Part shown: in pieces, positions 1-50,586 of the stretch | Layout of the letters: each line of letters opens with the position of its first letter | How positions within the stretch are numbered: the stretch's first letter is position 1 | From: Clostridium sp. | GTDB taxonomy: Bacteria; Bacillota; Clostridia; Clostridiales; Clostridiaceae | Reading direction: 5' to 3' | Assembly: GCA_022773025.1 (NCBI GenBank) | Contig: JALEZF010000046.1 | Location: 1 to 50,586 of the forward strand | Length of the DNA stretch: 50,586 nucleotides | The notes under the pieces: generated by a model | The model's input: the letters and a program-made list of their open reading frames with translations, nothing else | What the model was told of the DNA's origin: nothing | Databases searched by the model: none | Program-made: the position numbers and the translations under genes

Positions 1-14
1 GAAGTGAGGAGTAC

Positions 15-49
15 AGTTTTTCAGCTAAATCGAAGATTTAGGAAAAACT
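15..49 (+). other. rRNA spacer hairpin before 5S
   Basis: A hairpin lies just upstream of the 5S gene. AGTTTTTC (15-22) pairs with GAAAAACT (42-49), and inside it CTAAATC (25-31) pairs with GATTTAG (35-41) around a GAA loop. Its place in the 23S-5S spacer suggests a processing structure; that role is inferred from position. Confidence 0.45.
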
Positions 50-52
50 AAG

Positions 53-173
53 CATTTGGTGATAATGCGTAATTTGGTAATACCCGTTCCCATACCGAAC
101 ACGAAGGTCAAGCAAATTACGGCTGATGGTACTGCAGGGGAGGCTCTGTGGGAGAGTAGGTGGTCGCCAGGTA
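53..173 (+). rRNA. rrf: 5S ribosomal RNA
   Basis: The core CCCGTTCCCATACCGAACACG is typical of bacterial 5S rRNA, as are the later GGCTGATGGTACTGCAGGGG and GGGAGAGTAGGTGGTCGCCAGG stretches in the order expected. The ends pair as helix I: ATTTGGTGA near 54 against TCGCCAGGT near 172. It is the last rRNA of an operon whose 16S and 23S genes lie to the left of the window, and a tRNA follows within 5 bases. The ends are estimated from the helix and may be off by a few bases. Confidence 0.93.
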
Positions 174-177
174 ATGT

Positions 178-253
178 GGTTCACTAGCTCAGTCGGTAGA
201 GCACATGACTTTTAATCATGGTGTCCGGGGTTCGATTCCCCGGTGAGCCACCA
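178..253 (+). tRNA. tRNA-Lys (UUU)
   Basis: A full cloverleaf is visible. The acceptor stem GGTTCAC pairs with GTGAGCC, the D-arm begins GCTC, the anticodon stem CATGA/TCATG encloses loop CTTTTAA with anticodon TTT, and the T-loop carries GGTTCGATTCC. CCA is encoded at 251-253. It is probably cotranscribed with the upstream rRNA operon, as often in clostridia. Confidence 0.96.
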
Positions 254-283
254 AGCCATCTCATTGCGAGATGGCTTTTTTTA
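254..283 (+). terminator. rRNA/tRNA operon terminator
   Basis: A perfect 9-bp stem, AGCCATCTC (254-262) against GAGATGGCT (268-276), is followed at once by a run of T. It directly abuts the tRNA 3' end, so it ends the rrn-tRNA transcript. Confidence 0.9.
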
Positions 284-353
284 TGTGGTTTAATAATAAT
301 ATTGTATAGGATATAATAGAAAACAAGACCCTGATATTAAGAGGTGATAGGAT

Positions 354-1034
354 ATGAATGATTTAGTTTGGAGATTAAAGAAAAATCATATTTTTAGTGA
401 AATTTCAGAGGAAGATATTGAAGCAATCATTGCTACTCAAAATTATTCTGTTGAAGAATATCATAAGGATCAGGTGATGTTTCAAGAAAGTGACCCTTGT
501 TATGATATAGGATTAATAATAGATGGTTGTGTTCAGATAGAAAGGCTCTATCAAAGTGGTAACAGAATAGTTATGAAAAAACTTTATGAAGGCGATGTTT
601 TTGGAGAAGCGCTGATTTTTTCTAGTGAGAGTTTTTATCCAGCAACAGTTATTGCAAGAAGCTATTGTAGAGTTGTTTTTGTAAACAAAAAAGATATAAT
701 AGCACTATGTACTACCAATGCTAAGGTCCTTGAAAATTTTATTACTCTTTTGAGCGACAAAGTTATAATGCTAAATGAAAGGCTTAGAAGTACAGCTTTA
801 AAAACAGTTAGTCATAAGGTTGCTGATTATATATTAGAAAAATGTAAGAAGAGCCAAAGTAATATTATAACTTTAAAGGAGACTAAGGAAGATATTGCAG
901 CGTTTATGGGAATTCCTAGACCGTCATTATCGAGAGAACTTTTAAAACTTCAAGAGGAAGGTCTAATTGTGTTTGATAGACATACTATAAGGATTTTAGA
1001 TTTAGATAAATTAGAAGAAAAGCTGTTTAAGTAA
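354..1034 (+). CDS. Crp/Fnr-family transcriptional regulator (HcpR-like)
   Basis: A 226-residue regulator with an N-terminal cyclic-nucleotide-binding-like beta-roll (about 15-125) and a C-terminal winged helix (about 145-220; recognition helix near IPRPSLSRELLKL). It lacks the N-terminal cysteine cluster of true FNR, so it probably does not hold an oxygen-labile iron-sulfur cluster in that way. GAGGTGAT precedes the ATG. It sits directly upstream of a cupin and the hybrid cluster protein gene. In clostridia such neighbours are HcpR-type regulators that activate hcp under nitrite or nitric oxide stress. A candidate binding site lies between this gene and the cupin. The family call is firm; the HcpR role is inferred from context. 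Confidence 0.85.
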   Translation: MNDLVWRLKKNHIFSEISEEDIEAIIATQNYSVEEYHKDQVMFQESDPCYDIGLIIDGCVQIERLYQSGNRIVMKKLYEGDVFGEALIFSSESFYPATVIARSYCRVVFVNKKDIIALCTTNAKVLENFITLLSDKVIMLNERLRSTALKTVSHKVADYILEKCKKSQSNIITLKETKEDIAAFMGIPRPSLSRELLKLQEEGLIVFDRHTIRILDLDKLEEKLFK

Positions 1035-1050
1035 AGTTAATATAGACTGA

Positions 1051-1092
1051 AAGATCAGATGATATTTTTGATATCAGATGATCTTTTTTTTA
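1051..1092 (+). terminator. Rho-independent terminator after the Crp/Fnr gene
   Basis: AAGATCA..TGATAT pairs with ATATCA..TGATCTT, with a 2-nt internal loop, followed by eight T. It separates the regulator from the cupin-hcp transcript. Confidence 0.75.
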
Positions 1093-1106
1093 TAAAATTT
1101 TTGTTT

Positions 1107-1120
1107 GTAACAAATGTTAC
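1107..1120 (+). promoter_or_regulatory. candidate HcpR/Crp-Fnr operator, with -10 at 1143
   Basis: GTAAC-AAAT-GTTAC is a perfect inverted repeat upstream of the cupin-hcp operon. A -10-like TATACT lies at 1143-1148, predicting a start near 1155, which puts the repeat centre (1113.5) at about -41.5. That is the classic position for class II activation by Crp/Fnr proteins. No good -35 is seen, consistent with an activator-dependent promoter. Binding by the adjacent regulator is an inference. Confidence 0.6.
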
Positions 1121-1181
1121 CGAATTAAAAAGAAAAAACATTTATACTCTGATTATAGAATAAATCTTAGGAGGTATGAAG

Positions 1182-1505
1182 ATGAAACCTATAAATATAA
1201 ATGAAATTGAAAGTGCCAAAGAAATATTAGTGTTAAATGAACACTTTAAAACTATATATTTTAAATTTGAAGAAGGCAAAGGGTTGCCTAATCACAGCCA
1301 TAATGGTGCCGCAACAATACAAGTTATCAATGGAGTAGTAAATATAGAATTCAATGATGGAAATAGATTTAAATTAGTAGAAGGAGATTTTTTATCTTTT
1401 GATGCAAGGATAGAGCATAATGTAATAGCCGAAGAGGAAAGCAAGGTCCTTGTAACTATTGAAAAATCGCCATCAGTTAAAAATATAAAAATACTTAAGG
1501 CTTAA
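1182..1505 (+). CDS. small cupin-domain protein
   Basis: A single-domain cupin of 107 residues. Motif 1 has PNHSHNG (His38, His40), followed by the GxVxIEFNDG beta turn, and motif 2 carries GDFLSFDARIEHNV with the third metal-ligand histidine. AGGAGG at 1169-1174 abuts an ATG at 1176 but is 7 bases from the ATG at 1182, so the later start is chosen. The gene lies 18 bases before hcp, in the same probable transcript. Small cupins often accompany hcp and may protect or sense metal or NO chemistry. The actual ligand is unknown. Confidence 0.8.
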   Translation: MKPININEIESAKEILVLNEHFKTIYFKFEEGKGLPNHSHNGAATIQVINGVVNIEFNDGNRFKLVEGDFLSFDARIEHNVIAEEESKVLVTIEKSPSVKNIKILKA

Positions 1506-1523
1506 TGAAGTGGAGGAATAAAG

Positions 1524-3221
1524 ATGGAAAATAAAATGTTTTGCTTTCAATGTCAAGAAACTGCAGGTTGTACAGGATGTACTCAATTTGGAGTATGTGG
1601 AAAATCTCCTGATTTAGCTAGGATGCAGGATTTATTAGTGTATGTGACTAAAGGTTTGTCTCATGTGACTACAAGGCTTAGAGCTGAAGGTAAGAAGGTA
1701 AACTCAAGAGTAAATAGCCTTATAACAATAAATTTATTTACAACAATAACTAATGCAAATTTTGATGATGAAGTATTTTATAACAGAGTAAAGGAAACTC
1801 TAGCTGTGAAAAAAGAATTATTAGAGCAGTTAGAAGATAAAAGTAATCTATCTGAGGCTGCATTATGGGATGCTGAGGGATATTTAGATATTGAAAACAA
1901 AGGAAGAGAACTTTCAGAGAAAAATGATGGACAGACTGTCCGTGGGATATTGGATATTAAATCAAAATCTGTAGGAGTTTTAGCTACTAAGGATGAAGAC
2001 ATAAGAAGTCTTAGAGAGCTTATCATATATGGATTAAAAGGATTATCTGCATATATGAAGCACGCTAATGCTTTAGGATATGATAATGAAGATGTAAATG
2101 CATTTATGCAGCAAACATTGGCTAAAACTTTAGATGACAGCTTGACTATAGATGAACTTATAGCTTTAACTTTAGAAACTGGTAAGGTTGGAGTGGACGG
2201 TATGGCATTGTTAGATAATGCAAATACAGGGACTTACGGACATCCTGAGATAACTAAAGTTAATATAGGGGTTAGGACCAATCCTGGAATACTTGTATCA
2301 GGACATGACCTAAAGGACTTAGAGATGCTTTTAAAGCAGACAGAAGGCACAGGAGTTGATGTATATACCCACTCAGAAATGTTACCAGCTCATTACTACC
2401 CAGCTTTCAAGAAGTATTCTCACTTTGCAGGGAACTATGGTAATGCATGGTGGAAGCAAAAAGAAGAGTTTGAAAGCTTCAATGGCCCAATTCTTATGAC
2501 AACCAATTGCATAGTTCCACCTAAGGATAGCTATAAGGATAGATTATACACAACTGGAGCAGCAGGTTTTGATGGATGTACACATATAAAGGGAAATAGT
2601 GAAGATGATAAAGATTTTTCAGTAATAATTGAACATGCAAAGAGATGTAAAGCTCCAACAGAGATAGAAACAGGAGAGATCATAGGAGGCTTTGCTCATA
2701 ATCAGGTATTTGCATTGGCAGACCAGATAGTAGAAGCGGTTAAAACGGGAGCTATAAAGAAATTCTTTGTTATGGCAGGCTGTGATGGAAGAGCTAAATC
2801 AAGAAACTACTACACAGATTTTGCAAAGGCCCTTCCAAAGGATACTGTAATTCTTACAGCTGGTTGCGCAAAGTATAAGTACAACAAATTAAACCTAGGC
2901 GATATAAATGGAATTCCAAGAGTTTTAGATGCAGGTCAATGTAATGACTCTTACTCCCTTGCGTTAATAGCCTTAAAACTAAAGGAAGTTTTTGAACTTC
3001 AAGATATAAATGAGCTTCCAATAGCGTTCAATATAGCATGGTATGAGCAGAAGGCTGTAATTGTACTATTATCACTATTATATCTAGGAGTAAAGAATAT
3101 ACATTTAGGACCAACCCTTCCAGCATTTCTATCACCAAATGTGGCTAAAGTTTTAGTAGAGAATTTTGGGATTGCAGGTATAACAAATGTAGAAGATGAC
3201 TTAAAGATTTTTTTAGATTAA
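1524..3221 (+). CDS. hcp: hybrid cluster protein (hydroxylamine reductase)
   Basis: A full-length (565 aa) cytoplasmic Fe-S protein. The N-terminal C-x2-C-x8-C-x5-C pattern (Cys7, 10, 19, 25) is the cubane-cluster motif of the anaerobe-type Hcp. Later cysteines, in [16 protein letters not shown] and DAGQCNDS, together with [11 protein letters not shown], match the hybrid-cluster ligands. Known activities of the family are NO reductase or S-nitrosylase and, in vitro, hydroxylamine reduction. GTGGAGG lies 8 bases before the ATG. The upstream Crp/Fnr gene and the operator-like palindrome suggest induction by nitrosative stress. Confidence 0.96.
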
Positions 3222-3328
3222 AAGTTAGTAGAGTGTCAGCTAAGAGAGAAAAGATATGGAGATTTCTACTTCTAAGATCGTAGAAATTTTATGGTATGGA
3301 TTTTAACTTTATTCCATAAGGAAATTAG

Positions 3329-3372
3329 AAAAGCCAGAGATATACTTAGAGATATTTCTGGCTTTTGTTTTA
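3329..3372 (+). terminator. terminator after hcp
   Basis: AAAAGCCAGAGATAT pairs with ATATTTCTGGCTTTT (one G-U pair) around an 8-nt loop. The T-rich tract that ends the run is interrupted by one G. Confidence 0.8.
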
Positions 3373-3431
3373 TAAATCATAAAAAATATCGTACGGTATA
3401 GGTTTTAAACACAAGTTAATTTTAGTCATTT

Positions 3432-3580
3432 AGTCCACACCTCTCATTAATAGTATTTTCTATAAACCACCATTCGCCTAAGAGCCAATCATTAAATTTT
3501 TCGAACCACTCATCAAACTTTTCGGTAGTTTCAACTAGAGATATTCCTGAAAGTATTTCTCTAAGCGTTAATGAGTAACA
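3432..3580 (-). pseudogene. orphan C-terminal coding remnant overlapping the end of a GNAT gene
   Basis: On the minus strand an open frame without a start codon runs past the stop of the neighbouring acetyltransferase. It reads like real protein: a stretch with LTLREILSGISLVE, then DEWFEKFNDWLLGEWWF, ending in CGLND and a stop. It overlaps the last codons of the GNAT gene in another frame. I do not recognise the family. It could be the tail of a gene that lost its 5' part, or a frameshifted extension of the GNAT protein. Confidence 0.35.
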
Positions 3581-4068
3581 TCCATGGTAAACATCTCTAC
3601 AGGAGATCCATTATCATCATTTTCAAAGAATTTTAGATGTGTAAAGCCAGTTTTTAATAATATGTTTTTTGAAGCTAAGTTGTCCACTCCTACAGTAGCG
3701 GTAAGTGTTTGGAGGTTGTCTACTCCCTCGGCAATTCTTAATAATTTCATTGCAATTTCAGTTCCATAGCCCTGCCCCCAATAGTCAGGTAATAGCATGT
3801 ACTCAAGTTCAGCTTCTGTTGAATCCTCATTTGGAAGTAGGGCAGCAAAACCTATGAAAGTATTAGTATTGCACTGAAAAACTTTAAAGCTTCCCAAAGC
3901 CCCAAGATCTTTGTTATTCTTCATCATCCATTCATATAGGTAATTTGCTTCATCCATGTTGAAGATTCTACCGTAATTCATAGCCATTACCTGCTCATTA
4001 AAAATTAAACTAGAATAGTATTTAAAATCATCTTCAGAAAGAAACTTTTCAAAGTATATTCTATCCAT
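3568..4068 (-). CDS. GNAT family N-acetyltransferase (RimJ/RimL-like)
   Basis: 166 residues with the GNAT fold. The acetyl-CoA loop is visible as LLPDYWGQGYGTEIAMKLL (Q-x-x-G-x-G type), followed by the C-terminal ASKNILLKTGF motif common in RimJ/RimL-like enzymes. AGGAGGTG lies upstream of the ATG. The substrate cannot be told from sequence. A possible coding tail in another frame follows the stop codon, so the native C-terminus deserves checking. Confidence 0.85.
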   Translation of the reverse strand: MDRIYFEKFLSEDDFKYYSSLIFNEQVMAMNYGRIFNMDEANYLYEWMMKNNKDLGALGSFKVFQCNTNTFIGFAALLPNEDSTEAELEYMLLPDYWGQGYGTEIAMKLLRIAEGVDNLQTLTATVGVDNLASKNILLKTGFTHLKFFENDDNGSPVEMFTMDVTH

Positions 4069-4142
4069 TACTTTACACCTCCTAAAAATTAAGACTTATC
4101 TAATTCCAGATTTAATAAAATATATTAGTAAACTTTATTAAA

Positions 4143-4601
4143 TCATTGAATAGACATCACATAAACTTGGCATGGATTCCACTGGTCCCAAAGAGTAGGA
4201 AAACATTCAAATTCTTTGAAACCAAGAGATTTATAGAAGGCTGAAGTTTTGTCATATTCCATGTAGCAGCCTTCTTTTACTGTTTTAACTTGCATGTACA
4301 AGTAATCATGTTCCTTAGCATAATCATAACAAGCTTTAAACAAATTCTGGCCGATTTTCTTTCTATGAAATTCTTTAAGAACTCCCATGACATAAAGTTC
4401 AACGGTATAACGGATTGTCTCTTTTAATACAATAAATCCTCTTGGTTCTCCATTTTCAATATCAGCCCAAAAGGGTAGATCTTTGCTACAATTGATATAT
4501 TCTAAAGTACTTTCAGGTAGACCAAACCATTCTGGAAGATTAGATAGGACCTCTCTTGCTATACTTTCCTTTTGTCTTTTATCATCAACTAGACATATCA
4601 T
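4143..4601 (-). CDS. GNAT family N-acetyltransferase
   Basis: 152 residues. The coenzyme A site is VLKEFHRKKIGQNLFKACYDYAKE (R-x-x-G-x pattern near residues 80-100), followed by AFYKSLGFKEFE, the usual beta-6/alpha-4 signature. GAGGTG precedes the ATG. It lies head-to-tail with another GNAT gene 74 bases away but is not closely similar to it. The acceptor substrate is unknown. Confidence 0.85.
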   Translation of the reverse strand: MICLVDDKRQKESIAREVLSNLPEWFGLPESTLEYINCSKDLPFWADIENGEPRGFIVLKETIRYTVELYVMGVLKEFHRKKIGQNLFKACYDYAKEHDYLYMQVKTVKEGCYMEYDKTSAFYKSLGFKEFECFPTLWDQWNPCQVYVMSIQ

Positions 4602-4833
4602 AATATTTCACACCTCATTTTCTGGTAGGCTATTGAGATTTTACACTTAGAATTTTGTGATAGAAATTTTATATATGAAAATTATAACATTAATGTAAAC
4701 AAAATATAATAACTTGTTGGTTGTACTGTATTTAATTTTAAAGTGAATAACTAATAAATAATTTAAGATTTTTAATTTTAAGGTATGTCAGATATAATGG
4801 ATTTGTAGAATAAAACGGAATTGGAGTAAGGGT

Positions 4834-4956
4834 ATGACTAAGGAATTAAATATTTTAGTTGTTGAAGATGATCAGGATATAAATGGACTTATAAATAAAG
4901 AGATAGAACTAGATAGGGAAGAAGTTAGAGTCATGCTTAGAAGAAAATCTTTCTAA
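4834..4956 (+). pseudogene. response regulator, N-terminal fragment only
   Basis: The ATG is followed by MTKELNILVVEDDQDINGLI, the first strand and acidic pocket of an OmpR-type receiver. After about 20 residues the similarity stops, and the frame ends at 4954-4956 after a non-receiver sequence. The phospho-acceptor Asp region and the whole DNA-binding domain are missing. The neighbouring kinase begins in another frame at about 4913, so an internal deletion seems to have joined the two genes of a former operon. Confidence 0.7.
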
Positions 4957-4984
4957 AATAAATAAACGCGATACTAACGAACTT

Positions 4985-5752
4985 TTGAAAATATCTTATC
5001 CAGATAAAAATCTAGAGGGACTTATAGTTGAGATAAATAATGCCATAAAGATTAAGAAGGATATAGAGTTCAAATACAAGGAAAAGGACTTGGAATTAAG
5101 ACAATCTATAGCAAATATGTCACACGATCTAAGAACTCCTCTTACATCCATAATGGGTTATATCCAACTTCTTGAGGATAAAGATACATCCGAAGATGAT
5201 AAAAAATTGTATATGAGCATCATAGAAAGAAGATCTAAGACATTAAGGGATCTCATTTCAAATTTCTATGACTTATCTAGAATACAGGCTGATGAATATA
5301 AAATGATTATGGAAGATATAAATTTAAGTGAAAAATTATGTGAACTCATAGCATCTTTTTATGATGATTTCGAAAAAAAGAACCTTGAGCCTGACATATA
5401 TATTAAAGAAAATATTTCTATGATAAAAGCAGATGAACAAAGTGTCATAAGGATATTTACTAACTTAATTCAAAACGTATTAAAGCATGCAAGAAGCTCT
5501 CTAAGAATTGTTCTTAAGGATGAAGAAACTTTTATTTTGACGGAGTTTTCTAATGATGCTCCTGAGTTGAAAGAAGAGGATGTACCAAAAATATTTGATA
5601 GATTTTTTACAGCAGATAGAATGAGAACGGGGCAGAATACTGGACTGGGGTTAGCTATAACTAAGAGTTTAGTAGAAAAGATGGGGCATGAAATATGGGC
5701 AGAAAAAATTCAAGATAAATTGTACATAAGAATAAAGTGGAATAAGAATTAG
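4985..5752 (+). CDS. sensor histidine kinase, N-terminally truncated
   Basis: The kinase core is intact: H-box SHDLRTPLTSI, N-box NLIQNVLKHA, F-box region VPKIFDRFF and G2-box GLGLAITKSL. The open frame starts without ATG at about 4913; its sequence LEENLSKINKRDTNEL resembles the linker that follows the transmembrane segments in this kinase group. No membrane segment remains, and TTG at 4985 is the first possible start, with no good ribosome binding site. The membrane sensor and its partner regulator are lost, so it is probably non-functional as a sensor. Confidence 0.7.
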   Translation: MKISYPDKNLEGLIVEINNAIKIKKDIEFKYKEKDLELRQSIANMSHDLRTPLTSIMGYIQLLEDKDTSEDDKKLYMSIIERRSKTLRDLISNFYDLSRIQADEYKMIMEDINLSEKLCELIASFYDDFEKKNLEPDIYIKENISMIKADEQSVIRIFTNLIQNVLKHARSSLRIVLKDEETFILTEFSNDAPELKEEDVPKIFDRFFTADRMRTGQNTGLGLAITKSLVEKMGHEIWAEKIQDKLYIRIKWNKN

Positions 5753-5942
5753 TCTTCGAATAAATGACGAATAATTATGTAACATGATTGAATGGAATGT
5801 ATGCAATATATAGCTTGTGTAAATTATAAAAATAAAATATAAGTTGCATAATATCATTAAAATGAATAAAAAATACCATAAAAGTTTTCGTAAAGTACAT
5901 TTTTTAAATAAAATTAGTAAAAGTGTTATGATTTTTTGGAAA

Positions 5943-5980
5943 TTGACATAAATAATTTCTACCAATATACTTTATATTGG
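5943..5980 (+). promoter_or_regulatory. sigma-A promoter with palindromic operator
   Basis: TTGACA (5943-5948), a 17-base spacer and TATACT (5966-5971) make a near-consensus promoter for the permease gene. CCAATATA-CTT-TATATTGG (5962-5980) is a perfect inverted repeat lying across the -10, a position suited to a repressor. The protein that binds is unknown. Confidence 0.7.
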
Positions 5981-6023
5981 ATTATTTATAAAGATTAACA
6001 AAATGAATAATGGAGGTTAAAAA

Positions 6024-7457
6024 ATGGGACAACAAAGCAATGATAAGAAAATTTTATGGTACAACTTAGCCTTTATGGCCTTCTCTACTGTATGGGGATT
6101 TGGTAACGTAATAAACGGATTCTCAGAGTATGGTGGATTAAAAGCCATAGTAGCATGGGTAATTATATTTGCTATTTATTTCGTACCTTACACCTTGATG
6201 GTTGGAGAATTAGGATCATCATTTAAGCATTTAGGTGGAGGGGTAAGTTCTTGGATCCAAGAAACTATAGGAGCCAAGCTTGCTTATTACGCAGGATGGA
6301 CTTATTGGATAGTTCACATGCCTTACATATCTCAAAAGCCACAAGGTGCTATAATAGCTGCAAGCTGGGCTATATTCCAAAATAATTCTGTAAGTAAGTT
6401 AAATCCATTAATTTTACAAACAGGATGTTTAATACTATTTATAATAGGACTAATGGTAGCATCAAGAGGAATGAACCCTTTAAAGAAGATAACAACTTTA
6501 GCAGGAACCTCAATGTTCATAATGTCTTTACTATTTATTTTACTTATGATGGCAGCACCAGCAATTACAGAGGCACAATTAGTTAGCATTGATTGGTCAG
6601 CAAAAACTTTTTTGCCTACGTTTGATGTAAACTTTTTCACAAGTATTTCCATATTGGTATTTGCAGTTGGTGGATGTGAAAAGATATCACCATACGTTAA
6701 CAAGATGAAAGACCCTTCAAAGGGATTCCCTAAAGGAATGATAGCTCTTGCAATAATGGTAGCTGTTTGTGCTATATTAGGAACTATATCTTTAGGAATG
6801 ATGTTCGATTCAAACAATGTACCTAAGGACTTATTAACAAATGGAGCATATTATGCATTCCAAAAACTAGGCGGATACTATAATGTTGGTAATTTATTTG
6901 TTATAATATATGCTATAACTAACTTTATTGGACAAATCTCTACTTTGATACTATCAATAGATGCGCCTTTACGTATATTACTTGATAGCACAGATAGAAA
7001 ATACATCCCTGAAAAGATGTTTGTTCAAAACAAATACGGTTCATATGTTAACGGAAACAAGCTTATAGCAGTAATCGTATCTATCTTAATCATAATACCT
7101 GCTTTCGGAATTGGAAGTGTTGATGCTATGGTTAAGTGGTTAGTTAAATTAAATTCAGTATGTATGCCATTACGTTACTTATGGGTATTTGCAGCATATA
7201 TTGCACTAAAGAAAGCTGGGGACAAGTTCAAAGCTGAATATCGTTTCACTAAGAGCAAGACTCTAGGTATGGTCCTTGGTGGATGGTGCTTTGCATTTAC
7301 AGCATTTGCATGTATAGGCGGTATGTACTCAAAAGATCCATTCCAATTAGTATTAAATATAGTTACACCATTTGTACTAATAGGCTTAGGTTTGATAATG
7401 CCTAAATTAGCTGAAAGGGAAAGGAAGAACAAAGAAACAATTCAATCTACAAAGTAG
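6024..7457 (+). CDS. APC-superfamily amino acid permease
   Basis: 477 residues, about 12 hydrophobic segments, starting after a short polar N-terminus. FMAFSTVWGFGNVINGF is the first APC helix with its glycine-rich substrate loop, and GGGVSSWIQETIG is the conserved TM2 region. It resembles the glutamate/GABA antiporter-like branch, but substrate cannot be assigned. GGAGG lies 9 bases before the ATG. The M18 aminopeptidase follows 11 bases after the stop, so uptake is likely coupled to peptide or amino acid use. Confidence 0.88.
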   Translation: MGQQSNDKKILWYNLAFMAFSTVWGFGNVINGFSEYGGLKAIVAWVIIFAIYFVPYTLMVGELGSSFKHLGGGVSSWIQETIGAKLAYYAGWTYWIVHMPYISQKPQGAIIAASWAIFQNNSVSKLNPLILQTGCLILFIIGLMVASRGMNPLKKITTLAGTSMFIMSLLFILLMMAAPAITEAQLVSIDWSAKTFLPTFDVNFFTSISILVFAVGGCEKISPYVNKMKDPSKGFPKGMIALAIMVAVCAILGTISLGMMFDSNNVPKDLLTNGAYYAFQKLGGYYNVGNLFVIIYAITNFIGQISTLILSIDAPLRILLDSTDRKYIPEKMFVQNKYGSYVNGNKLIAVIVSILIIIPAFGIGSVDAMVKWLVKLNSVCMPLRYLWVFAAYIALKKAGDKFKAEYRFTKSKTLGMVLGGWCFAFTAFACIGGMYSKDPFQLVLNIVTPFVLIGLGLIMPKLAERERKNKETIQSTK

Positions 7458-7468
7458 GAGGTAAGATT

Positions 7469-8782
7469 ATGAGTTCAAAGTATGTAAAAGAATTATTTAA
7501 TTTTATTGAAGAGTCTCCTAGCTGTTTCCATGCTATAGAAACAATTAAGGATGAGCTAAAGAGCGAAGGTTTTGTAGAGCTTTTAGAGGGAAAGGCTTGG
7601 AATTTAGAACCAGGAAAGAAGTACTATGTTACTAGAAACCTATCTTCTATAATAGCTTTCAAGATACCTTCAAAGGATTATAAGAGCTTCCACATAGTAG
7701 CTAGCCACAGTGATGCACCAACTTTTAAGATTAAGGAAAATGCAGAGATTGAGGTAAATAGCAAATATGTTCAGCTAAATACTGAAAGATATGGCGGAAT
7801 GATATGTGCAACATGGTTTGACCGTCCACTATCAATTGCCGGAAGAATATTAGTTAAGGGAGAAAATGGAGTAAAGACTCATCTAGTAAACATAGATAGA
7901 GATTTAGTTGTAATCCCTAACTTAGCTATTCACATGAATAGAGCTGCTAATGATGGCTATGCTTATAACGCACAAGTGGACATGCTACCACTTTATGGCG
8001 ATAGTAATGCAAAGGATTCTTTCTTAAAGCTTGTAGCTGAGAATACAGGAGTTAAAGTAGAAGATATACTAGGAACAGACTTATTCTTATACAACAGAAT
8101 GAAGGGAACTGTTGCTGGATTAAACGAAGAATTCATATTAAGCGCAAAGTTAGATGATTTAGAGTGTGCTTTCACATCTCTTCAAGGTTTCTTAAAGGGA
8201 CAATCAGACAATAGTGCATCTGTATACTGCGTATTTGATAATGAAGAAGTAGGAAGTGGAACAAAGCAAGGTGCTGCCTCAACTTTCTTATACGATACAT
8301 TAAAGAGAATAAATATGGCTATGGGAAGAACAGAGGAAGATTACTACACTACAGTAGCTTCAAGCTTCATGCTATCAGCTGATAATGCTCATGCTGTTCA
8401 TCCAAATCATCCTTCAAAGTCAGACCCAACTAACAGAGTGTACATGAATGAAGGTGTTGTAATAAAATACAATGCAAATCAAAAGTACACAACAGATGGT
8501 GTATCCTCTGCAATATTCAAGAACCTATGTGAATCAGTAGACGTTCCATGTCAAAGCTTCACTAACCGTTCAGATATGTTAGGTGGATCAACTTTAGGAA
8601 ACATATCAAATTCACAAGTGTCATTAAACACTGTAGATATTGGATTACCTCAATTAGCAATGCACTCAACTTATGAGACTGCAGGAGCTAAAGACCTTGA
8701 GTACATGGTAAAGGCTGTAGAAGCTTTCTATAACTCATGCATAGAGGCTGTAGAGGATGGACAATACTCTATAACTAAATAA
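7469..8782 (+). CDS. M18 family aminopeptidase
   Basis: 437 residues, the usual length of the clostridial M18 family. Metal-binding motifs are visible: ASHSDAPTFK (His and Asp ligands), FDNEEVGSGTKQGA (Glu ligands) and the C-terminal AMHSTYETAG (His). The family forms large cytosolic tetrahedral dodecamers that remove N-terminal residues using two zinc or cobalt ions. It is cotranscribed with the upstream permease (11-base gap, GGAGG site). Together they point to amino acid recycling. Confidence 0.94.
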   Translation: MSSKYVKELFNFIEESPSCFHAIETIKDELKSEGFVELLEGKAWNLEPGKKYYVTRNLSSIIAFKIPSKDYKSFHIVASHSDAPTFKIKENAEIEVNSKYVQLNTERYGGMICATWFDRPLSIAGRILVKGENGVKTHLVNIDRDLVVIPNLAIHMNRAANDGYAYNAQVDMLPLYGDSNAKDSFLKLVAENTGVKVEDILGTDLFLYNRMKGTVAGLNEEFILSAKLDDLECAFTSLQGFLKGQSDNSASVYCVFDNEEVGSGTKQGAASTFLYDTLKRINMAMGRTEEDYYTTVASSFMLSADNAHAVHPNHPSKSDPTNRVYMNEGVVIKYNANQKYTTDGVSSAIFKNLCESVDVPCQSFTNRSDMLGGSTLGNISNSQVSLNTVDIGLPQLAMHSTYETAGAKDLEYMVKAVEAFYNSCIEAVEDGQYSITK

Positions 8783-8820
8783 GTTTAAGTTTTAAATTAA
8801 CTATAGACTACAGAACTATG

Positions 8821-8859
8821 AATAAACCTGAGTGCTTCGGTACTTAGGTTTATTTTTTT
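8821..8859 (+). terminator. terminator after the aminopeptidase
   Basis: AATAAACCTGAGT pairs with ACTTAGGTTTATT (one G-U) around GCTTCGGT and is followed by T7. The insertion sequence begins immediately to the right. Confidence 0.88.
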
Positions 8860-8941
8860 GTGGCTTTAGCCAGTTGAGCACGCGATAGCGTGGGAAACAT
8901 AAACCACCTGCTATGCGGGTGCGCGACGAAAGTTATACTAA

Positions 8942-9008
8942 AAAATCACCTTTTCCGGTACAATGAAGTTGTTCAGGCTACATTGTAATGAAAGGAAAAG
9001 GTGATTTT
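8942..9008 (+). promoter_or_regulatory. hairpin covering the tnpA ribosome binding site
   Basis: AAAATCACCTTTTCC (8942-8956) is the exact complement of GGAAAAGGTGATTTT (8994-9008), which contains the Shine-Dalgarno of tnpA. An inner stem TACAATG/CATTGTA (8959-8965, 8981-8987) extends it. The structure ends one base before the ATG. In IS200 a similar hairpin is known to block transposase translation. Confidence 0.8.
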
Positions 9009-9485
9009 ATGGCAAATAAAACAAATAGTTTAGCACCTACAAAATGGATTTGTAAATATCATATTGTATTCACACCTAAGTATAGACGAAAAATTATTTA
9101 CAATCAATATAGAGAAAGCCTTAGAGAAATAATAAAGTTGTTGTGTAAATATAAAGGAGTAGAGATTTTGGAAGGGCACTTAATGCCGGACCATGTACTT
9201 TTAGTGGTAAGCATACCTCCTAAATTAAGTGTGTCACAATTTTTAGGATACATAAAAGGAAAAAGTGCACTTATGATGTTTGAAAAGCATAGCAATTTGA
9301 AATATAAATTTGGAAACAGACATTTTTGGTCAGAGGGATACTATGTTAGCACTGTTGGATTGAACGAAGAAACCATAAGAAAGTATGTAAGAGAACAGGA
9401 AAAACATGATATAACAGTGGACAAGTTAAACATACGAGAATATGAAGATCCATTTAAAAAGAGTAATAAAAAATATAATAAATAG
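9009..9485 (+). CDS. tnpA: IS200/IS605 family transposase TnpA (Y1 HUH)
   Basis: 158 residues, full length for the family. The HUH-type site is HLMPDHVLLVVSIPP and the catalytic tyrosine lies in the C-terminal helix in WSEGYYVSTVGLNEETIRKYVREQE. The start is set at 9009 because AAAGGTGAT lies just upstream; an upstream ATG at 8988 has no such site and falls inside the hairpin. The frame is intact, so the element could still be active. Confidence 0.93.
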   Translation: MANKTNSLAPTKWICKYHIVFTPKYRRKIIYNQYRESLREIIKLLCKYKGVEILEGHLMPDHVLLVVSIPPKLSVSQFLGYIKGKSALMMFEKHSNLKYKFGNRHFWSEGYYVSTVGLNEETIRKYVREQEKHDITVDKLNIREYEDPFKKSNKKYNK

Positions 9486-9581
9486 ATAAAAACCCCTTTT
9501 AGGGGTAGCTAAAGTGGCAAGGGCAATTTTCAGTAGATATAAGGACTATAACAAGGTATTTTAAGATAGGTATATCAATAT

Positions 9582-9613
9582 AAACTGTAACTTAGGCACT
9601 AAAACTGTATCTT
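9582..9613 (+). promoter_or_regulatory. candidate LytTR-type direct repeat operator
   Basis: AAACTGTAACTT (9582-9593) and AAACTGTATCTT (9602-9613) are direct repeats, 11 of 12 identical, 20 bases apart. On the minus strand each reads ACAGTTT, like the ACAGTT core bound by AgrA-type LytTR regulators as two direct repeats about 21 bases apart. The pair lies 85-117 bases upstream of a LytTR regulator gene, so autoregulation is plausible. Confidence 0.5.
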
Positions 9614-9698
9614 GTGCAGGACCTATTGTATTCTAGTATTAGCGGAAATATAATTAAGACATAAATCTACGGTAGAATTTATTAAATGGAGTGAGAGC

Positions 9699-10403
9699 AT
9701 GCTGAAGATAGCTTTATGTGATGATGACATAAATATAATAAATAGGATGGAAGAGATATTAACAAAAGAAATCTCTAATTGTCATATAGATACTTATGAT
9801 AGTGGGGAGGCACTTATAGAAAAGAAAAAATCCTATGACATAATCTTTCTTGATATAGATATGGGAGGAATGAATGGTATAGAAACGGGGAAGAGGATAA
9901 GGAGCTATGACAAGAAGGTCTATATAATTTATGTGACAAATCTTTCTGATTATAGAAAGTATGCCTTTTCTCTTCATGCTTTTGGATATTTGGAGAAGCC
10001 TATCAAAAGGGAAGAAATTTTAAATGAAATTCGGGATGTTATATCCTACAAAAATGAAGCTGAGACTACAGAAGATATGTTGGAGTTTTCTACAGAAGAA
10101 GGCATAGTGAGGATTGAAGTTAGAGAAATATATTATTTTGAATACAGTGATAGGAGAATATATATGGAAACTCAAAAGGGGAGGTATACCTTGAGGCAGA
10201 GAATGAATGATATGGTAAAGGACATGGAACAGTATGGTTTTGTAATGCCTCACAAGAGTTTTTGTGTGAATCTATTTCATGTGAAAAAGGTAAAGGGATA
10301 TGACATTTTAATCACTAATGGAGAGGTAATACCCCTATCTCAAAAGAAGTCACCTTATTTTAGGGAGCAGCTCAATATATTTTTGGAGCACCTAATAGGG
10401 TGA
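9699..10403 (+). CDS. LytTR-family response regulator (AgrA-like)
   Basis: 234 residues. The receiver domain spans 1-120: acidic DDD near the N-terminus, phospho-acceptor Asp in IIFLDIDMGGMNG, and Lys in YLEKPIKREE. The LytTR DNA-binding domain spans about 130-230 (GIVRIEVREIYYFEYSDRR, MPHKSFCVNL). GGAGTGAGAG precedes the ATG. It heads a cluster with a GHKL kinase, a YhfC-type protease and two small envelope proteins. It probably controls this operon through the direct repeats upstream. Confidence 0.92.
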   Translation: MLKIALCDDDINIINRMEEILTKEISNCHIDTYDSGEALIEKKKSYDIIFLDIDMGGMNGIETGKRIRSYDKKVYIIYVTNLSDYRKYAFSLHAFGYLEKPIKREEILNEIRDVISYKNEAETTEDMLEFSTEEGIVRIEVREIYYFEYSDRRIYMETQKGRYTLRQRMNDMVKDMEQYGFVMPHKSFCVNLFHVKKVKGYDILITNGEVIPLSQKKSPYFREQLNIFLEHLIG

Positions 10404-10449
10404 TGAAAGGCAGTAGACCTAAGTATGAAGATTCAAGGGGGAAGAAATA

Positions 10450-11754
10450 GTGTTTGATGAATTAATTATAATCCTAGGTATGTCATTTCTCGCATGCATA
10501 TGTACAACCTTTGTGAGTTTTGATTTTATGAGAAAACTTAAGAGAAATGTGTATAGGGATAAATGGGTATATGGAGTTATGGCGGCTATACATGTTTTTC
10601 TTGTAACCTCTGTAAGTATATTTAATTATCCATTTCAAAAGACAGTGATGATGTGCATCTTAAATGTTCTCATGGGTCATTTTCTCTTCAATAAAGAAAA
10701 GATGTACATGATATTTTATGGACTATTCTCTATATGTATAGGTATCTGTGAGTTTATAGTAGTTCCAATATTTAATGTAGTGTTTATGTGGAGTGATACT
10801 TTCTATTATAAGAATGTATGGTATTCAGGGTTAATGCTGGTTACAGCCCAGGTTATAGTTCTTAGTACCTATAGATTATTTTTGGAGTTCTTTAGAAAGA
10901 GAGAGATTAAAAGATTAAATAAGGTTCAGGTATTTAATTTTATTTTTCTTCCCCTGTTCAGTCTTTTAAATATAATGATAATGCTTACATTAACTCAGTA
11001 TGTTATGTATCCTATTTTGACTGTACTTATAGTTATTAATATAGTTTTTATCCTGTTTTTGAATGTGTATCTCACTTATCTGTTTCATACAATATCGCAG
11101 AATAATGACCTTAAAAATGAAATCGCATTGTATGAACAAAAGGCAGACCTGCAGTATGAGTATTACAATAATTTAGAGAAAAAGTATGATAGCTCACGGA
11201 AGGTTATCCACGATATGAAAAACCACCTTCAATCTATGGAGCAGCTTTATGATATGGAGGAGCATCAAAAGGGTAAAAAGTATAGTGAAGATATGATGGA
11301 GCTTTTGAATTCCTTCAGTCAGGATTATTACACCACTAATGCTGTATTAAATATAGTGATAAACGATAAGGTAGAGCTTGGAAAAACCTATGGGATAGAT
11401 ACAACTTGTAAGCTTAACGATGTGTCTTTAGATTTTATGAGGGAGATAGATGTTACCACCATATTTGCAAATCTCTTAGACAATGCCATCGAAGCGGCTA
11501 AAGAAGTTACAGACAGTCCTTATATAATATTAAAAGCAAATAAAGTGCAAGAATTCATAGTAATATCAATAATTAATTCTTCTAGAGGCAAGAAACTAGA
11601 TCACGACAAGAAGATCATATCCAGCAAGAAAAATCATGAAGGATTAGGTCTTGGAAATGTAAAGATGGCCCTTGAAAAATATGAGGGACATATGAGAATA
11701 GATGAGGAAGAAGATATGTTCAAAGTAAGTTTGTTCATACCTATAGAGGAATAA
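10450..11754 (+). CDS. GHKL-domain sensor histidine kinase (AgrC-like)
   Basis: 434 residues. About six hydrophobic segments fill residues 1-200. A dimerisation helix with VIHDMKNHLQSM (phospho-acceptor His) follows, then a GHKL ATPase with NLLDNAIEAAKE (N-box) and GLGLGNVKMALEKYEG (G-box). This is the architecture of peptide-pheromone receptors such as AgrC. GTG is the start, chosen for the AAGGGGGA site upstream. It pairs with the LytTR regulator 46 bases before it. No pheromone precursor or AgrB gene is visible nearby, so the signal is unknown. Confidence 0.9.
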   Translation: MFDELIIILGMSFLACICTTFVSFDFMRKLKRNVYRDKWVYGVMAAIHVFLVTSVSIFNYPFQKTVMMCILNVLMGHFLFNKEKMYMIFYGLFSICIGICEFIVVPIFNVVFMWSDTFYYKNVWYSGLMLVTAQVIVLSTYRLFLEFFRKREIKRLNKVQVFNFIFLPLFSLLNIMIMLTLTQYVMYPILTVLIVINIVFILFLNVYLTYLFHTISQNNDLKNEIALYEQKADLQYEYYNNLEKKYDSSRKVIHDMKNHLQSMEQLYDMEEHQKGKKYSEDMMELLNSFSQDYYTTNAVLNIVINDKVELGKTYGIDTTCKLNDVSLDFMREIDVTTIFANLLDNAIEAAKEVTDSPYIILKANKVQEFIVISIINSSRGKKLDHDKKIISSKKNHEGLGLGNVKMALEKYEGHMRIDEEEDMFKVSLFIPIEE

Positions 11755-11777
11755 ATTTAAAGAAATCAGGTGATTTT

Positions 11778-12548
11778 ATGATAGGAATGTCAAAGTTTAT
11801 AGCTATAATATTAAACTTAGTCATAAGCTTTGGAATACCAATAGGCTTTATTGTGTATCTAAGTGCGAAAAAGAAGCAAGTTATAAAACCTGCATTAATA
11901 GGTGCAGGGGTGTTTATAGTATTTCAGTATTTAATAAGAATCCCGCTTCTAAATCAGGTTTTCCCTAGCATGGATTGGTTTATAAATATGACCATGAACC
12001 CTTGGGCATATGGCATATTCCTAGGACTCACAGCAGGTATTGCTGAAGAGCTCGGAAGGTATCTAGCCTTTTCAACGGTACTGAAGGAAAAACTTAGATT
12101 CGTAGATGGACTTGCTTATGGAATAGGTCATGGAGGAATAGAGGCTATGCTGATCTGTGGCATGGCAAATATAAATAATTTGATCATAGCTATAAGTATA
12201 AACAACGGAACCTACGGAAGTCTTGGGGTGACAGAAGCTCTCAAAGATCAATTTCTAAATATATCATCTTCCATGATGCTTATGGGGGGAATAGAGAGAG
12301 TCTTTGCCATGACAATCCAGATTGCATTCAGTATTCTTGTATTATATGCAGTGAAGAAGAGAAGCTTTAGATACGTTATACTTGCTATAATTCTTCATAT
12401 GGTAGTGGATTCACCAATAGTTATACTACCTAAAGTATTTGGAATAGGTGTCATGGGGCTAGAAGGAGTTATAGGAGTTATGGCTGTCATAGCAGCGGTG
12501 TGTATTTTTAAATCTAGAAGATTCTTTGAAGAGAAAGAGATAGTATAA
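11778..12548 (+). CDS. YhfC-family intramembrane protease-like protein
   Basis: 256 residues with about seven membrane helices. AGIAEELGRYLAF carries the EE-x-x-R motif, followed by YGIGHGGIEAML and later LHMVVD, matching the glutamic-type (CAAX-like) intramembrane protease superfamily in its YhfC branch. It sits 23 bases after the GHKL kinase. In related systems such proteases process peptides or membrane proteins, and a role in the signal sensed by the kinase is possible but not shown. Confidence 0.82.
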   Translation: MIGMSKFIAIILNLVISFGIPIGFIVYLSAKKKQVIKPALIGAGVFIVFQYLIRIPLLNQVFPSMDWFINMTMNPWAYGIFLGLTAGIAEELGRYLAFSTVLKEKLRFVDGLAYGIGHGGIEAMLICGMANINNLIIAISINNGTYGSLGVTEALKDQFLNISSSMMLMGGIERVFAMTIQIAFSILVLYAVKKRSFRYVILAIILHMVVDSPIVILPKVFGIGVMGLEGVIGVMAVIAAVCIFKSRRFFEEKEIV

Positions 12549-12580
12549 TATATTTTAAGATTTTACATGAGGTGAGGAAA

Positions 12581-12976
12581 ATGAAAGATAAGAAAAATTT
12601 TATTAATTTAATCGTTATTATCGTTGTTTTAGCTGCTCTTGTAGATTCCTTCTTAATAGGAAGAAAAGTTAAGGTAGAGGATAACAGGCTTACAGTATCA
12701 TCGGGAGTTATTACTCCTAAAACTGATATATCCCTTGATGAAATAAAAGATGTGTATGTGAAAGAGTCCATTCCTTCTATGAAGAGAAATTTTGGAGCAT
12801 CTATGGGAAAGAACAAAAAAGGAACTTTTACGGATAAAGAGCTAGGCAAAGGAAAAGTGTATGTAACCAGCAAGGATAAGGTCTTTGTATATGTAATATA
12901 TGATGACAGTTTTTCAATAATAGGAGCTGAAACACAGGATAAAGCTGACGAATTAGTGGCCAAACTTAAAAAGTAA
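12581..12976 (+). CDS. membrane-anchored PH-like domain protein
   Basis: 131 residues. One N-terminal membrane helix (about 7-25, NFINLIVIIVVLAALVDSFLI) is followed by a beta-rich domain ending in an amphipathic helix, DKADELVAKLKK, the layout of bacterial PH-like domains. The ATG at 12581 is chosen over GTG at 12572 because GGTGAGG forms its ribosome binding site. The gene lies 32 bases after the YhfC-like gene. Family call is by overall pattern only. Confidence 0.6.
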   Translation: MKDKKNFINLIVIIVVLAALVDSFLIGRKVKVEDNRLTVSSGVITPKTDISLDEIKDVYVKESIPSMKRNFGASMGKNKKGTFTDKELGKGKVYVTSKDKVFVYVIYDDSFSIIGAETQDKADELVAKLKK

Positions 12977-13070
12977 GTTTAAGATTTTTAAAGTTTAAAA
13001 ATTTTGAATTAGCATTAATGATTATGTAAAAATATAGTTAAATAAAATTATTAAGAGAGGAAGAGAAGTC

Positions 13071-13460
13071 ATGAAGAAAGTAATAGCTGTAATATGTATT
13101 TTTGGAATGATATTTGGACTTACAGCATGTGGATCAAAACTTAATTCTGCATTTGATGAGGAGAAGTTAAAGGCTTCTGCAGAGGAAGTATTAAAGAATT
13201 TAAATGATAAAGAGTATGATAAAATCACAGCAAAAGTTGTAGATGGGACAAAGGATAAGCTATCTTCAGAAGTACTGAAAAATGTATGGGAACCTCTAAC
13301 TGAAAAATTAGGTTCCTATGACAGCATAGCAAAGGTATCTGTTACAGGCAAAGATAATTCTGCAGCTGTTGTTATAATTGCGAAATATGAAAATAGCAAA
13401 ATGCAGCTTTCTGTGAACTACAATACTGACATGGAGATAATAGGTTTATTTATAAAATAA
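13071..13460 (+). CDS. DUF3887-like lipoprotein
   Basis: 129 residues. The N-terminus MKKVIAVICIFGMIFG plus LTAC is a clear lipoprotein signal with lipidated Cys20. The mature part alternates helix and beta strands (LKASAEEVLKNLNDKEYDKI, later WEPLTEKLGSY), typical of DUF3887 proteins. It lies 94 bases after the PH-like gene and may end the LytTR operon. The family has no established biochemical activity; a surface-exposed binding role is likely. Confidence 0.75.
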   Translation: MKKVIAVICIFGMIFGLTACGSKLNSAFDEEKLKASAEEVLKNLNDKEYDKITAKVVDGTKDKLSSEVLKNVWEPLTEKLGSYDSIAKVSVTGKDNSAAVVIIAKYENSKMQLSVNYNTDMEIIGLFIK

Positions 13461-13533
13461 GATTTAAAATTAAGAATATTTCACAAAAACAAATGAGAAA
13501 AATCTCAAAAACTTCTAAAATAAATAAAAAATG

Positions 13534-13563
13534 TTGACTTAGAGAGATTAAGGGGAGTATTAT
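13534..13563 (+). promoter_or_regulatory. promoter of the T-box/metNIQ transcript
   Basis: TTGACT (13534-13539), an 18-base spacer and TATTAT (13558-13563) predict a start near 13570, just ahead of the T-box leader. Confidence 0.6.
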
Positions 13564-13569
13564 TTGTAC

Positions 13570-13866
13570 TAAGATAAAGACGAAGAAGAGAAAAGTAAGT
13601 ACTAAAACTTTCACAGAGAGTCCTGGTTTGGTGAGACAGGGTAAAGATAATAACTACTGAAAATGGTCTTGGAGTTGCATAGTTGAATTGATATTACCCT
13701 TCATTTGGGATTATATCTTTAAATTATGACGAGTTCGCCCGTTAAAGCGATAGAGTATGATAGTACTCGAAGAGGTTAATATTGTGAGATATTGATGAAT
13801 TAAGGTGGTAACACGGAGTTTATAGCTTTCGTCCTTTTGTATAGGGACGAAGGCTTTTTTTATTTT
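13570..13866 (+). promoter_or_regulatory. T-box riboswitch, methionine specifier
   Basis: The leader has AGAGAG and GGTTTGGTGAGA of stem I. Then comes GAAA followed by ATG (13663-13665) in the specifier position and CTTGGAGTTGC downstream. The T-box AAGGTGGTAACACGG is at 13802-13816. A terminator hairpin with CTTTCGTCC/GGGACGAAGG and T7 ends it near 13866. ATG as specifier means uncharged tRNA-Met should stabilise the antiterminator. This fits the methionine transporter genes that follow. The specifier was assigned by eye and by agreement with the downstream genes. Confidence 0.88.
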
Positions 13867-13884
13867 CAAAAGGGGGATATCAGC

Positions 13885-14898
13885 ATGATAGAGATACGAA
13901 ATTGTAACAAGACATTTAAAACAGATGGCAGAGAGGTACAAGCATTAAAGAATGTGAATCTTAATATTGAAGAGGGAGATATATACGGAATCATAGGCTA
14001 TAGCGGAGCAGGAAAGAGTACTCTTATAAGGTGCATTAATCTTTTAGAAAAACCAGATGAGGGTGATGTAGTAGTTGAGGGAAAGTCACTTATAAGCCTT
14101 GGAAAGAGAGAGCTTAGAGAAGTGAGGAAAGATATAGGCATGATTTTTCAGCACTTCAATTTGATGAATAGCATAAGTGTATATGAAAATATAGCAGCTC
14201 CCCTTAAAAATCATACAGGGCTTGGCAAAAGGGAGATAGATGAGAAAGTAAAAGAACTTTTAAAAATAGTTGATCTGGAAGATAAGATAAAAGCTTATCC
14301 AAGCCAGCTAAGCGGGGGACAAAAACAGAGAGTAGCCATAGCAAGAGCTTTGAGTGTGAATCCAAAGATTCTTCTTTGCGATGAGGCAACATCAGCTCTA
14401 GATCCAAACACAACAAAATCAATACTAAAGCTGATAAAAAAGATAAATGATGAAATGGGGATAACAGTTGTGATAATCACTCACCAGATGGAGGTTGTAA
14501 AAAGCATTTGCAATAAGGTTGCCATCATGGAAAAAGGAGAGGTAGTAGAAAAAGGTGACCTGATTTCTATATTCTCAGATCCGAAGACAACAATAGCAAA
14601 AGATTTTATAGCTCAGACAATGCATACTGATGAATTCTTAGAAAAAGTTCAAGATGCAAAGAAAAATCTATTCAAGATAAGTTTCGTTGGAGATATAACA
14701 GACACACCTCTTATATCAAATGCCATGAAGGCATCAAGAGCAACTATAAATATTCTCTACGGAAACATAGAAAAGCTATGTGACTCCATGATAGGAAATC
14801 TAATAGTTGAAATAAGAGGAACAGAGTCAGAAGTTCAAGACACAATAGATTATTTAAGTGAAAATGGAGCGAAGGTTGAGGTGGTAGCAAATGTTTAA
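13885..14898 (+). CDS. metN: methionine ABC transporter ATP-binding protein MetN
   Basis: 337 residues. Walker A GYSGAGKST, Q-loop FQHFNLM, signature LSGGQKQRVAIARA and Walker B LLCDEATSALDP are all present. The C-terminal 90 residues form the NIL domain that gives MetN its transinhibition by methionine. The ATG at 13885 follows AAAAGGGGGAT; an earlier in-frame start would lie inside the T-box terminator. It overlaps metI by 8 bases. Expression should depend on uncharged tRNA-Met through the T-box. Confidence 0.96.
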   Translation: MIEIRNCNKTFKTDGREVQALKNVNLNIEEGDIYGIIGYSGAGKSTLIRCINLLEKPDEGDVVVEGKSLISLGKRELREVRKDIGMIFQHFNLMNSISVYENIAAPLKNHTGLGKREIDEKVKELLKIVDLEDKIKAYPSQLSGGQKQRVAIARALSVNPKILLCDEATSALDPNTTKSILKLIKKINDEMGITVVIITHQMEVVKSICNKVAIMEKGEVVEKGDLISIFSDPKTTIAKDFIAQTMHTDEFLEKVQDAKKNLFKISFVGDITDTPLISNAMKASRATINILYGNIEKLCDSMIGNLIVEIRGTESEVQDTIDYLSENGAKVEVVANV

Positions 14899-15568
14899 CG
14901 AATTAATACCAAATGTAATAGAACTTACACCAGATTTAATAAAAGCATTAAAGGAAACTTTAATAATGGTTGGAAGTGCAGGACTTTATGGAACACTTTT
15001 GGGATTGCCCCTAGGAATCATAATGCTAGTCACAGGAAAGAATCACATACTAGAAAACAAATATATATATTCAATTTTGTCAAAGCTAATAAATACTGTA
15101 CGTTCAATCCCATTTGTAATACTTATAGCAGCCATACCAGGACTTATAAGGGCAATAGCTGGGACAACCATAGGAGTTAAGGGAGCCATAGTTCCACTTA
15201 CAATAGTGTGTATTCCAACCATGGCACGACAGATAGAATTAGCACTAAGCAAAGTGGACAAGGGAATAATAGAAGCTTATGAGGCTATGGGATTTTCAGA
15301 GCTGCAGATTATTTTCAAGGTAATTCTTAAAGAAGGATTAGGTGGGATAATCCAAGCTATAACTTTATGTTTAATATCACTTTTGGGTTTTTCTGCTATA
15401 GCAGGAACTGTAGGTGGTGGAGGTCTTGGAGACTTTGCCATAAGATATGGTTATCAGATGTTCAAGACAGACGTGATGATAGTAACTATAGTAATTTTAT
15501 TAATCTTTGTATATATAGTACAAGGAATCGGCGACAGCTTATATAAAAGATGTAATCACAATAAGTAA
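14891..15568 (+). CDS. metI: methionine ABC transporter permease MetI
   Basis: 225 residues with about five membrane helices. The EAA loop is visible as EAYEAMGFSELQIIFKVILKE, which contacts MetN. RSIPFVILIAAIPG and AIAGTVGGGGLGDFAIRYGY are conserved MetI stretches. The start overlaps the end of metN, implying translational coupling, and metQ follows 12 bases after the stop. Confidence 0.95.
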   Translation: MFNELIPNVIELTPDLIKALKETLIMVGSAGLYGTLLGLPLGIIMLVTGKNHILENKYIYSILSKLINTVRSIPFVILIAAIPGLIRAIAGTTIGVKGAIVPLTIVCIPTMARQIELALSKVDKGIIEAYEAMGFSELQIIFKVILKEGLGGIIQAITLCLISLLGFSAIAGTVGGGGLGDFAIRYGYQMFKTDVMIVTIVILLIFVYIVQGIGDSLYKRCNHNK

Positions 15569-15580
15569 GGAGAGAAAAAA

Positions 15581-16426
15581 ATGAGAAAGATAAAGAGTTT
15601 ATTAAAATTTATAACAGTATGTACATTAGGATTAACATTAACAGCATGTGGAGCTAAAGCTCCAGAAACTAAGACTTTAGGAACAAAAGATGGAGATGTG
15701 ACAGTACTAAAGCTTGGAGTAAACGGAACAGACTACAGAGTTTGGGACGATGTAAATGAGAGATTAAAGGAATACAATATAAAGCTCGATATAGTTTCCT
15801 TTTCCGATTATATAAAACCCAATGAAGCTCTAAATGATGGAGAGATAGACCTTAATGCATTCCAAACAAAGATCTACCTTGAGGATTACAATAAAAAGCA
15901 CAATATGGATCTTCAGATTTTAAATTACACTTCAATAGCACCAATGGGAGCTTATTCAAACAAGATAAATGATATAAAAACAGTAAAGAATGGAGCAAAA
16001 GTAGCTATACCAAATGATGCGACTAATGGAGGAAGGGCATTGCAGCTTTTATCAAGCTTAGAACTTATAACTCTAAAAGACCCATCAAACCTTACTCCAA
16101 CAGTGAAGGATATAGAAAAGAATCCTCTAAACTTAGAAATAGTTGAAATGACAGCAGGTCAGATACCACGTTCTTTAGACGATGTGGATTTTGCAATTAT
16201 AAATAATGGGGTAGCTTATCAAGCAGGCCTTACACTTAAGGATTCCGCAATAGCCGTAGAAAATATAGATGGGCCTACAGCAGAAAATTACTATAACGTA
16301 ATAGCAGTAAGAAAAGAAAATATAAATGATGAAGTACTTCAAAAAGTAAAGGAAGTTTACACTTCAGAAGCAACTAAAAACATAATCAATGAAGTGTTTG
16401 GAGGACAAAACATACCAGTATTCTAA
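15581..16426 (+). CDS. metQ: methionine-binding lipoprotein MetQ
   Basis: 281 residues of the NlpA family. The signal peptide ends in LTLTAC with lipidated Cys23. Mature sequence has the family's LNAFQTKIYLEDYNKKH and VAIPNDATNGGRALQLL, which line the methionine site. It binds methionine outside the membrane and delivers it to MetNI. Third gene of the T-box operon, 12 bases after metI with GGAGAG upstream of ATG. Confidence 0.95.
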   Translation: MRKIKSLLKFITVCTLGLTLTACGAKAPETKTLGTKDGDVTVLKLGVNGTDYRVWDDVNERLKEYNIKLDIVSFSDYIKPNEALNDGEIDLNAFQTKIYLEDYNKKHNMDLQILNYTSIAPMGAYSNKINDIKTVKNGAKVAIPNDATNGGRALQLLSSLELITLKDPSNLTPTVKDIEKNPLNLEIVEMTAGQIPRSLDDVDFAIINNGVAYQAGLTLKDSAIAVENIDGPTAENYYNVIAVRKENINDEVLQKVKEVYTSEATKNIINEVFGGQNIPVF

Positions 16427-16512
16427 GGAATTTTCCTTTCATGAAAAGAATATTAGAATGGGGCAAGCATTAAATGAAGAAGAAAATAAAAGAGGGCTAG
16501 GGGGCAAATAAA

Positions 16513-17706
16513 ATGGCAGATGTAAAATTAATTCAAGATAAAATAATAAAATATATAGATGAGCACAAGAGGGAATACGAAGATATTGCCAAGGCTATAT
16601 GGGAAAAGCCAGAGGTGTCAAATTATGAATTCTTCGCCTGTAAGGCGCTAAGCGACAAATTAAAAGAACAGGGCTTTGAAATAGAAGATAATGCAGCAGG
16701 ACACAGAACTGGCTTTGCAGCTGTTAAAAAATCTAATAAACCAGGACCAGTGATAGCTTTTCTAGCAGAGTACGATGCCCTTGAAGGCCTTGGACACGCT
16801 TGTGGCCACAATATAATAGGAGCTACAAGTACTTTTGCGGGGATTGCATTATCAAAGGTTATAGATGAAATAGGTGGAGAGGTAAGGGTTTATGGAACTC
16901 CTGGAGAAGAAGGCGGAGAGGAAGGAAGTGCAAAGGAGAGTTTTGTGAGAGAAGGTTACTTCAAGGATGTGGATGCTGCACTTATAGCACATCCCGGAAC
17001 ATTGAATCTTCTTACAGGAACTTCCCTTGCAAATGATCCTATAGATATAGAATTCTTCGGAAAACCTGCCCATGCGGCAGCAATTCCAGAGCAAGGAATC
17101 AATGCTTTAGATGCAGTAATTCAAGTATACAATGGAATTAATGCTCTCCGTCAGCACCTTCCAAGTGATGTTAGAATCCATGGAATAATCACCAATGGGG
17201 GAAGTGCTCCAAACATAGTTCCTGATTATGCAAAAGCGCGTTTCTATCTAAGGTCTGCTTCAAGAACTACATTAAATGATGTGTTTGCAAAGGTGGAGAG
17301 AATAGTTGAGGGGGCAGGACTATTAACGGGAGCAAAGGGAAGAGTCATCCGTTATCAAAACAAGGTGGACAATCTAATCCCAACTCCAATCTTTGATGAA
17401 GTCTACAAAAAGCATTTAGAAGCCTTTGGAGAAACTCTTGGTGAAAGAGGTTCAGGATTAGGCTCAACAGACGTAGGAAATGTATCACAAGTAGTTCCAA
17501 CAATCCATCCTAGCATAAAGGTTACAGATGTGAAATGTGGAGGACACACTGCAGAATTCAAAGAAGAATGTGCAAAGCCTAAGGCACTAGAAAGCTGTAG
17601 CCTAGGAGCAAAGATACTTTCTTTTACAGCTCTAGATTTAATACTAGATTCGGAACTTTTAAATGAAATAAAAGAGCAGCATAAAGCTGTGACTTCTCAA
17701 AGCTAG
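16513..17706 (+). CDS. M20-family amidohydrolase (AbgB/HipO-like)
   Basis: 397 residues. Metal-site motifs AEYDALEGLGHACGHNIIGA (Asp and His ligands) and GTPGEEGGEEGSAKE (Glu) are typical of M20D hydrolases, with a dimerisation lid around 175-290 and the C-terminal CGGHTAEFKE. These enzymes cleave N-acyl or aminoacyl amide bonds. It lies 86 bases after metQ without an obvious terminator between, so it may be read from the Met T-box transcript and release methionine from an acylated or conjugated form. Substrate is inferred from context only. Confidence 0.87.
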   Translation: MADVKLIQDKIIKYIDEHKREYEDIAKAIWEKPEVSNYEFFACKALSDKLKEQGFEIEDNAAGHRTGFAAVKKSNKPGPVIAFLAEYDALEGLGHACGHNIIGATSTFAGIALSKVIDEIGGEVRVYGTPGEEGGEEGSAKESFVREGYFKDVDAALIAHPGTLNLLTGTSLANDPIDIEFFGKPAHAAAIPEQGINALDAVIQVYNGINALRQHLPSDVRIHGIITNGGSAPNIVPDYAKARFYLRSASRTTLNDVFAKVERIVEGAGLLTGAKGRVIRYQNKVDNLIPTPIFDEVYKKHLEAFGETLGERGSGLGSTDVGNVSQVVPTIHPSIKVTDVKCGGHTAEFKEECAKPKALESCSLGAKILSFTALDLILDSELLNEIKEQHKAVTSQS

Positions 17707-17793
17707 TTAAAGATTGGGTAATAAAATTTACATGTTTATTTTTTATGAAATTTGATATAATATATATTCAAACAAAAGATGGAGGAATTAAAG

Positions 17794-18135
17794 ATGGATA
17801 AATTACCAAATTGCCCAAAATGTAATTCAGAATATACTTATGAGGATGGTAGCCTATTCGTATGCCCAGAGTGTGCTAACGAATGGTCAGCTAATGGAGA
17901 AAACCAAAGTAGTGAAGATGAAAGAATCGTTAAGGATGCTAATGGAAATATCTTAAGCGACGGGGATTCTGTAACTATAGTAAAAGATCTAAAAGTAAAA
18001 GGAGCTTCTTCTGCTTTAAAGAAGGGAACAAAGGTTAAAAATATACGTCTAGTTGACGGTGATCATAACATAGATTGCAAGATAGATGGCTTTGGAGCTA
18101 TGTCTTTGAAATCTGAATTCGTTAAAAAGATATAA
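17794..18135 (+). CDS. zinc-ribbon protein of the PhnA/YjdM family
   Basis: 113 residues. An N-terminal zinc ribbon (CPKC near 7-10, CPEC near 28-31) is followed by the beta-rich domain [31 protein letters not shown] that defines the PhnA/YjdM family. The start at 17794 has GGAGG at 7-10 bases; an upstream in-frame ATG at 17779 overlaps that site. Despite its name the family has no proven link to phosphonate use in Firmicutes. Confidence 0.92.
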
Positions 18136-18459
18136 ATAAGAAGATAGAAGAACAAAATCAACAGGTTTTGTTTCTAGGTGAAAAAGTATCTAATTAAAAT
18201 CTCAAGCAAAATCACATGTATATTCGTATAGAATAACCATGTGATTTTTTTATATCATATAGATAAATTTTAGATTTTATTTGTTATTGGAATTTAATCT
18301 CATGATATATTAATAGTACATTATTGAACTAAGAGATAAATAGGACTTTGTAAGGTCAATTCATGTTAAGAATACGGGCAAATATGATAAATATAGTTGA
18401 TGGAGTTTGTACTTATTCAACATTATAATAAAGCTATAAACTAATAAGGAGGAAGAATA
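18136..18459. other. intergenic region, 324 bases
   Basis: It holds a terminator for the PhnA-like gene (18208-18252) and the AT-rich leader of the XRE regulator gene, which ends in a GGAGGAAG ribosome binding site. I see no RNA gene, repeat or further ORF with a credible start. Confidence 0.5.
18208..18252 (+). terminator. terminator after the PhnA/YjdM-like gene
   Basis: AAAATCACATG pairs with CATGTGATTTT around an AT-rich loop, and the T-run continues after the stem. Confidence 0.8.
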
Positions 18460-18924
18460 ATGAATTTAGGAAATAGTTTGTTTCATGCAAGAAAAAAATG
18501 TGGACTTTCTCAAGAAGATGTAGCAGAGAAATTGGGAGTAAGCAGGCAGACCATTTCAAAGTGGGAAACGGATGAAACGATTCCGGACATTTGTCAGTCG
18601 AAAAAAATGGCTGTGCTTTACAATATATCGTTAGATGAACTGATTGATTTTGATATTGACATAAAAGAGATTCAAGAGGTTATTGATAAAACTAGTGAAG
18701 AAGTAGAAGAAAAAATCGACTGGACAAATGCATGGGGCAAAAAGTACCCGATTCTGGTTAGATACAAAAGTGAAGTCAATCATCCAAATTATGCTCGTAG
18801 ATTGTGTGTAATGCTGGATGAATTAAAGCAAGAATATCAATACAGTGAATTGGATACTTTTCTAGTTCTGAAGGATATTTTATACAATGTATGGAAAAGT
18901 CGAAAAGATAAATCGGAAAGCTAA
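18460..18924 (+). CDS. XRE-family transcriptional regulator
   Basis: 154 residues. Residues 1-65 form a Cro/CI helix-turn-helix: LFHARKKCGLSQEDVAEKLGVSRQTISKWE. The remaining helical domain (about 75-150, KIDWTNAWGKKYPILVRYKSE and a C-terminal DTFLVLKDILYNVWK) is not one I recognise. AAGGAGGAAG precedes the ATG. It stands alone between intergenic regions, so its targets cannot be inferred. Confidence 0.88.
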   Translation: MNLGNSLFHARKKCGLSQEDVAEKLGVSRQTISKWETDETIPDICQSKKMAVLYNISLDELIDFDIDIKEIQEVIDKTSEEVEEKIDWTNAWGKKYPILVRYKSEVNHPNYARRLCVMLDELKQEYQYSELDTFLVLKDILYNVWKSRKDKSES

Positions 18925-19003
18925 AATTCAATCATACAGATAAAAGTTGATTTACAACCTCCATATATACCATTAAATGCATTTATAGATTTAATAAATA
19001 AAA

Positions 19004-19028
19004 AGTAGGCAAGGGTCTGCTTTTTTTA
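19004..19028 (+). terminator. terminator after the XRE gene
   Basis: AGTAGGC pairs with GTCTGCT (two G-U pairs) around AAGG, followed by T7. Confidence 0.7.
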
Positions 19029-19120
19029 CTTATGTGGAATAGCATAGTAGGTAGAGAAGTTAAAAATCTAGTGGTATAATTTTACATATAAGATTATATG
19101 AATTTGATGGGGGAATTAAG

Positions 19121-19936
19121 ATGAGAATATTAGTTTTGGGTGCTAGTGGCTATGCAGGATCTAGGATTTTTAATGACTTAAGTAAAGACCATGAGGTTTA
19201 CGGTACTTATTATAGTCAAGAAACGAGAATTGAGAATCAAAGTAGGATGATTAGATTTGATATTGCAGATAGTGATAAATTTTCTGAAATACTGGAGATA
19301 GTTAAGCCTGATATAATTATTTCTAGTTTACGAGGAGATTATGAAGCGCAAAAGGTTTGTCACAAACAAGCTGCAAAGTATATATCAGAAAAAACAGGTG
19401 GAAAGCTAATATTTTTATCAACAGCAAATGTATTTGACAATGAACTGAATTTCCCTCATTATGAGGAAGACAAGCTTCAATCACAAACTGACTATGGAAA
19501 ATTTAAAATTCAATGTGAAAATATGCTTGAAGATATCTTGGGAGAGAAAAGTATAATTATAAGAATACCTTTGATTTTAGGGAAGGATTGTCCACTCATA
19601 AATAGGATGAAATCATATATGAAGAATAATGAATCTATTACTTTATATGAAAATCTATTTGTGAACTATACCTTAGATATTCAAATATCAAAGTATATAC
19701 AGTATATACTTGAGGAAGATCTTAATGGAATTTTCCATATAGGCTCCAGAGACTCATGTGATTATGCTGAATTCTTTAAGGAACTAGCGAACAGAATGGG
19801 ATTTGAAAATCCAGACTTTAATATAGAGACATCATTAGATAAAAAATATCAGATAGTTTTCACATCAAGGAGAGACATTCCTGAAGCCTTGCAGATGTCA
19901 GTTAGGGATGTTATTGACTATGTAGCTAGTTCATAG
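19121..19936 (+). CDS. NAD(P)-dependent sugar reductase/epimerase (RmlD-like SDR)
   Basis: 271 residues. ILVLGASGYAGSRI is the Rossmann dinucleotide loop. LIFLSTANVFDNE and TDYGKFKIQCENML carry the Thr and Y-x-x-x-K active-site signature of the extended SDR/RmlD group. RIPLILGKDCPLINRM follows as in dTDP-4-dehydrorhamnose reductases. No sugar-nucleotide cluster surrounds it, so the substrate is unknown. GGGGGAATTAAG precedes the ATG, and a GNAT gene follows within 40 bases. Confidence 0.8.
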   Translation: MRILVLGASGYAGSRIFNDLSKDHEVYGTYYSQETRIENQSRMIRFDIADSDKFSEILEIVKPDIIISSLRGDYEAQKVCHKQAAKYISEKTGGKLIFLSTANVFDNELNFPHYEEDKLQSQTDYGKFKIQCENMLEDILGEKSIIIRIPLILGKDCPLINRMKSYMKNNESITLYENLFVNYTLDIQISKYIQYILEEDLNGIFHIGSRDSCDYAEFFKELANRMGFENPDFNIETSLDKKYQIVFTSRRDIPEALQMSVRDVIDYVASS

Positions 19937-19972
19937 AAATCTAATACACAAAGTATGGAAAGGAAATATTTT

Positions 19973-20503
19973 ATGGAATACAGAAAAATTATGATGGATG
20001 AGATGAATTTGGAGTTGTTCTCATCCTTTGAAAGATATCAAGAGGTGACGAAATGTCGTAGAAAAATAGATGGACAATGGGTAATAGTAGATGATCCGTT
20101 TATCGATCAGTGGAGCAAAGAGGAATATGAAATCCTAGTGTCATATCTAAAAAATACAATAAAAACTTATGGAGTTGTCCTTGGAGCTTTTATAAATGGA
20201 AAGCTAAAAGGTTTTGCTTCAGTTGAAAGCACTACCCTAGGCTCAAGGGGGGAGTATCTTGACCTTTCAAGCATCCATGTTTCTTTTGATGCTAGAGGAA
20301 AGGGTATTGGCAAAACATTATTTAATATGGCAACAAAGTGGGCAAAAGACCAAGGTGCGTCAAAACTATATATATCAGCACATTCGGCAGTAGAATCTCA
20401 GAGATTTTATGAAGCTATGGGATGCATTGAAGCAGCGGAATATAACGAAGAACATGTGAAGAGGGAGCCTTGTGACTGCCAGTTGGAGTATGTGCTTAAG
20501 TAA
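19973..20503 (+). CDS. GNAT family N-acetyltransferase
   Basis: 176 residues. HVSFDARGKGIGKTLFNMATKWAKDQGASKLYISAHSAVESQRFYEAMGC holds the acetyl-CoA loop (R-G-K-G-I-G) and the FYEAMG motif. The start at 19973 is preferred because GGAAAGGA lies 8-14 bases before it; an upstream in-frame ATG at 19955 has no site. Close behind the RmlD-like gene, possibly one transcript. Substrate unknown. Confidence 0.88.
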   Translation: MEYRKIMMDEMNLELFSSFERYQEVTKCRRKIDGQWVIVDDPFIDQWSKEEYEILVSYLKNTIKTYGVVLGAFINGKLKGFASVESTTLGSRGEYLDLSSIHVSFDARGKGIGKTLFNMATKWAKDQGASKLYISAHSAVESQRFYEAMGCIEAAEYNEEHVKREPCDCQLEYVLK

Positions 20504-20637
20504 AATACAAGTTAAAATGAAAGATGTAAAATTTATAGACACTGCTAAATAGGTAATTACGATCAATATATACTAGTGACTATAAAGCTCAATTATAGTG
20601 TATAATAAAAGTATAAATTGAGTAATTAGGTGATAGA

Positions 20638-20946
20638 ATGATTCCATTTATTAAAGAGATAGATAATGTTAAAGAGCAAATAATAGAAAAGTATAATCCA
20701 TTGAAAATAATTCTTTTTGGATCTTGTGCAAAAGGAATCGCTAAAGATAGTAGTGATATTGATTTATGTGTTATTTGTGAATATGAAAGCAAAAAAGATA
20801 AGCTTATGGATATGCTTATTAATATTCAATCAGATAGAGCTATAGATTTTATATTATATAGACCAAGAGAATGGGAAAAATATATAGAGGATTCAACAAC
20901 TTTTGCGTCACTGATAAAGAGAGAAGGAGTAGTTTTATATGGTTGA
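20638..20946 (+). CDS. MNT-type nucleotidyltransferase domain protein
   Basis: 102 residues. The polymerase-beta motif FGSCAKGIAKDSSDIDLCVI (GS-x10-S-D-x-D) and a third acidic residue in AIDFILY make a complete minimal nucleotidyltransferase. It overlaps the HEPN gene by 8 bases. In characterised MNT/HEPN pairs the MNT protein is the antitoxin that adenylylates the HEPN toxin; whether this pair does so is not established. Confidence 0.88.
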   Translation: MIPFIKEIDNVKEQIIEKYNPLKIILFGSCAKGIAKDSSDIDLCVICEYESKKDKLMDMLINIQSDRAIDFILYRPREWEKYIEDSTTFASLIKREGVVLYG

Positions 20947-21328
20947 TACATTAAAATATAAAGAGTGGTTTGAAATAGCGGATAAAGATTTAAATGGTGC
21001 TAAAATTTTATATGAATATGGTGCAGATTATGGTCTTGTTTTATTTCATCTTCAGCAAAGTGTGGAGAAATATTTAAAAGGATATTTAATAGCAAATACA
21101 GGAATGCTGCAAGGCGGACATAGTCTTATAAAGTTATGCAAGAAGGCATGTGAATTCGATAATGAATTTAGAAAGTATATCAAAGACTGTGCATTTTTAA
21201 ATGAGTACTATATTGAAACAAGATATCCCGCAGAAGATCCATTAATTGCAAACAAAGAAGATGTTGAAGATGGATTGAAATTTACAATAGAGATAATTGA
21301 TAGGATAAAGAAGAAGTTTAGTTTATAA
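20939..21328 (+). CDS. HEPN-domain protein
   Basis: 129 residues, all-helical, with VLFHLQQSVEKYLKGYLIANTG and YIETRYPAEDP, the two signatures of the PF05168-type HEPN family. The R-x4-6-H motif of ribonuclease HEPN toxins is not visible, so it may be a non-catalytic nucleotide-binding version. Its start lies inside the MNT gene, implying coupled translation and a two-protein complex. Role as toxin-antitoxin is possible but uncertain. Confidence 0.87.
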   Translation: MVDTLKYKEWFEIADKDLNGAKILYEYGADYGLVLFHLQQSVEKYLKGYLIANTGMLQGGHSLIKLCKKACEFDNEFRKYIKDCAFLNEYYIETRYPAEDPLIANKEDVEDGLKFTIEIIDRIKKKFSL

Positions 21329-21349
21329 CCAGATTAAAGGGTAAATATA

Positions 21350-21826
21350 ATGATAGCATTAATAGTTGCACATTCTAAAAATAATGTCATTGGAAATAAG
21401 GGAAGAATCCCATGGAATATAAAAGGAGAGCTCAGGCGTTATAAGGAGCTTACAACAGGCAATGTGGTTATTATGGGAAGGCGTTCTTACGAAGAAATCG
21501 GAAAACCTCTTCCAAATCGAATGAATATAGTTCTATCAACCACTAAAACCTACGAAGGTAAAAATCTTATAACAGTCCGGTCTTTAAAGGAAGCTTTAGA
21601 CATTGCTGGAGATAGAGATGTGTATATATCTGGCGGGGAAAAGATATTCGAAGAAGCAATCCACATTGTTGATAAAATGTATATCACTCTTGTGGATAAG
21701 GTTATTGAGGGGGACACCTATTTCCCAGACTTCAATGAAGAAGATTTCATAAAGCAAATTGATGAACATTTTCATGGAGACATTCCATATACTTATATGA
21801 CATATACGAGGAAAGAGAAGAAATAA
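21350..21826 (+). CDS. folA: dihydrofolate reductase
   Basis: 158 residues, normal DHFR length. MIALIVAHSKNNVIGNKGRIPWNI is the N-terminal strand and Met20-type loop; the acidic catalytic residue is the Glu in KGELRRYKELT; VVIMGRRSYEEIGKPLPNR and VYISGGEKIFEEAI bind NADPH. It reduces dihydrofolate to tetrahydrofolate for thymidylate and purine synthesis. It stands alone here, 21 bases after the HEPN gene, without thyA. Confidence 0.95.
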   Translation: MIALIVAHSKNNVIGNKGRIPWNIKGELRRYKELTTGNVVIMGRRSYEEIGKPLPNRMNIVLSTTKTYEGKNLITVRSLKEALDIAGDRDVYISGGEKIFEEAIHIVDKMYITLVDKVIEGDTYFPDFNEEDFIKQIDEHFHGDIPYTYMTYTRKEKK

Positions 21827-21838
21827 AGAAGAAATTTT

Positions 21839-21866
21839 AAAAGCTAGGTGAAAGCCTAGCTTTTAG
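21839..21866. terminator. bidirectional terminator
   Basis: AAAAGCTAGG pairs with CCTAGCTTTT around TGAAAG. It lies between convergent genes (DHFR on plus, DUF6442-like on minus) and has T or A tracts on both sides, so it can serve both. Confidence 0.8.
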
Positions 21867-21874
21867 TATTAATG

Positions 21875-22186
21875 TTAACTTAAAATACGAAATAAATATA
21901 GGGACAAGAACATCAATGATAAAATACAAAATGCAACTCCTAAAGCAATTTCGTTTTTTTCATGTAATTTCACACCTCTATATAGACGTAGAACCCCAAT
22001 GATAATAAATATAATGCTATTGACATCATATCCTGATTCATTTGTAATAAGCTTTGTAGACAGTAAAATCATAGCAACTCCTACCACACAGAGCAAAGCG
22101 ATATGTTCAGCCTTTTGCATCACTTGAGCTTCTATTTCATCAGATGTTTCAGAACTTTTACTTTGCGATTTTTCATCTTCTTTCAT
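21875..22186 (-). CDS. small DUF6442-like membrane protein
   Basis: 103 residues: a charged N-terminus rich in Ser, Glu and Lys, then three hydrophobic segments, with NESGYDVNSIIFIIIGVLRLYRG between the first two. This GYDVNSI-x-F region is typical of DUF6442 proteins, which in other Firmicutes often accompany XRE regulators. The ATG at 22186 is chosen because AAAGGAG lies 8 bases upstream; GTG at 22192 lies too close. No function is known. Confidence 0.7.
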   Translation of the reverse strand: MKEDEKSQSKSSETSDEIEAQVMQKAEHIALLCVVGVAMILLSTKLITNESGYDVNSIIFIIIGVLRLYRGVKLHEKNEIALGVAFCILSLMFLSLYLFRILS

Positions 22187-22292
22187 GATCACTACTCCTT
22201 TACGCTTTGTATGATTATAAGTTTATATAAAAAATCATTGAACTTAAGAAACATAAAGCTTGGACACTCAGAAACTTTTCAGTAGTAATTAT

Positions 22293-23195
22293 CTAAAAGA
22301 TCCCAGGCAACAAATAGGCGATGCACATTCCTATGACGAAGGATGTAGCATTTGCAATAAAGGAATAAACAGGGGCAACCCATTTTTCAATTTTATAATC
22401 AGGATTAAGCTTATTAAACCAAATGGAATAAGCAAAGGCTTCTATTATAAACACTAATATCTCCATCCAAATATAATTGAATACAAATAGCATACTGCCA
22501 TAATTATAATTTGTAAGGCTCAGTAAAACATTTAATATTATTTGGGTAATAATGTTGACAATAGTAATGAAGACAAGTATTTTTTTCTTTCTTAGGCCGA
22601 AGAGTAAGGCTATAAGAATTTCAATTAAAATAGTAGCAATAACTCTTGAGAAAAAGGATATGATTTCATTAGTATAATTATAGCTTTGTTTCATAGAGAA
22701 TGTCATTTCATCATTATTAGAAACTTGAAAACTTGATTGGTTCACTGTTGCTGTGAAATAGCTGTTAAAAGCATATCTTTCAAATGATTCATCACTTATA
22801 AGAAAGCTATCTGTTTCTGGAAAGTAAATCAGAATTTTAAACTTTGGTGGAGGATAATATCCCCATTTGAATTCAGAGGTTTCTGTGCAGTTTTTGAAAT
22901 ACTGCAAGAAATAGTACCCATCAATGTCCTTATAATCAACAAACTTTTTCCATATATAATAATCTTCATCATAAGTATTATAGCGTTGATTGTTATAGTG
23001 CTCACCTAAAGCGCTATGAGGACCTGTGCTAGGTATTTCAGAGAGAAGTGTGACATAAAAGTTTTCGCCGTGGAGTCCTTTAAAATCAATTGTAATTGAA
23101 GGCTTTGGACCTACATCAGCATAAGCTGTCTTAGGCATAATCATAAGAATTATTACAATGCAAGAAAACAATGAGAATAAAAGTCTCTTTTTCAA
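22293..23195 (-). CDS. putative exported membrane protein with four C-terminal helices
   Basis: About 300 residues. A signal-like N-terminus (LLFSLFSCIVIILMIMPKTAYA) is followed by an extracytoplasmic domain of about 150 residues with many aromatics (YNNQRYNTYDEDYYIWKKF) and then four hydrophobic segments near residues 190-300. GGGGGTG precedes both GTG (23204) and TTG (23195); TTG with 7-base spacing is preferred. I do not recognise a named family, and neighbours do not help. A sensor or envelope role fits the topology. Confidence 0.65.
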   Translation of the reverse strand: MKKRLLFSLFSCIVIILMIMPKTAYADVGPKPSITIDFKGLHGENFYVTLLSEIPSTGPHSALGEHYNNQRYNTYDEDYYIWKKFVDYKDIDGYYFLQYFKNCTETSEFKWGYYPPPKFKILIYFPETDSFLISDESFERYAFNSYFTATVNQSSFQVSNNDEMTFSMKQSYNYTNEIISFFSRVIATILIEILIALLFGLRKKKILVFITIVNIITQIILNVLLSLTNYNYGSMLFVFNYIWMEILVFIIEAFAYSIWFNKLNPDYKIEKWVAPVYSFIANATSFVIGMCIAYLLPGIF

Positions 23196-23340
23196 ACAAT
23201 ACACCCCCGCAAAATCTCATATTTACCTCCCATAATAATAAAATATGCATTATAAGAAAATTATACCATGATATTCCTATTGCTAGATACATCATGGCAT
23301 AATTTGTAAGGTGATTTTAAGTATTCATACTAAAAATTAA

Positions 23341-23592
23341 TTAACCCCTTAATCCATTTTGCTGGCGTTCCATATTTTCTACAACTACATCGTAAATTTC
23401 ACCTAAGGAAGCACAGTATTCAAGGACTTTCCATGGAGTGTTTGTGTGAAAGTGAATTTTGATTAGCTCATCATCACCAACTGCAAGTAGACAGTCTCCT
23501 TCGATATTATTTGTAATATAGTCGTTTACGTCATCTTCTGAAAGATTTTTTCCTTCGATTAATAACTGTGTGTCAAATTTATATTCAAGCAT
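23341..23592 (-). CDS. standalone FakA/DAK-like C-terminal domain protein
   Basis: 83 residues. Sequence such as YKFDTQLLIEG, then CLLAVGDDELIKIHFHTNTPWKVLEY, matches the part of FakA/YloV proteins (fatty-acid kinase, once called dihydroxyacetone kinase-like) in which H-x-H-T-x-x-P occurs. The kinase (DAK2) domain is absent. Homologues of this short form occur in clostridia as separate genes. Role unknown; it could bind a fatty acid-binding partner or a related small molecule. Confidence 0.7.
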   Translation of the reverse strand: MLEYKFDTQLLIEGKNLSEDDVNDYITNNIEGDCLLAVGDDELIKIHFHTNTPWKVLEYCASLGEIYDVVVENMERQQNGLRG

Positions 23593-23702
23593 AATAGTCC
23601 TCCTTTTATATTATATGAATTTTATTGTAGCTATGTGGACAATATGATTTCCAATGCCAACACCTCTTTATTTAATATAAATTTTATTATACCCTATTTA
23701 AG

Positions 23703-24200
23703 TTAAAAATTGTTAATGATCAAATCAGCAGTTTCTTCGGCAGTGATTTTTGATACATCAATTTTAAATGTATGTAATTTTTCGTATAGGGGAATGCGCT
23801 CTATGCTTCTAGAAATTACATCTTCATGGCGTATACAAGAATCAACATCTTTTCTTAAGCGCTCATATAATTCTTTTTCACCACATATCAAGGAAATAAG
23901 GTGAACCTTACAATCGCTTATATCTAAATTAGATATTATTTCATCAATAATAGATTGTTCATGCATGACCCAACAAAACAAGATATTTTCATAGGTAGAG
24001 CATTTGATGAAATTATTCAAAAGAAAGCAGATATTTTCCAAGACCATATGTTTAGTTTCTTCAGTCACTTGAAAGGGATTCATATCCCAACACCAATCAC
24101 CATCTAAAAAAACGCTATTCTTTAATTTATTTTTCAGAATGTGACAAGTAGTAGTCTTTCCAACTCCCATAGTGCCACCGATTAAAAATATATTTTTCAT
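23703..24200 (-). CDS. P-loop nucleotide kinase-like ATPase
   Basis: 165 residues. Walker A GGTMGVGKTTTCHILK is near the N-terminus, an acidic pair FLDGDWCWDM follows, and LISLICGEKELYERLRKD with a later arginine-rich RSIERIPLYEKL resembles the LID of small nucleotide or antibiotic kinases (AAA_33-like). No substrate can be given. It is transcribed away from the sigma-factor gene. Confidence 0.8.
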   Translation of the reverse strand: MKNIFLIGGTMGVGKTTTCHILKNKLKNSVFLDGDWCWDMNPFQVTEETKHMVLENICFLLNNFIKCSTYENILFCWVMHEQSIIDEIISNLDISDCKVHLISLICGEKELYERLRKDVDSCIRHEDVISRSIERIPLYEKLHTFKIDVSKITAEETADLIINNF

Positions 24201-24543
24201 AATTATTAAGATCCCCCCTGTAAGAATAATTTAAAGCAGAACAGGCCATACATATTATGTACAGCCTGCAGAAGAGAATTTATTAGTTTCTAAAACTTTT
24301 CTTAATCTCATCAATTTGTTTGAGTTGTTAACATTATTATATTAAATTATTCACCCCACATCAATAAGTCTCCCAAACTGACTATTTAGTAAAATCAGAT
24401 TACACCTAACTTTCACCACAAACCCTCAACAGTCCACTACAACTTTTCACTTAAAAAAATATTTTATATTTGCTTAAAAATCCTGTAAGCTTTTATTAAA
24501 GTATTCGTTGTATATAGTAGAGATCTCGGAAAGGAGTCAATAT
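24201..24543. other. divergent intergenic region with an inverted repeat
   Basis: This spacer separates the minus-strand kinase from the plus-strand sigma-factor gene. At 24242-24268, CAGGC-CA-TACAT-ATT-ATGTA-CA-GCCTG forms a two-part inverted repeat without a T-run, so it may be an operator rather than a terminator. The sigma-factor promoter is at the right end. No other gene is visible. Confidence 0.4.
24484..24509 (+). promoter_or_regulatory. possible ECF-type promoter
   Basis: TGTAAG (24484-24489), 16 bases, then CGTT (24506-24509) resembles ECF promoters of the form TGAAAC-N16-CGTA. It lies directly before a sigma/anti-sigma gene pair, where autoregulation is common. Confidence 0.35.
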
Positions 24544-25104
24544 ATGAGGATAGATAGAGAAAATTTTCTCAAGGAACTGAGGCGGAAAAATGAAAAAGCA
24601 TTAGAGTATATCATTGATGTGTATAGCCCTCTTGTTAATGGCATTGTGAGAAGAGTACTTACGCCGTTAAATAATGAGGGGATAATTGAGGAATGTATCT
24701 CTGATGTGTTTTTGAGCGTGTGGAATAATATAGAGAAATTTAAAGGGGACAAGGATAATTTTAAAAGCTGGATTGGTGGAATAAGCAAGTACAAGGCTAT
24801 AGATTATTATAGAAAGTACAGCAATGAGAGAGGCAAAGCTGAGGTCATAGACCACACCATTTCTGATGGAGAAAATTTGGAGGAAAATATCATAAAAGGC
24901 ATAGAGACTAGCAGTGTCATGAAGCTTATAAATGAATTAGATGAGCCAGACAGGAGTATTTTTGTGATGAAATTTTTGTTTGGATATAGGGGGCAGAAGA
25001 TAGCGGATGCCTTGGGACTTACGGTGAGTAATGTAAATGCAAGGGTAAGCAGAGGTCGGAAAAGGCTTAAAGGTCAGTTTGAAAATATGAGGAAGGAGGG
25101 ATAG
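24544..25104 (+). CDS. sigma-70 family (ECF-like) sigma factor
   Basis: 186 residues. Region 2 spans about 10-85 (NEKALEYIIDVYSPLVNGIVRR, VFLSVWNNIEKFKGDKDNFKSWIGGISKYKAIDYYRK). Region 4 spans about 125-180 (DEPDRSIFVMKFLFGYRGQKIADALGLTVSNVNARVSRGRKRLK). The ATG at 24544 has GAAAGGAG in place; an upstream in-frame TTG at 24508 does not. The gene for its likely DUF4179 anti-sigma factor begins one base after its stop codon. Confidence 0.92.
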   Translation: MRIDRENFLKELRRKNEKALEYIIDVYSPLVNGIVRRVLTPLNNEGIIEECISDVFLSVWNNIEKFKGDKDNFKSWIGGISKYKAIDYYRKYSNERGKAEVIDHTISDGENLEENIIKGIETSSVMKLINELDEPDRSIFVMKFLFGYRGQKIADALGLTVSNVNARVSRGRKRLKGQFENMRKEG

Positions 25105-25105
25105 A

Positions 25106-26419
25106 ATGACTTGGGATAATGATAAAGACATCTATGAATTATTGAATGAGGCGGAATTTGATATTAGTGATGAGGCAGAAATGCCAATGAATGATATAGA
25201 AAAGCAAAAACTTAAAAAGAGGGTTAAGAACGGAATAGGAAAAGATATTAAGAAAAAAGGCTGGAGTAGAAAGCAGAAGGTAACTGTAGCTATGATAGCT
25301 TTCATTATACTTGGCACCATAATATCACCAAAGGGTCAGGAGGTCATAGCTTCTATAAAGAACAAACTTTTCTTCAATCCCGGAGCAGGCCTTGTGAGCT
25401 CAACAGAAGAAACCTATGTATTAAAGGAACCCATGACTATTAAAAATGAAAATGAACAGATAATGATAAAAAGCGTTATGTCAAAAGAAAAGTCTCTTGA
25501 GATAGGAATATGGGTAAATAGAGCTTATAATATTAATTTGACTAAAGAGGAATATCACAATAGACCAAAGGACGAAGTGTATATAAAGACTCCAGAGGGA
25601 GAAATGATAAAGTCTACCAGTGGAGCACAAGGCGGTGGAGGAGAGTATACATTTATAAGTACTTTCTTTGAAACAAAAGAGATTATAAAGGAATTCACCC
25701 TAGTATTTAACGGCTATGAGGAAGAGATAAAGCTTATAAAGGCTGATGAGAAAAATAGTTATGACGAGGTTGGTGGGAATAATACAGATAAGAACCTTTT
25801 AATAGGTGCAAACAAATACCACCTTCAAGGCAGCACTTATATAGCCTTTTGGAGTGACGAAGAAACAAAGCAAAATGGAGCACATTATATAGGATATAAT
25901 AGAGAGAAAATAAAAGTCTTAGGACAAGATAGTGGCAAGATATATGAGATGAAGCCTGCACCTTTTGATGGTAGCGGCAAGGAATTTTATGTGGGCAAAG
26001 ATGTGAAGGAACCGCTAAAAATCACCATAAGTGAAGTGGATATGGACTATAGACTTAAAAATCCAGTGAAGTTTAAGCTTCCTATTCCAAAGAAAGGTGA
26101 AACCATAGATATAAGTAAAGAAGTATTTATAGAAGATCTTAATGAAAAGGTGTTTTTGAAATCCATAGTAGGAACTGAAGAAGGCATAGAGATAACTGCA
26201 GATGCAGCGAAATATAGAAAGAAGGATTCTACTATATCTATCATGAGCATGGCAAGAAGCGGCTGGGGTATAGGCGCCAGTCCAGAGGATACAGAAATTA
26301 AAATGGGAGTAGATTATGAAGATCTATCTGTTAAAGAGAAGCTGATAAATAAATTAGATGTTGAAATAGTCAATATAACTATAATAAGACAGGGAAACTG
26401 GAACTTTACAGTGAAATGA
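25106..26419 (+). CDS. DUF4179-type anti-sigma factor
   Basis: 437 residues. A cytoplasmic N-terminal helix region (1-60), one membrane helix (VTVAMIAFIILGTIIS, about 69-85) and a large extracytoplasmic beta-rich part with repeated immunoglobulin-like stretches, as in DUF4179/DUF5643 proteins. It is separated by one base from the sigma-factor gene. Such proteins hold a cognate ECF-like sigma at the membrane until an envelope signal acts. The partner assignment follows from gene order. Confidence 0.82.
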   Translation: MTWDNDKDIYELLNEAEFDISDEAEMPMNDIEKQKLKKRVKNGIGKDIKKKGWSRKQKVTVAMIAFIILGTIISPKGQEVIASIKNKLFFNPGAGLVSSTEETYVLKEPMTIKNENEQIMIKSVMSKEKSLEIGIWVNRAYNINLTKEEYHNRPKDEVYIKTPEGEMIKSTSGAQGGGGEYTFISTFFETKEIIKEFTLVFNGYEEEIKLIKADEKNSYDEVGGNNTDKNLLIGANKYHLQGSTYIAFWSDEETKQNGAHYIGYNREKIKVLGQDSGKIYEMKPAPFDGSGKEFYVGKDVKEPLKITISEVDMDYRLKNPVKFKLPIPKKGETIDISKEVFIEDLNEKVFLKSIVGTEEGIEITADAAKYRKKDSTISIMSMARSGWGIGASPEDTEIKMGVDYEDLSVKEKLINKLDVEIVNITIIRQGNWNFTVK

Positions 26420-26562
26420 TTTTAAGGATGAGTGTATAGATTTTTATCTATGCACTTATTTATTTTGCACATAAAAAATAGATTTGAATAATATATAATA
26501 TAAATAACTATCTATGTATAAATTATAAAACCTATATAAACAATAAATTTTATTTGCATATA

Positions 26563-26580
26563 TATAGATTAAAGTCTATA
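26563..26580 (+). promoter_or_regulatory. candidate ArsR operator
   Basis: TATAGA-TTAAAG-TCTATA is an inverted repeat 38 bases before arsR, in a very AT-rich promoter region. ArsR proteins bind such imperfect palindromes near their own promoters. Because the region is so AT-rich, chance is a real alternative. Confidence 0.4.
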
Positions 26581-26617
26581 TTATATATAAAGAGTTATTT
26601 ATATAAGGAGGATTAAG

Positions 26618-26941
26618 ATGAAATTAGATTATGATAAAAATGCAAAGATAATCAAGGCGTTATCTGATGGAAATAGATTAAAAATAATAGATATGTTGTC
26701 CTGTGGAGAAAAGTGTGCTTGTGATTTACTTGAACACTTTGATTTCACACAGCCCACTCTTTCACACCACATGAAGGTGCTTATTGATTGTGAATTAGTG
26801 AAATGCAGAAAGGAAGGAACATGGAATTACTATTCCTTGGACCTTGTCAGCTGTAATAAACTTATGCTTTTTATGATGAGTATGTTTACTGAAAAGGAAG
26901 ACTGCATCTGTAAAGATAAAGGGGCATGCAACTGTAAGTAA
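26618..26941 (+). CDS. arsR: ArsR-family arsenic-responsive repressor
   Basis: 107 residues. The winged helix spans about 8-90: IIKALSDGNRLKIIDML, recognition helix QPTLSHHMKVL, wing CRKEGTWNYYSL. The metalloid site is in GEKCACDLLEHF (C-x-C as in the ELCVC motif of ArsR). An extra cysteine-rich tail (CICKDKGACNCK) may add thiol ligands. GGAGG precedes the ATG. It starts the ars operon and likely represses it until As(III) binds. Confidence 0.93.
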   Translation: MKLDYDKNAKIIKALSDGNRLKIIDMLSCGEKCACDLLEHFDFTQPTLSHHMKVLIDCELVKCRKEGTWNYYSLDLVSCNKLMLFMMSMFTEKEDCICKDKGACNCK

Positions 26942-26976
26942 TTAAAATTAAAACTATAAAAGGAGAGAGAAAAAAG

Positions 26977-27351
26977 ATGAAAAAAATGATAATATTTGAT
27001 CCTGCAATGTGTTGTTCCACAGGAGTATGTGGTCCTAGCGTGAATCCAGAATTATTGAGAGTAGCTACAATACTAAACAATTTGAAGAATAAAGGCATAA
27101 TAGTTGAAAGGCACAATTTGACTAGTAATCCACAGGCTTTCATAGATAATTCCACAGTAAATCATCTTTTAAATACAAAAGGTGTGGATATTTTGCCTAT
27201 TATAATGGTTGATGGTAAAGTTGTTAAAGTACAAGGATATCCAACTAACAGTGAATTCATCAATTTATTAGATATACCTGAAAGTTATCTTAAGGCAACT
27301 ATAGAAATAAGTAAATCAAATGGATGCGGGTGTCATGGAAAATGTCATTAG
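26977..27351 (+). CDS. arsD: arsenic metallochaperone ArsD
   Basis: 124 residues. Cys12, Cys13 and Cys18 in DPAMCCSTGVC are exactly the As(III)-binding cysteines of ArsD, and the CGCHGKC tail adds further thiols. ArsD takes up As(III) and hands it to the ArsA ATPase of the efflux pump. Here arsA is truncated and no pump gene follows, so its normal partner seems missing. It lies 35 bases after arsR. Confidence 0.93.
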   Translation: MKKMIIFDPAMCCSTGVCGPSVNPELLRVATILNNLKNKGIIVERHNLTSNPQAFIDNSTVNHLLNTKGVDILPIIMVDGKVVKVQGYPTNSEFINLLDIPESYLKATIEISKSNGCGCHGKCH

Positions 27352-27372
27352 GACATAAAAGGAGATGCTAAT

Positions 27373-27570
27373 ATGAGAAAAAGATTTAATGTAGAGGATG
27401 TAAAACTGACTAAATATTTATTTTTCACTGGAAAAGGTGGGGTTGGAAAGACTTCAACAGCCTGCGCCACAGCTATGAGTCTAGCAGATGACGGGAAGAG
27501 AGGTATATTAATTTATGGAAAAAACAAATATGATAAAGAAACCAAAAGTAGCATTTATATGTGTTCATAA
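27373..27570 (+). pseudogene. arsA: arsA fragment (arsenical pump ATPase, N-terminal part)
   Basis: 65 residues of an expected roughly 580. LFFTGKGGVGKTSTACATAMSLADDGKR is the N-terminal A1 P-loop region of ArsA. After that the frame reads into the start of arsC and ends at 27570. Most of ArsA and, presumably, the pump gene (arsB or acr3) are deleted. The junction is near 27500. Confidence 0.88.
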
Positions 27571-27940
27571 CTCCTGCAGATCTCAAATGGCAGAAGCTTT
27601 AGGAAAGCTTTATGGCAAGGATATTTTTGAAAGCTATTCTGCGGGAACAGAAGTTAAACCTCAAATAAATCAAGATGCAGTTAAGGTTATAAAGGAATTA
27701 CATGATATAGATATGAATTTAACTCAAAAGTCCAAGCTTTTAGATGATATCCCAGATGTAGACATAGCAATAAAAATGGGCTGTAACGTAGTATGTCCAT
27801 ACCTTATAGCAGACCATGTGGAGGATTGGGCATTAGAAGACCCCACTGGAAAATCTCATGAGGATTTCGTGAAAACAGCAAAAACCATAGAATATAAAAT
27901 CAAAGATTTAGCCGAAAGAATTAAAAATAATAAAATTTAA
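27515..27940 (+). CDS. arsC: arsenate reductase ArsC (thioredoxin-coupled)
   Basis: 141 residues (136 if ATG at 27530 is used). The P-loop CVHNSCRSQ (C-x5-R) and the later cysteine pair in MGCNVVC match the LMW-phosphatase type ArsC, which reduces arsenate to arsenite with thioredoxin. AGAGAGG lies 11 bases before ATG 27515; homologues usually begin near 27530. The gene overlaps the arsA fragment. Reduced arsenite would need a pump encoded elsewhere. Confidence 0.9.
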
Positions 27941-28043
27941 ATGTATTTCTAAAAATAATCTAAAAAAGTACCCAAAAATAAATTTCTCCATGTATTTAAT
28001 AATGAAAAAATAAAATGGACACAATAATTAGGAGGAATTTAAA

Positions 28044-28298
28044 ATGAAAAAAATATTATCTATAGTAGCAATAGCAGCACTTTTAGGAGGAACTACTGCA
28101 TCAGCAGCAGCCATAAATAAGAGTTCACAAAATGATGCAGCAAAGGTTGCAGAAATAAGAGCTGATCTTGAAAAAACTTACGGAAAAGATTGGGATGATA
28201 AGCTTGAAGCAATGTATGGTGATGATTGGGATAAAGAGTTAGAAGCAAAATACGGAGATGACTGGGATGACATAGATGACAACCATGATAATGACTAA
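28044..28298 (+). CDS. small secreted acidic protein with YGDDWD repeats
   Basis: 84 residues. A signal peptide (MKKILSIVAIAALLGGTTASA) is followed by three copies of a roughly 13-residue unit, YGKDWDDKLEAM / YGDDWDKELEAK / YGDDWDD, and an Asp-rich tail. GGAGGAATT precedes the ATG. I know no named family. The regular Trp and acidic positions suggest an exported helical or metal- or carbohydrate-binding peptide. It lies upstream of sigI and rsgI, whose product also ends in an Asp-rich tail. Confidence 0.75.
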   Translation: MKKILSIVAIAALLGGTTASAAAINKSSQNDAAKVAEIRADLEKTYGKDWDDKLEAMYGDDWDKELEAKYGDDWDDIDDNHDND

Positions 28299-28310
28299 AA
28301 TACCCTAGTC

Positions 28311-28346
28311 TAAACAAACTCTAGATTATTTTCTAGAGTTTGTTTA
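28311..28346 (+). terminator. perfect hairpin between repeat-protein gene and sigI
   Basis: TAAACAAACTCTAGA (28311-28325) pairs perfectly with TCTAGAGTTTGTTTA (28332-28346). The T-run is weak, so it may be an inefficient terminator that still lets some transcript continue into sigI. Confidence 0.65.
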
Positions 28347-28404
28347 CTATAAATATATAGATATTATTTTTTATAGACTAAAGAATTTTTTAGGAGGAGT
28401 CTTA

Positions 28405-29058
28405 ATGGCATCTGAAAATAAGCCGTTAGGCAATGATGAAATTAATTCAATAATAGAAAAGCATATGCCACTTATTATTAAATCTATAAGTGAAACTACA
28501 GGAAGATATGTGTCTATAGAAAATGATGAGGAATTTTCTATAGGACTTTTAGCTTTTACAGAGGCCTTGGAAAGATATAATGAGGATAAAGGTGCATTCC
28601 CCTCCTTTGCAAAGCTTGTCATATCCAGTAGAGTAAAAAATCACTTGATGAAAGAAAAGAAAAATAGCTACAATATATCTTTTGAGGAGCTAGCTGAGAC
28701 AGGGATAGAAATTGAGGAAGGAAAATCAGAAAAAGAGGACTTAGGAATATTAAAAGAAGAGATAGAGAAATTCAAAAAGGAACTAAAGGAGTTTAACATA
28801 ACCTTAGAAGAATTAGCAGATAAATCACCCAAACATGAAGATACAAGAAAGAATGCCATAGGCATATCAAAAAAGGTAAGCAAGGATGAACCTATCACCG
28901 ACTTTATATTTACGAAAAAAAGACTTCCTATAAAACAAATTTCATTAAAATATGTTGTGACAGAAAAAGTTCTTAAGAGAAGCAAGGAATTTATTTTATC
29001 TGTAGTTATTATTCTATATAAAAATTATAGAAATTTAAGGCTGTGGATTAGGTGTTAG
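28405..29058 (+). CDS. sigI: RNA polymerase sigma factor SigI
   Basis: 217 residues. Region 2 covers about 10-90 (INSIIEKHMPLIIKSISETTGRYVS, EFSIGLLAFTEALERYNEDKG-x-FPSFAKLVISSRVKNHL) and the SigI-specific C-terminal domain follows from about 120. AGGAGG precedes the ATG. Its stop overlaps the start region of rsgI. SigI factors of clostridia respond to envelope or polysaccharide signals through RsgI. Confidence 0.9.
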   Translation: MASENKPLGNDEINSIIEKHMPLIIKSISETTGRYVSIENDEEFSIGLLAFTEALERYNEDKGAFPSFAKLVISSRVKNHLMKEKKNSYNISFEELAETGIEIEEGKSEKEDLGILKEEIEKFKKELKEFNITLEELADKSPKHEDTRKNAIGISKKVSKDEPITDFIFTKKRLPIKQISLKYVVTEKVLKRSKEFILSVVIILYKNYRNLRLWIRC

Positions 29059-29069
29059 GAGGTAGCGAT

Positions 29070-29930
29070 ATGTATTTTAAAGGAATGGTTATGGAAGTAA
29101 AAGAGGCTTATGCCTTGATTATGAAAGATGATGGAACAATAATAAGAATAGGAAATAAACCAGGAATAGAAATTGGACAAAAGATTTTTTTCACTGAAGA
29201 GGATGTAGTAGAATACAGAGTATCAGAGAAGAATGAGAAAACTCCTAAAAAACATCTAATGGCTTTTATTGCAGTAGCTGCAGCTATAATACTTATGATA
29301 ATTCCACTATTTAGGGGAGTTATTCCTATGACAAAAAGCTATGCTATGATAACCTTTGATATCAATCCTAGTTTGTCAATTAAGGTAGACAAAAATCAAA
29401 CTATAGTAAAAGTAGAAGGACTAAATGATGATGCGAAAGCCTTAGATTTGGATTCTCTTAAAGGAAAGACGTTGGCGGAAGGTAGTGAGCTTTTACGAGA
29501 TACAATTCTAAATAGTTCGGACATAACCAATAAAGACTCCGTTATAGTTGGATTCGCATTTCTAGAATCTACAGAAGATATAGGATTTGAAGATGATATT
29601 AAAGGAGTTTTAAATAATAATTTTAAAGATTTTAATGTTATGTATCTCAAGGGAAATAAGGATGATTTAAAGATGGCAAAAGAAAAAGGGGTATCCCTTG
29701 GGAAATATGAGGCCATGCTAAAGCTTGATGATGATGTTTTAGAAGAGGAACTAGAAAAGCTTTCAGTTCCAGAACTCATGGACCTTCTAAAAGAGTATTC
29801 TAATACACCTTATCTTGACGAAGAGATGAAAGAAGAAATTCAAGATGAGCTTGAAGATAAGATAGAAGATAACAATGAGCAGGATGATGATTCTGATGAC
29901 AAAGAGCATGAAAGAGATGATAATGATTAG
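29070..29930 (+). CDS. rsgI: anti-sigma factor RsgI
   Basis: 286 residues. An N-terminal RsgI domain (1-50: KGMVMEVKEAYALIMKDDGTIIRI) is followed by one membrane helix (LMAFIAVAAAIILMIIPLF, about 65-83) and an extracytoplasmic region with ITFDINPSLSIKVDK. There is no carbohydrate-binding or protease domain; instead the C-terminus is an Asp/Glu-rich tail. The ATG at 29070 has GGAGG. It holds SigI inactive at the membrane. The signal it senses is unknown here. Confidence 0.9.
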   Translation: MYFKGMVMEVKEAYALIMKDDGTIIRIGNKPGIEIGQKIFFTEEDVVEYRVSEKNEKTPKKHLMAFIAVAAAIILMIIPLFRGVIPMTKSYAMITFDINPSLSIKVDKNQTIVKVEGLNDDAKALDLDSLKGKTLAEGSELLRDTILNSSDITNKDSVIVGFAFLESTEDIGFEDDIKGVLNNNFKDFNVMYLKGNKDDLKMAKEKGVSLGKYEAMLKLDDDVLEEELEKLSVPELMDLLKEYSNTPYLDEEMKEEIQDELEDKIEDNNEQDDDSDDKEHERDDND

Positions 29931-30036
29931 TACACAAACTATTATGGAAAAATTACAAAAATGTAATGTTTGTGCAATAAATATATCTAAATAAATTCCT
30001 AAATTCCATATACAATATTTATATAGGAAAATAATT

Positions 30037-30078
30037 ATAAAGGCACAAGAAATTATATTCCTTGTGCCTATAGATTTT
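30037..30078 (+). terminator. terminator after rsgI
   Basis: AGGCACAAG (30041-30049) pairs with CTTGTGCCT (30061-30069) and a T-rich tract follows. A second inverted repeat, CACAAAC (29933-29939) with GTTTGTG (29968-29974), directly follows rsgI. Confidence 0.7.
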
Positions 30079-30099
30079 TCATGAAAGGGGTCAGGACTT

Positions 30100-30551
30100 A
30101 TGAAGAAAATTATCATCGTAGAGGATGATAAAGCAATAAGGGAGGAGCTTACCAGCTTTTTATCAAAATATGGATATGAGGTCAAGTCACCCTCAGAATT
30201 TGAAAATATTATTGAGTATATAGAAAATGAAAAAGGTGATTTGATATTGCTAGATATAAATCTTCCTGTCTTTGATGGATATTACATATGCAAAGAACTT
30301 AGAAAAAAATCGGAAATTCCTATAATCATAGTTACCAGCAGGGACAGTGATATGGATGAGCTTATGAGCATGAATTTAGGAGCAGATGATTTTATAACAA
30401 AGCCTTACAATACACAGATACTTTTAGCTAGAATAGCTGCTATATTGAAACGTACAGGAAAAGCTCAAAGTACATCAAACACTTTAACCTATGGAGATTT
30501 CACTGTAAACCTATTGAAACAAGAAGAAGTTTGGGGTATGTGATGCCATGA
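30100..30551 (+). pseudogene. OmpR-type response regulator with internal deletion (BceR-like)
   Basis: The receiver domain (1-125) is intact: VEDDKAIREELTSF, phospho-acceptor Asp in DLILLDINLPVFDG, and Lys in FITKPY. The effector domain begins at TLTYGDFTVNLLK, then the frame ends at 30543. A second frame holds a proper effector C-terminus, LGYVMP, ending with TGA at 30549-30551 that overlaps the ATG of the kinase gene at 30548. The middle of the DNA-binding domain is therefore deleted, with a frameshift. Confidence 0.75.
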
Positions 30552-30837
30552 AAATAGGGGAATATTTTAAGGATAAGTCAGTCATTATTCTATAAGTCTA
30601 ATCATTGAGGATAATGGAGTGGGAATATCAGATAGGGATGTAGGAAGAGTATTTGAAAAAGGCTTCACTGGAGAAAATGGGAGATTATTTGGTAAAAGTA
30701 CAGGAATGGGATTATATCTGTGTCAGAATCTCTGCAAAAAACTTGCCATAGGAATTTATATGGAATCAGAACAACAGAAGGGCACAAAGGTGAAATTGAA
30801 CTTTCCTATGTCAAACATGATGTATAAAAATTATTAG
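30548..30837 (+). pseudogene. histidine kinase remnant with internal deletion (BceS-like)
   Basis: The gene begins ATGA-overlapped with the regulator: MKIGEYFKDKSVIIL reads like a kinase N-terminus. The frame then stops, and after a frame change the C-terminal ATPase resumes near 30597 with IIEDNGVGISDRDVGRVFEKGFTG, then STGMGLYLCQNLCKKL and a final FP strand. Membrane helices, the phospho-acceptor His and the N-box are gone. Sequence is like BceS kinases that work with peptide-antibiotic ABC transporters; none is seen nearby. Confidence 0.75.
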
Positions 30838-30933
30838 ATTAAAGAAATGAAAAGTATTTATGGAATAAATTAAACAATATAGCAGACAATAATCCTATAG
30901 AAATATTCATATTGTAAGGATGTGCGCACTTAT

Positions 30934-32427
30934 ATGAAAAATGTGATTATTGTTGGAGCTGGAATTGGCGGATTATGCTCAGCAGTAAGGCTTCTTAATA
31001 GGGGATGTAAGGTTACTATACTTGAGAAAGAAAGTACCCTTGGCGGGGTTGTAAATATTAAGGAGGGGGAGGGCTTTAGCTTCGACCTTACTGCCAGCAT
31101 AGTTATGACCCATGACATATATACAGAGATTTTTAAATCTTTAGGGAAAAACTATGAGGACTATATAGAACTCATAAAGCTTGACCCTGTATATAAGGTA
31201 AACTATTATGACGATACAAACTATGAATTTTACAGTGATTTTAGAGATATGAGCAATGCACTGGAGAATTTACAAGAAGGTTTATCAGAAGAGTATATGA
31301 ATTTCTTATTCAAGTCATTGAATAAATACATGATTATAAAACAAAACTTTTTAACAAAACCTATGTCAAAAATTGGTGAGATAATTAACCCATCAGTTCT
31401 ATGTAAAGCTGTAAAGATGAGAGCCTTAAGGTCATCGGATAAATATTTATCCAGCCTCATAACCAATGAAAAATTAAAAAATTATCTCATGTTTCAAGCT
31501 ATGTACATGGGAGTTGATCCCTATAAGACTTCAAATCTTTATGCCATGATTCCCACCATATCCCACGCTTACGGTTTATATTATATAAAAGGCGGAATGT
31601 ATAGCTACATAAAGGCTCTTGAAAAGCTCATAATTGAAATGGGTGGAAATATCGAGAGAAAAGTCAAGGTCAATGAGATAATCATAGAAGATAATAAGGT
31701 AGTTGGAGCAGAGGCAGGGGAGAAGATATATAGAGCAGATACCGTCATATGTAATGCTGACTTTCCTTATGCTATAAGGAATTTATTTAAGTTGCCTATA
31801 AATGAAGGGAATCTATACTCCTCAAGGCATATAGAAAAAAAGCAGTGTTCCTGCTCTGTATTCATGATTTACCTTGGTTTAAAGAAAAAGTATGATACCT
31901 TAAGGGTACACAATATTTACATAAATCAATACTTCAAAGATGAACTTGAAGCACCTTTTAGAGGACAGCTTCCAGAGCATCCAGCACTATACATGTACTA
32001 TCCAAGTGCCGTAGACGACACCTTATGTGAAAAAGGTAAGTCAGTTTTAAACATCATGGTCCGGGTCCCAAATCTTCAATGCGGCAAACAAATGTGGGAT
32101 GAGGAAACCATAAAAGCCTTCAGAAATAAAGTCATGAACCAAGTTCGAAGAGTAGATGGACTTCAAGACATAGAAAGCAATATAGAGTATGAAGATTACC
32201 TGACACCACTTCAACTTAAAGATAAATTCAACTGCTACTGTGGAAGTGCCTTTGGCCTAAGCCACAAGCTAACCCAAAGCATATACCTTAGACCTCATAT
32301 GAAATCTAAAAAGATCAAAGGGCTCTATTTTGTAGGGGCATCTACCCATCCAGGCAATGGTGTTTCAATAATAACAGAAGGAACTAAGATTTTAAGTGAC
32401 ATGGTAATGAATGAAGAATATGAATAG
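30934..32427 (+). CDS. CrtI-type FAD-dependent oxidoreductase
   Basis: 497 residues. VIIVGAGIGGLCSAVRLLNRGCKVTILEKE is the FAD-binding Rossmann motif with the downstream Glu, and the C-terminus GLYFVGASTHPGNGVSIITEG is the typical CrtI/CrtN flavin-contact region. The family includes phytoene and diapophytoene desaturases and other lipid oxidoreductases. No phytoene synthase or carotenoid gene is nearby, so the substrate is unknown. ATG 30934 is chosen; GTG at 30922 is too close to AAGGA. Confidence 0.85.
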   Translation: MKNVIIVGAGIGGLCSAVRLLNRGCKVTILEKESTLGGVVNIKEGEGFSFDLTASIVMTHDIYTEIFKSLGKNYEDYIELIKLDPVYKVNYYDDTNYEFYSDFRDMSNALENLQEGLSEEYMNFLFKSLNKYMIIKQNFLTKPMSKIGEIINPSVLCKAVKMRALRSSDKYLSSLITNEKLKNYLMFQAMYMGVDPYKTSNLYAMIPTISHAYGLYYIKGGMYSYIKALEKLIIEMGGNIERKVKVNEIIIEDNKVVGAEAGEKIYRADTVICNADFPYAIRNLFKLPINEGNLYSSRHIEKKQCSCSVFMIYLGLKKKYDTLRVHNIYINQYFKDELEAPFRGQLPEHPALYMYYPSAVDDTLCEKGKSVLNIMVRVPNLQCGKQMWDEETIKAFRNKVMNQVRRVDGLQDIESNIEYEDYLTPLQLKDKFNCYCGSAFGLSHKLTQSIYLRPHMKSKKIKGLYFVGASTHPGNGVSIITEGTKILSDMVMNEEYE

Positions 32428-32437
32428 AAAAGATAGA

Positions 32438-32468
32438 AGATAGACTGAAAGAGGTCTATCTTTTTTTC
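32438..32468 (+). terminator. terminator after the CrtI-like gene
   Basis: GATAGAC pairs with GTCTATC around TGAAAGAG, followed by T8. The 36 bases from 32432 are 33/36 identical to those from 39809 at the far end of the glycyl-radical module. Confidence 0.88.
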
Positions 32469-32549
32469 GGAACAGGGAGTTAAGCAAATTTAAAGTCAAC
32501 AAATGTTGGAGTTTTAAGTTTTTGTTTTTTTATACAATACATAAATATA

Positions 32550-32561
32550 TTTCATACGAAA
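32550..32561 (+). promoter_or_regulatory. operator-like TTTCATACGAAA, first copy
   Basis: An inverted-repeat-like box upstream of the PTS promoter. TTACATATGAAA at 32644-32655 is a second, and the perfect TTTCATATGAAA at 36479-36490 a third, before the glycyl radical enzyme gene. Shared boxes in the promoter regions of one module suggest a common regulator, perhaps the DeoR-type protein encoded between them. Confidence 0.45.
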
Positions 32562-32591
32562 GAAAAATAATCTTCTAATAGAAATAAATGG

Positions 32592-32644
32592 TTGACAAGT
32601 GAAGAAGTATAAGTTATTATTGTTACAAACGTAATGATAACAAT
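32592..32644 (+). promoter_or_regulatory. promoter and inverted repeat upstream of the PTS gene
   Basis: TTGACA (32592-32597), 17 bases, TATTAT (32615-32620). ATTGTTA (32619-32625) and TAACAAT (32638-32644) form an inverted repeat over the predicted start site, a likely operator. The same TTGACA-17-TATTAT arrangement occurs before the glycyl radical enzyme gene. Confidence 0.65.
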
Positions 32645-32768
32645 TACATATGAAAGATTTAAACAATGAGGAGGTGGAAATTTATATTAACAAAAGCTAC
32701 ATTGATTTAGTTCAATTATCTAGACAATATATCTAGTGAGCTTTAATTATAATTGACTAAACATTTGT

Positions 32769-32783
32769 ATTAAAACGTTATCA
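32769..32783 (+). promoter_or_regulatory. candidate CcpA cre site
   Basis: ATTAAAACGTTATCA fits the cre consensus WTGNAANCGNWNNCW at every fixed position except one (T for G at position 3). It lies between the promoter and the PTS gene start, where CcpA can act as a roadblock, so carbon catabolite repression is plausible. Confidence 0.5.
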
Positions 32784-32816
32784 AAAATGCAGTATTACAA
32801 AATAGGGGGATTTAAT

Positions 32817-34478
32817 ATGGGTAAAAGAAAAGAAAATGGTACAGTATTTGCAACAGTTCAAAAAATAGGGAGATCATTCTTTTTACCAGTATCAATTTTA
32901 CCAGTGGCTGGACTATTGTTAGGTCTTGGAGCATCATTTACGAATGAGACAACAATAGCAGCTTATAACTTGGAATCTGTTCTAGGAAGTGGAACCGTTT
33001 TGAATGGACTATTAACTATTATGTCTCAAGTTGGTAGTACTATATTTGGAAATTTACCGATTATCTTTGCTATGGCAGTTGCATTAGGTATGGCAAAAAG
33101 TGAAAAAGCAGTAGCTGTTTTATCATCTGGAGTTTCATTTTTTGTAATGCATTCTACAATAAATGCTATGTTAAAATTGACAGGATCTATACTCCCAGAT
33201 GGAAGTCATTCAGATAAAGTATTAAGTGGAGCGCTTACTAATGTATGCGGTATTGATTCCTTGCAGATGGGAGTATTTGGAGGTATCATAGTAGGACTTG
33301 GAGTAGCAGCATTACATAATAGATTTTATAAACAAAAGCTTCCAGCAGCATTATCATTCTTTGCGGGGGTTAGATTTGTACCAATTATTTCTGTTATAGT
33401 ATATATACTAGTTGGTATTATATGTTTCTTTATATGGCCTACAATTCAAAATGGTATATATGCAATTGGAGGACTTGTTACAAATTCAGGATATGCAGGA
33501 ACATTTATTTTTGGATTTATGGAGCGTGCTTTAATTCCGTTTGGTCTTCATCATGTGTTCTATATTCCATTTTGGCAGACAGGACTTGGTGGAACTGCAA
33601 TTATTGATGGAATTACGGTTGCAGGAGCACAAAATATTTATTTTGCAGAACTCGCATCTCCTAACACAGTAAAATTCAGCGTTGAAGCTTGCAGATTTAT
33701 GACTGGTAAATATCCATTTATGATGGCAGGTCTTCCAGCAGCAGCTTATGCTATGTATAGATGTGCTAAACCTGAAAATAAAAAGTTAGTTGGAGGATTA
33801 CTTCTTTCAGCAGCACTTACTACATTTTTAACAGGTATAACTGAGCCAATAGAATTTACATTCCTATTTATCGCACCAGCATTATTTATTTTACATTGTG
33901 TTTTTGCAGGGTTAGCATTTGTTATATGCCATTTACTATCTATATGTATAGGCACTACATTTTCTTGTGGATTGATCGACTTTACATTGTATGGATTATT
34001 ACAAGGAAACGCAAAAACAAATTGGCTTATGATGATACCAGTATTTATTGTATATGCAGTAGGATACTACCTTGTTTTCACTTTCCTTATAAAGAAATTT
34101 AATATTGCAACACCAGGACGTGAAGAAGGTAATGGAGAAGTAAAATTATATACAAAAGATGATTACAATAAGAAAGGTGATGGCTTAGATAAAAAAACAT
34201 CATGCTCTAACAATGATGATATATCAGCTATGATTTTAAAAGGATTAGGTGGAATTGATAATCTTCAGGATATTGATTGTTGTGCTACTAGATTGAGATG
34301 TACACTTATTGATTCTAATATTGTAGATGAAGAGATATTAAAATTAACTGGATCTAAGGGTGTTGTAAAAAAGGGAACAGGTATACAAGTGATTTATGGA
34401 CCACAAGTCACTATTATTAAGAGCGATTTTGAGGAATATGTAAATAAAATACGAAATGGTGAAAAAGTGGACTTATAA
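32817..34478 (+). CDS. PTS glucose-family EIICB transporter
   Basis: 553 residues. An EIIC domain of about ten helices (residues 1-430; substrate-site motif GITEPIEFTFLFIAP) is followed by a linker and an EIIB domain whose DCCATRLRCTL holds the phosphorylated cysteine. No EIIA domain is present, so it must borrow one. The start at 32817 has AGGGGGA; the upstream in-frame ATG does not. With the downstream genes it probably imports a glucose-like anhydrohexitol and delivers its 6-phosphate. Substrate is inferred. Confidence 0.92.
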   Translation: MGKRKENGTVFATVQKIGRSFFLPVSILPVAGLLLGLGASFTNETTIAAYNLESVLGSGTVLNGLLTIMSQVGSTIFGNLPIIFAMAVALGMAKSEKAVAVLSSGVSFFVMHSTINAMLKLTGSILPDGSHSDKVLSGALTNVCGIDSLQMGVFGGIIVGLGVAALHNRFYKQKLPAALSFFAGVRFVPIISVIVYILVGIICFFIWPTIQNGIYAIGGLVTNSGYAGTFIFGFMERALIPFGLHHVFYIPFWQTGLGGTAIIDGITVAGAQNIYFAELASPNTVKFSVEACRFMTGKYPFMMAGLPAAAYAMYRCAKPENKKLVGGLLLSAALTTFLTGITEPIEFTFLFIAPALFILHCVFAGLAFVICHLLSICIGTTFSCGLIDFTLYGLLQGNAKTNWLMMIPVFIVYAVGYYLVFTFLIKKFNIATPGREEGNGEVKLYTKDDYNKKGDGLDKKTSCSNNDDISAMILKGLGGIDNLQDIDCCATRLRCTLIDSNIVDEEILKLTGSKGVVKKGTGIQVIYGPQVTIIKSDFEEYVNKIRNGEKVDL

Positions 34479-34507
34479 TAACTGATATATAGTGAAATAA
34501 TATATAG

Positions 34508-34555
34508 AGGAGTAAATCAATTTTTCTATGAAAAATATGATTTACTCCTTTAATT
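34508..34555 (+). terminator. terminator after the PTS gene
   Basis: AGGAGTAAATCA (34508-34519) pairs with TGATTTACTCCT (34538-34549), extended inside by ATTTTT/AAAAAT. The T-run is short, so read-through into the regulator gene is possible. Confidence 0.7.
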
Positions 34556-34637
34556 ATAATAATAAGATATACTTTAATGTTGTATAGGAAAATTAAATGT
34601 GCTATATTTTATACTGATAGGTAGGAGGTATGAAGAG

Positions 34638-35387
34638 ATGAATGAAAGACATACTAGAATTGTGAATATAGTGAACAAATCTAAGAAAATAGAAGTAAAT
34701 GCACTGGCAGAGATGCTTGGAGTATCTCCAGTTACTATACGTAAGGACTTAGGCTATTTAGAAGAAAAAGGACTGTTATCAAGAGAACATGGATATGCAG
34801 TTATGTTAAATACTGATGACATTAATAACAGACTTGCAGTTTGTTATGAAACGAAAGTAAAAATAGCGAAGGCAGCAGCTAATATGGTTTCCAGTGGAGA
34901 AACTGTTATGATAGAATCAGGATCAAGTTGTGCATTGCTTGCAGGAGAACTATCTAATAGTGATAAAGATGTTACAATTATTACAAACTCTGCTTTTATC
35001 GCAGGGTATGTAAGAGAAAATGGAAATTCTAGAGTTATACTATTAGGCGGTGAGTACCAAAAGGAATCTCAAGTGATGGTTGGACCTTTAGTTCGTATAT
35101 GTGCTAGAGAGTTTCATGTTGATAAATTATTTGTTGGAACTGATGGATTTAACCCTGACTATGGATTTTCTGGAAGTGATATGATGAGAACTGAAGCTAT
35201 GAAATGTCTTGCAGAGTCAGCCAGAAAAGTAATTTTGCTAACGGATTCCAGCAAATTTGAAAAGCAGGGAGTTGTCATGCAGTTAAGGTTTGACGAATTG
35301 CAAGGTATTGTAACAGATAGTGAAATTCCAGACTCAGCAAAGAAGATTTTAGAAGATAAAAATATCGAAATAACTATAGTGGAATAA
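34638..35387 (+). CDS. DeoR-family transcriptional regulator
   Basis: 249 residues. The helix-turn-helix is KIEVNALAEMLGVSPVTIRKDLGYLEEKGLLSREHGYAV, with a C-terminal sugar-phosphate isomerase-like sensor domain (GETVMIESGSSCALLAGEL, ITNSAFIAGYV, FVGTDGFNPDYGFSG). TAGGAGG precedes the ATG at 34638. DeoR-family proteins usually respond to a phosphorylated sugar of their pathway, so the imported sugar phosphate or deoxyfructose 6-phosphate are candidate inducers. Likely controls the PTS and glycyl-radical genes around it. Confidence 0.9.
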   Translation: MNERHTRIVNIVNKSKKIEVNALAEMLGVSPVTIRKDLGYLEEKGLLSREHGYAVMLNTDDINNRLAVCYETKVKIAKAAANMVSSGETVMIESGSSCALLAGELSNSDKDVTIITNSAFIAGYVRENGNSRVILLGGEYQKESQVMVGPLVRICAREFHVDKLFVGTDGFNPDYGFSGSDMMRTEAMKCLAESARKVILLTDSSKFEKQGVVMQLRFDELQGIVTDSEIPDSAKKILEDKNIEITIVE

Positions 35388-35486
35388 TATAATTTATAAA
35401 GTAAAGGCTTATGCTTTTTTAAATTCACCTCAAATGTTAAGGAAAATAGACTAACATTTGAGGTGAATTTTTTTATGGAATTTAGA

Positions 35487-36380
35487 TTATATGGTGGCAT
35501 CAAACCCCTCAGCTCTAAACACTTTTAAATAATCTTGAATATCTTCTGGATGAAGAGCATTAGTATCTTTCATTAAATAGTTCATATGAAGATTTTCATA
35601 TTTTTTTTGCCCAAATTGATGAAAAGGTAGAAGATTTATTTTTTTGATTCCAATTTCTTTTAAAAGTTTACAAAAATTTGAGGCATCATTTAAAGAGTTA
35701 TTTACATTGGGGATTACCGGTATTCTTGCAATAACCTCTATACCATTTGAAACTGCCCATTTCATGTTTTCTATGATAGGTTCGTTTGGAACACCTGTAA
35801 ACTTTTTATGTTTAGCGGTATTATAATGTTTTATATCAAATAAAAGCAGATCTGCATGATTTACAACCTTTTGAAACACATCTGAAGATGCATACCCAGT
35901 AGTCTCAAGAGCGGTATGAATTCTTTTGTTTTTTAGTTCTATTAGAAGTTCTTTAGCAAAAGCATGATGCATAAGAACTTCACCTCCTGAAAGGGTAACA
36001 CCTCCACCAGATTCTTCGTAAAAGTCATAATCCTTCATCACCTCAGATAGGATCTCTCCCTTGGTCATCATTTTTCCTATATACTCTAAAGCTTTTGTAG
36101 GACATTGATTTATACAAGTCATACAACTGGTACATGTATCATGATTAAAATTAAAGTTTTCATCTTTAAACTCTATACTCTTAGTAGGACATGAAGTTTC
36201 GCATAGATGGCAGTGTATGCACTTTTCCATATCCCATAGTATTTGAGTATGTATTGCTTGAGATTCTGGATTGGAACACCATAAGCAATGAAGAGGACAT
36301 CCTTTGAAGAATACTACAGTTCTTATTCCAGGGCCGTCATGGATGCTAAATTTTTGTATGTTAAAAATATTCGATTTCAT
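35487..36380 (-). CDS. glycyl-radical enzyme activating protein (radical SAM)
   Basis: 297 residues. The radical-SAM site is GCPLHCLWC (C-x3-C-x2-C) near residues 29-36, preceded by IHDGPGIRTVVFFKG. Two ferredoxin-like clusters follow: CIHCHLCETSCP and CTSCMTCINQCP. This double-cluster insert is typical of activases of non-PFL glycyl radical enzymes. It abstracts a hydrogen from the Gly of its partner, using S-adenosylmethionine. Encoded divergently from the enzyme gene, with GGGGGAAAT before the ATG. Confidence 0.94.
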   Translation of the reverse strand: MKSNIFNIQKFSIHDGPGIRTVVFFKGCPLHCLWCSNPESQAIHTQILWDMEKCIHCHLCETSCPTKSIEFKDENFNFNHDTCTSCMTCINQCPTKALEYIGKMMTKGEILSEVMKDYDFYEESGGGVTLSGGEVLMHHAFAKELLIELKNKRIHTALETTGYASSDVFQKVVNHADLLLFDIKHYNTAKHKKFTGVPNEPIIENMKWAVSNGIEVIARIPVIPNVNNSLNDASNFCKLLKEIGIKKINLLPFHQFGQKKYENLHMNYLMKDTNALHPEDIQDYLKVFRAEGFDATI

Positions 36381-36423
36381 ATATTTCCCCCTTATTAAAT
36401 AGATACTTACTTAAATTTATATC

Positions 36424-36442
36424 ATCACTATAGCATAGTGAT
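36424..36442 (-). promoter_or_regulatory. inverted repeat in the activase/GRE divergent region
   Basis: ATCACTAT-AGC-ATAGTGAT is a perfect 8-bp inverted repeat upstream of the activase gene. It may be an operator or a leader hairpin on the activase transcript. Confidence 0.4.
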
Positions 36443-36474
36443 TAAAACAAGTAAATAGAGTATACAAAACAATA

Positions 36475-36527
36475 TTAATTTCATATGAAATTAAATAATT
36501 GACATAACAAAACAAATGTTATATTAT
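36475..36527 (+). promoter_or_regulatory. GRE promoter with 20-bp palindrome
   Basis: TTAATTTCATATGAAATTAA (36475-36494) is a perfect palindrome just upstream of TTGACA (36499-36504), 17 bases, TATTAT (36522-36527). Within the spacer TAACA and TGTTA form another inverted repeat. The core TTTCATATGAAA recurs in variant form before the PTS gene. Confidence 0.6.
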
Positions 36528-36595
36528 CATTATAAAAGAACCAGTAATTAAGCAAATATAATATAAATAAAAAAATATAGAATGGAGGAAATGAA

Positions 36596-39001
36596 ATGAA
36601 AAGAAATTATTTTGGAAACTTAACAAAAAGAATGGAAGAGTTTCGTGAGGAACTTTTAGAAACTAAACCATATGTTTGTTCAGAGAGAGCTGTTTATACT
36701 ACAGAAGCCTATAAAAAACATGCAGATAAACCAGTAACTTTAAAAAGAGCATATATGTTGAAAAATATTCTTGAAAATATGTCAATTTTCATTGAACCTC
36801 AAACTTTAATTGTTGGTAATCAAGCATCAGGAAATAGATTTGCACCTATTTTTCCTGAATATGCAATGGATTGGGTTATTAATGAACTAGATAAGTTTGA
36901 TAAAAGAGATGGAGATGTCTTTTATATTAAAGAAGAAACAAAAGAGGTATTGAAGGAAATTTCACCATATTGGGAGCATAATACAACAAAAGACCGTGGG
37001 CTTGCAGCTATGCCTCCATCAAGCAAAATATTTTATGATTTAGGAATCATAAAAGCAGAAGGAAATATAACATCTGGTGATGCCCATTTAGCTGTAGATT
37101 ATGAAAAAGTTATGAAATGTGGTTTAAAGGACTACGAATCAAGAACAAAAGAAGCAATGGCAAAATTAGATTTAACGGAAATGGAAAATTTAAAAAAGTA
37201 TTATTTCTATCAATCAATATTAATAGTTATTGATTCAGTAAGAGCTTTTGCAAAGCGTTATGAGAATTTGGCTATAGAAATGTCAAAGACAGCAGATGAT
37301 AATCGTAAAAAAGAATTGCTTGAAATAGCGAGAATATTAGGAAAAGTTCCTTATGAACCTGCAGAAACAATGTATGAAGCAGTGCAAAGTATGTGGCTGA
37401 TTCATTTAGTTCTTCAAATAGAATCTAATGGACATTCACTATCTTATGGACGTATGGATCAATACTTATATCCATATTACAAATCAGATTTAGAAAATGG
37501 AATTATTACAGAAGAATCAGCATGTGAATTGATGACAAATCTTTGGTTGAAGACTTTTACAATTAATAAAATTAGAAGCTGGTCTCATACACAATTTAGT
37601 GCAGGAAGTCCACTTTATCAAAATGTAACGGTTGGAGGACAAACTGTTGATAAAAAGGATGCTGTAAATGATCTTTCATACCTTATTTTGAAGAGCGTTG
37701 CACAAACAAGACTTCCTCAGCCAAATTTAACTGTAAGATATCATGCAGGTTTGGATAATAATTTTATGAAAGAAGCTATCGAAGTAGTTAAGTTAGGTTT
37801 TGGTATGCCAGCATTTAATAGTGATGAAATCATAATACCTTCATTTATTAACAAAGGTGTAAAGGAAGAAGATGCTTACAATTACAGTGCTATTGGATGT
37901 GTAGAGACGGCAGTTCCAGGGAAATGGGGTTATCGTTGTACTGGAATGAGTTTCTTAAACTTCCCTAAATCGCTGCTTATTGCTATGAATGATGGTGTTG
38001 ATCTAGGATCGGGAGTGAAGGTAGCAGAAGGTGTAGGACACTTTGTAAATATGACTTCCTTTGCTGATATTGAAAAGGCATGGGATAAAATAATTAGAGA
38101 CTTTACAAGACACAGTGTAATAATAGAAACTTGCTGTGATATGGTTCTTGAAGAAACAGTGCCAGACATACTTTGTTCTTCTCTAGTTGAAGATTGTATA
38201 GGAAGAGGTAAGACACTAAAAGAAGGTGGAGCTGTATATGACTTTATCAGTGGTTTACAGGTTGGTATTGCAAATATGGCAGATTCACTTGCTGCAATTA
38301 AGAAATGCGTGTTTGAAGATAAGTCTATAACAACATCAGAACTTTGGGAAGCGCTTCAAAATGATTTTGAAGGAGAAAATGGAACTAGAATTCAAAATCT
38401 ATTGATAGCTGCACCTAAGTATGGAAATGATGATGACTTTGTAGATAACCTTATAAGAGACGCATACAATGTGTATATTGATGAAATTAAAAAATATCAT
38501 AATACTCGCTATCAAAGAGGGCCAATAGGCGGAGTTTACTATGCAGGAACATCTTCTATATCTGCAAATGTTGGACAAGGAATGGGAACCCTTGCGACAC
38601 CAGATGGAAGAAAAGCTAAAACTCCATTGGCAGAAGGCTGTTCTCCAAGTCATGCAATGGATAAGAACGGTCCTACATCAGTATTCAAGAGTGTTTCAAA
38701 ATTACCTACAGAACAGATTACAGGAGGAGTATTATTAAACCAGAAGGTAACCCCTCAAGTTTTAGAAAAGCCGGAAGACAGTATGAAGTTAATTGCTCTT
38801 TTAAGAACATTTTTTAATAGATTACATGGGTACCACGTTCAGTATAATGTTGTATCAAGAGATACATTGTTAGATGCTCAAGCAAACCCTGATAAGCATA
38901 GAGATTTAATTGTTAGAGTTGCTGGATATAGTGCTTTCTTTAATGTATTATCAAAACAGACTCAAGATGATATAATTGAAAGAACTGAACAAGTATTATA
39001 A
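36596..39001 (+). CDS. glycyl radical enzyme, probable 1,5-anhydrohexitol-6-phosphate lyase (YbiW/PflD-like)
   Basis: 801 residues, the length of the YbiW/PflD group. The thiyl cysteine is Cys435 in SAIGCVETAVPG and the radical glycine is Gly777 in VRVAGYSAFF, 24 residues from the end. YbiW and PflD are reported to open the ring of 1,5-anhydroglucitol 6-phosphate or 1,5-anhydromannitol 6-phosphate by radical C-O cleavage, giving 1-deoxy-fructose 6-phosphate. A DeoR gene, EIICB and an FSA-type aldolase nearby support this. GGAGG precedes the ATG. Which of the two isomers is the substrate cannot be told; a diol-dehydratase-like role is less likely. Confidence 0.85.
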   Translation: MKRNYFGNLTKRMEEFREELLETKPYVCSERAVYTTEAYKKHADKPVTLKRAYMLKNILENMSIFIEPQTLIVGNQASGNRFAPIFPEYAMDWVINELDKFDKRDGDVFYIKEETKEVLKEISPYWEHNTTKDRGLAAMPPSSKIFYDLGIIKAEGNITSGDAHLAVDYEKVMKCGLKDYESRTKEAMAKLDLTEMENLKKYYFYQSILIVIDSVRAFAKRYENLAIEMSKTADDNRKKELLEIARILGKVPYEPAETMYEAVQSMWLIHLVLQIESNGHSLSYGRMDQYLYPYYKSDLENGIITEESACELMTNLWLKTFTINKIRSWSHTQFSAGSPLYQNVTVGGQTVDKKDAVNDLSYLILKSVAQTRLPQPNLTVRYHAGLDNNFMKEAIEVVKLGFGMPAFNSDEIIIPSFINKGVKEEDAYNYSAIGCVETAVPGKWGYRCTGMSFLNFPKSLLIAMNDGVDLGSGVKVAEGVGHFVNMTSFADIEKAWDKIIRDFTRHSVIIETCCDMVLEETVPDILCSSLVEDCIGRGKTLKEGGAVYDFISGLQVGIANMADSLAAIKKCVFEDKSITTSELWEALQNDFEGENGTRIQNLLIAAPKYGNDDDFVDNLIRDAYNVYIDEIKKYHNTRYQRGPIGGVYYAGTSSISANVGQGMGTLATPDGRKAKTPLAEGCSPSHAMDKNGPTSVFKSVSKLPTEQITGGVLLNQKVTPQVLEKPEDSMKLIALLRTFFNRLHGYHVQYNVVSRDTLLDAQANPDKHRDLIVRVAGYSAFFNVLSKQTQDDIIERTEQVL

Positions 39002-39111
39002 GAAAGTAAAAGATAAACAATAAAATTATTTGTAAGTAATGGCTATTGTATAAGATTGTAAAAACGCATGAAGATAAGAAGAACTTAAATGGAAATAATG
39101 GAGGTAGAAAA

Positions 39112-39795
39112 ATGGAACTATTATTTGATACGGCAAATATTGAGGACATTAAAAAATATATGGAGTGTTATCCAATTACAGGAGTTACAAGTAATCCAAG
39201 TATTTTAAAGTCAGAAGGCAAAATTGAGTTTTTTTCACATCTTAGAAAAATAAGAGAAATTATTGGTATGGAAAAAACTCTACACGTTCAAGTAATTGCT
39301 GAAGATGCAGAAGGAATCCTTGCGGAAGCAGAATCAATTCTTAAAAATGTTGATGACAAAGTATTTATTAAAGTACCAACTACAGAGCAAGGATTAAAAG
39401 CTATGATGATACTAAAATCTAAAGGAATTGGTGTTACGGCAACTGCTATATACACAAAAATTCAAGGATTTGCTGCAATAATGGCGGGAGCTGATTTCAT
39501 TGCACCATACTGCAATCGTATGGCTAACCTAGATGTAGATTTTGAAGAGACAATTACTGCATTCCGTAAAATGATTGATGAAAATAACTCAAAGTGCAAA
39601 ATATTAGCTGCAAGCTTTAAAAACATAGCGCAGGTTAATAAGTCATTTTTGGCAGGCGCCCATACAGCGACTATTCAACCAACATTAATGCATGACACTT
39701 TTCAAATGGCAGCTGTAACAAAAGCTGTTGCTGATTTTAAAAAAGATTGGGAAAGCGTTCATGGAGAAGTGCTAATTACAGATTTAGTAAAATAA
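39112..39795 (+). CDS. fructose-6-phosphate aldolase (FSA/TalC family)
   Basis: 227 residues. MELLFDTANIEDIKKYMECYPITGVTSNPSIL is the FSA/TalC N-terminus, and the Schiff-base lysine is in KVFIKVPTTEQGL. The short length and fold match FSA rather than full transaldolase. In the radical anhydroglucitol route FsaA/FsaB splits 1-deoxy-fructose 6-phosphate into glyceraldehyde 3-phosphate and hydroxyacetone. The ATG at 39112 follows GGAGG at good spacing; an upstream in-frame ATG at 39046 does not. It follows the glycyl radical enzyme by 110 bases. Confidence 0.9.
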   Translation: MELLFDTANIEDIKKYMECYPITGVTSNPSILKSEGKIEFFSHLRKIREIIGMEKTLHVQVIAEDAEGILAEAESILKNVDDKVFIKVPTTEQGLKAMMILKSKGIGVTATAIYTKIQGFAAIMAGADFIAPYCNRMANLDVDFEETITAFRKMIDENNSKCKILAASFKNIAQVNKSFLAGAHTATIQPTLMHDTFQMAAVTKAVADFKKDWESVHGEVLITDLVK

Positions 39796-39814
39796 TAAAA
39801 ATATATGAGATAGA

Positions 39815-39846
39815 AGATAGGCCGAAAGAGGCCTATCTTTTTTTAT
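39815..39846 (+). terminator. terminator ending the glycyl-radical module
   Basis: GATAGGCC pairs with GGCCTATC around GAAAGA, followed by T7. The stem is nearly identical, with a compensating base-pair change, to the terminator at 32438-32468. Confidence 0.9.
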
Positions 39847-39891
39847 AAAATAAATTTGTATAAAAGTATTTATAGAGCTCATAGTAATTTT

Positions 39892-40188
39892 ATGAATTCA
39901 GGAGACTTATGGTATGAATGCATTAATACTGTAAGAAATATGGAGACGGTAAGTCATATAATATTTTGCAATGACATTCTTAAAACGCCTCCAGTAAAAG
40001 TCTTTTTACTTTTATATAAGGATAAATTTCATAATTTGACTGACACAGAGAAGAAAGCACTAGGCGCATTTTGGGCTTTTATATTTAAAGAAGTGTTTGG
40101 GTATCAAGAAAAGAAGAATGTATCTATTAGCACATGTTCAGTAAAAACAGCAGCCTATTATTTAAAGCCTAAAAAGAGTTTTTATTGA
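39892..40188 (+). CDS. hypothetical protein upstream of cas6
   Basis: 98 residues from ATG 39892; the frame is open back to 39814 and TTG at 39856 is an alternative. No good ribosome binding site is seen for either, and the sequence before the ATG (AHSNF) still reads like protein, so the 5' end may have been lost. The protein is basic, has NMETVSHIIFCNDILKTPPVKVFLLLYKDKF and a TEKKALGAFWAFIFKEVFG helix. I do not recognise a family. It sits between the module's terminator and the cas operon. Confidence 0.5.
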   Translation: MNSGDLWYECINTVRNMETVSHIIFCNDILKTPPVKVFLLLYKDKFHNLTDTEKKALGAFWAFIFKEVFGYQEKKNVSISTCSVKTAAYYLKPKKSFY

Positions 40189-40233
40189 AAAATATTACAT
40201 AAATGGTTAAAATAATTATAAGGGAGTGATTTA

Positions 40234-40926
40234 ATGAAGGTATATGAAATAGAAGTTAAGTGCTTTTTGTTGAAAGACATAAAAATATCAGAAGCTAGTA
40301 GTAAAATATGTGCATTCATAGATGGAGAATTAGCGAGAAATCCGGAATTATTAGAGCTACATAATAAAAATACGTATAAAAATTACTGTTTTAATTCCTT
40401 TTACCCGTTGGAGCAAGATAAAATTTACAAGCAAGATAAAATATATACATTTCAAATAAGAACTATAGATAAAAGGTTAGCAGATGTTTTCTTGAATAAC
40501 CTTAAAAATAGGTACACTGACCAAATAAAAGGCTTAACTACTTCTATAAGAATAATTCCACAAAAGCCTATAGAGAAACTTTATTCAATTTCTCCGGCCA
40601 TAATGAAAACCGAGAATGGTTATTGGAAGAATAATATATCTTTAAGTGAATTCGAACGTCATCTAAAGGAAAATTTAATAAAGAAATATAACCTAATAAT
40701 GGATACAAAAATAGATGAGGATTTTCAATTATACACCACACTTGAATTTATGAATAAAAAGCCTGTTACCTTAGAGTATAAAGACATAAAGCTATTAGGT
40801 GATAAAATCTGCATGCAGATAGAAAGTAATAAAACAGCTCAGGACATAGCATATATGGCAATAGGAACTGGGATTTTAGAGGTTAATGCTCGAGGTGCTG
40901 GTTATGTAAATTATAGGTGGTTGTAG
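40234..40926 (+). CDS. cas6: CRISPR endoribonuclease Cas6 (type I-B)
   Basis: 230 residues, two ferredoxin-like domains. The glycine-rich loop near the C-terminus (GTGILEVNARGAGYVNYRW) is the signature of Cas6. The N-terminal half has LLELHNKNTYKNYCFNSFYP, whose His lies where Cas6b enzymes have a catalytic His. It cuts the repeat RNA to leave the 8-nt 5' handle, here ATTTAAAC. GGGAGTGA precedes the ATG. First gene of the cas operon; cas8b follows 12 bases after its stop. Confidence 0.92.
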   Translation: MKVYEIEVKCFLLKDIKISEASSKICAFIDGELARNPELLELHNKNTYKNYCFNSFYPLEQDKIYKQDKIYTFQIRTIDKRLADVFLNNLKNRYTDQIKGLTTSIRIIPQKPIEKLYSISPAIMKTENGYWKNNISLSEFERHLKENLIKKYNLIMDTKIDEDFQLYTTLEFMNKKPVTLEYKDIKLLGDKICMQIESNKTAQDIAYMAIGTGILEVNARGAGYVNYRWL

Positions 40927-40938
40927 GGAGGTGATATA

Positions 40939-42681
40939 GTGTTAGAACAAGCGTTAAAATACTTTAATATCACATATGAGAAAAAGGGGGATGCCTTAAT
41001 ACTAGATAATTATATCCCTAGCGACGGAACTTACGTAATAGTAAAACCTTCTGATGAAGGTTTTGAAATTATAGATAAGGTTGATATAAAACAAGATAAG
41101 AAGACAAAAGAGATAGATAGGAGCAATAAGTATTTAGACTTTATATGCATAGCAGATTATTATAGTGGACTTATAGATATGAATAAGCCTATTGATGGAA
41201 AAAAGATAATTCATAGCAATAACTATCTATCATTTTTCGTGAAGAAGGATAGTTTTAGTAGTAAGAAGCTTAAAGATGAGATAATAGAAAATTACTATAA
41301 TGTGTTACGTAATCCAAGATTAAAATATTCAAAACCTAAGGCCAAGGCGCTATATAATTTAGTAGAAGAAGAAATAGGCGCAGTTGATGAAGAAAAACTA
41401 AATAAAATAGAGGAATGGATAAAGGAAAATATATTTGAATTAGGTAATAGCGTGACAGGTAAAGATTATTTAAAGATATTCTTTTATTATGATGAAAAGG
41501 AATTTGAACAAGAAGGTAAAAGGTATTTGATTCCCAATATATATAATAACAATGATTTTAATGAGATAGTTGATGGAGATGTATACGGACTTCCAAACAA
41601 TAATATGGGCTTGAATGCTAAGAAACCTTACTTAGAGAATAAGACTAGAAAAGTAAAAGTACCCTACTTGATTAATCAAAATCAAGTGTTGTCACAGAAA
41701 AAGTTTTTTGATTATTTGATGAATCAAGTTTGCATAGGTAAATACACAATATACATGAATCAAGAAGAAATAGTCCCTTTAGGTAGTAATGAATTACCGG
41801 CTAAGGAGTTCCAAGGAATATATTTTAGGATAAAAAAAGGAAAAGAAGTTGAAATCCATGATTTTGATGTGATTTCAAAATATAATCCAAAGCTTATAAA
41901 AGAATTTGAATATGTCAATGTCCTTGATGCAGATTATGCTGTTTTAAAACAATCCTATGAAAGTATTCATACACTTGAGGATATGAATCAATTGATTAAT
42001 GATGTAATGTTTAGCAAAATGCTTATAAGCAACTATTTTACAGATGCAAAAGATATTTCTATAAAGGATCAGAAGATAAAGCAGAACATACTTTTTGCAA
42101 GGGATACGTTAATTGATTGGTTCTACAAGGATAGATGGGTTAATGCATGGAAAGTATTGGATAGAGTGTCGTTAGAGTTACTTAAACATGCTATTGAATG
42201 TGGGTATGGAATAAGGGCAATAAACCAGTGTAATTTAAGGTTGTCTCTAAAAAATTATTTTGAAGGAGGAGAAAAGATGGCAGATGTGATAAGAGACTTG
42301 AAAGAAAATCTAAAAGAAAAAATTAAGGATAAGGATACATCATATATAGAAAGTGATAGAGAATATTTATTTGCAGTAGGTCAGATGGCAGCTTATTTGC
42401 TTTCAAAGAGTAAGACTAAAAAACAGATGTTATCAATGATTAATCCATTTTTAAATATAAAGAAAGATGAAATAATAAAGGAAAGATTGAAGGGATTATT
42501 CAAAAAATACAATTATGATCTTGGTAATTATAAAGAACCTAGAAATTTGTATGCAATGATTGCAGGATACCAAATGGAAGGACAGATAAAAGAGGATATG
42601 ATTATAGTAGGATATCTTCATAGTAATATTTTATATGAAAAAAAGGAAGAAAATAAAGGAGGAGAAAATGATGGAAAATAG
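40939..42681 (+). CDS. cas8b: type I-B Cascade large subunit Cas8b (Csh1)
   Basis: 580 residues of the clostridial Csh1/Cas8b type, beginning MLEQALKYFNITYEKKGDALIL with GDVYGLPNNNMGLNAKKPYL in the middle. It is the Cascade subunit that usually recognises the PAM. GGGAGGTGATAT precedes GTG. Its last 134 codons have an internal start (separate entry). The cas7 start lies inside its final codons. Low similarity in this family means the name is given by position, length and overall pattern. Confidence 0.88.
   Translation: MLEQALKYFNITYEKKGDALILDNYIPSDGTYVIVKPSDEGFEIIDKVDIKQDKKTKEIDRSNKYLDFICIADYYSGLIDMNKPIDGKKIIHSNNYLSFFVKKDSFSSKKLKDEIIENYYNVLRNPRLKYSKPKAKALYNLVEEEIGAVDEEKLNKIEEWIKENIFELGNSVTGKDYLKIFFYYDEKEFEQEGKRYLIPNIYNNNDFNEIVDGDVYGLPNNNMGLNAKKPYLENKTRKVKVPYLINQNQVLSQKKFFDYLMNQVCIGKYTIYMNQEEIVPLGSNELPAKEFQGIYFRIKKGKEVEIHDFDVISKYNPKLIKEFEYVNVLDADYAVLKQSYESIHTLEDMNQLINDVMFSKMLISNYFTDAKDISIKDQKIKQNILFARDTLIDWFYKDRWVNAWKVLDRVSLELLKHAIECGYGIRAINQCNLRLSLKNYFEGGEKMADVIRDLKENLKEKIKDKDTSYIESDREYLFAVGQMAAYLLSKSKTKKQMLSMINPFLNIKKDEIIKERLKGLFKKYNYDLGNYKEPRNLYAMIAGYQMEGQIKEDMIIVGYLHSNILYEKKEENKGGENDGK
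42263..42279 (+). promoter_or_regulatory. internal ribosome binding site and start in cas8b
   Basis: AAGGAGGAG (42263-42271) lies 7 bases from an in-frame ATG at 42277, a consensus Shine-Dalgarno stronger than that of cas8b itself. It falls just where an independently translated small subunit would begin. Confidence 0.8.
42277..42681 (+). CDS. cas11b: Cascade small subunit Cas11b, internal translation product of cas8b
   Basis: 134 residues, identical in frame and sequence to the C-terminus of Cas8b: MADVIRDLKENLKEKIKDK, then AVGQMAAYLLSKSKTKKQML and LYAMIAGYQMEGQIKEDM. Mostly helical, as small subunits are. Independent translation of Cas11 from within the cas8b gene has been shown for other type I-B and related systems. 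Here it is inferred from the strong ribosome binding site, the fitting length and the absence of any separate small-subunit gene. Confidence 0.75.
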   Translation: MADVIRDLKENLKEKIKDKDTSYIESDREYLFAVGQMAAYLLSKSKTKKQMLSMINPFLNIKKDEIIKERLKGLFKKYNYDLGNYKEPRNLYAMIAGYQMEGQIKEDMIIVGYLHSNILYEKKEENKGGENDGK

Positions 42682-43633
42682 AGTTTATGGAGTACTAGGT
42701 ATATCATCTATTATGGCTAATTGGAATGCTGATTTTACAGGATATCCAAAGACAATTTCTACAGGAGAAATTTTCGGAAGTGATAAGGCTTTAAAGTACC
42801 CTATGAAAAAGTTATGGGACAATAATGGCGAAAAAGTATTATATATAAAGTCTATGAAGCTATCTGAAGATAAAAATAAGGAAATCAACTTAGTTCCAAG
42901 ATCACTTAAAGAACGTTATGAATTTATTTTTAATGAAAAAGATTTGAAAGCAAACAAGGATAGTGGAGCAGTTCTAAAAAATCTATTTTCAGCAATAGAC
43001 GTAAAAAACTTTGGAGCAACATTTGCAGAGGAAGGTAATAATATTTCTATAACAGGAGCAGTACAAATAGGTCAAGGTTTCAACAAATATGAATACTCAT
43101 ATTTTGAAGACCAGTCTATTCTATCACCTTTTAGAGATGCATCTGTTAAGGAAAAAAACAAAGGTACAGACAAAGAAGATGCTGAGGCTAAAAACTCAAC
43201 TCTAGGAAATAAAATTGTGAGTAATGAAGCCCATTATTTCTATCCATTTACAATAAATCCTTTAGCATATAAGGAATTTGTTGAGCTAGGAGTGACAGAG
43301 GGATATACAGAGGATGACTACGGAAAATTTAAAGAAGCGTCCATAAGCTCTGCTACTGCTTTTGCAACAAACTCTAAGGTTGGATGTGAAAATGAATTTG
43401 CATTATTTGTAGAAACAGAAAAGGATTTGTATATTCCTAATTTAGATAAATATATAGAGTTTAAAAAGCTCGAAGATAAGAATGTAATCAAGATAACTTG
43501 TGGGAAATTACTTAACGATTTGAAACATAGGATATCAAATATAGAAATTTATTATAATCCATATACAACTACCATAGAAACAGATATAGAAGGTGCAAAA
43601 GTATTCAATATATTTACTAAGCAAGAGGTGTAG
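42668..43633 (+). CDS. cas7: Cascade backbone subunit Cas7 (Csh2, type I-B)
   Basis: 321 residues from ATG 42668 (ATG 42671 also possible). GGAGGAG precedes them. The N-terminus RVYGVLGISSIMANWNADFTGYPKT and the central NIVSNEAHYFYPFTINP-like stretch match Csh2, the RNA-binding subunit that coats the crRNA. It overlaps the end of cas8b by about 14 bases, suggesting coupled translation. It is followed three bases after the stop by cas5. Confidence 0.93.
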   Translation: MMENRVYGVLGISSIMANWNADFTGYPKTISTGEIFGSDKALKYPMKKLWDNNGEKVLYIKSMKLSEDKNKEINLVPRSLKERYEFIFNEKDLKANKDSGAVLKNLFSAIDVKNFGATFAEEGNNISITGAVQIGQGFNKYEYSYFEDQSILSPFRDASVKEKNKGTDKEDAEAKNSTLGNKIVSNEAHYFYPFTINPLAYKEFVELGVTEGYTEDDYGKFKEASISSATAFATNSKVGCENEFALFVETEKDLYIPNLDKYIEFKKLEDKNVIKITCGKLLNDLKHRISNIEIYYNPYTTTIETDIEGAKVFNIFTKQEV

Positions 43634-43636
43634 AAA

Positions 43637-44386
43637 ATGAATGCACTAAAGTTTACTTTAACAGGAAGGACTGCATTTTTTAAAAAACCGGATGTTAACA
43701 CCTATTTATATTTTACTTACGGACATATTCATAAGGTAGCACTTCTTGGTATATTTGGAGCTATATTAGGATATAAGGGATATAATCAAATGAATAGTAA
43801 AGATGATTATCCTGAGTTTTATAATAAATTAAAGAATTTAAAGATTTCTATAGTTCCTAAAGAATGTAGTGTATCTAAAAAGGTTCAAGTGTTCAACAAT
43901 TCAGTAGGATATGCATCTAAGGAACAAGGGGGAAACTTAATTGTAAATGAGCAATGGCTTGAAAATCCAAGTTGGGATATATATGTGCTTATTGATAATG
44001 AAGAGGCTGAAAACTTAAGTAGCTCAATTATAAATAACAAATATGTATATCTGCCATATTTGGGTAAGAATGACCATCCAGCAGATATTATAGATGCAGA
44101 GATTATTACTAATATTGATTATAAAGAAATTGATGAACTTTCTATTGATAGCATGTTTTTATCAAAGGATTTTGAGTTCATAATTGAAGAATACGATGTG
44201 GATGAAGATGATGAAGAACATGAATGTGAGAATATTTATAAGTATGAAGAAGCATTACCTGTATCATTAAATCAGGATACCAATGGATATGAACTTGAAA
44301 TTTTAGTTATGACAAATCAAAAATTGAAAAATATATCTGGTATTAAAGTGTATAAGGATAATGATAGAAATATAGTATTTTTTTAA
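43637..44386 (+). CDS. cas5: Cascade subunit Cas5 (type I-B)
   Basis: 249 residues. ALKFTLTGRTAFFKKPDVNTYLYFTYGHIHKVALLGIFGAILGYKG is the typical Cas5 N-terminal RAMP domain (the aromatic YGHIHK loop occurs in clostridial Cas5b). Cas5 binds the 5' handle of the crRNA. Close spacing on both sides places it in the Cascade operon; AAGCAAGAGGTG lies before its ATG. Confidence 0.93.
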   Translation: MNALKFTLTGRTAFFKKPDVNTYLYFTYGHIHKVALLGIFGAILGYKGYNQMNSKDDYPEFYNKLKNLKISIVPKECSVSKKVQVFNNSVGYASKEQGGNLIVNEQWLENPSWDIYVLIDNEEAENLSSSIINNKYVYLPYLGKNDHPADIIDAEIITNIDYKEIDELSIDSMFLSKDFEFIIEEYDVDEDDEEHECENIYKYEEALPVSLNQDTNGYELEILVMTNQKLKNISGIKVYKDNDRNIVFF

Positions 44387-44428
44387 GGAGGGGTTCCCTC
44401 CTTAATTCATATAGTCAGGAGAATTTTT

Positions 44429-46966
44429 ATGTATTTTGATGGAATAAGTAAAATCAATATAGATGAACATGTAAATGAAAATTACAATATTTATGCTCAT
44501 GAGAACAAGGGTAATTATGAAACCTTAAAGGAGCATATAACTCTGTGTGAAAAATACTTTTTTATGATAATAAAAGAAAAAGGTTTAGAAGAGATGTTTT
44601 TAAATATAGAAAAGGGATTTTTAGGTAATGCCTCTGTAATATCGAAAAGTTTTTTTAAAGAAATGCTTTTGAACACAATTATGATGCATGATATGGGGAA
44701 GGTAAATCCATGGTTTCAAGAGAAGCAGCTTGGAAATAAACTTGAAATTAAAGAAGCAGCTAAATTTAATAACTCAAGGCATTCCTTAATTTCCTCTATA
44801 CTATATCTGAATTATTTTATTCCAAAGATAAAAGAATGTCCCAAAGAAGAAAGAGATATAGTTAGAGATTTTATGATGATAAATGCATACATAATTTCCA
44901 GGCATCACGGTGATTTGAACAGTTTTGATGACTTCAAAGAGCTTTTTGAAGAGTATTCAGGAGATGGATGGAGACTATTGTATGAGCAGAAGATATTATA
45001 TGAGAAAACATATAAATATCCTTTGAAAATATCACTTAAGACTATAGATGGGAACTTTCACAAATTAAAGCTGTATGAAGAAAAACTTTCACAGGAAAAG
45101 AATATTGCTAGGTACATATATGCAAGGCTCTTAATGTCTATACTATTTGCCTGTGATTTTTACTCCACATCTGAATATATGGATGGTGTAGAGATTAATG
45201 ATATAGGTTCACTAAATAATATAGCTGAATTTTATGATACCTATAAACAAGGAAAGATATATAAGTTCATAAGAGAATATGAAGGGAAGCAATACTCTAA
45301 AACAAAAGACTTTTCTAAAATAAAAGACATAAATATTTTGAGAAATGAAATGTTCTTAGACGCAGAAAATGAAATCTCAAAAAATATTTCAGCTAGTATC
45401 TTCTATTTAGAGGCGCCAACTGGAAGTGGTAAGAGTAATGTGGCAACTAACTTGAGTTTTAAGCTATTGGAAGAAGATAAATCAAAGAATAAAATCTTTT
45501 ATGTATATCCATTTAATACATTAATAGAGCAAAATGTTGAAACCTTAAGTAAGGTTTTTGAAAATGAACCTGATATATTGAATAAAATTTCGGTAATTAA
45601 TTCTATAACACCTATTGATAAAAAAGATGAGACGGAAGAAGTTATGGACTTTAATTACTACAAAAAAATACTTCTCAATAGGCAGTTTTTAAACTATCCA
45701 ATGGTACTTACAACTCATGTGAGTATATTTAAATATTTATTTTCAACAACTAAAGAAGATATATTTCCACTACACCAGCTTGCAAATAGCGTTATAGTTT
45801 TGGATGAAATTCAAAGTTATAAGAACATGATATGGAGAGAGATAATATCATTCTTAGATGTATATGCAAAACTGCTAAATATAAAATTTATAATAATGTC
45901 AGCAACTCTTCCTAATTTTGATGAAATGCTAAATGATGTAACTGGCACTAAAAGATTAATAGGTGATAGAAATAAGTATTTTAAGAACCCAATATTTAAA
46001 GATAGAGTTAAAGTGGATTTTTCATTAGTGCAATGTGAAGGTATAGTTGAAATGCTTTTCAATCATGTTAAGAAAAACTCTTTTAGGAAAAAGAAAATTT
46101 TAGTTGAATTTATATCAAAGAAAAGTGCATATGACTTTTATCAAAGGCTAAAAGATGATGAAGAGATACTATCCGATATTGAGCTAATGACTGGTGATGA
46201 TAACTCTGATGAACGTAAGAGAATAATAAGAGAAGTTAAGGCTTCACAAGATATAATACTTGTAGCAACTCAAGTTATTGAGGCAGGAGTAGACATAGAT
46301 ATGGATATAGGATATAAAGATATATCTTTGCTAGATAATGATGAGCAGTTTTTAGGCAGAATTAATAGGTCATGTCTTAAGGATGGGTGTGTCGTTTATT
46401 TTTTTAATTTGGACAATACAATTCAAATCTATAAGGGAGACATAAGAAACAATAAAGAATTTTCTCTAAATGATGCTTCAATGAGAGTAATTTTAGAGAA
46501 TAAAGATTTCGGAGAGTACTATAAAAAAATAATTGATCAGTTAAAAGTAGTGACAGCAAAAGAAAATGATAATAATACAGAAATGTTTTTTAAATTAAAA
46601 GTAGGAGAATTAAATTTTGATGCTGTAAGAGAAAAGATGAAACTTATAGATGAAGCTAAGGACATGTATGTATATCTAAGTCATAATATCACAACAGATG
46701 ATGGTAAAGTCATTAATGGAAATGAAGTATGGGATGAATATAAAGCTTTATTACAAAATGATAAGATTGATTATGCTGAGAAAAGAGTAAAATTATCAAA
46801 AGTAAAAGCTGATATGAATAAATTTATATATAGGATAAAAAAATCCTACATAAACTACAATGATATTATTGGAGAATTATACTTCATTGAAAATGGTGAT
46901 AAATATTTCGATAATGGTAAATTAAATCGAAAGAAGTTTGTAGAAGGGATAGGTGATTTTTTATAA
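44429..46966 (+). CDS. cas3: CRISPR nuclease-helicase Cas3 (HD + helicase)
   Basis: 845 residues. The HD nuclease is N-terminal: His36 (KEHITLCEKYF), His87-Asp88 (MMHDMGK) and SRHHGD. The helicase follows with Walker A APTGSGKS (about 328), DEIQ-type box VLDEIQSYK (about 457), MSATLP, and the motif VI-like QFLGRINRS. The enzyme is recruited by Cascade to unwind and shred target DNA. AGGAGAAT precedes the ATG. Its stop is immediately followed by the cas4 start. Confidence 0.96.
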   Translation: MYFDGISKINIDEHVNENYNIYAHENKGNYETLKEHITLCEKYFFMIIKEKGLEEMFLNIEKGFLGNASVISKSFFKEMLLNTIMMHDMGKVNPWFQEKQLGNKLEIKEAAKFNNSRHSLISSILYLNYFIPKIKECPKEERDIVRDFMMINAYIISRHHGDLNSFDDFKELFEEYSGDGWRLLYEQKILYEKTYKYPLKISLKTIDGNFHKLKLYEEKLSQEKNIARYIYARLLMSILFACDFYSTSEYMDGVEINDIGSLNNIAEFYDTYKQGKIYKFIREYEGKQYSKTKDFSKIKDINILRNEMFLDAENEISKNISASIFYLEAPTGSGKSNVATNLSFKLLEEDKSKNKIFYVYPFNTLIEQNVETLSKVFENEPDILNKISVINSITPIDKKDETEEVMDFNYYKKILLNRQFLNYPMVLTTHVSIFKYLFSTTKEDIFPLHQLANSVIVLDEIQSYKNMIWREIISFLDVYAKLLNIKFIIMSATLPNFDEMLNDVTGTKRLIGDRNKYFKNPIFKDRVKVDFSLVQCEGIVEMLFNHVKKNSFRKKKILVEFISKKSAYDFYQRLKDDEEILSDIELMTGDDNSDERKRIIREVKASQDIILVATQVIEAGVDIDMDIGYKDISLLDNDEQFLGRINRSCLKDGCVVYFFNLDNTIQIYKGDIRNNKEFSLNDASMRVILENKDFGEYYKKIIDQLKVVTAKENDNNTEMFFKLKVGELNFDAVREKMKLIDEAKDMYVYLSHNITTDDGKVINGNEVWDEYKALLQNDKIDYAEKRVKLSKVKADMNKFIYRIKKSYINYNDIIGELYFIENGDKYFDNGKLNRKKFVEGIGDFL

Positions 46967-47461
46967 ATGAAAGTGAATGGAACCTTAATTAACTATTATT
47001 TTCATTGCAAAAGACAATGTTACCTACACGGAAACAGGCTCAACTTAGAAGATAATAGTGAAGATGTAAAGATTGGTAAAGCTATACATGAAGAGAAAAG
47101 TGAGCAGAGCAATAATACAGAAATAGAGATAGACAATATAAAAATAGACAAGCTTACAAAGGACTATTTGGTAGAAGTAAAGAAATCTGATGCAGACGTA
47201 GAGGCAGCAAAGTGGCAGCTTGCATACTATCTAAAGGTACTTAAAGATAAAGGAATAGAAAGAAAAGGAAAATTAGAGTTTGTAGAAAAAAATAAAACTA
47301 CAAGTAAAGTAATATATATTGAGCTTAATGATGAAATTATAAAAGAACTAGATTCATATTTGACTTCTATAGAAAATTTATTAAAGCAAGAAGAAGTTCC
47401 AACTATATTGAATAAGCCTCAATGTAAAAAATGTGCATATTATGAATACTGTTATATATAG
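46967..47461 (+). CDS. cas4: CRISPR adaptation nuclease Cas4
   Basis: 164 residues. Cys residues at CKRQC and the C-terminal CKKCAYYEYC bind an iron-sulfur cluster, and the RecB-like nuclease core includes DYLVEVKKSD with the catalytic acidic and lysine residues. In type I-B systems Cas4 trims prespacers to fit the PAM and acts with Cas1. It starts directly at the base after the cas3 stop codon. Confidence 0.94.
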   Translation: MKVNGTLINYYFHCKRQCYLHGNRLNLEDNSEDVKIGKAIHEEKSEQSNNTEIEIDNIKIDKLTKDYLVEVKKSDADVEAAKWQLAYYLKVLKDKGIERKGKLEFVEKNKTTSKVIYIELNDEIIKELDSYLTSIENLLKQEEVPTILNKPQCKKCAYYEYCYI

Positions 47462-47472
47462 GAGATGAAAAT

Positions 47473-48471
47473 ATGGGAACCACTAAGTATATAACATCTA
47501 TGGGAGAGCTCTCAAGAAAAGATAATTCACTATGTTTTAGAAAGGATGGGAAGAATTTATACATTCCTATTGAAAACACAAAAGAAATATATTGTTTGAA
47601 TGAAGTAAGTATAAATACAAAACTATTGGATTTTCTATCAGCTAATAATGTCATAGTTCATTTCTTTAATTATTATGAAGGATATAGTGGAACATTCTAT
47701 CCTAGAAATCAGTACAATAGTGGAAAACTTTTAATTAAGCAGGTAGAGACTTTTAATAATAGACGTATGGAAGTAGCTAAGGCCATAGTAAAAGCAATAG
47801 GTGTTAATATAAAGGAAGTCCTATACCATTATTACAAACATAATAAGAAAGAAGTAAAGAAAACAATAGATTGGATAAGCAATGAATTAGACTATAGACT
47901 TTCGATGTGTAATACAATAAATGAGCTCATGTCAGTAGAGGGTGAGATTTGGCAGAGATTTTATAGTGAGTTCAAAAATATTTTACCTGAGGATTTTATA
48001 ATGAATAAAAGAGTAAAGAGACCACCTGATAATCCAATCAATGCTCTTATATCTTTTGGGAATACATTATTATACACAAAAACTATTTCTGCAATATACA
48101 GAACTCACTTGGATCAGCGGATAAGTTTTCTTCACGAACCATCTGAGGGAAGATTTTCATTGAGCTTAGATATAAGTGAAGCTTTTAAACCTGTAATAGT
48201 GTACAAAACTATATTTGAATTAGTTAATAATAAAAGAATTCAAGTAAGTAAGCATTTTGATAAAAAGGTTAATTATTGTCTTTTGAATGAGGAAGGAAGA
48301 AACATATTTATAACAGCCTTTGAAGAGCGATTAGAGTCAGTTTTTCCTCATCCTAAACTAAAAAGAAAAGTAACATATAGAACAGCAATAAAATTGGATT
48401 GTTATAAGCTCATAAAATTTATAATGGAAGACAAAGAGTTCATTCCATTTAGCCTAAAGGAGAATATGTAG
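47473..48471 (+). CDS. cas1: CRISPR integrase Cas1 (type I-B)
   Basis: 332 residues. Metal-binding residues lie in LMSVEGEIWQRFY (Glu), FLHEPSEGRFSLSLDISEAFKPV (His, then Asp). With Cas2 it inserts new spacers at the leader end of the array. GGAGATG precedes the ATG; cas2 begins 2 bases after its stop. Confidence 0.97.
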   Translation: MGTTKYITSMGELSRKDNSLCFRKDGKNLYIPIENTKEIYCLNEVSINTKLLDFLSANNVIVHFFNYYEGYSGTFYPRNQYNSGKLLIKQVETFNNRRMEVAKAIVKAIGVNIKEVLYHYYKHNKKEVKKTIDWISNELDYRLSMCNTINELMSVEGEIWQRFYSEFKNILPEDFIMNKRVKRPPDNPINALISFGNTLLYTKTISAIYRTHLDQRISFLHEPSEGRFSLSLDISEAFKPVIVYKTIFELVNNKRIQVSKHFDKKVNYCLLNEEGRNIFITAFEERLESVFPHPKLKRKVTYRTAIKLDCYKLIKFIMEDKEFIPFSLKENM

Positions 48472-48473
48472 CC

Positions 48474-48761
48474 ATGAGTAAGCAAATAAACTATAATTAT
48501 GCCTTTTTATTTTATGATGTAAATGAAAAACGAGTTCAAAAAGTATTTAAGGTGTGTAAAAAATATTTATCTCATTTTCAAAAATCAGTATTTCGAGGAG
48601 AAATAACTCCATCTAAATTGATTTCTTTACGTAAAGACCTCAATAAAGTAATAGATAAGCAAGAAGACTTTATATGTATAGTGAAACTTATGAATGATAG
48701 TGTATTTGGAGAAGAAATTTTAGGAGGCGGAACTCCAACTGGAGAAAATCTAATAATATAA
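48474..48761 (+). CDS. cas2: CRISPR adaptation protein Cas2
   Basis: 95 residues, a small ferredoxin-like fold. NYAFLFYDVNEKRVQKVFKVCKKYLSHFQKSVFRGEIT is the N-terminal strand and helix with the conserved Asp. It forms the dimer bridge of the Cas1-Cas2 complex. Last cas gene; the array leader follows. Confidence 0.96.
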   Translation: MSKQINYNYAFLFYDVNEKRVQKVFKVCKKYLSHFQKSVFRGEITPSKLISLRKDLNKVIDKQEDFICIVKLMNDSVFGEEILGGGTPTGENLII

Positions 48762-48937
48762 ATTACCAAGTGATCTAAAATAAAAAATCATCTAAAACTA
48801 AGTAGTATCAGTGAATAAGAAACATAAAAACTACTACAACATAAAATTTCGTAATAGCTTGGTAAATTAATTGGGAGATCCATATATATCAAGTCATTAT
48901 CGTATATAGTGATTTTAGAAAGCCTTATTTTATCTTG
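48762..48937 (+). promoter_or_regulatory. CRISPR leader
   Basis: 176 AT-rich bases between the cas2 stop and the first repeat, with no ORF. An inverted repeat, TACCAAG (48764-48770) with CTTGGTA (48858-48864), spans part of it, and TCATTATCGTATATAGTGAT lies near the first repeat. The array direction (repeat ends in ATTTAAAC, the crRNA handle) makes this the leader side. Confidence 0.75.
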
Positions 48938-50586
48938 GATGAACCTTAACATGAGATGTATTTAAACTTTACTACTTGTTGCATACCTGTAGCTGGATCT
49001 ATCGATGAACCTTAACATGAGATGTATTTAAACTGTTTACCCTCCTATATTTTTAAATCTCTTACTGATGATGAACCTTAACATGAGATGTATTTAAACA
49101 CCAGTGGTATAAGTTTATCTCCACTAGCTGTTACAGATGAACCTTAACATGAGATGTATTTAAACGCTTTTGGTTTCATTGGATTATCTCCAATCCACCC
49201 AGATGAACCTTAACATGAGATGTATTTAAACCAGATTATTAAATTTCCTTGTTTTGCCCACTCTAGATGAACCTTAACATGAGATGTATTTAAACTTGGT
49301 AAACCCCTCTGTAGTAAGCTCAAAGTATAGGATGAACCTTAACATGAGATGTATTTAAACCCAAGTCCAATCATATTGTAAAACCTCCTTAATTGATGAA
49401 CCTTAACATGAGATGTATTTAAACCTTACATAGATGTCATTTCCAAAAGACGTAAATACGATGAACCTTAACATGAGATGTATTTAAACGAAGAAGATGA
49501 AGCGGTTGAAGAGATTATAGTTGGATGAACCTTAACATGAGATGTATTTAAACTTCTGTCGCCAAACAGATTGATAAGCCGAAACTAAAGATGAACCTTA
49601 ACATGAGATGTATTTAAACTTCTTAGATTTATCCGTTGAAGATTTTTTGGAATGATGAACCTTAACATGAGATGTATTTAAACAGAATTGATATTAGTGG
49701 AAAAAAAGGACTAGAATAGATGAACCTTAACATGAGATGTATTTAAACAACTAGCATAGACACAGATAGCGACTTTATATGTATGATGAACCTTAACATG
49801 AGATGTATTTAAACAGACCAAGAAGCTGTTTTTAATAAAAGTATACTGAGATGAACCTTAACATGAGATGTATTTAAACGATACTAGGGAACTTACACAA
49901 GAAGAAAAAAGAAAGATGAACCTTAACATGAGATGTATTTAAACTGATAAAAATATGATGATTTTATTTCTTATACTACGATGAACCTTAACATGAGATG
50001 TATTTAAACATTAAATGATGTTTATGGAGATAAGGTGGCAAAAAGATGAACCTTAACATGAGATGTATTTAAACAAAAACTTATTTTCTTTTAGGGGATG
50101 TATATTGTAAGATGAACCTTAACATGAGATGTATTTAAACAAATCCTTCATTTTAATATAAGTTAAAGAACCCATAGATGAACCTTAACATGAGATGTAT
50201 TTAAACATATTCCTTTTACTTCTTCCTTGATATTGTTGTTGATGAACCTTAACATGAGATGTATTTAAACGAAGAAGTAGAAAAGCAAAAGGGATACTTA
50301 GTGTGATGAACCTTAACATGAGATGTATTTAAACATAAAATGTGGATAACTTTTATATCAAATACTACAGATGAACCTTAACATGAGATGTATTTAAACT
50401 GTATTCAGAAGAGAAAATAGATAAAAACATGGTTAGATGAACCTTAACATGAGATGTATTTAAACAGATATCCAAACTTCAATAAAGGAACTAAGAAGAA
50501 GATGAACCTTAACATGAGATGTATTTAAACCATCTTAGGCGAGGGATTACTTGTTTTAAATGTAAAGATGAACCTTAACATGAGAT
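48938..50586 (+). CRISPR. type I-B CRISPR array, 25 complete repeats plus a partial one
   Basis: A 30-nt repeat beginning GATGAACCTTAACATGAG and ending TGTATTTAAAC is repeated 25 times exactly, with the first 20 bases of a 26th at 50567-50586. Spacers are 34-36 bases. The first repeat starts at 48938, later ones at 49004, 49070, 49136 and so on. No repeat differs by even one base. The 3' end ATTTAAAC fits the 8-nt crRNA handle of type I-B. The array continues beyond the window. Confidence 0.98.

Follow-up and report, generated by a model that had tools for sequence, protein, structure and literature searches.

A predicted Cas11b gene nested in a clostridial type I-B cas8b, and the shift of its start in one clade of relatives

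The cas8b gene of the window (the whole stretch of DNA analysed, 50,586 nucleotides) very probably holds a nested Cas11b gene, expressed by internal initiation, in a clostridial type I-B system. In one clade of related genes (19/97) we consider it likely that the nested start for Cas11 has moved downstream by three or four codons. On this reading, selection maintains two proteins from one gene by acting on initiation as such and does not require any particular residue; this would apply throughout the clostridial I-B family and probably also in Fusobacteriota and Campylobacterota. Cas11b nested in type I-B cas8b is already known as such; the modest additions here are the scale on which conservation was tested, the nucleotide-level evidence and the one start shift.

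The internal start and its locus

The window is an entire contig (C18) of a 3.15 Mb genome, which is in 114 contigs and 98% complete, and its operon has the order cas6, cas8b, cas7, cas5b, cas3, cas4, cas1b and cas2, followed by a CRISPR array up to the contig end (Table 1). The profile matches and the array identify the host gene of the internal start as a type I-B cas8b inside a cas operon, and the 134-residue tail by itself matches the end of the Cas8b profile PDLC01507. Direct reading of the DNA agreed with the sequence-only reading that ATG 42277 is in frame as codon 447 of cas8b with 134 residues remaining, and that the gap is 7 bases when counted from the AGGAGG core (42264-42269); counted from the whole AAGGAGGAG string it is 5 bases.

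Table 1. Coordinates of the cas operon features in the window.
Feature	Position	Strand	Evidence
cas6	40234..40926	+	TIGR01877, E 2.5e-21
cas8b, large subunit, 580 aa, GTG 40939 to TAG 42681	40939..42681	+	PADLOC PDLC01507 Cas8b E 1.6e-191; TIGR02591 105.6 bits vs cut-off 104.05
Internal Shine-Dalgarno (SD) AAGGAGGAG	42263..42271	+	sequence; pairing energy -12.1 kcal/mol
Predicted cas11b, nested in frame, 134 aa, ATG start, stop common with cas8b	42277..42681	+	SD and start in 97/97 intact relatives; helical model, mean pLDDT 84
cas7 SD AAAGGAGGAG, within 3' end of cas8b/cas11b	42655..42664	+	sequence; -11.7 kcal/mol
cas7, start ATG 42668 or 42671, overlapping cas8b/cas11b stop	42668..43633	+	Pfam PF05107 E 9.3e-39
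cas5b	43637..44386	+	TIGR02592 E 6.8e-53
cas3 (helicase and HD)	44429..46966	+	TIGR01587, TIGR01596
cas4	46967..47461	+	TIGR00372
cas1b	47473..48471	+	TIGR03641 E 1.1e-128
cas2	48474..48761	+	TIGR01573 E 5.6e-12
CRISPR array, 30-nt repeat, 26 copies seen, last one cut by contig end	48938..50586	+	repeat analysis

The internal SD pairs with the nine-letter 16S anti-SD at -12.1 kcal/mol. The comparison set within the window consisted of 44 mechanical ORFs of at least 120 aa with 263 internal in-frame ATGs, and the gene start of each ORF was taken as the best-SD start in its first fifth. ATG 42277 is the sole one of the 263 at -12.1, and only four reach -8; with GTG and TTG counted there is one stronger internal in-frame start, TTG 10191 (-12.4 kcal/mol), which is possibly the true start of its ORF. 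The site was also said to be stronger than that of most genes here, and this stands, as one of the 44 ORF starts is stronger and one is equal. The GTG start of cas8b itself has identical pairing (-12.1). In the Cas8b model a four-residue break is followed by a helix that begins with Met447, and the 134-residue model is helical as well, with a mean pLDDT of 84. Fold comparisons point, at modest scores, to Cas11c and the C-terminal part of Cas8c from type I-C, and the Cascade rows in these comparisons were mostly of type I-C.

Conservation of the start and its shift in one clade

The Cas8b profile matched in 46 of the 206 genomes of the family (50 matches, of which four degenerate or marginal ones were left out), while a scan of named genomes supplied the best 80 of 179 relatives, all of which were used. 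The resulting 126 loci represent 99 distinct proteins and, minus two which are frame-broken (L008, L044), 97 distinct intact cas8b genes from Clostridium, Lachnospiraceae, Peptostreptococcaceae, Eubacteriaceae and others. The frame-broken copies (L008/L010 and L044, in genomes G033 and G226) have the Cas11b part open, with an SD and ATG before it.

Conservation of the site among Cas8b homologues had been proposed as a check, and was assessed in the linker, defined as the alignment columns between Tyr440 and Ile462. All 97 distinct intact relatives examined have, within the linker, an in-frame start that pairs at -4 or better (94 ATG, two GTG and one TTG), at the codon used in the window gene in 74/97 and at other linker codons in 23/97. 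This conserved combination of SD and in-frame start supports the earlier proposal that this locus makes Cas11b too, as far as can be predicted from sequence. Pairing of -8 or better was found for 88/97 linker starts vs 6/993 other in-frame ATGs of the same genes; since the best linker start was chosen, equal-sized segments elsewhere are the fairer control, and here the comparison is 88/97 linkers vs 20/2065 segments. The linker is the best segment of its own gene in 90/97 (the exceptions being L015, L078, L092, L094, L099, L116 and L117). When the SD had to lie within bases -16 to -4, the linker was again best in 90/97, and -8 was reached by 83/97 linkers vs 13/2065 segments.

With regard to its position, the start precedes the anchor by 15 residues in 74 genes and by 11 or 12 in 20, and three genes differ. 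Nineteen of the 20 shifted genes form one clade with a support of 100 (SH-aLRT, quick maximum-likelihood tree), in which the best start precedes the anchor by 11 residues (by 12 in a single gene) and 12 of the 19 genes are labelled Lachnospiraceae; the twentieth, L009, is on a very divergent branch where the alignment is unsure. An ATG at the old place is retained in 6/19 (L090, L099, L103, L105, L114 and L126), and many of the 19 have their SD overlapping that place or downstream of it. When spacing was restricted the same start stayed best in 19/19 shifted genes, with 13 at -8 or better and L103, L105, L114, L117, L121 and L127 between -6.6 and -7.3; in L105, L114, L121 and L127 the geometry is less convincing, as GGAGG is upstream of the place of the old start and 12 bases separate it from the new ATG. 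A shift of the start is predicted by selection on initiation and not by selection on a residue. The shifted clade also provides a natural system in which to learn which start the ribosome uses.

Four plasmid loci were counted separately from the 97, and are from Fusobacteriota (one), Campylobacterota (two) and Alkaliphilus (Natronincolaceae, one). In all four the strongest internal start is 124-155 residues from the C-terminus (-8.5 to -10.2). Each plasmid record annotates a single gene at cas8b, named hypothetical protein, where two proteins are very probably made, and the aligned set can be used to place the Cas11b start in I-B loci that lack annotation. On the plasmid of Arcobacter cloacae (L132:3175-5414), genes for an AAA ATPase and a hypothetical protein are located between cas8b and cas7.

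Alternative explanations for the motif and the small subunit

The motif could in principle result from protein conservation in the linker, which reads Glu-Gly-Gly-Glu and then Met-Ala-Asp, if Cas8b were one fused polypeptide with no separate product. This would fit with the Gly-Gly found in many of the genes whose start is at the common place. It would also fit with the window gene by itself, where AAGGAGGAG does not reach significance, 52% of synonymous redraws being equally strong; the significance of the window site derives from the family set and not from the window gene alone. For the 97 genes as a set, the eight codons preceding the start were drawn anew 200 times, keeping the same residues and the usage of each gene. 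The observed mean pairing is -10.37 vs -8.44 for the redraws (standard deviation of the set mean 0.22), and beats 200/200 redraw sets, the strongest of which reached -9.05; 92/97 genes exceed the mean strength of their own redraws, but only 15/97 are individually in the lowest 5%, the window gene not being among these. The linker residues moreover vary, and the GGAGG core, present in 62 genes, is read in three phases (0 in 44 genes, 2 in 12 and 1 in six), and therefore the same nucleotides encode, for example, Gly-Gly, Lys-Glu-Glu or Arg-Arg (in the remaining 35 genes the core is, for instance, GGGGG or AGGAG, or is weaker). With one clade having a shifted start and its own SD as well, an origin as a by-product of the protein is very unlikely, and the redraws and phases are evidence that the internal-start signal is maintained at the nucleotide level. 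The mRNA structure around the start is also weaker, with a median of -3.8 vs -6.2 kcal/mol at 689 control ATGs of similar GC, an effect which a purine-rich site by itself would also produce.

Alternatively, the small subunit could come from a separate cas11, either a 110-aa ORF located directly before cas6 (39856-40188) or a gene missed in a draft genome of 114 contigs, with the internal site being minor. No separate small-subunit gene is present between the cas genes of the operon, as had been stated before. The earlier question of a cas11 gene elsewhere is answered in part: neither the Cas11b sequence nor the Cse2 profile revealed one in this 98%-complete genome. The Cas11b sequence gave no other clear match in the genome (the next ones at E 0.03 and 0.96), and for a stand-alone type I-E Cse2/Cas11e there was no PF09485 match in the genome at E up to 1, while the control search was positive in 4/14 genomes. 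The 110-aa ORF has relatives in just four other of 200 family genomes, none of them among the listed Cas8b matches, is found only at the window's own locus among the loci compared, and has no match in Pfam, NCBIfam or PADLOC. Together with the negative searches of the genome by Cas11b sequence and Cse2 profile, this makes a separate gene extremely unlikely. Proteolysis of Cas8b instead of internal initiation is likewise highly improbable: fragmentation was at one time the interpretation given to a short piece of Cas8b in C. thermocellum and M. maripaludis (Richter 2017, as cited in PMC11899642), but proteolysis leaves the conserved pair of SD and start, its phases and its shift unexplained, and in Haloferax a Met-to-Ala change abolished the small product (PMC11899642).

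Comparison with known systems and the predicted expression of Cas11b

Internal translation of Cas11 had been called known for type I-B, rightly so according to PMC11899642 and PMC11096372. In the Haloferax volcanii I-B system Cas11b is likewise encoded in frame in the 3' part of cas8b and made from an internal Met, as shown by tag, mass spectrometry and Met-to-Ala change, and it is needed there for effective interference (PMC11899642); this system differs in being archaeal, with a potential SD GGATG and a larger product of 25.5 kDa (calculated), whereas the site here is a strong bacterial GGAGG-type SD. Similarly, the cas8b of the Synechocystis PCC 6714 I-B system is described as having an internal ribosome-binding site for Cas11b, with three Cas11b per Cascade, although its large subunit is of a branch first named Cmx8 (PMC11096372). 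For the bacterial I-B1 system of Thermotoga maritima, PMC13199841 reports a cas8b with a predicted internal Cas11 start, and Cas8b without Cas11 which did not co-purify; there, the internal site was silent in E. coli and presumably suboptimal according to its authors.

Outside type I-B, the D. vulgaris Cas8c/Cas11c is alike in that the small subunit is the C-terminus of the large subunit and has an internal ribosome-binding site, and an earlier report describes such subunits as widespread in I-B, I-C and I-D (both from PMC7684278, the latter as cited there). The D. vulgaris system is of a different subtype (I-C), and Cas8c/Cas11c had no sequence match with profiles of the present family, nor was any Cascade chain in the PDB matched by sequence with the profile of the present Cas8b family. 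The earlier report on widespread subunits is presumably McBride 2020. A C. difficile review lists the I-B operon without a cas11 gene in its available text (PMC6079278), and the available portions of PMC11127173 and PMC12669027 contain nothing on internal starts in I-B.

In the nested arrangement which we favour, the cas8b mRNA would have two ribosome entry sites, one at GTG 40939 for the Cas8b large subunit and one at ATG 42277, where the internal AAGGAGGAG would drive initiation, for Cas11b. The latter would be the last 134 residues of Cas8b and end at the same stop, which the cas7 SD and start overlap. By analogy with the published systems, Cas11b protein is probably made, and several copies would join Cascade along its belly and hold the non-target strand. 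Recoding, tagging or moving a clostridial cas8b can remove Cas11b without this being noticed. The title of a cited work reports editing with the endogenous type I-B system for C. tyrobutyricum, the cas8b of which is among the 97 (L033/L123). The cas7 site (42655-42673), within the end of cas8b, has nearly identical letters to the cas11b site, AAGGAGGAGAAAA then ATG, and the chosen cas7 start is upstream of the cas8b end in 47/94 loci.
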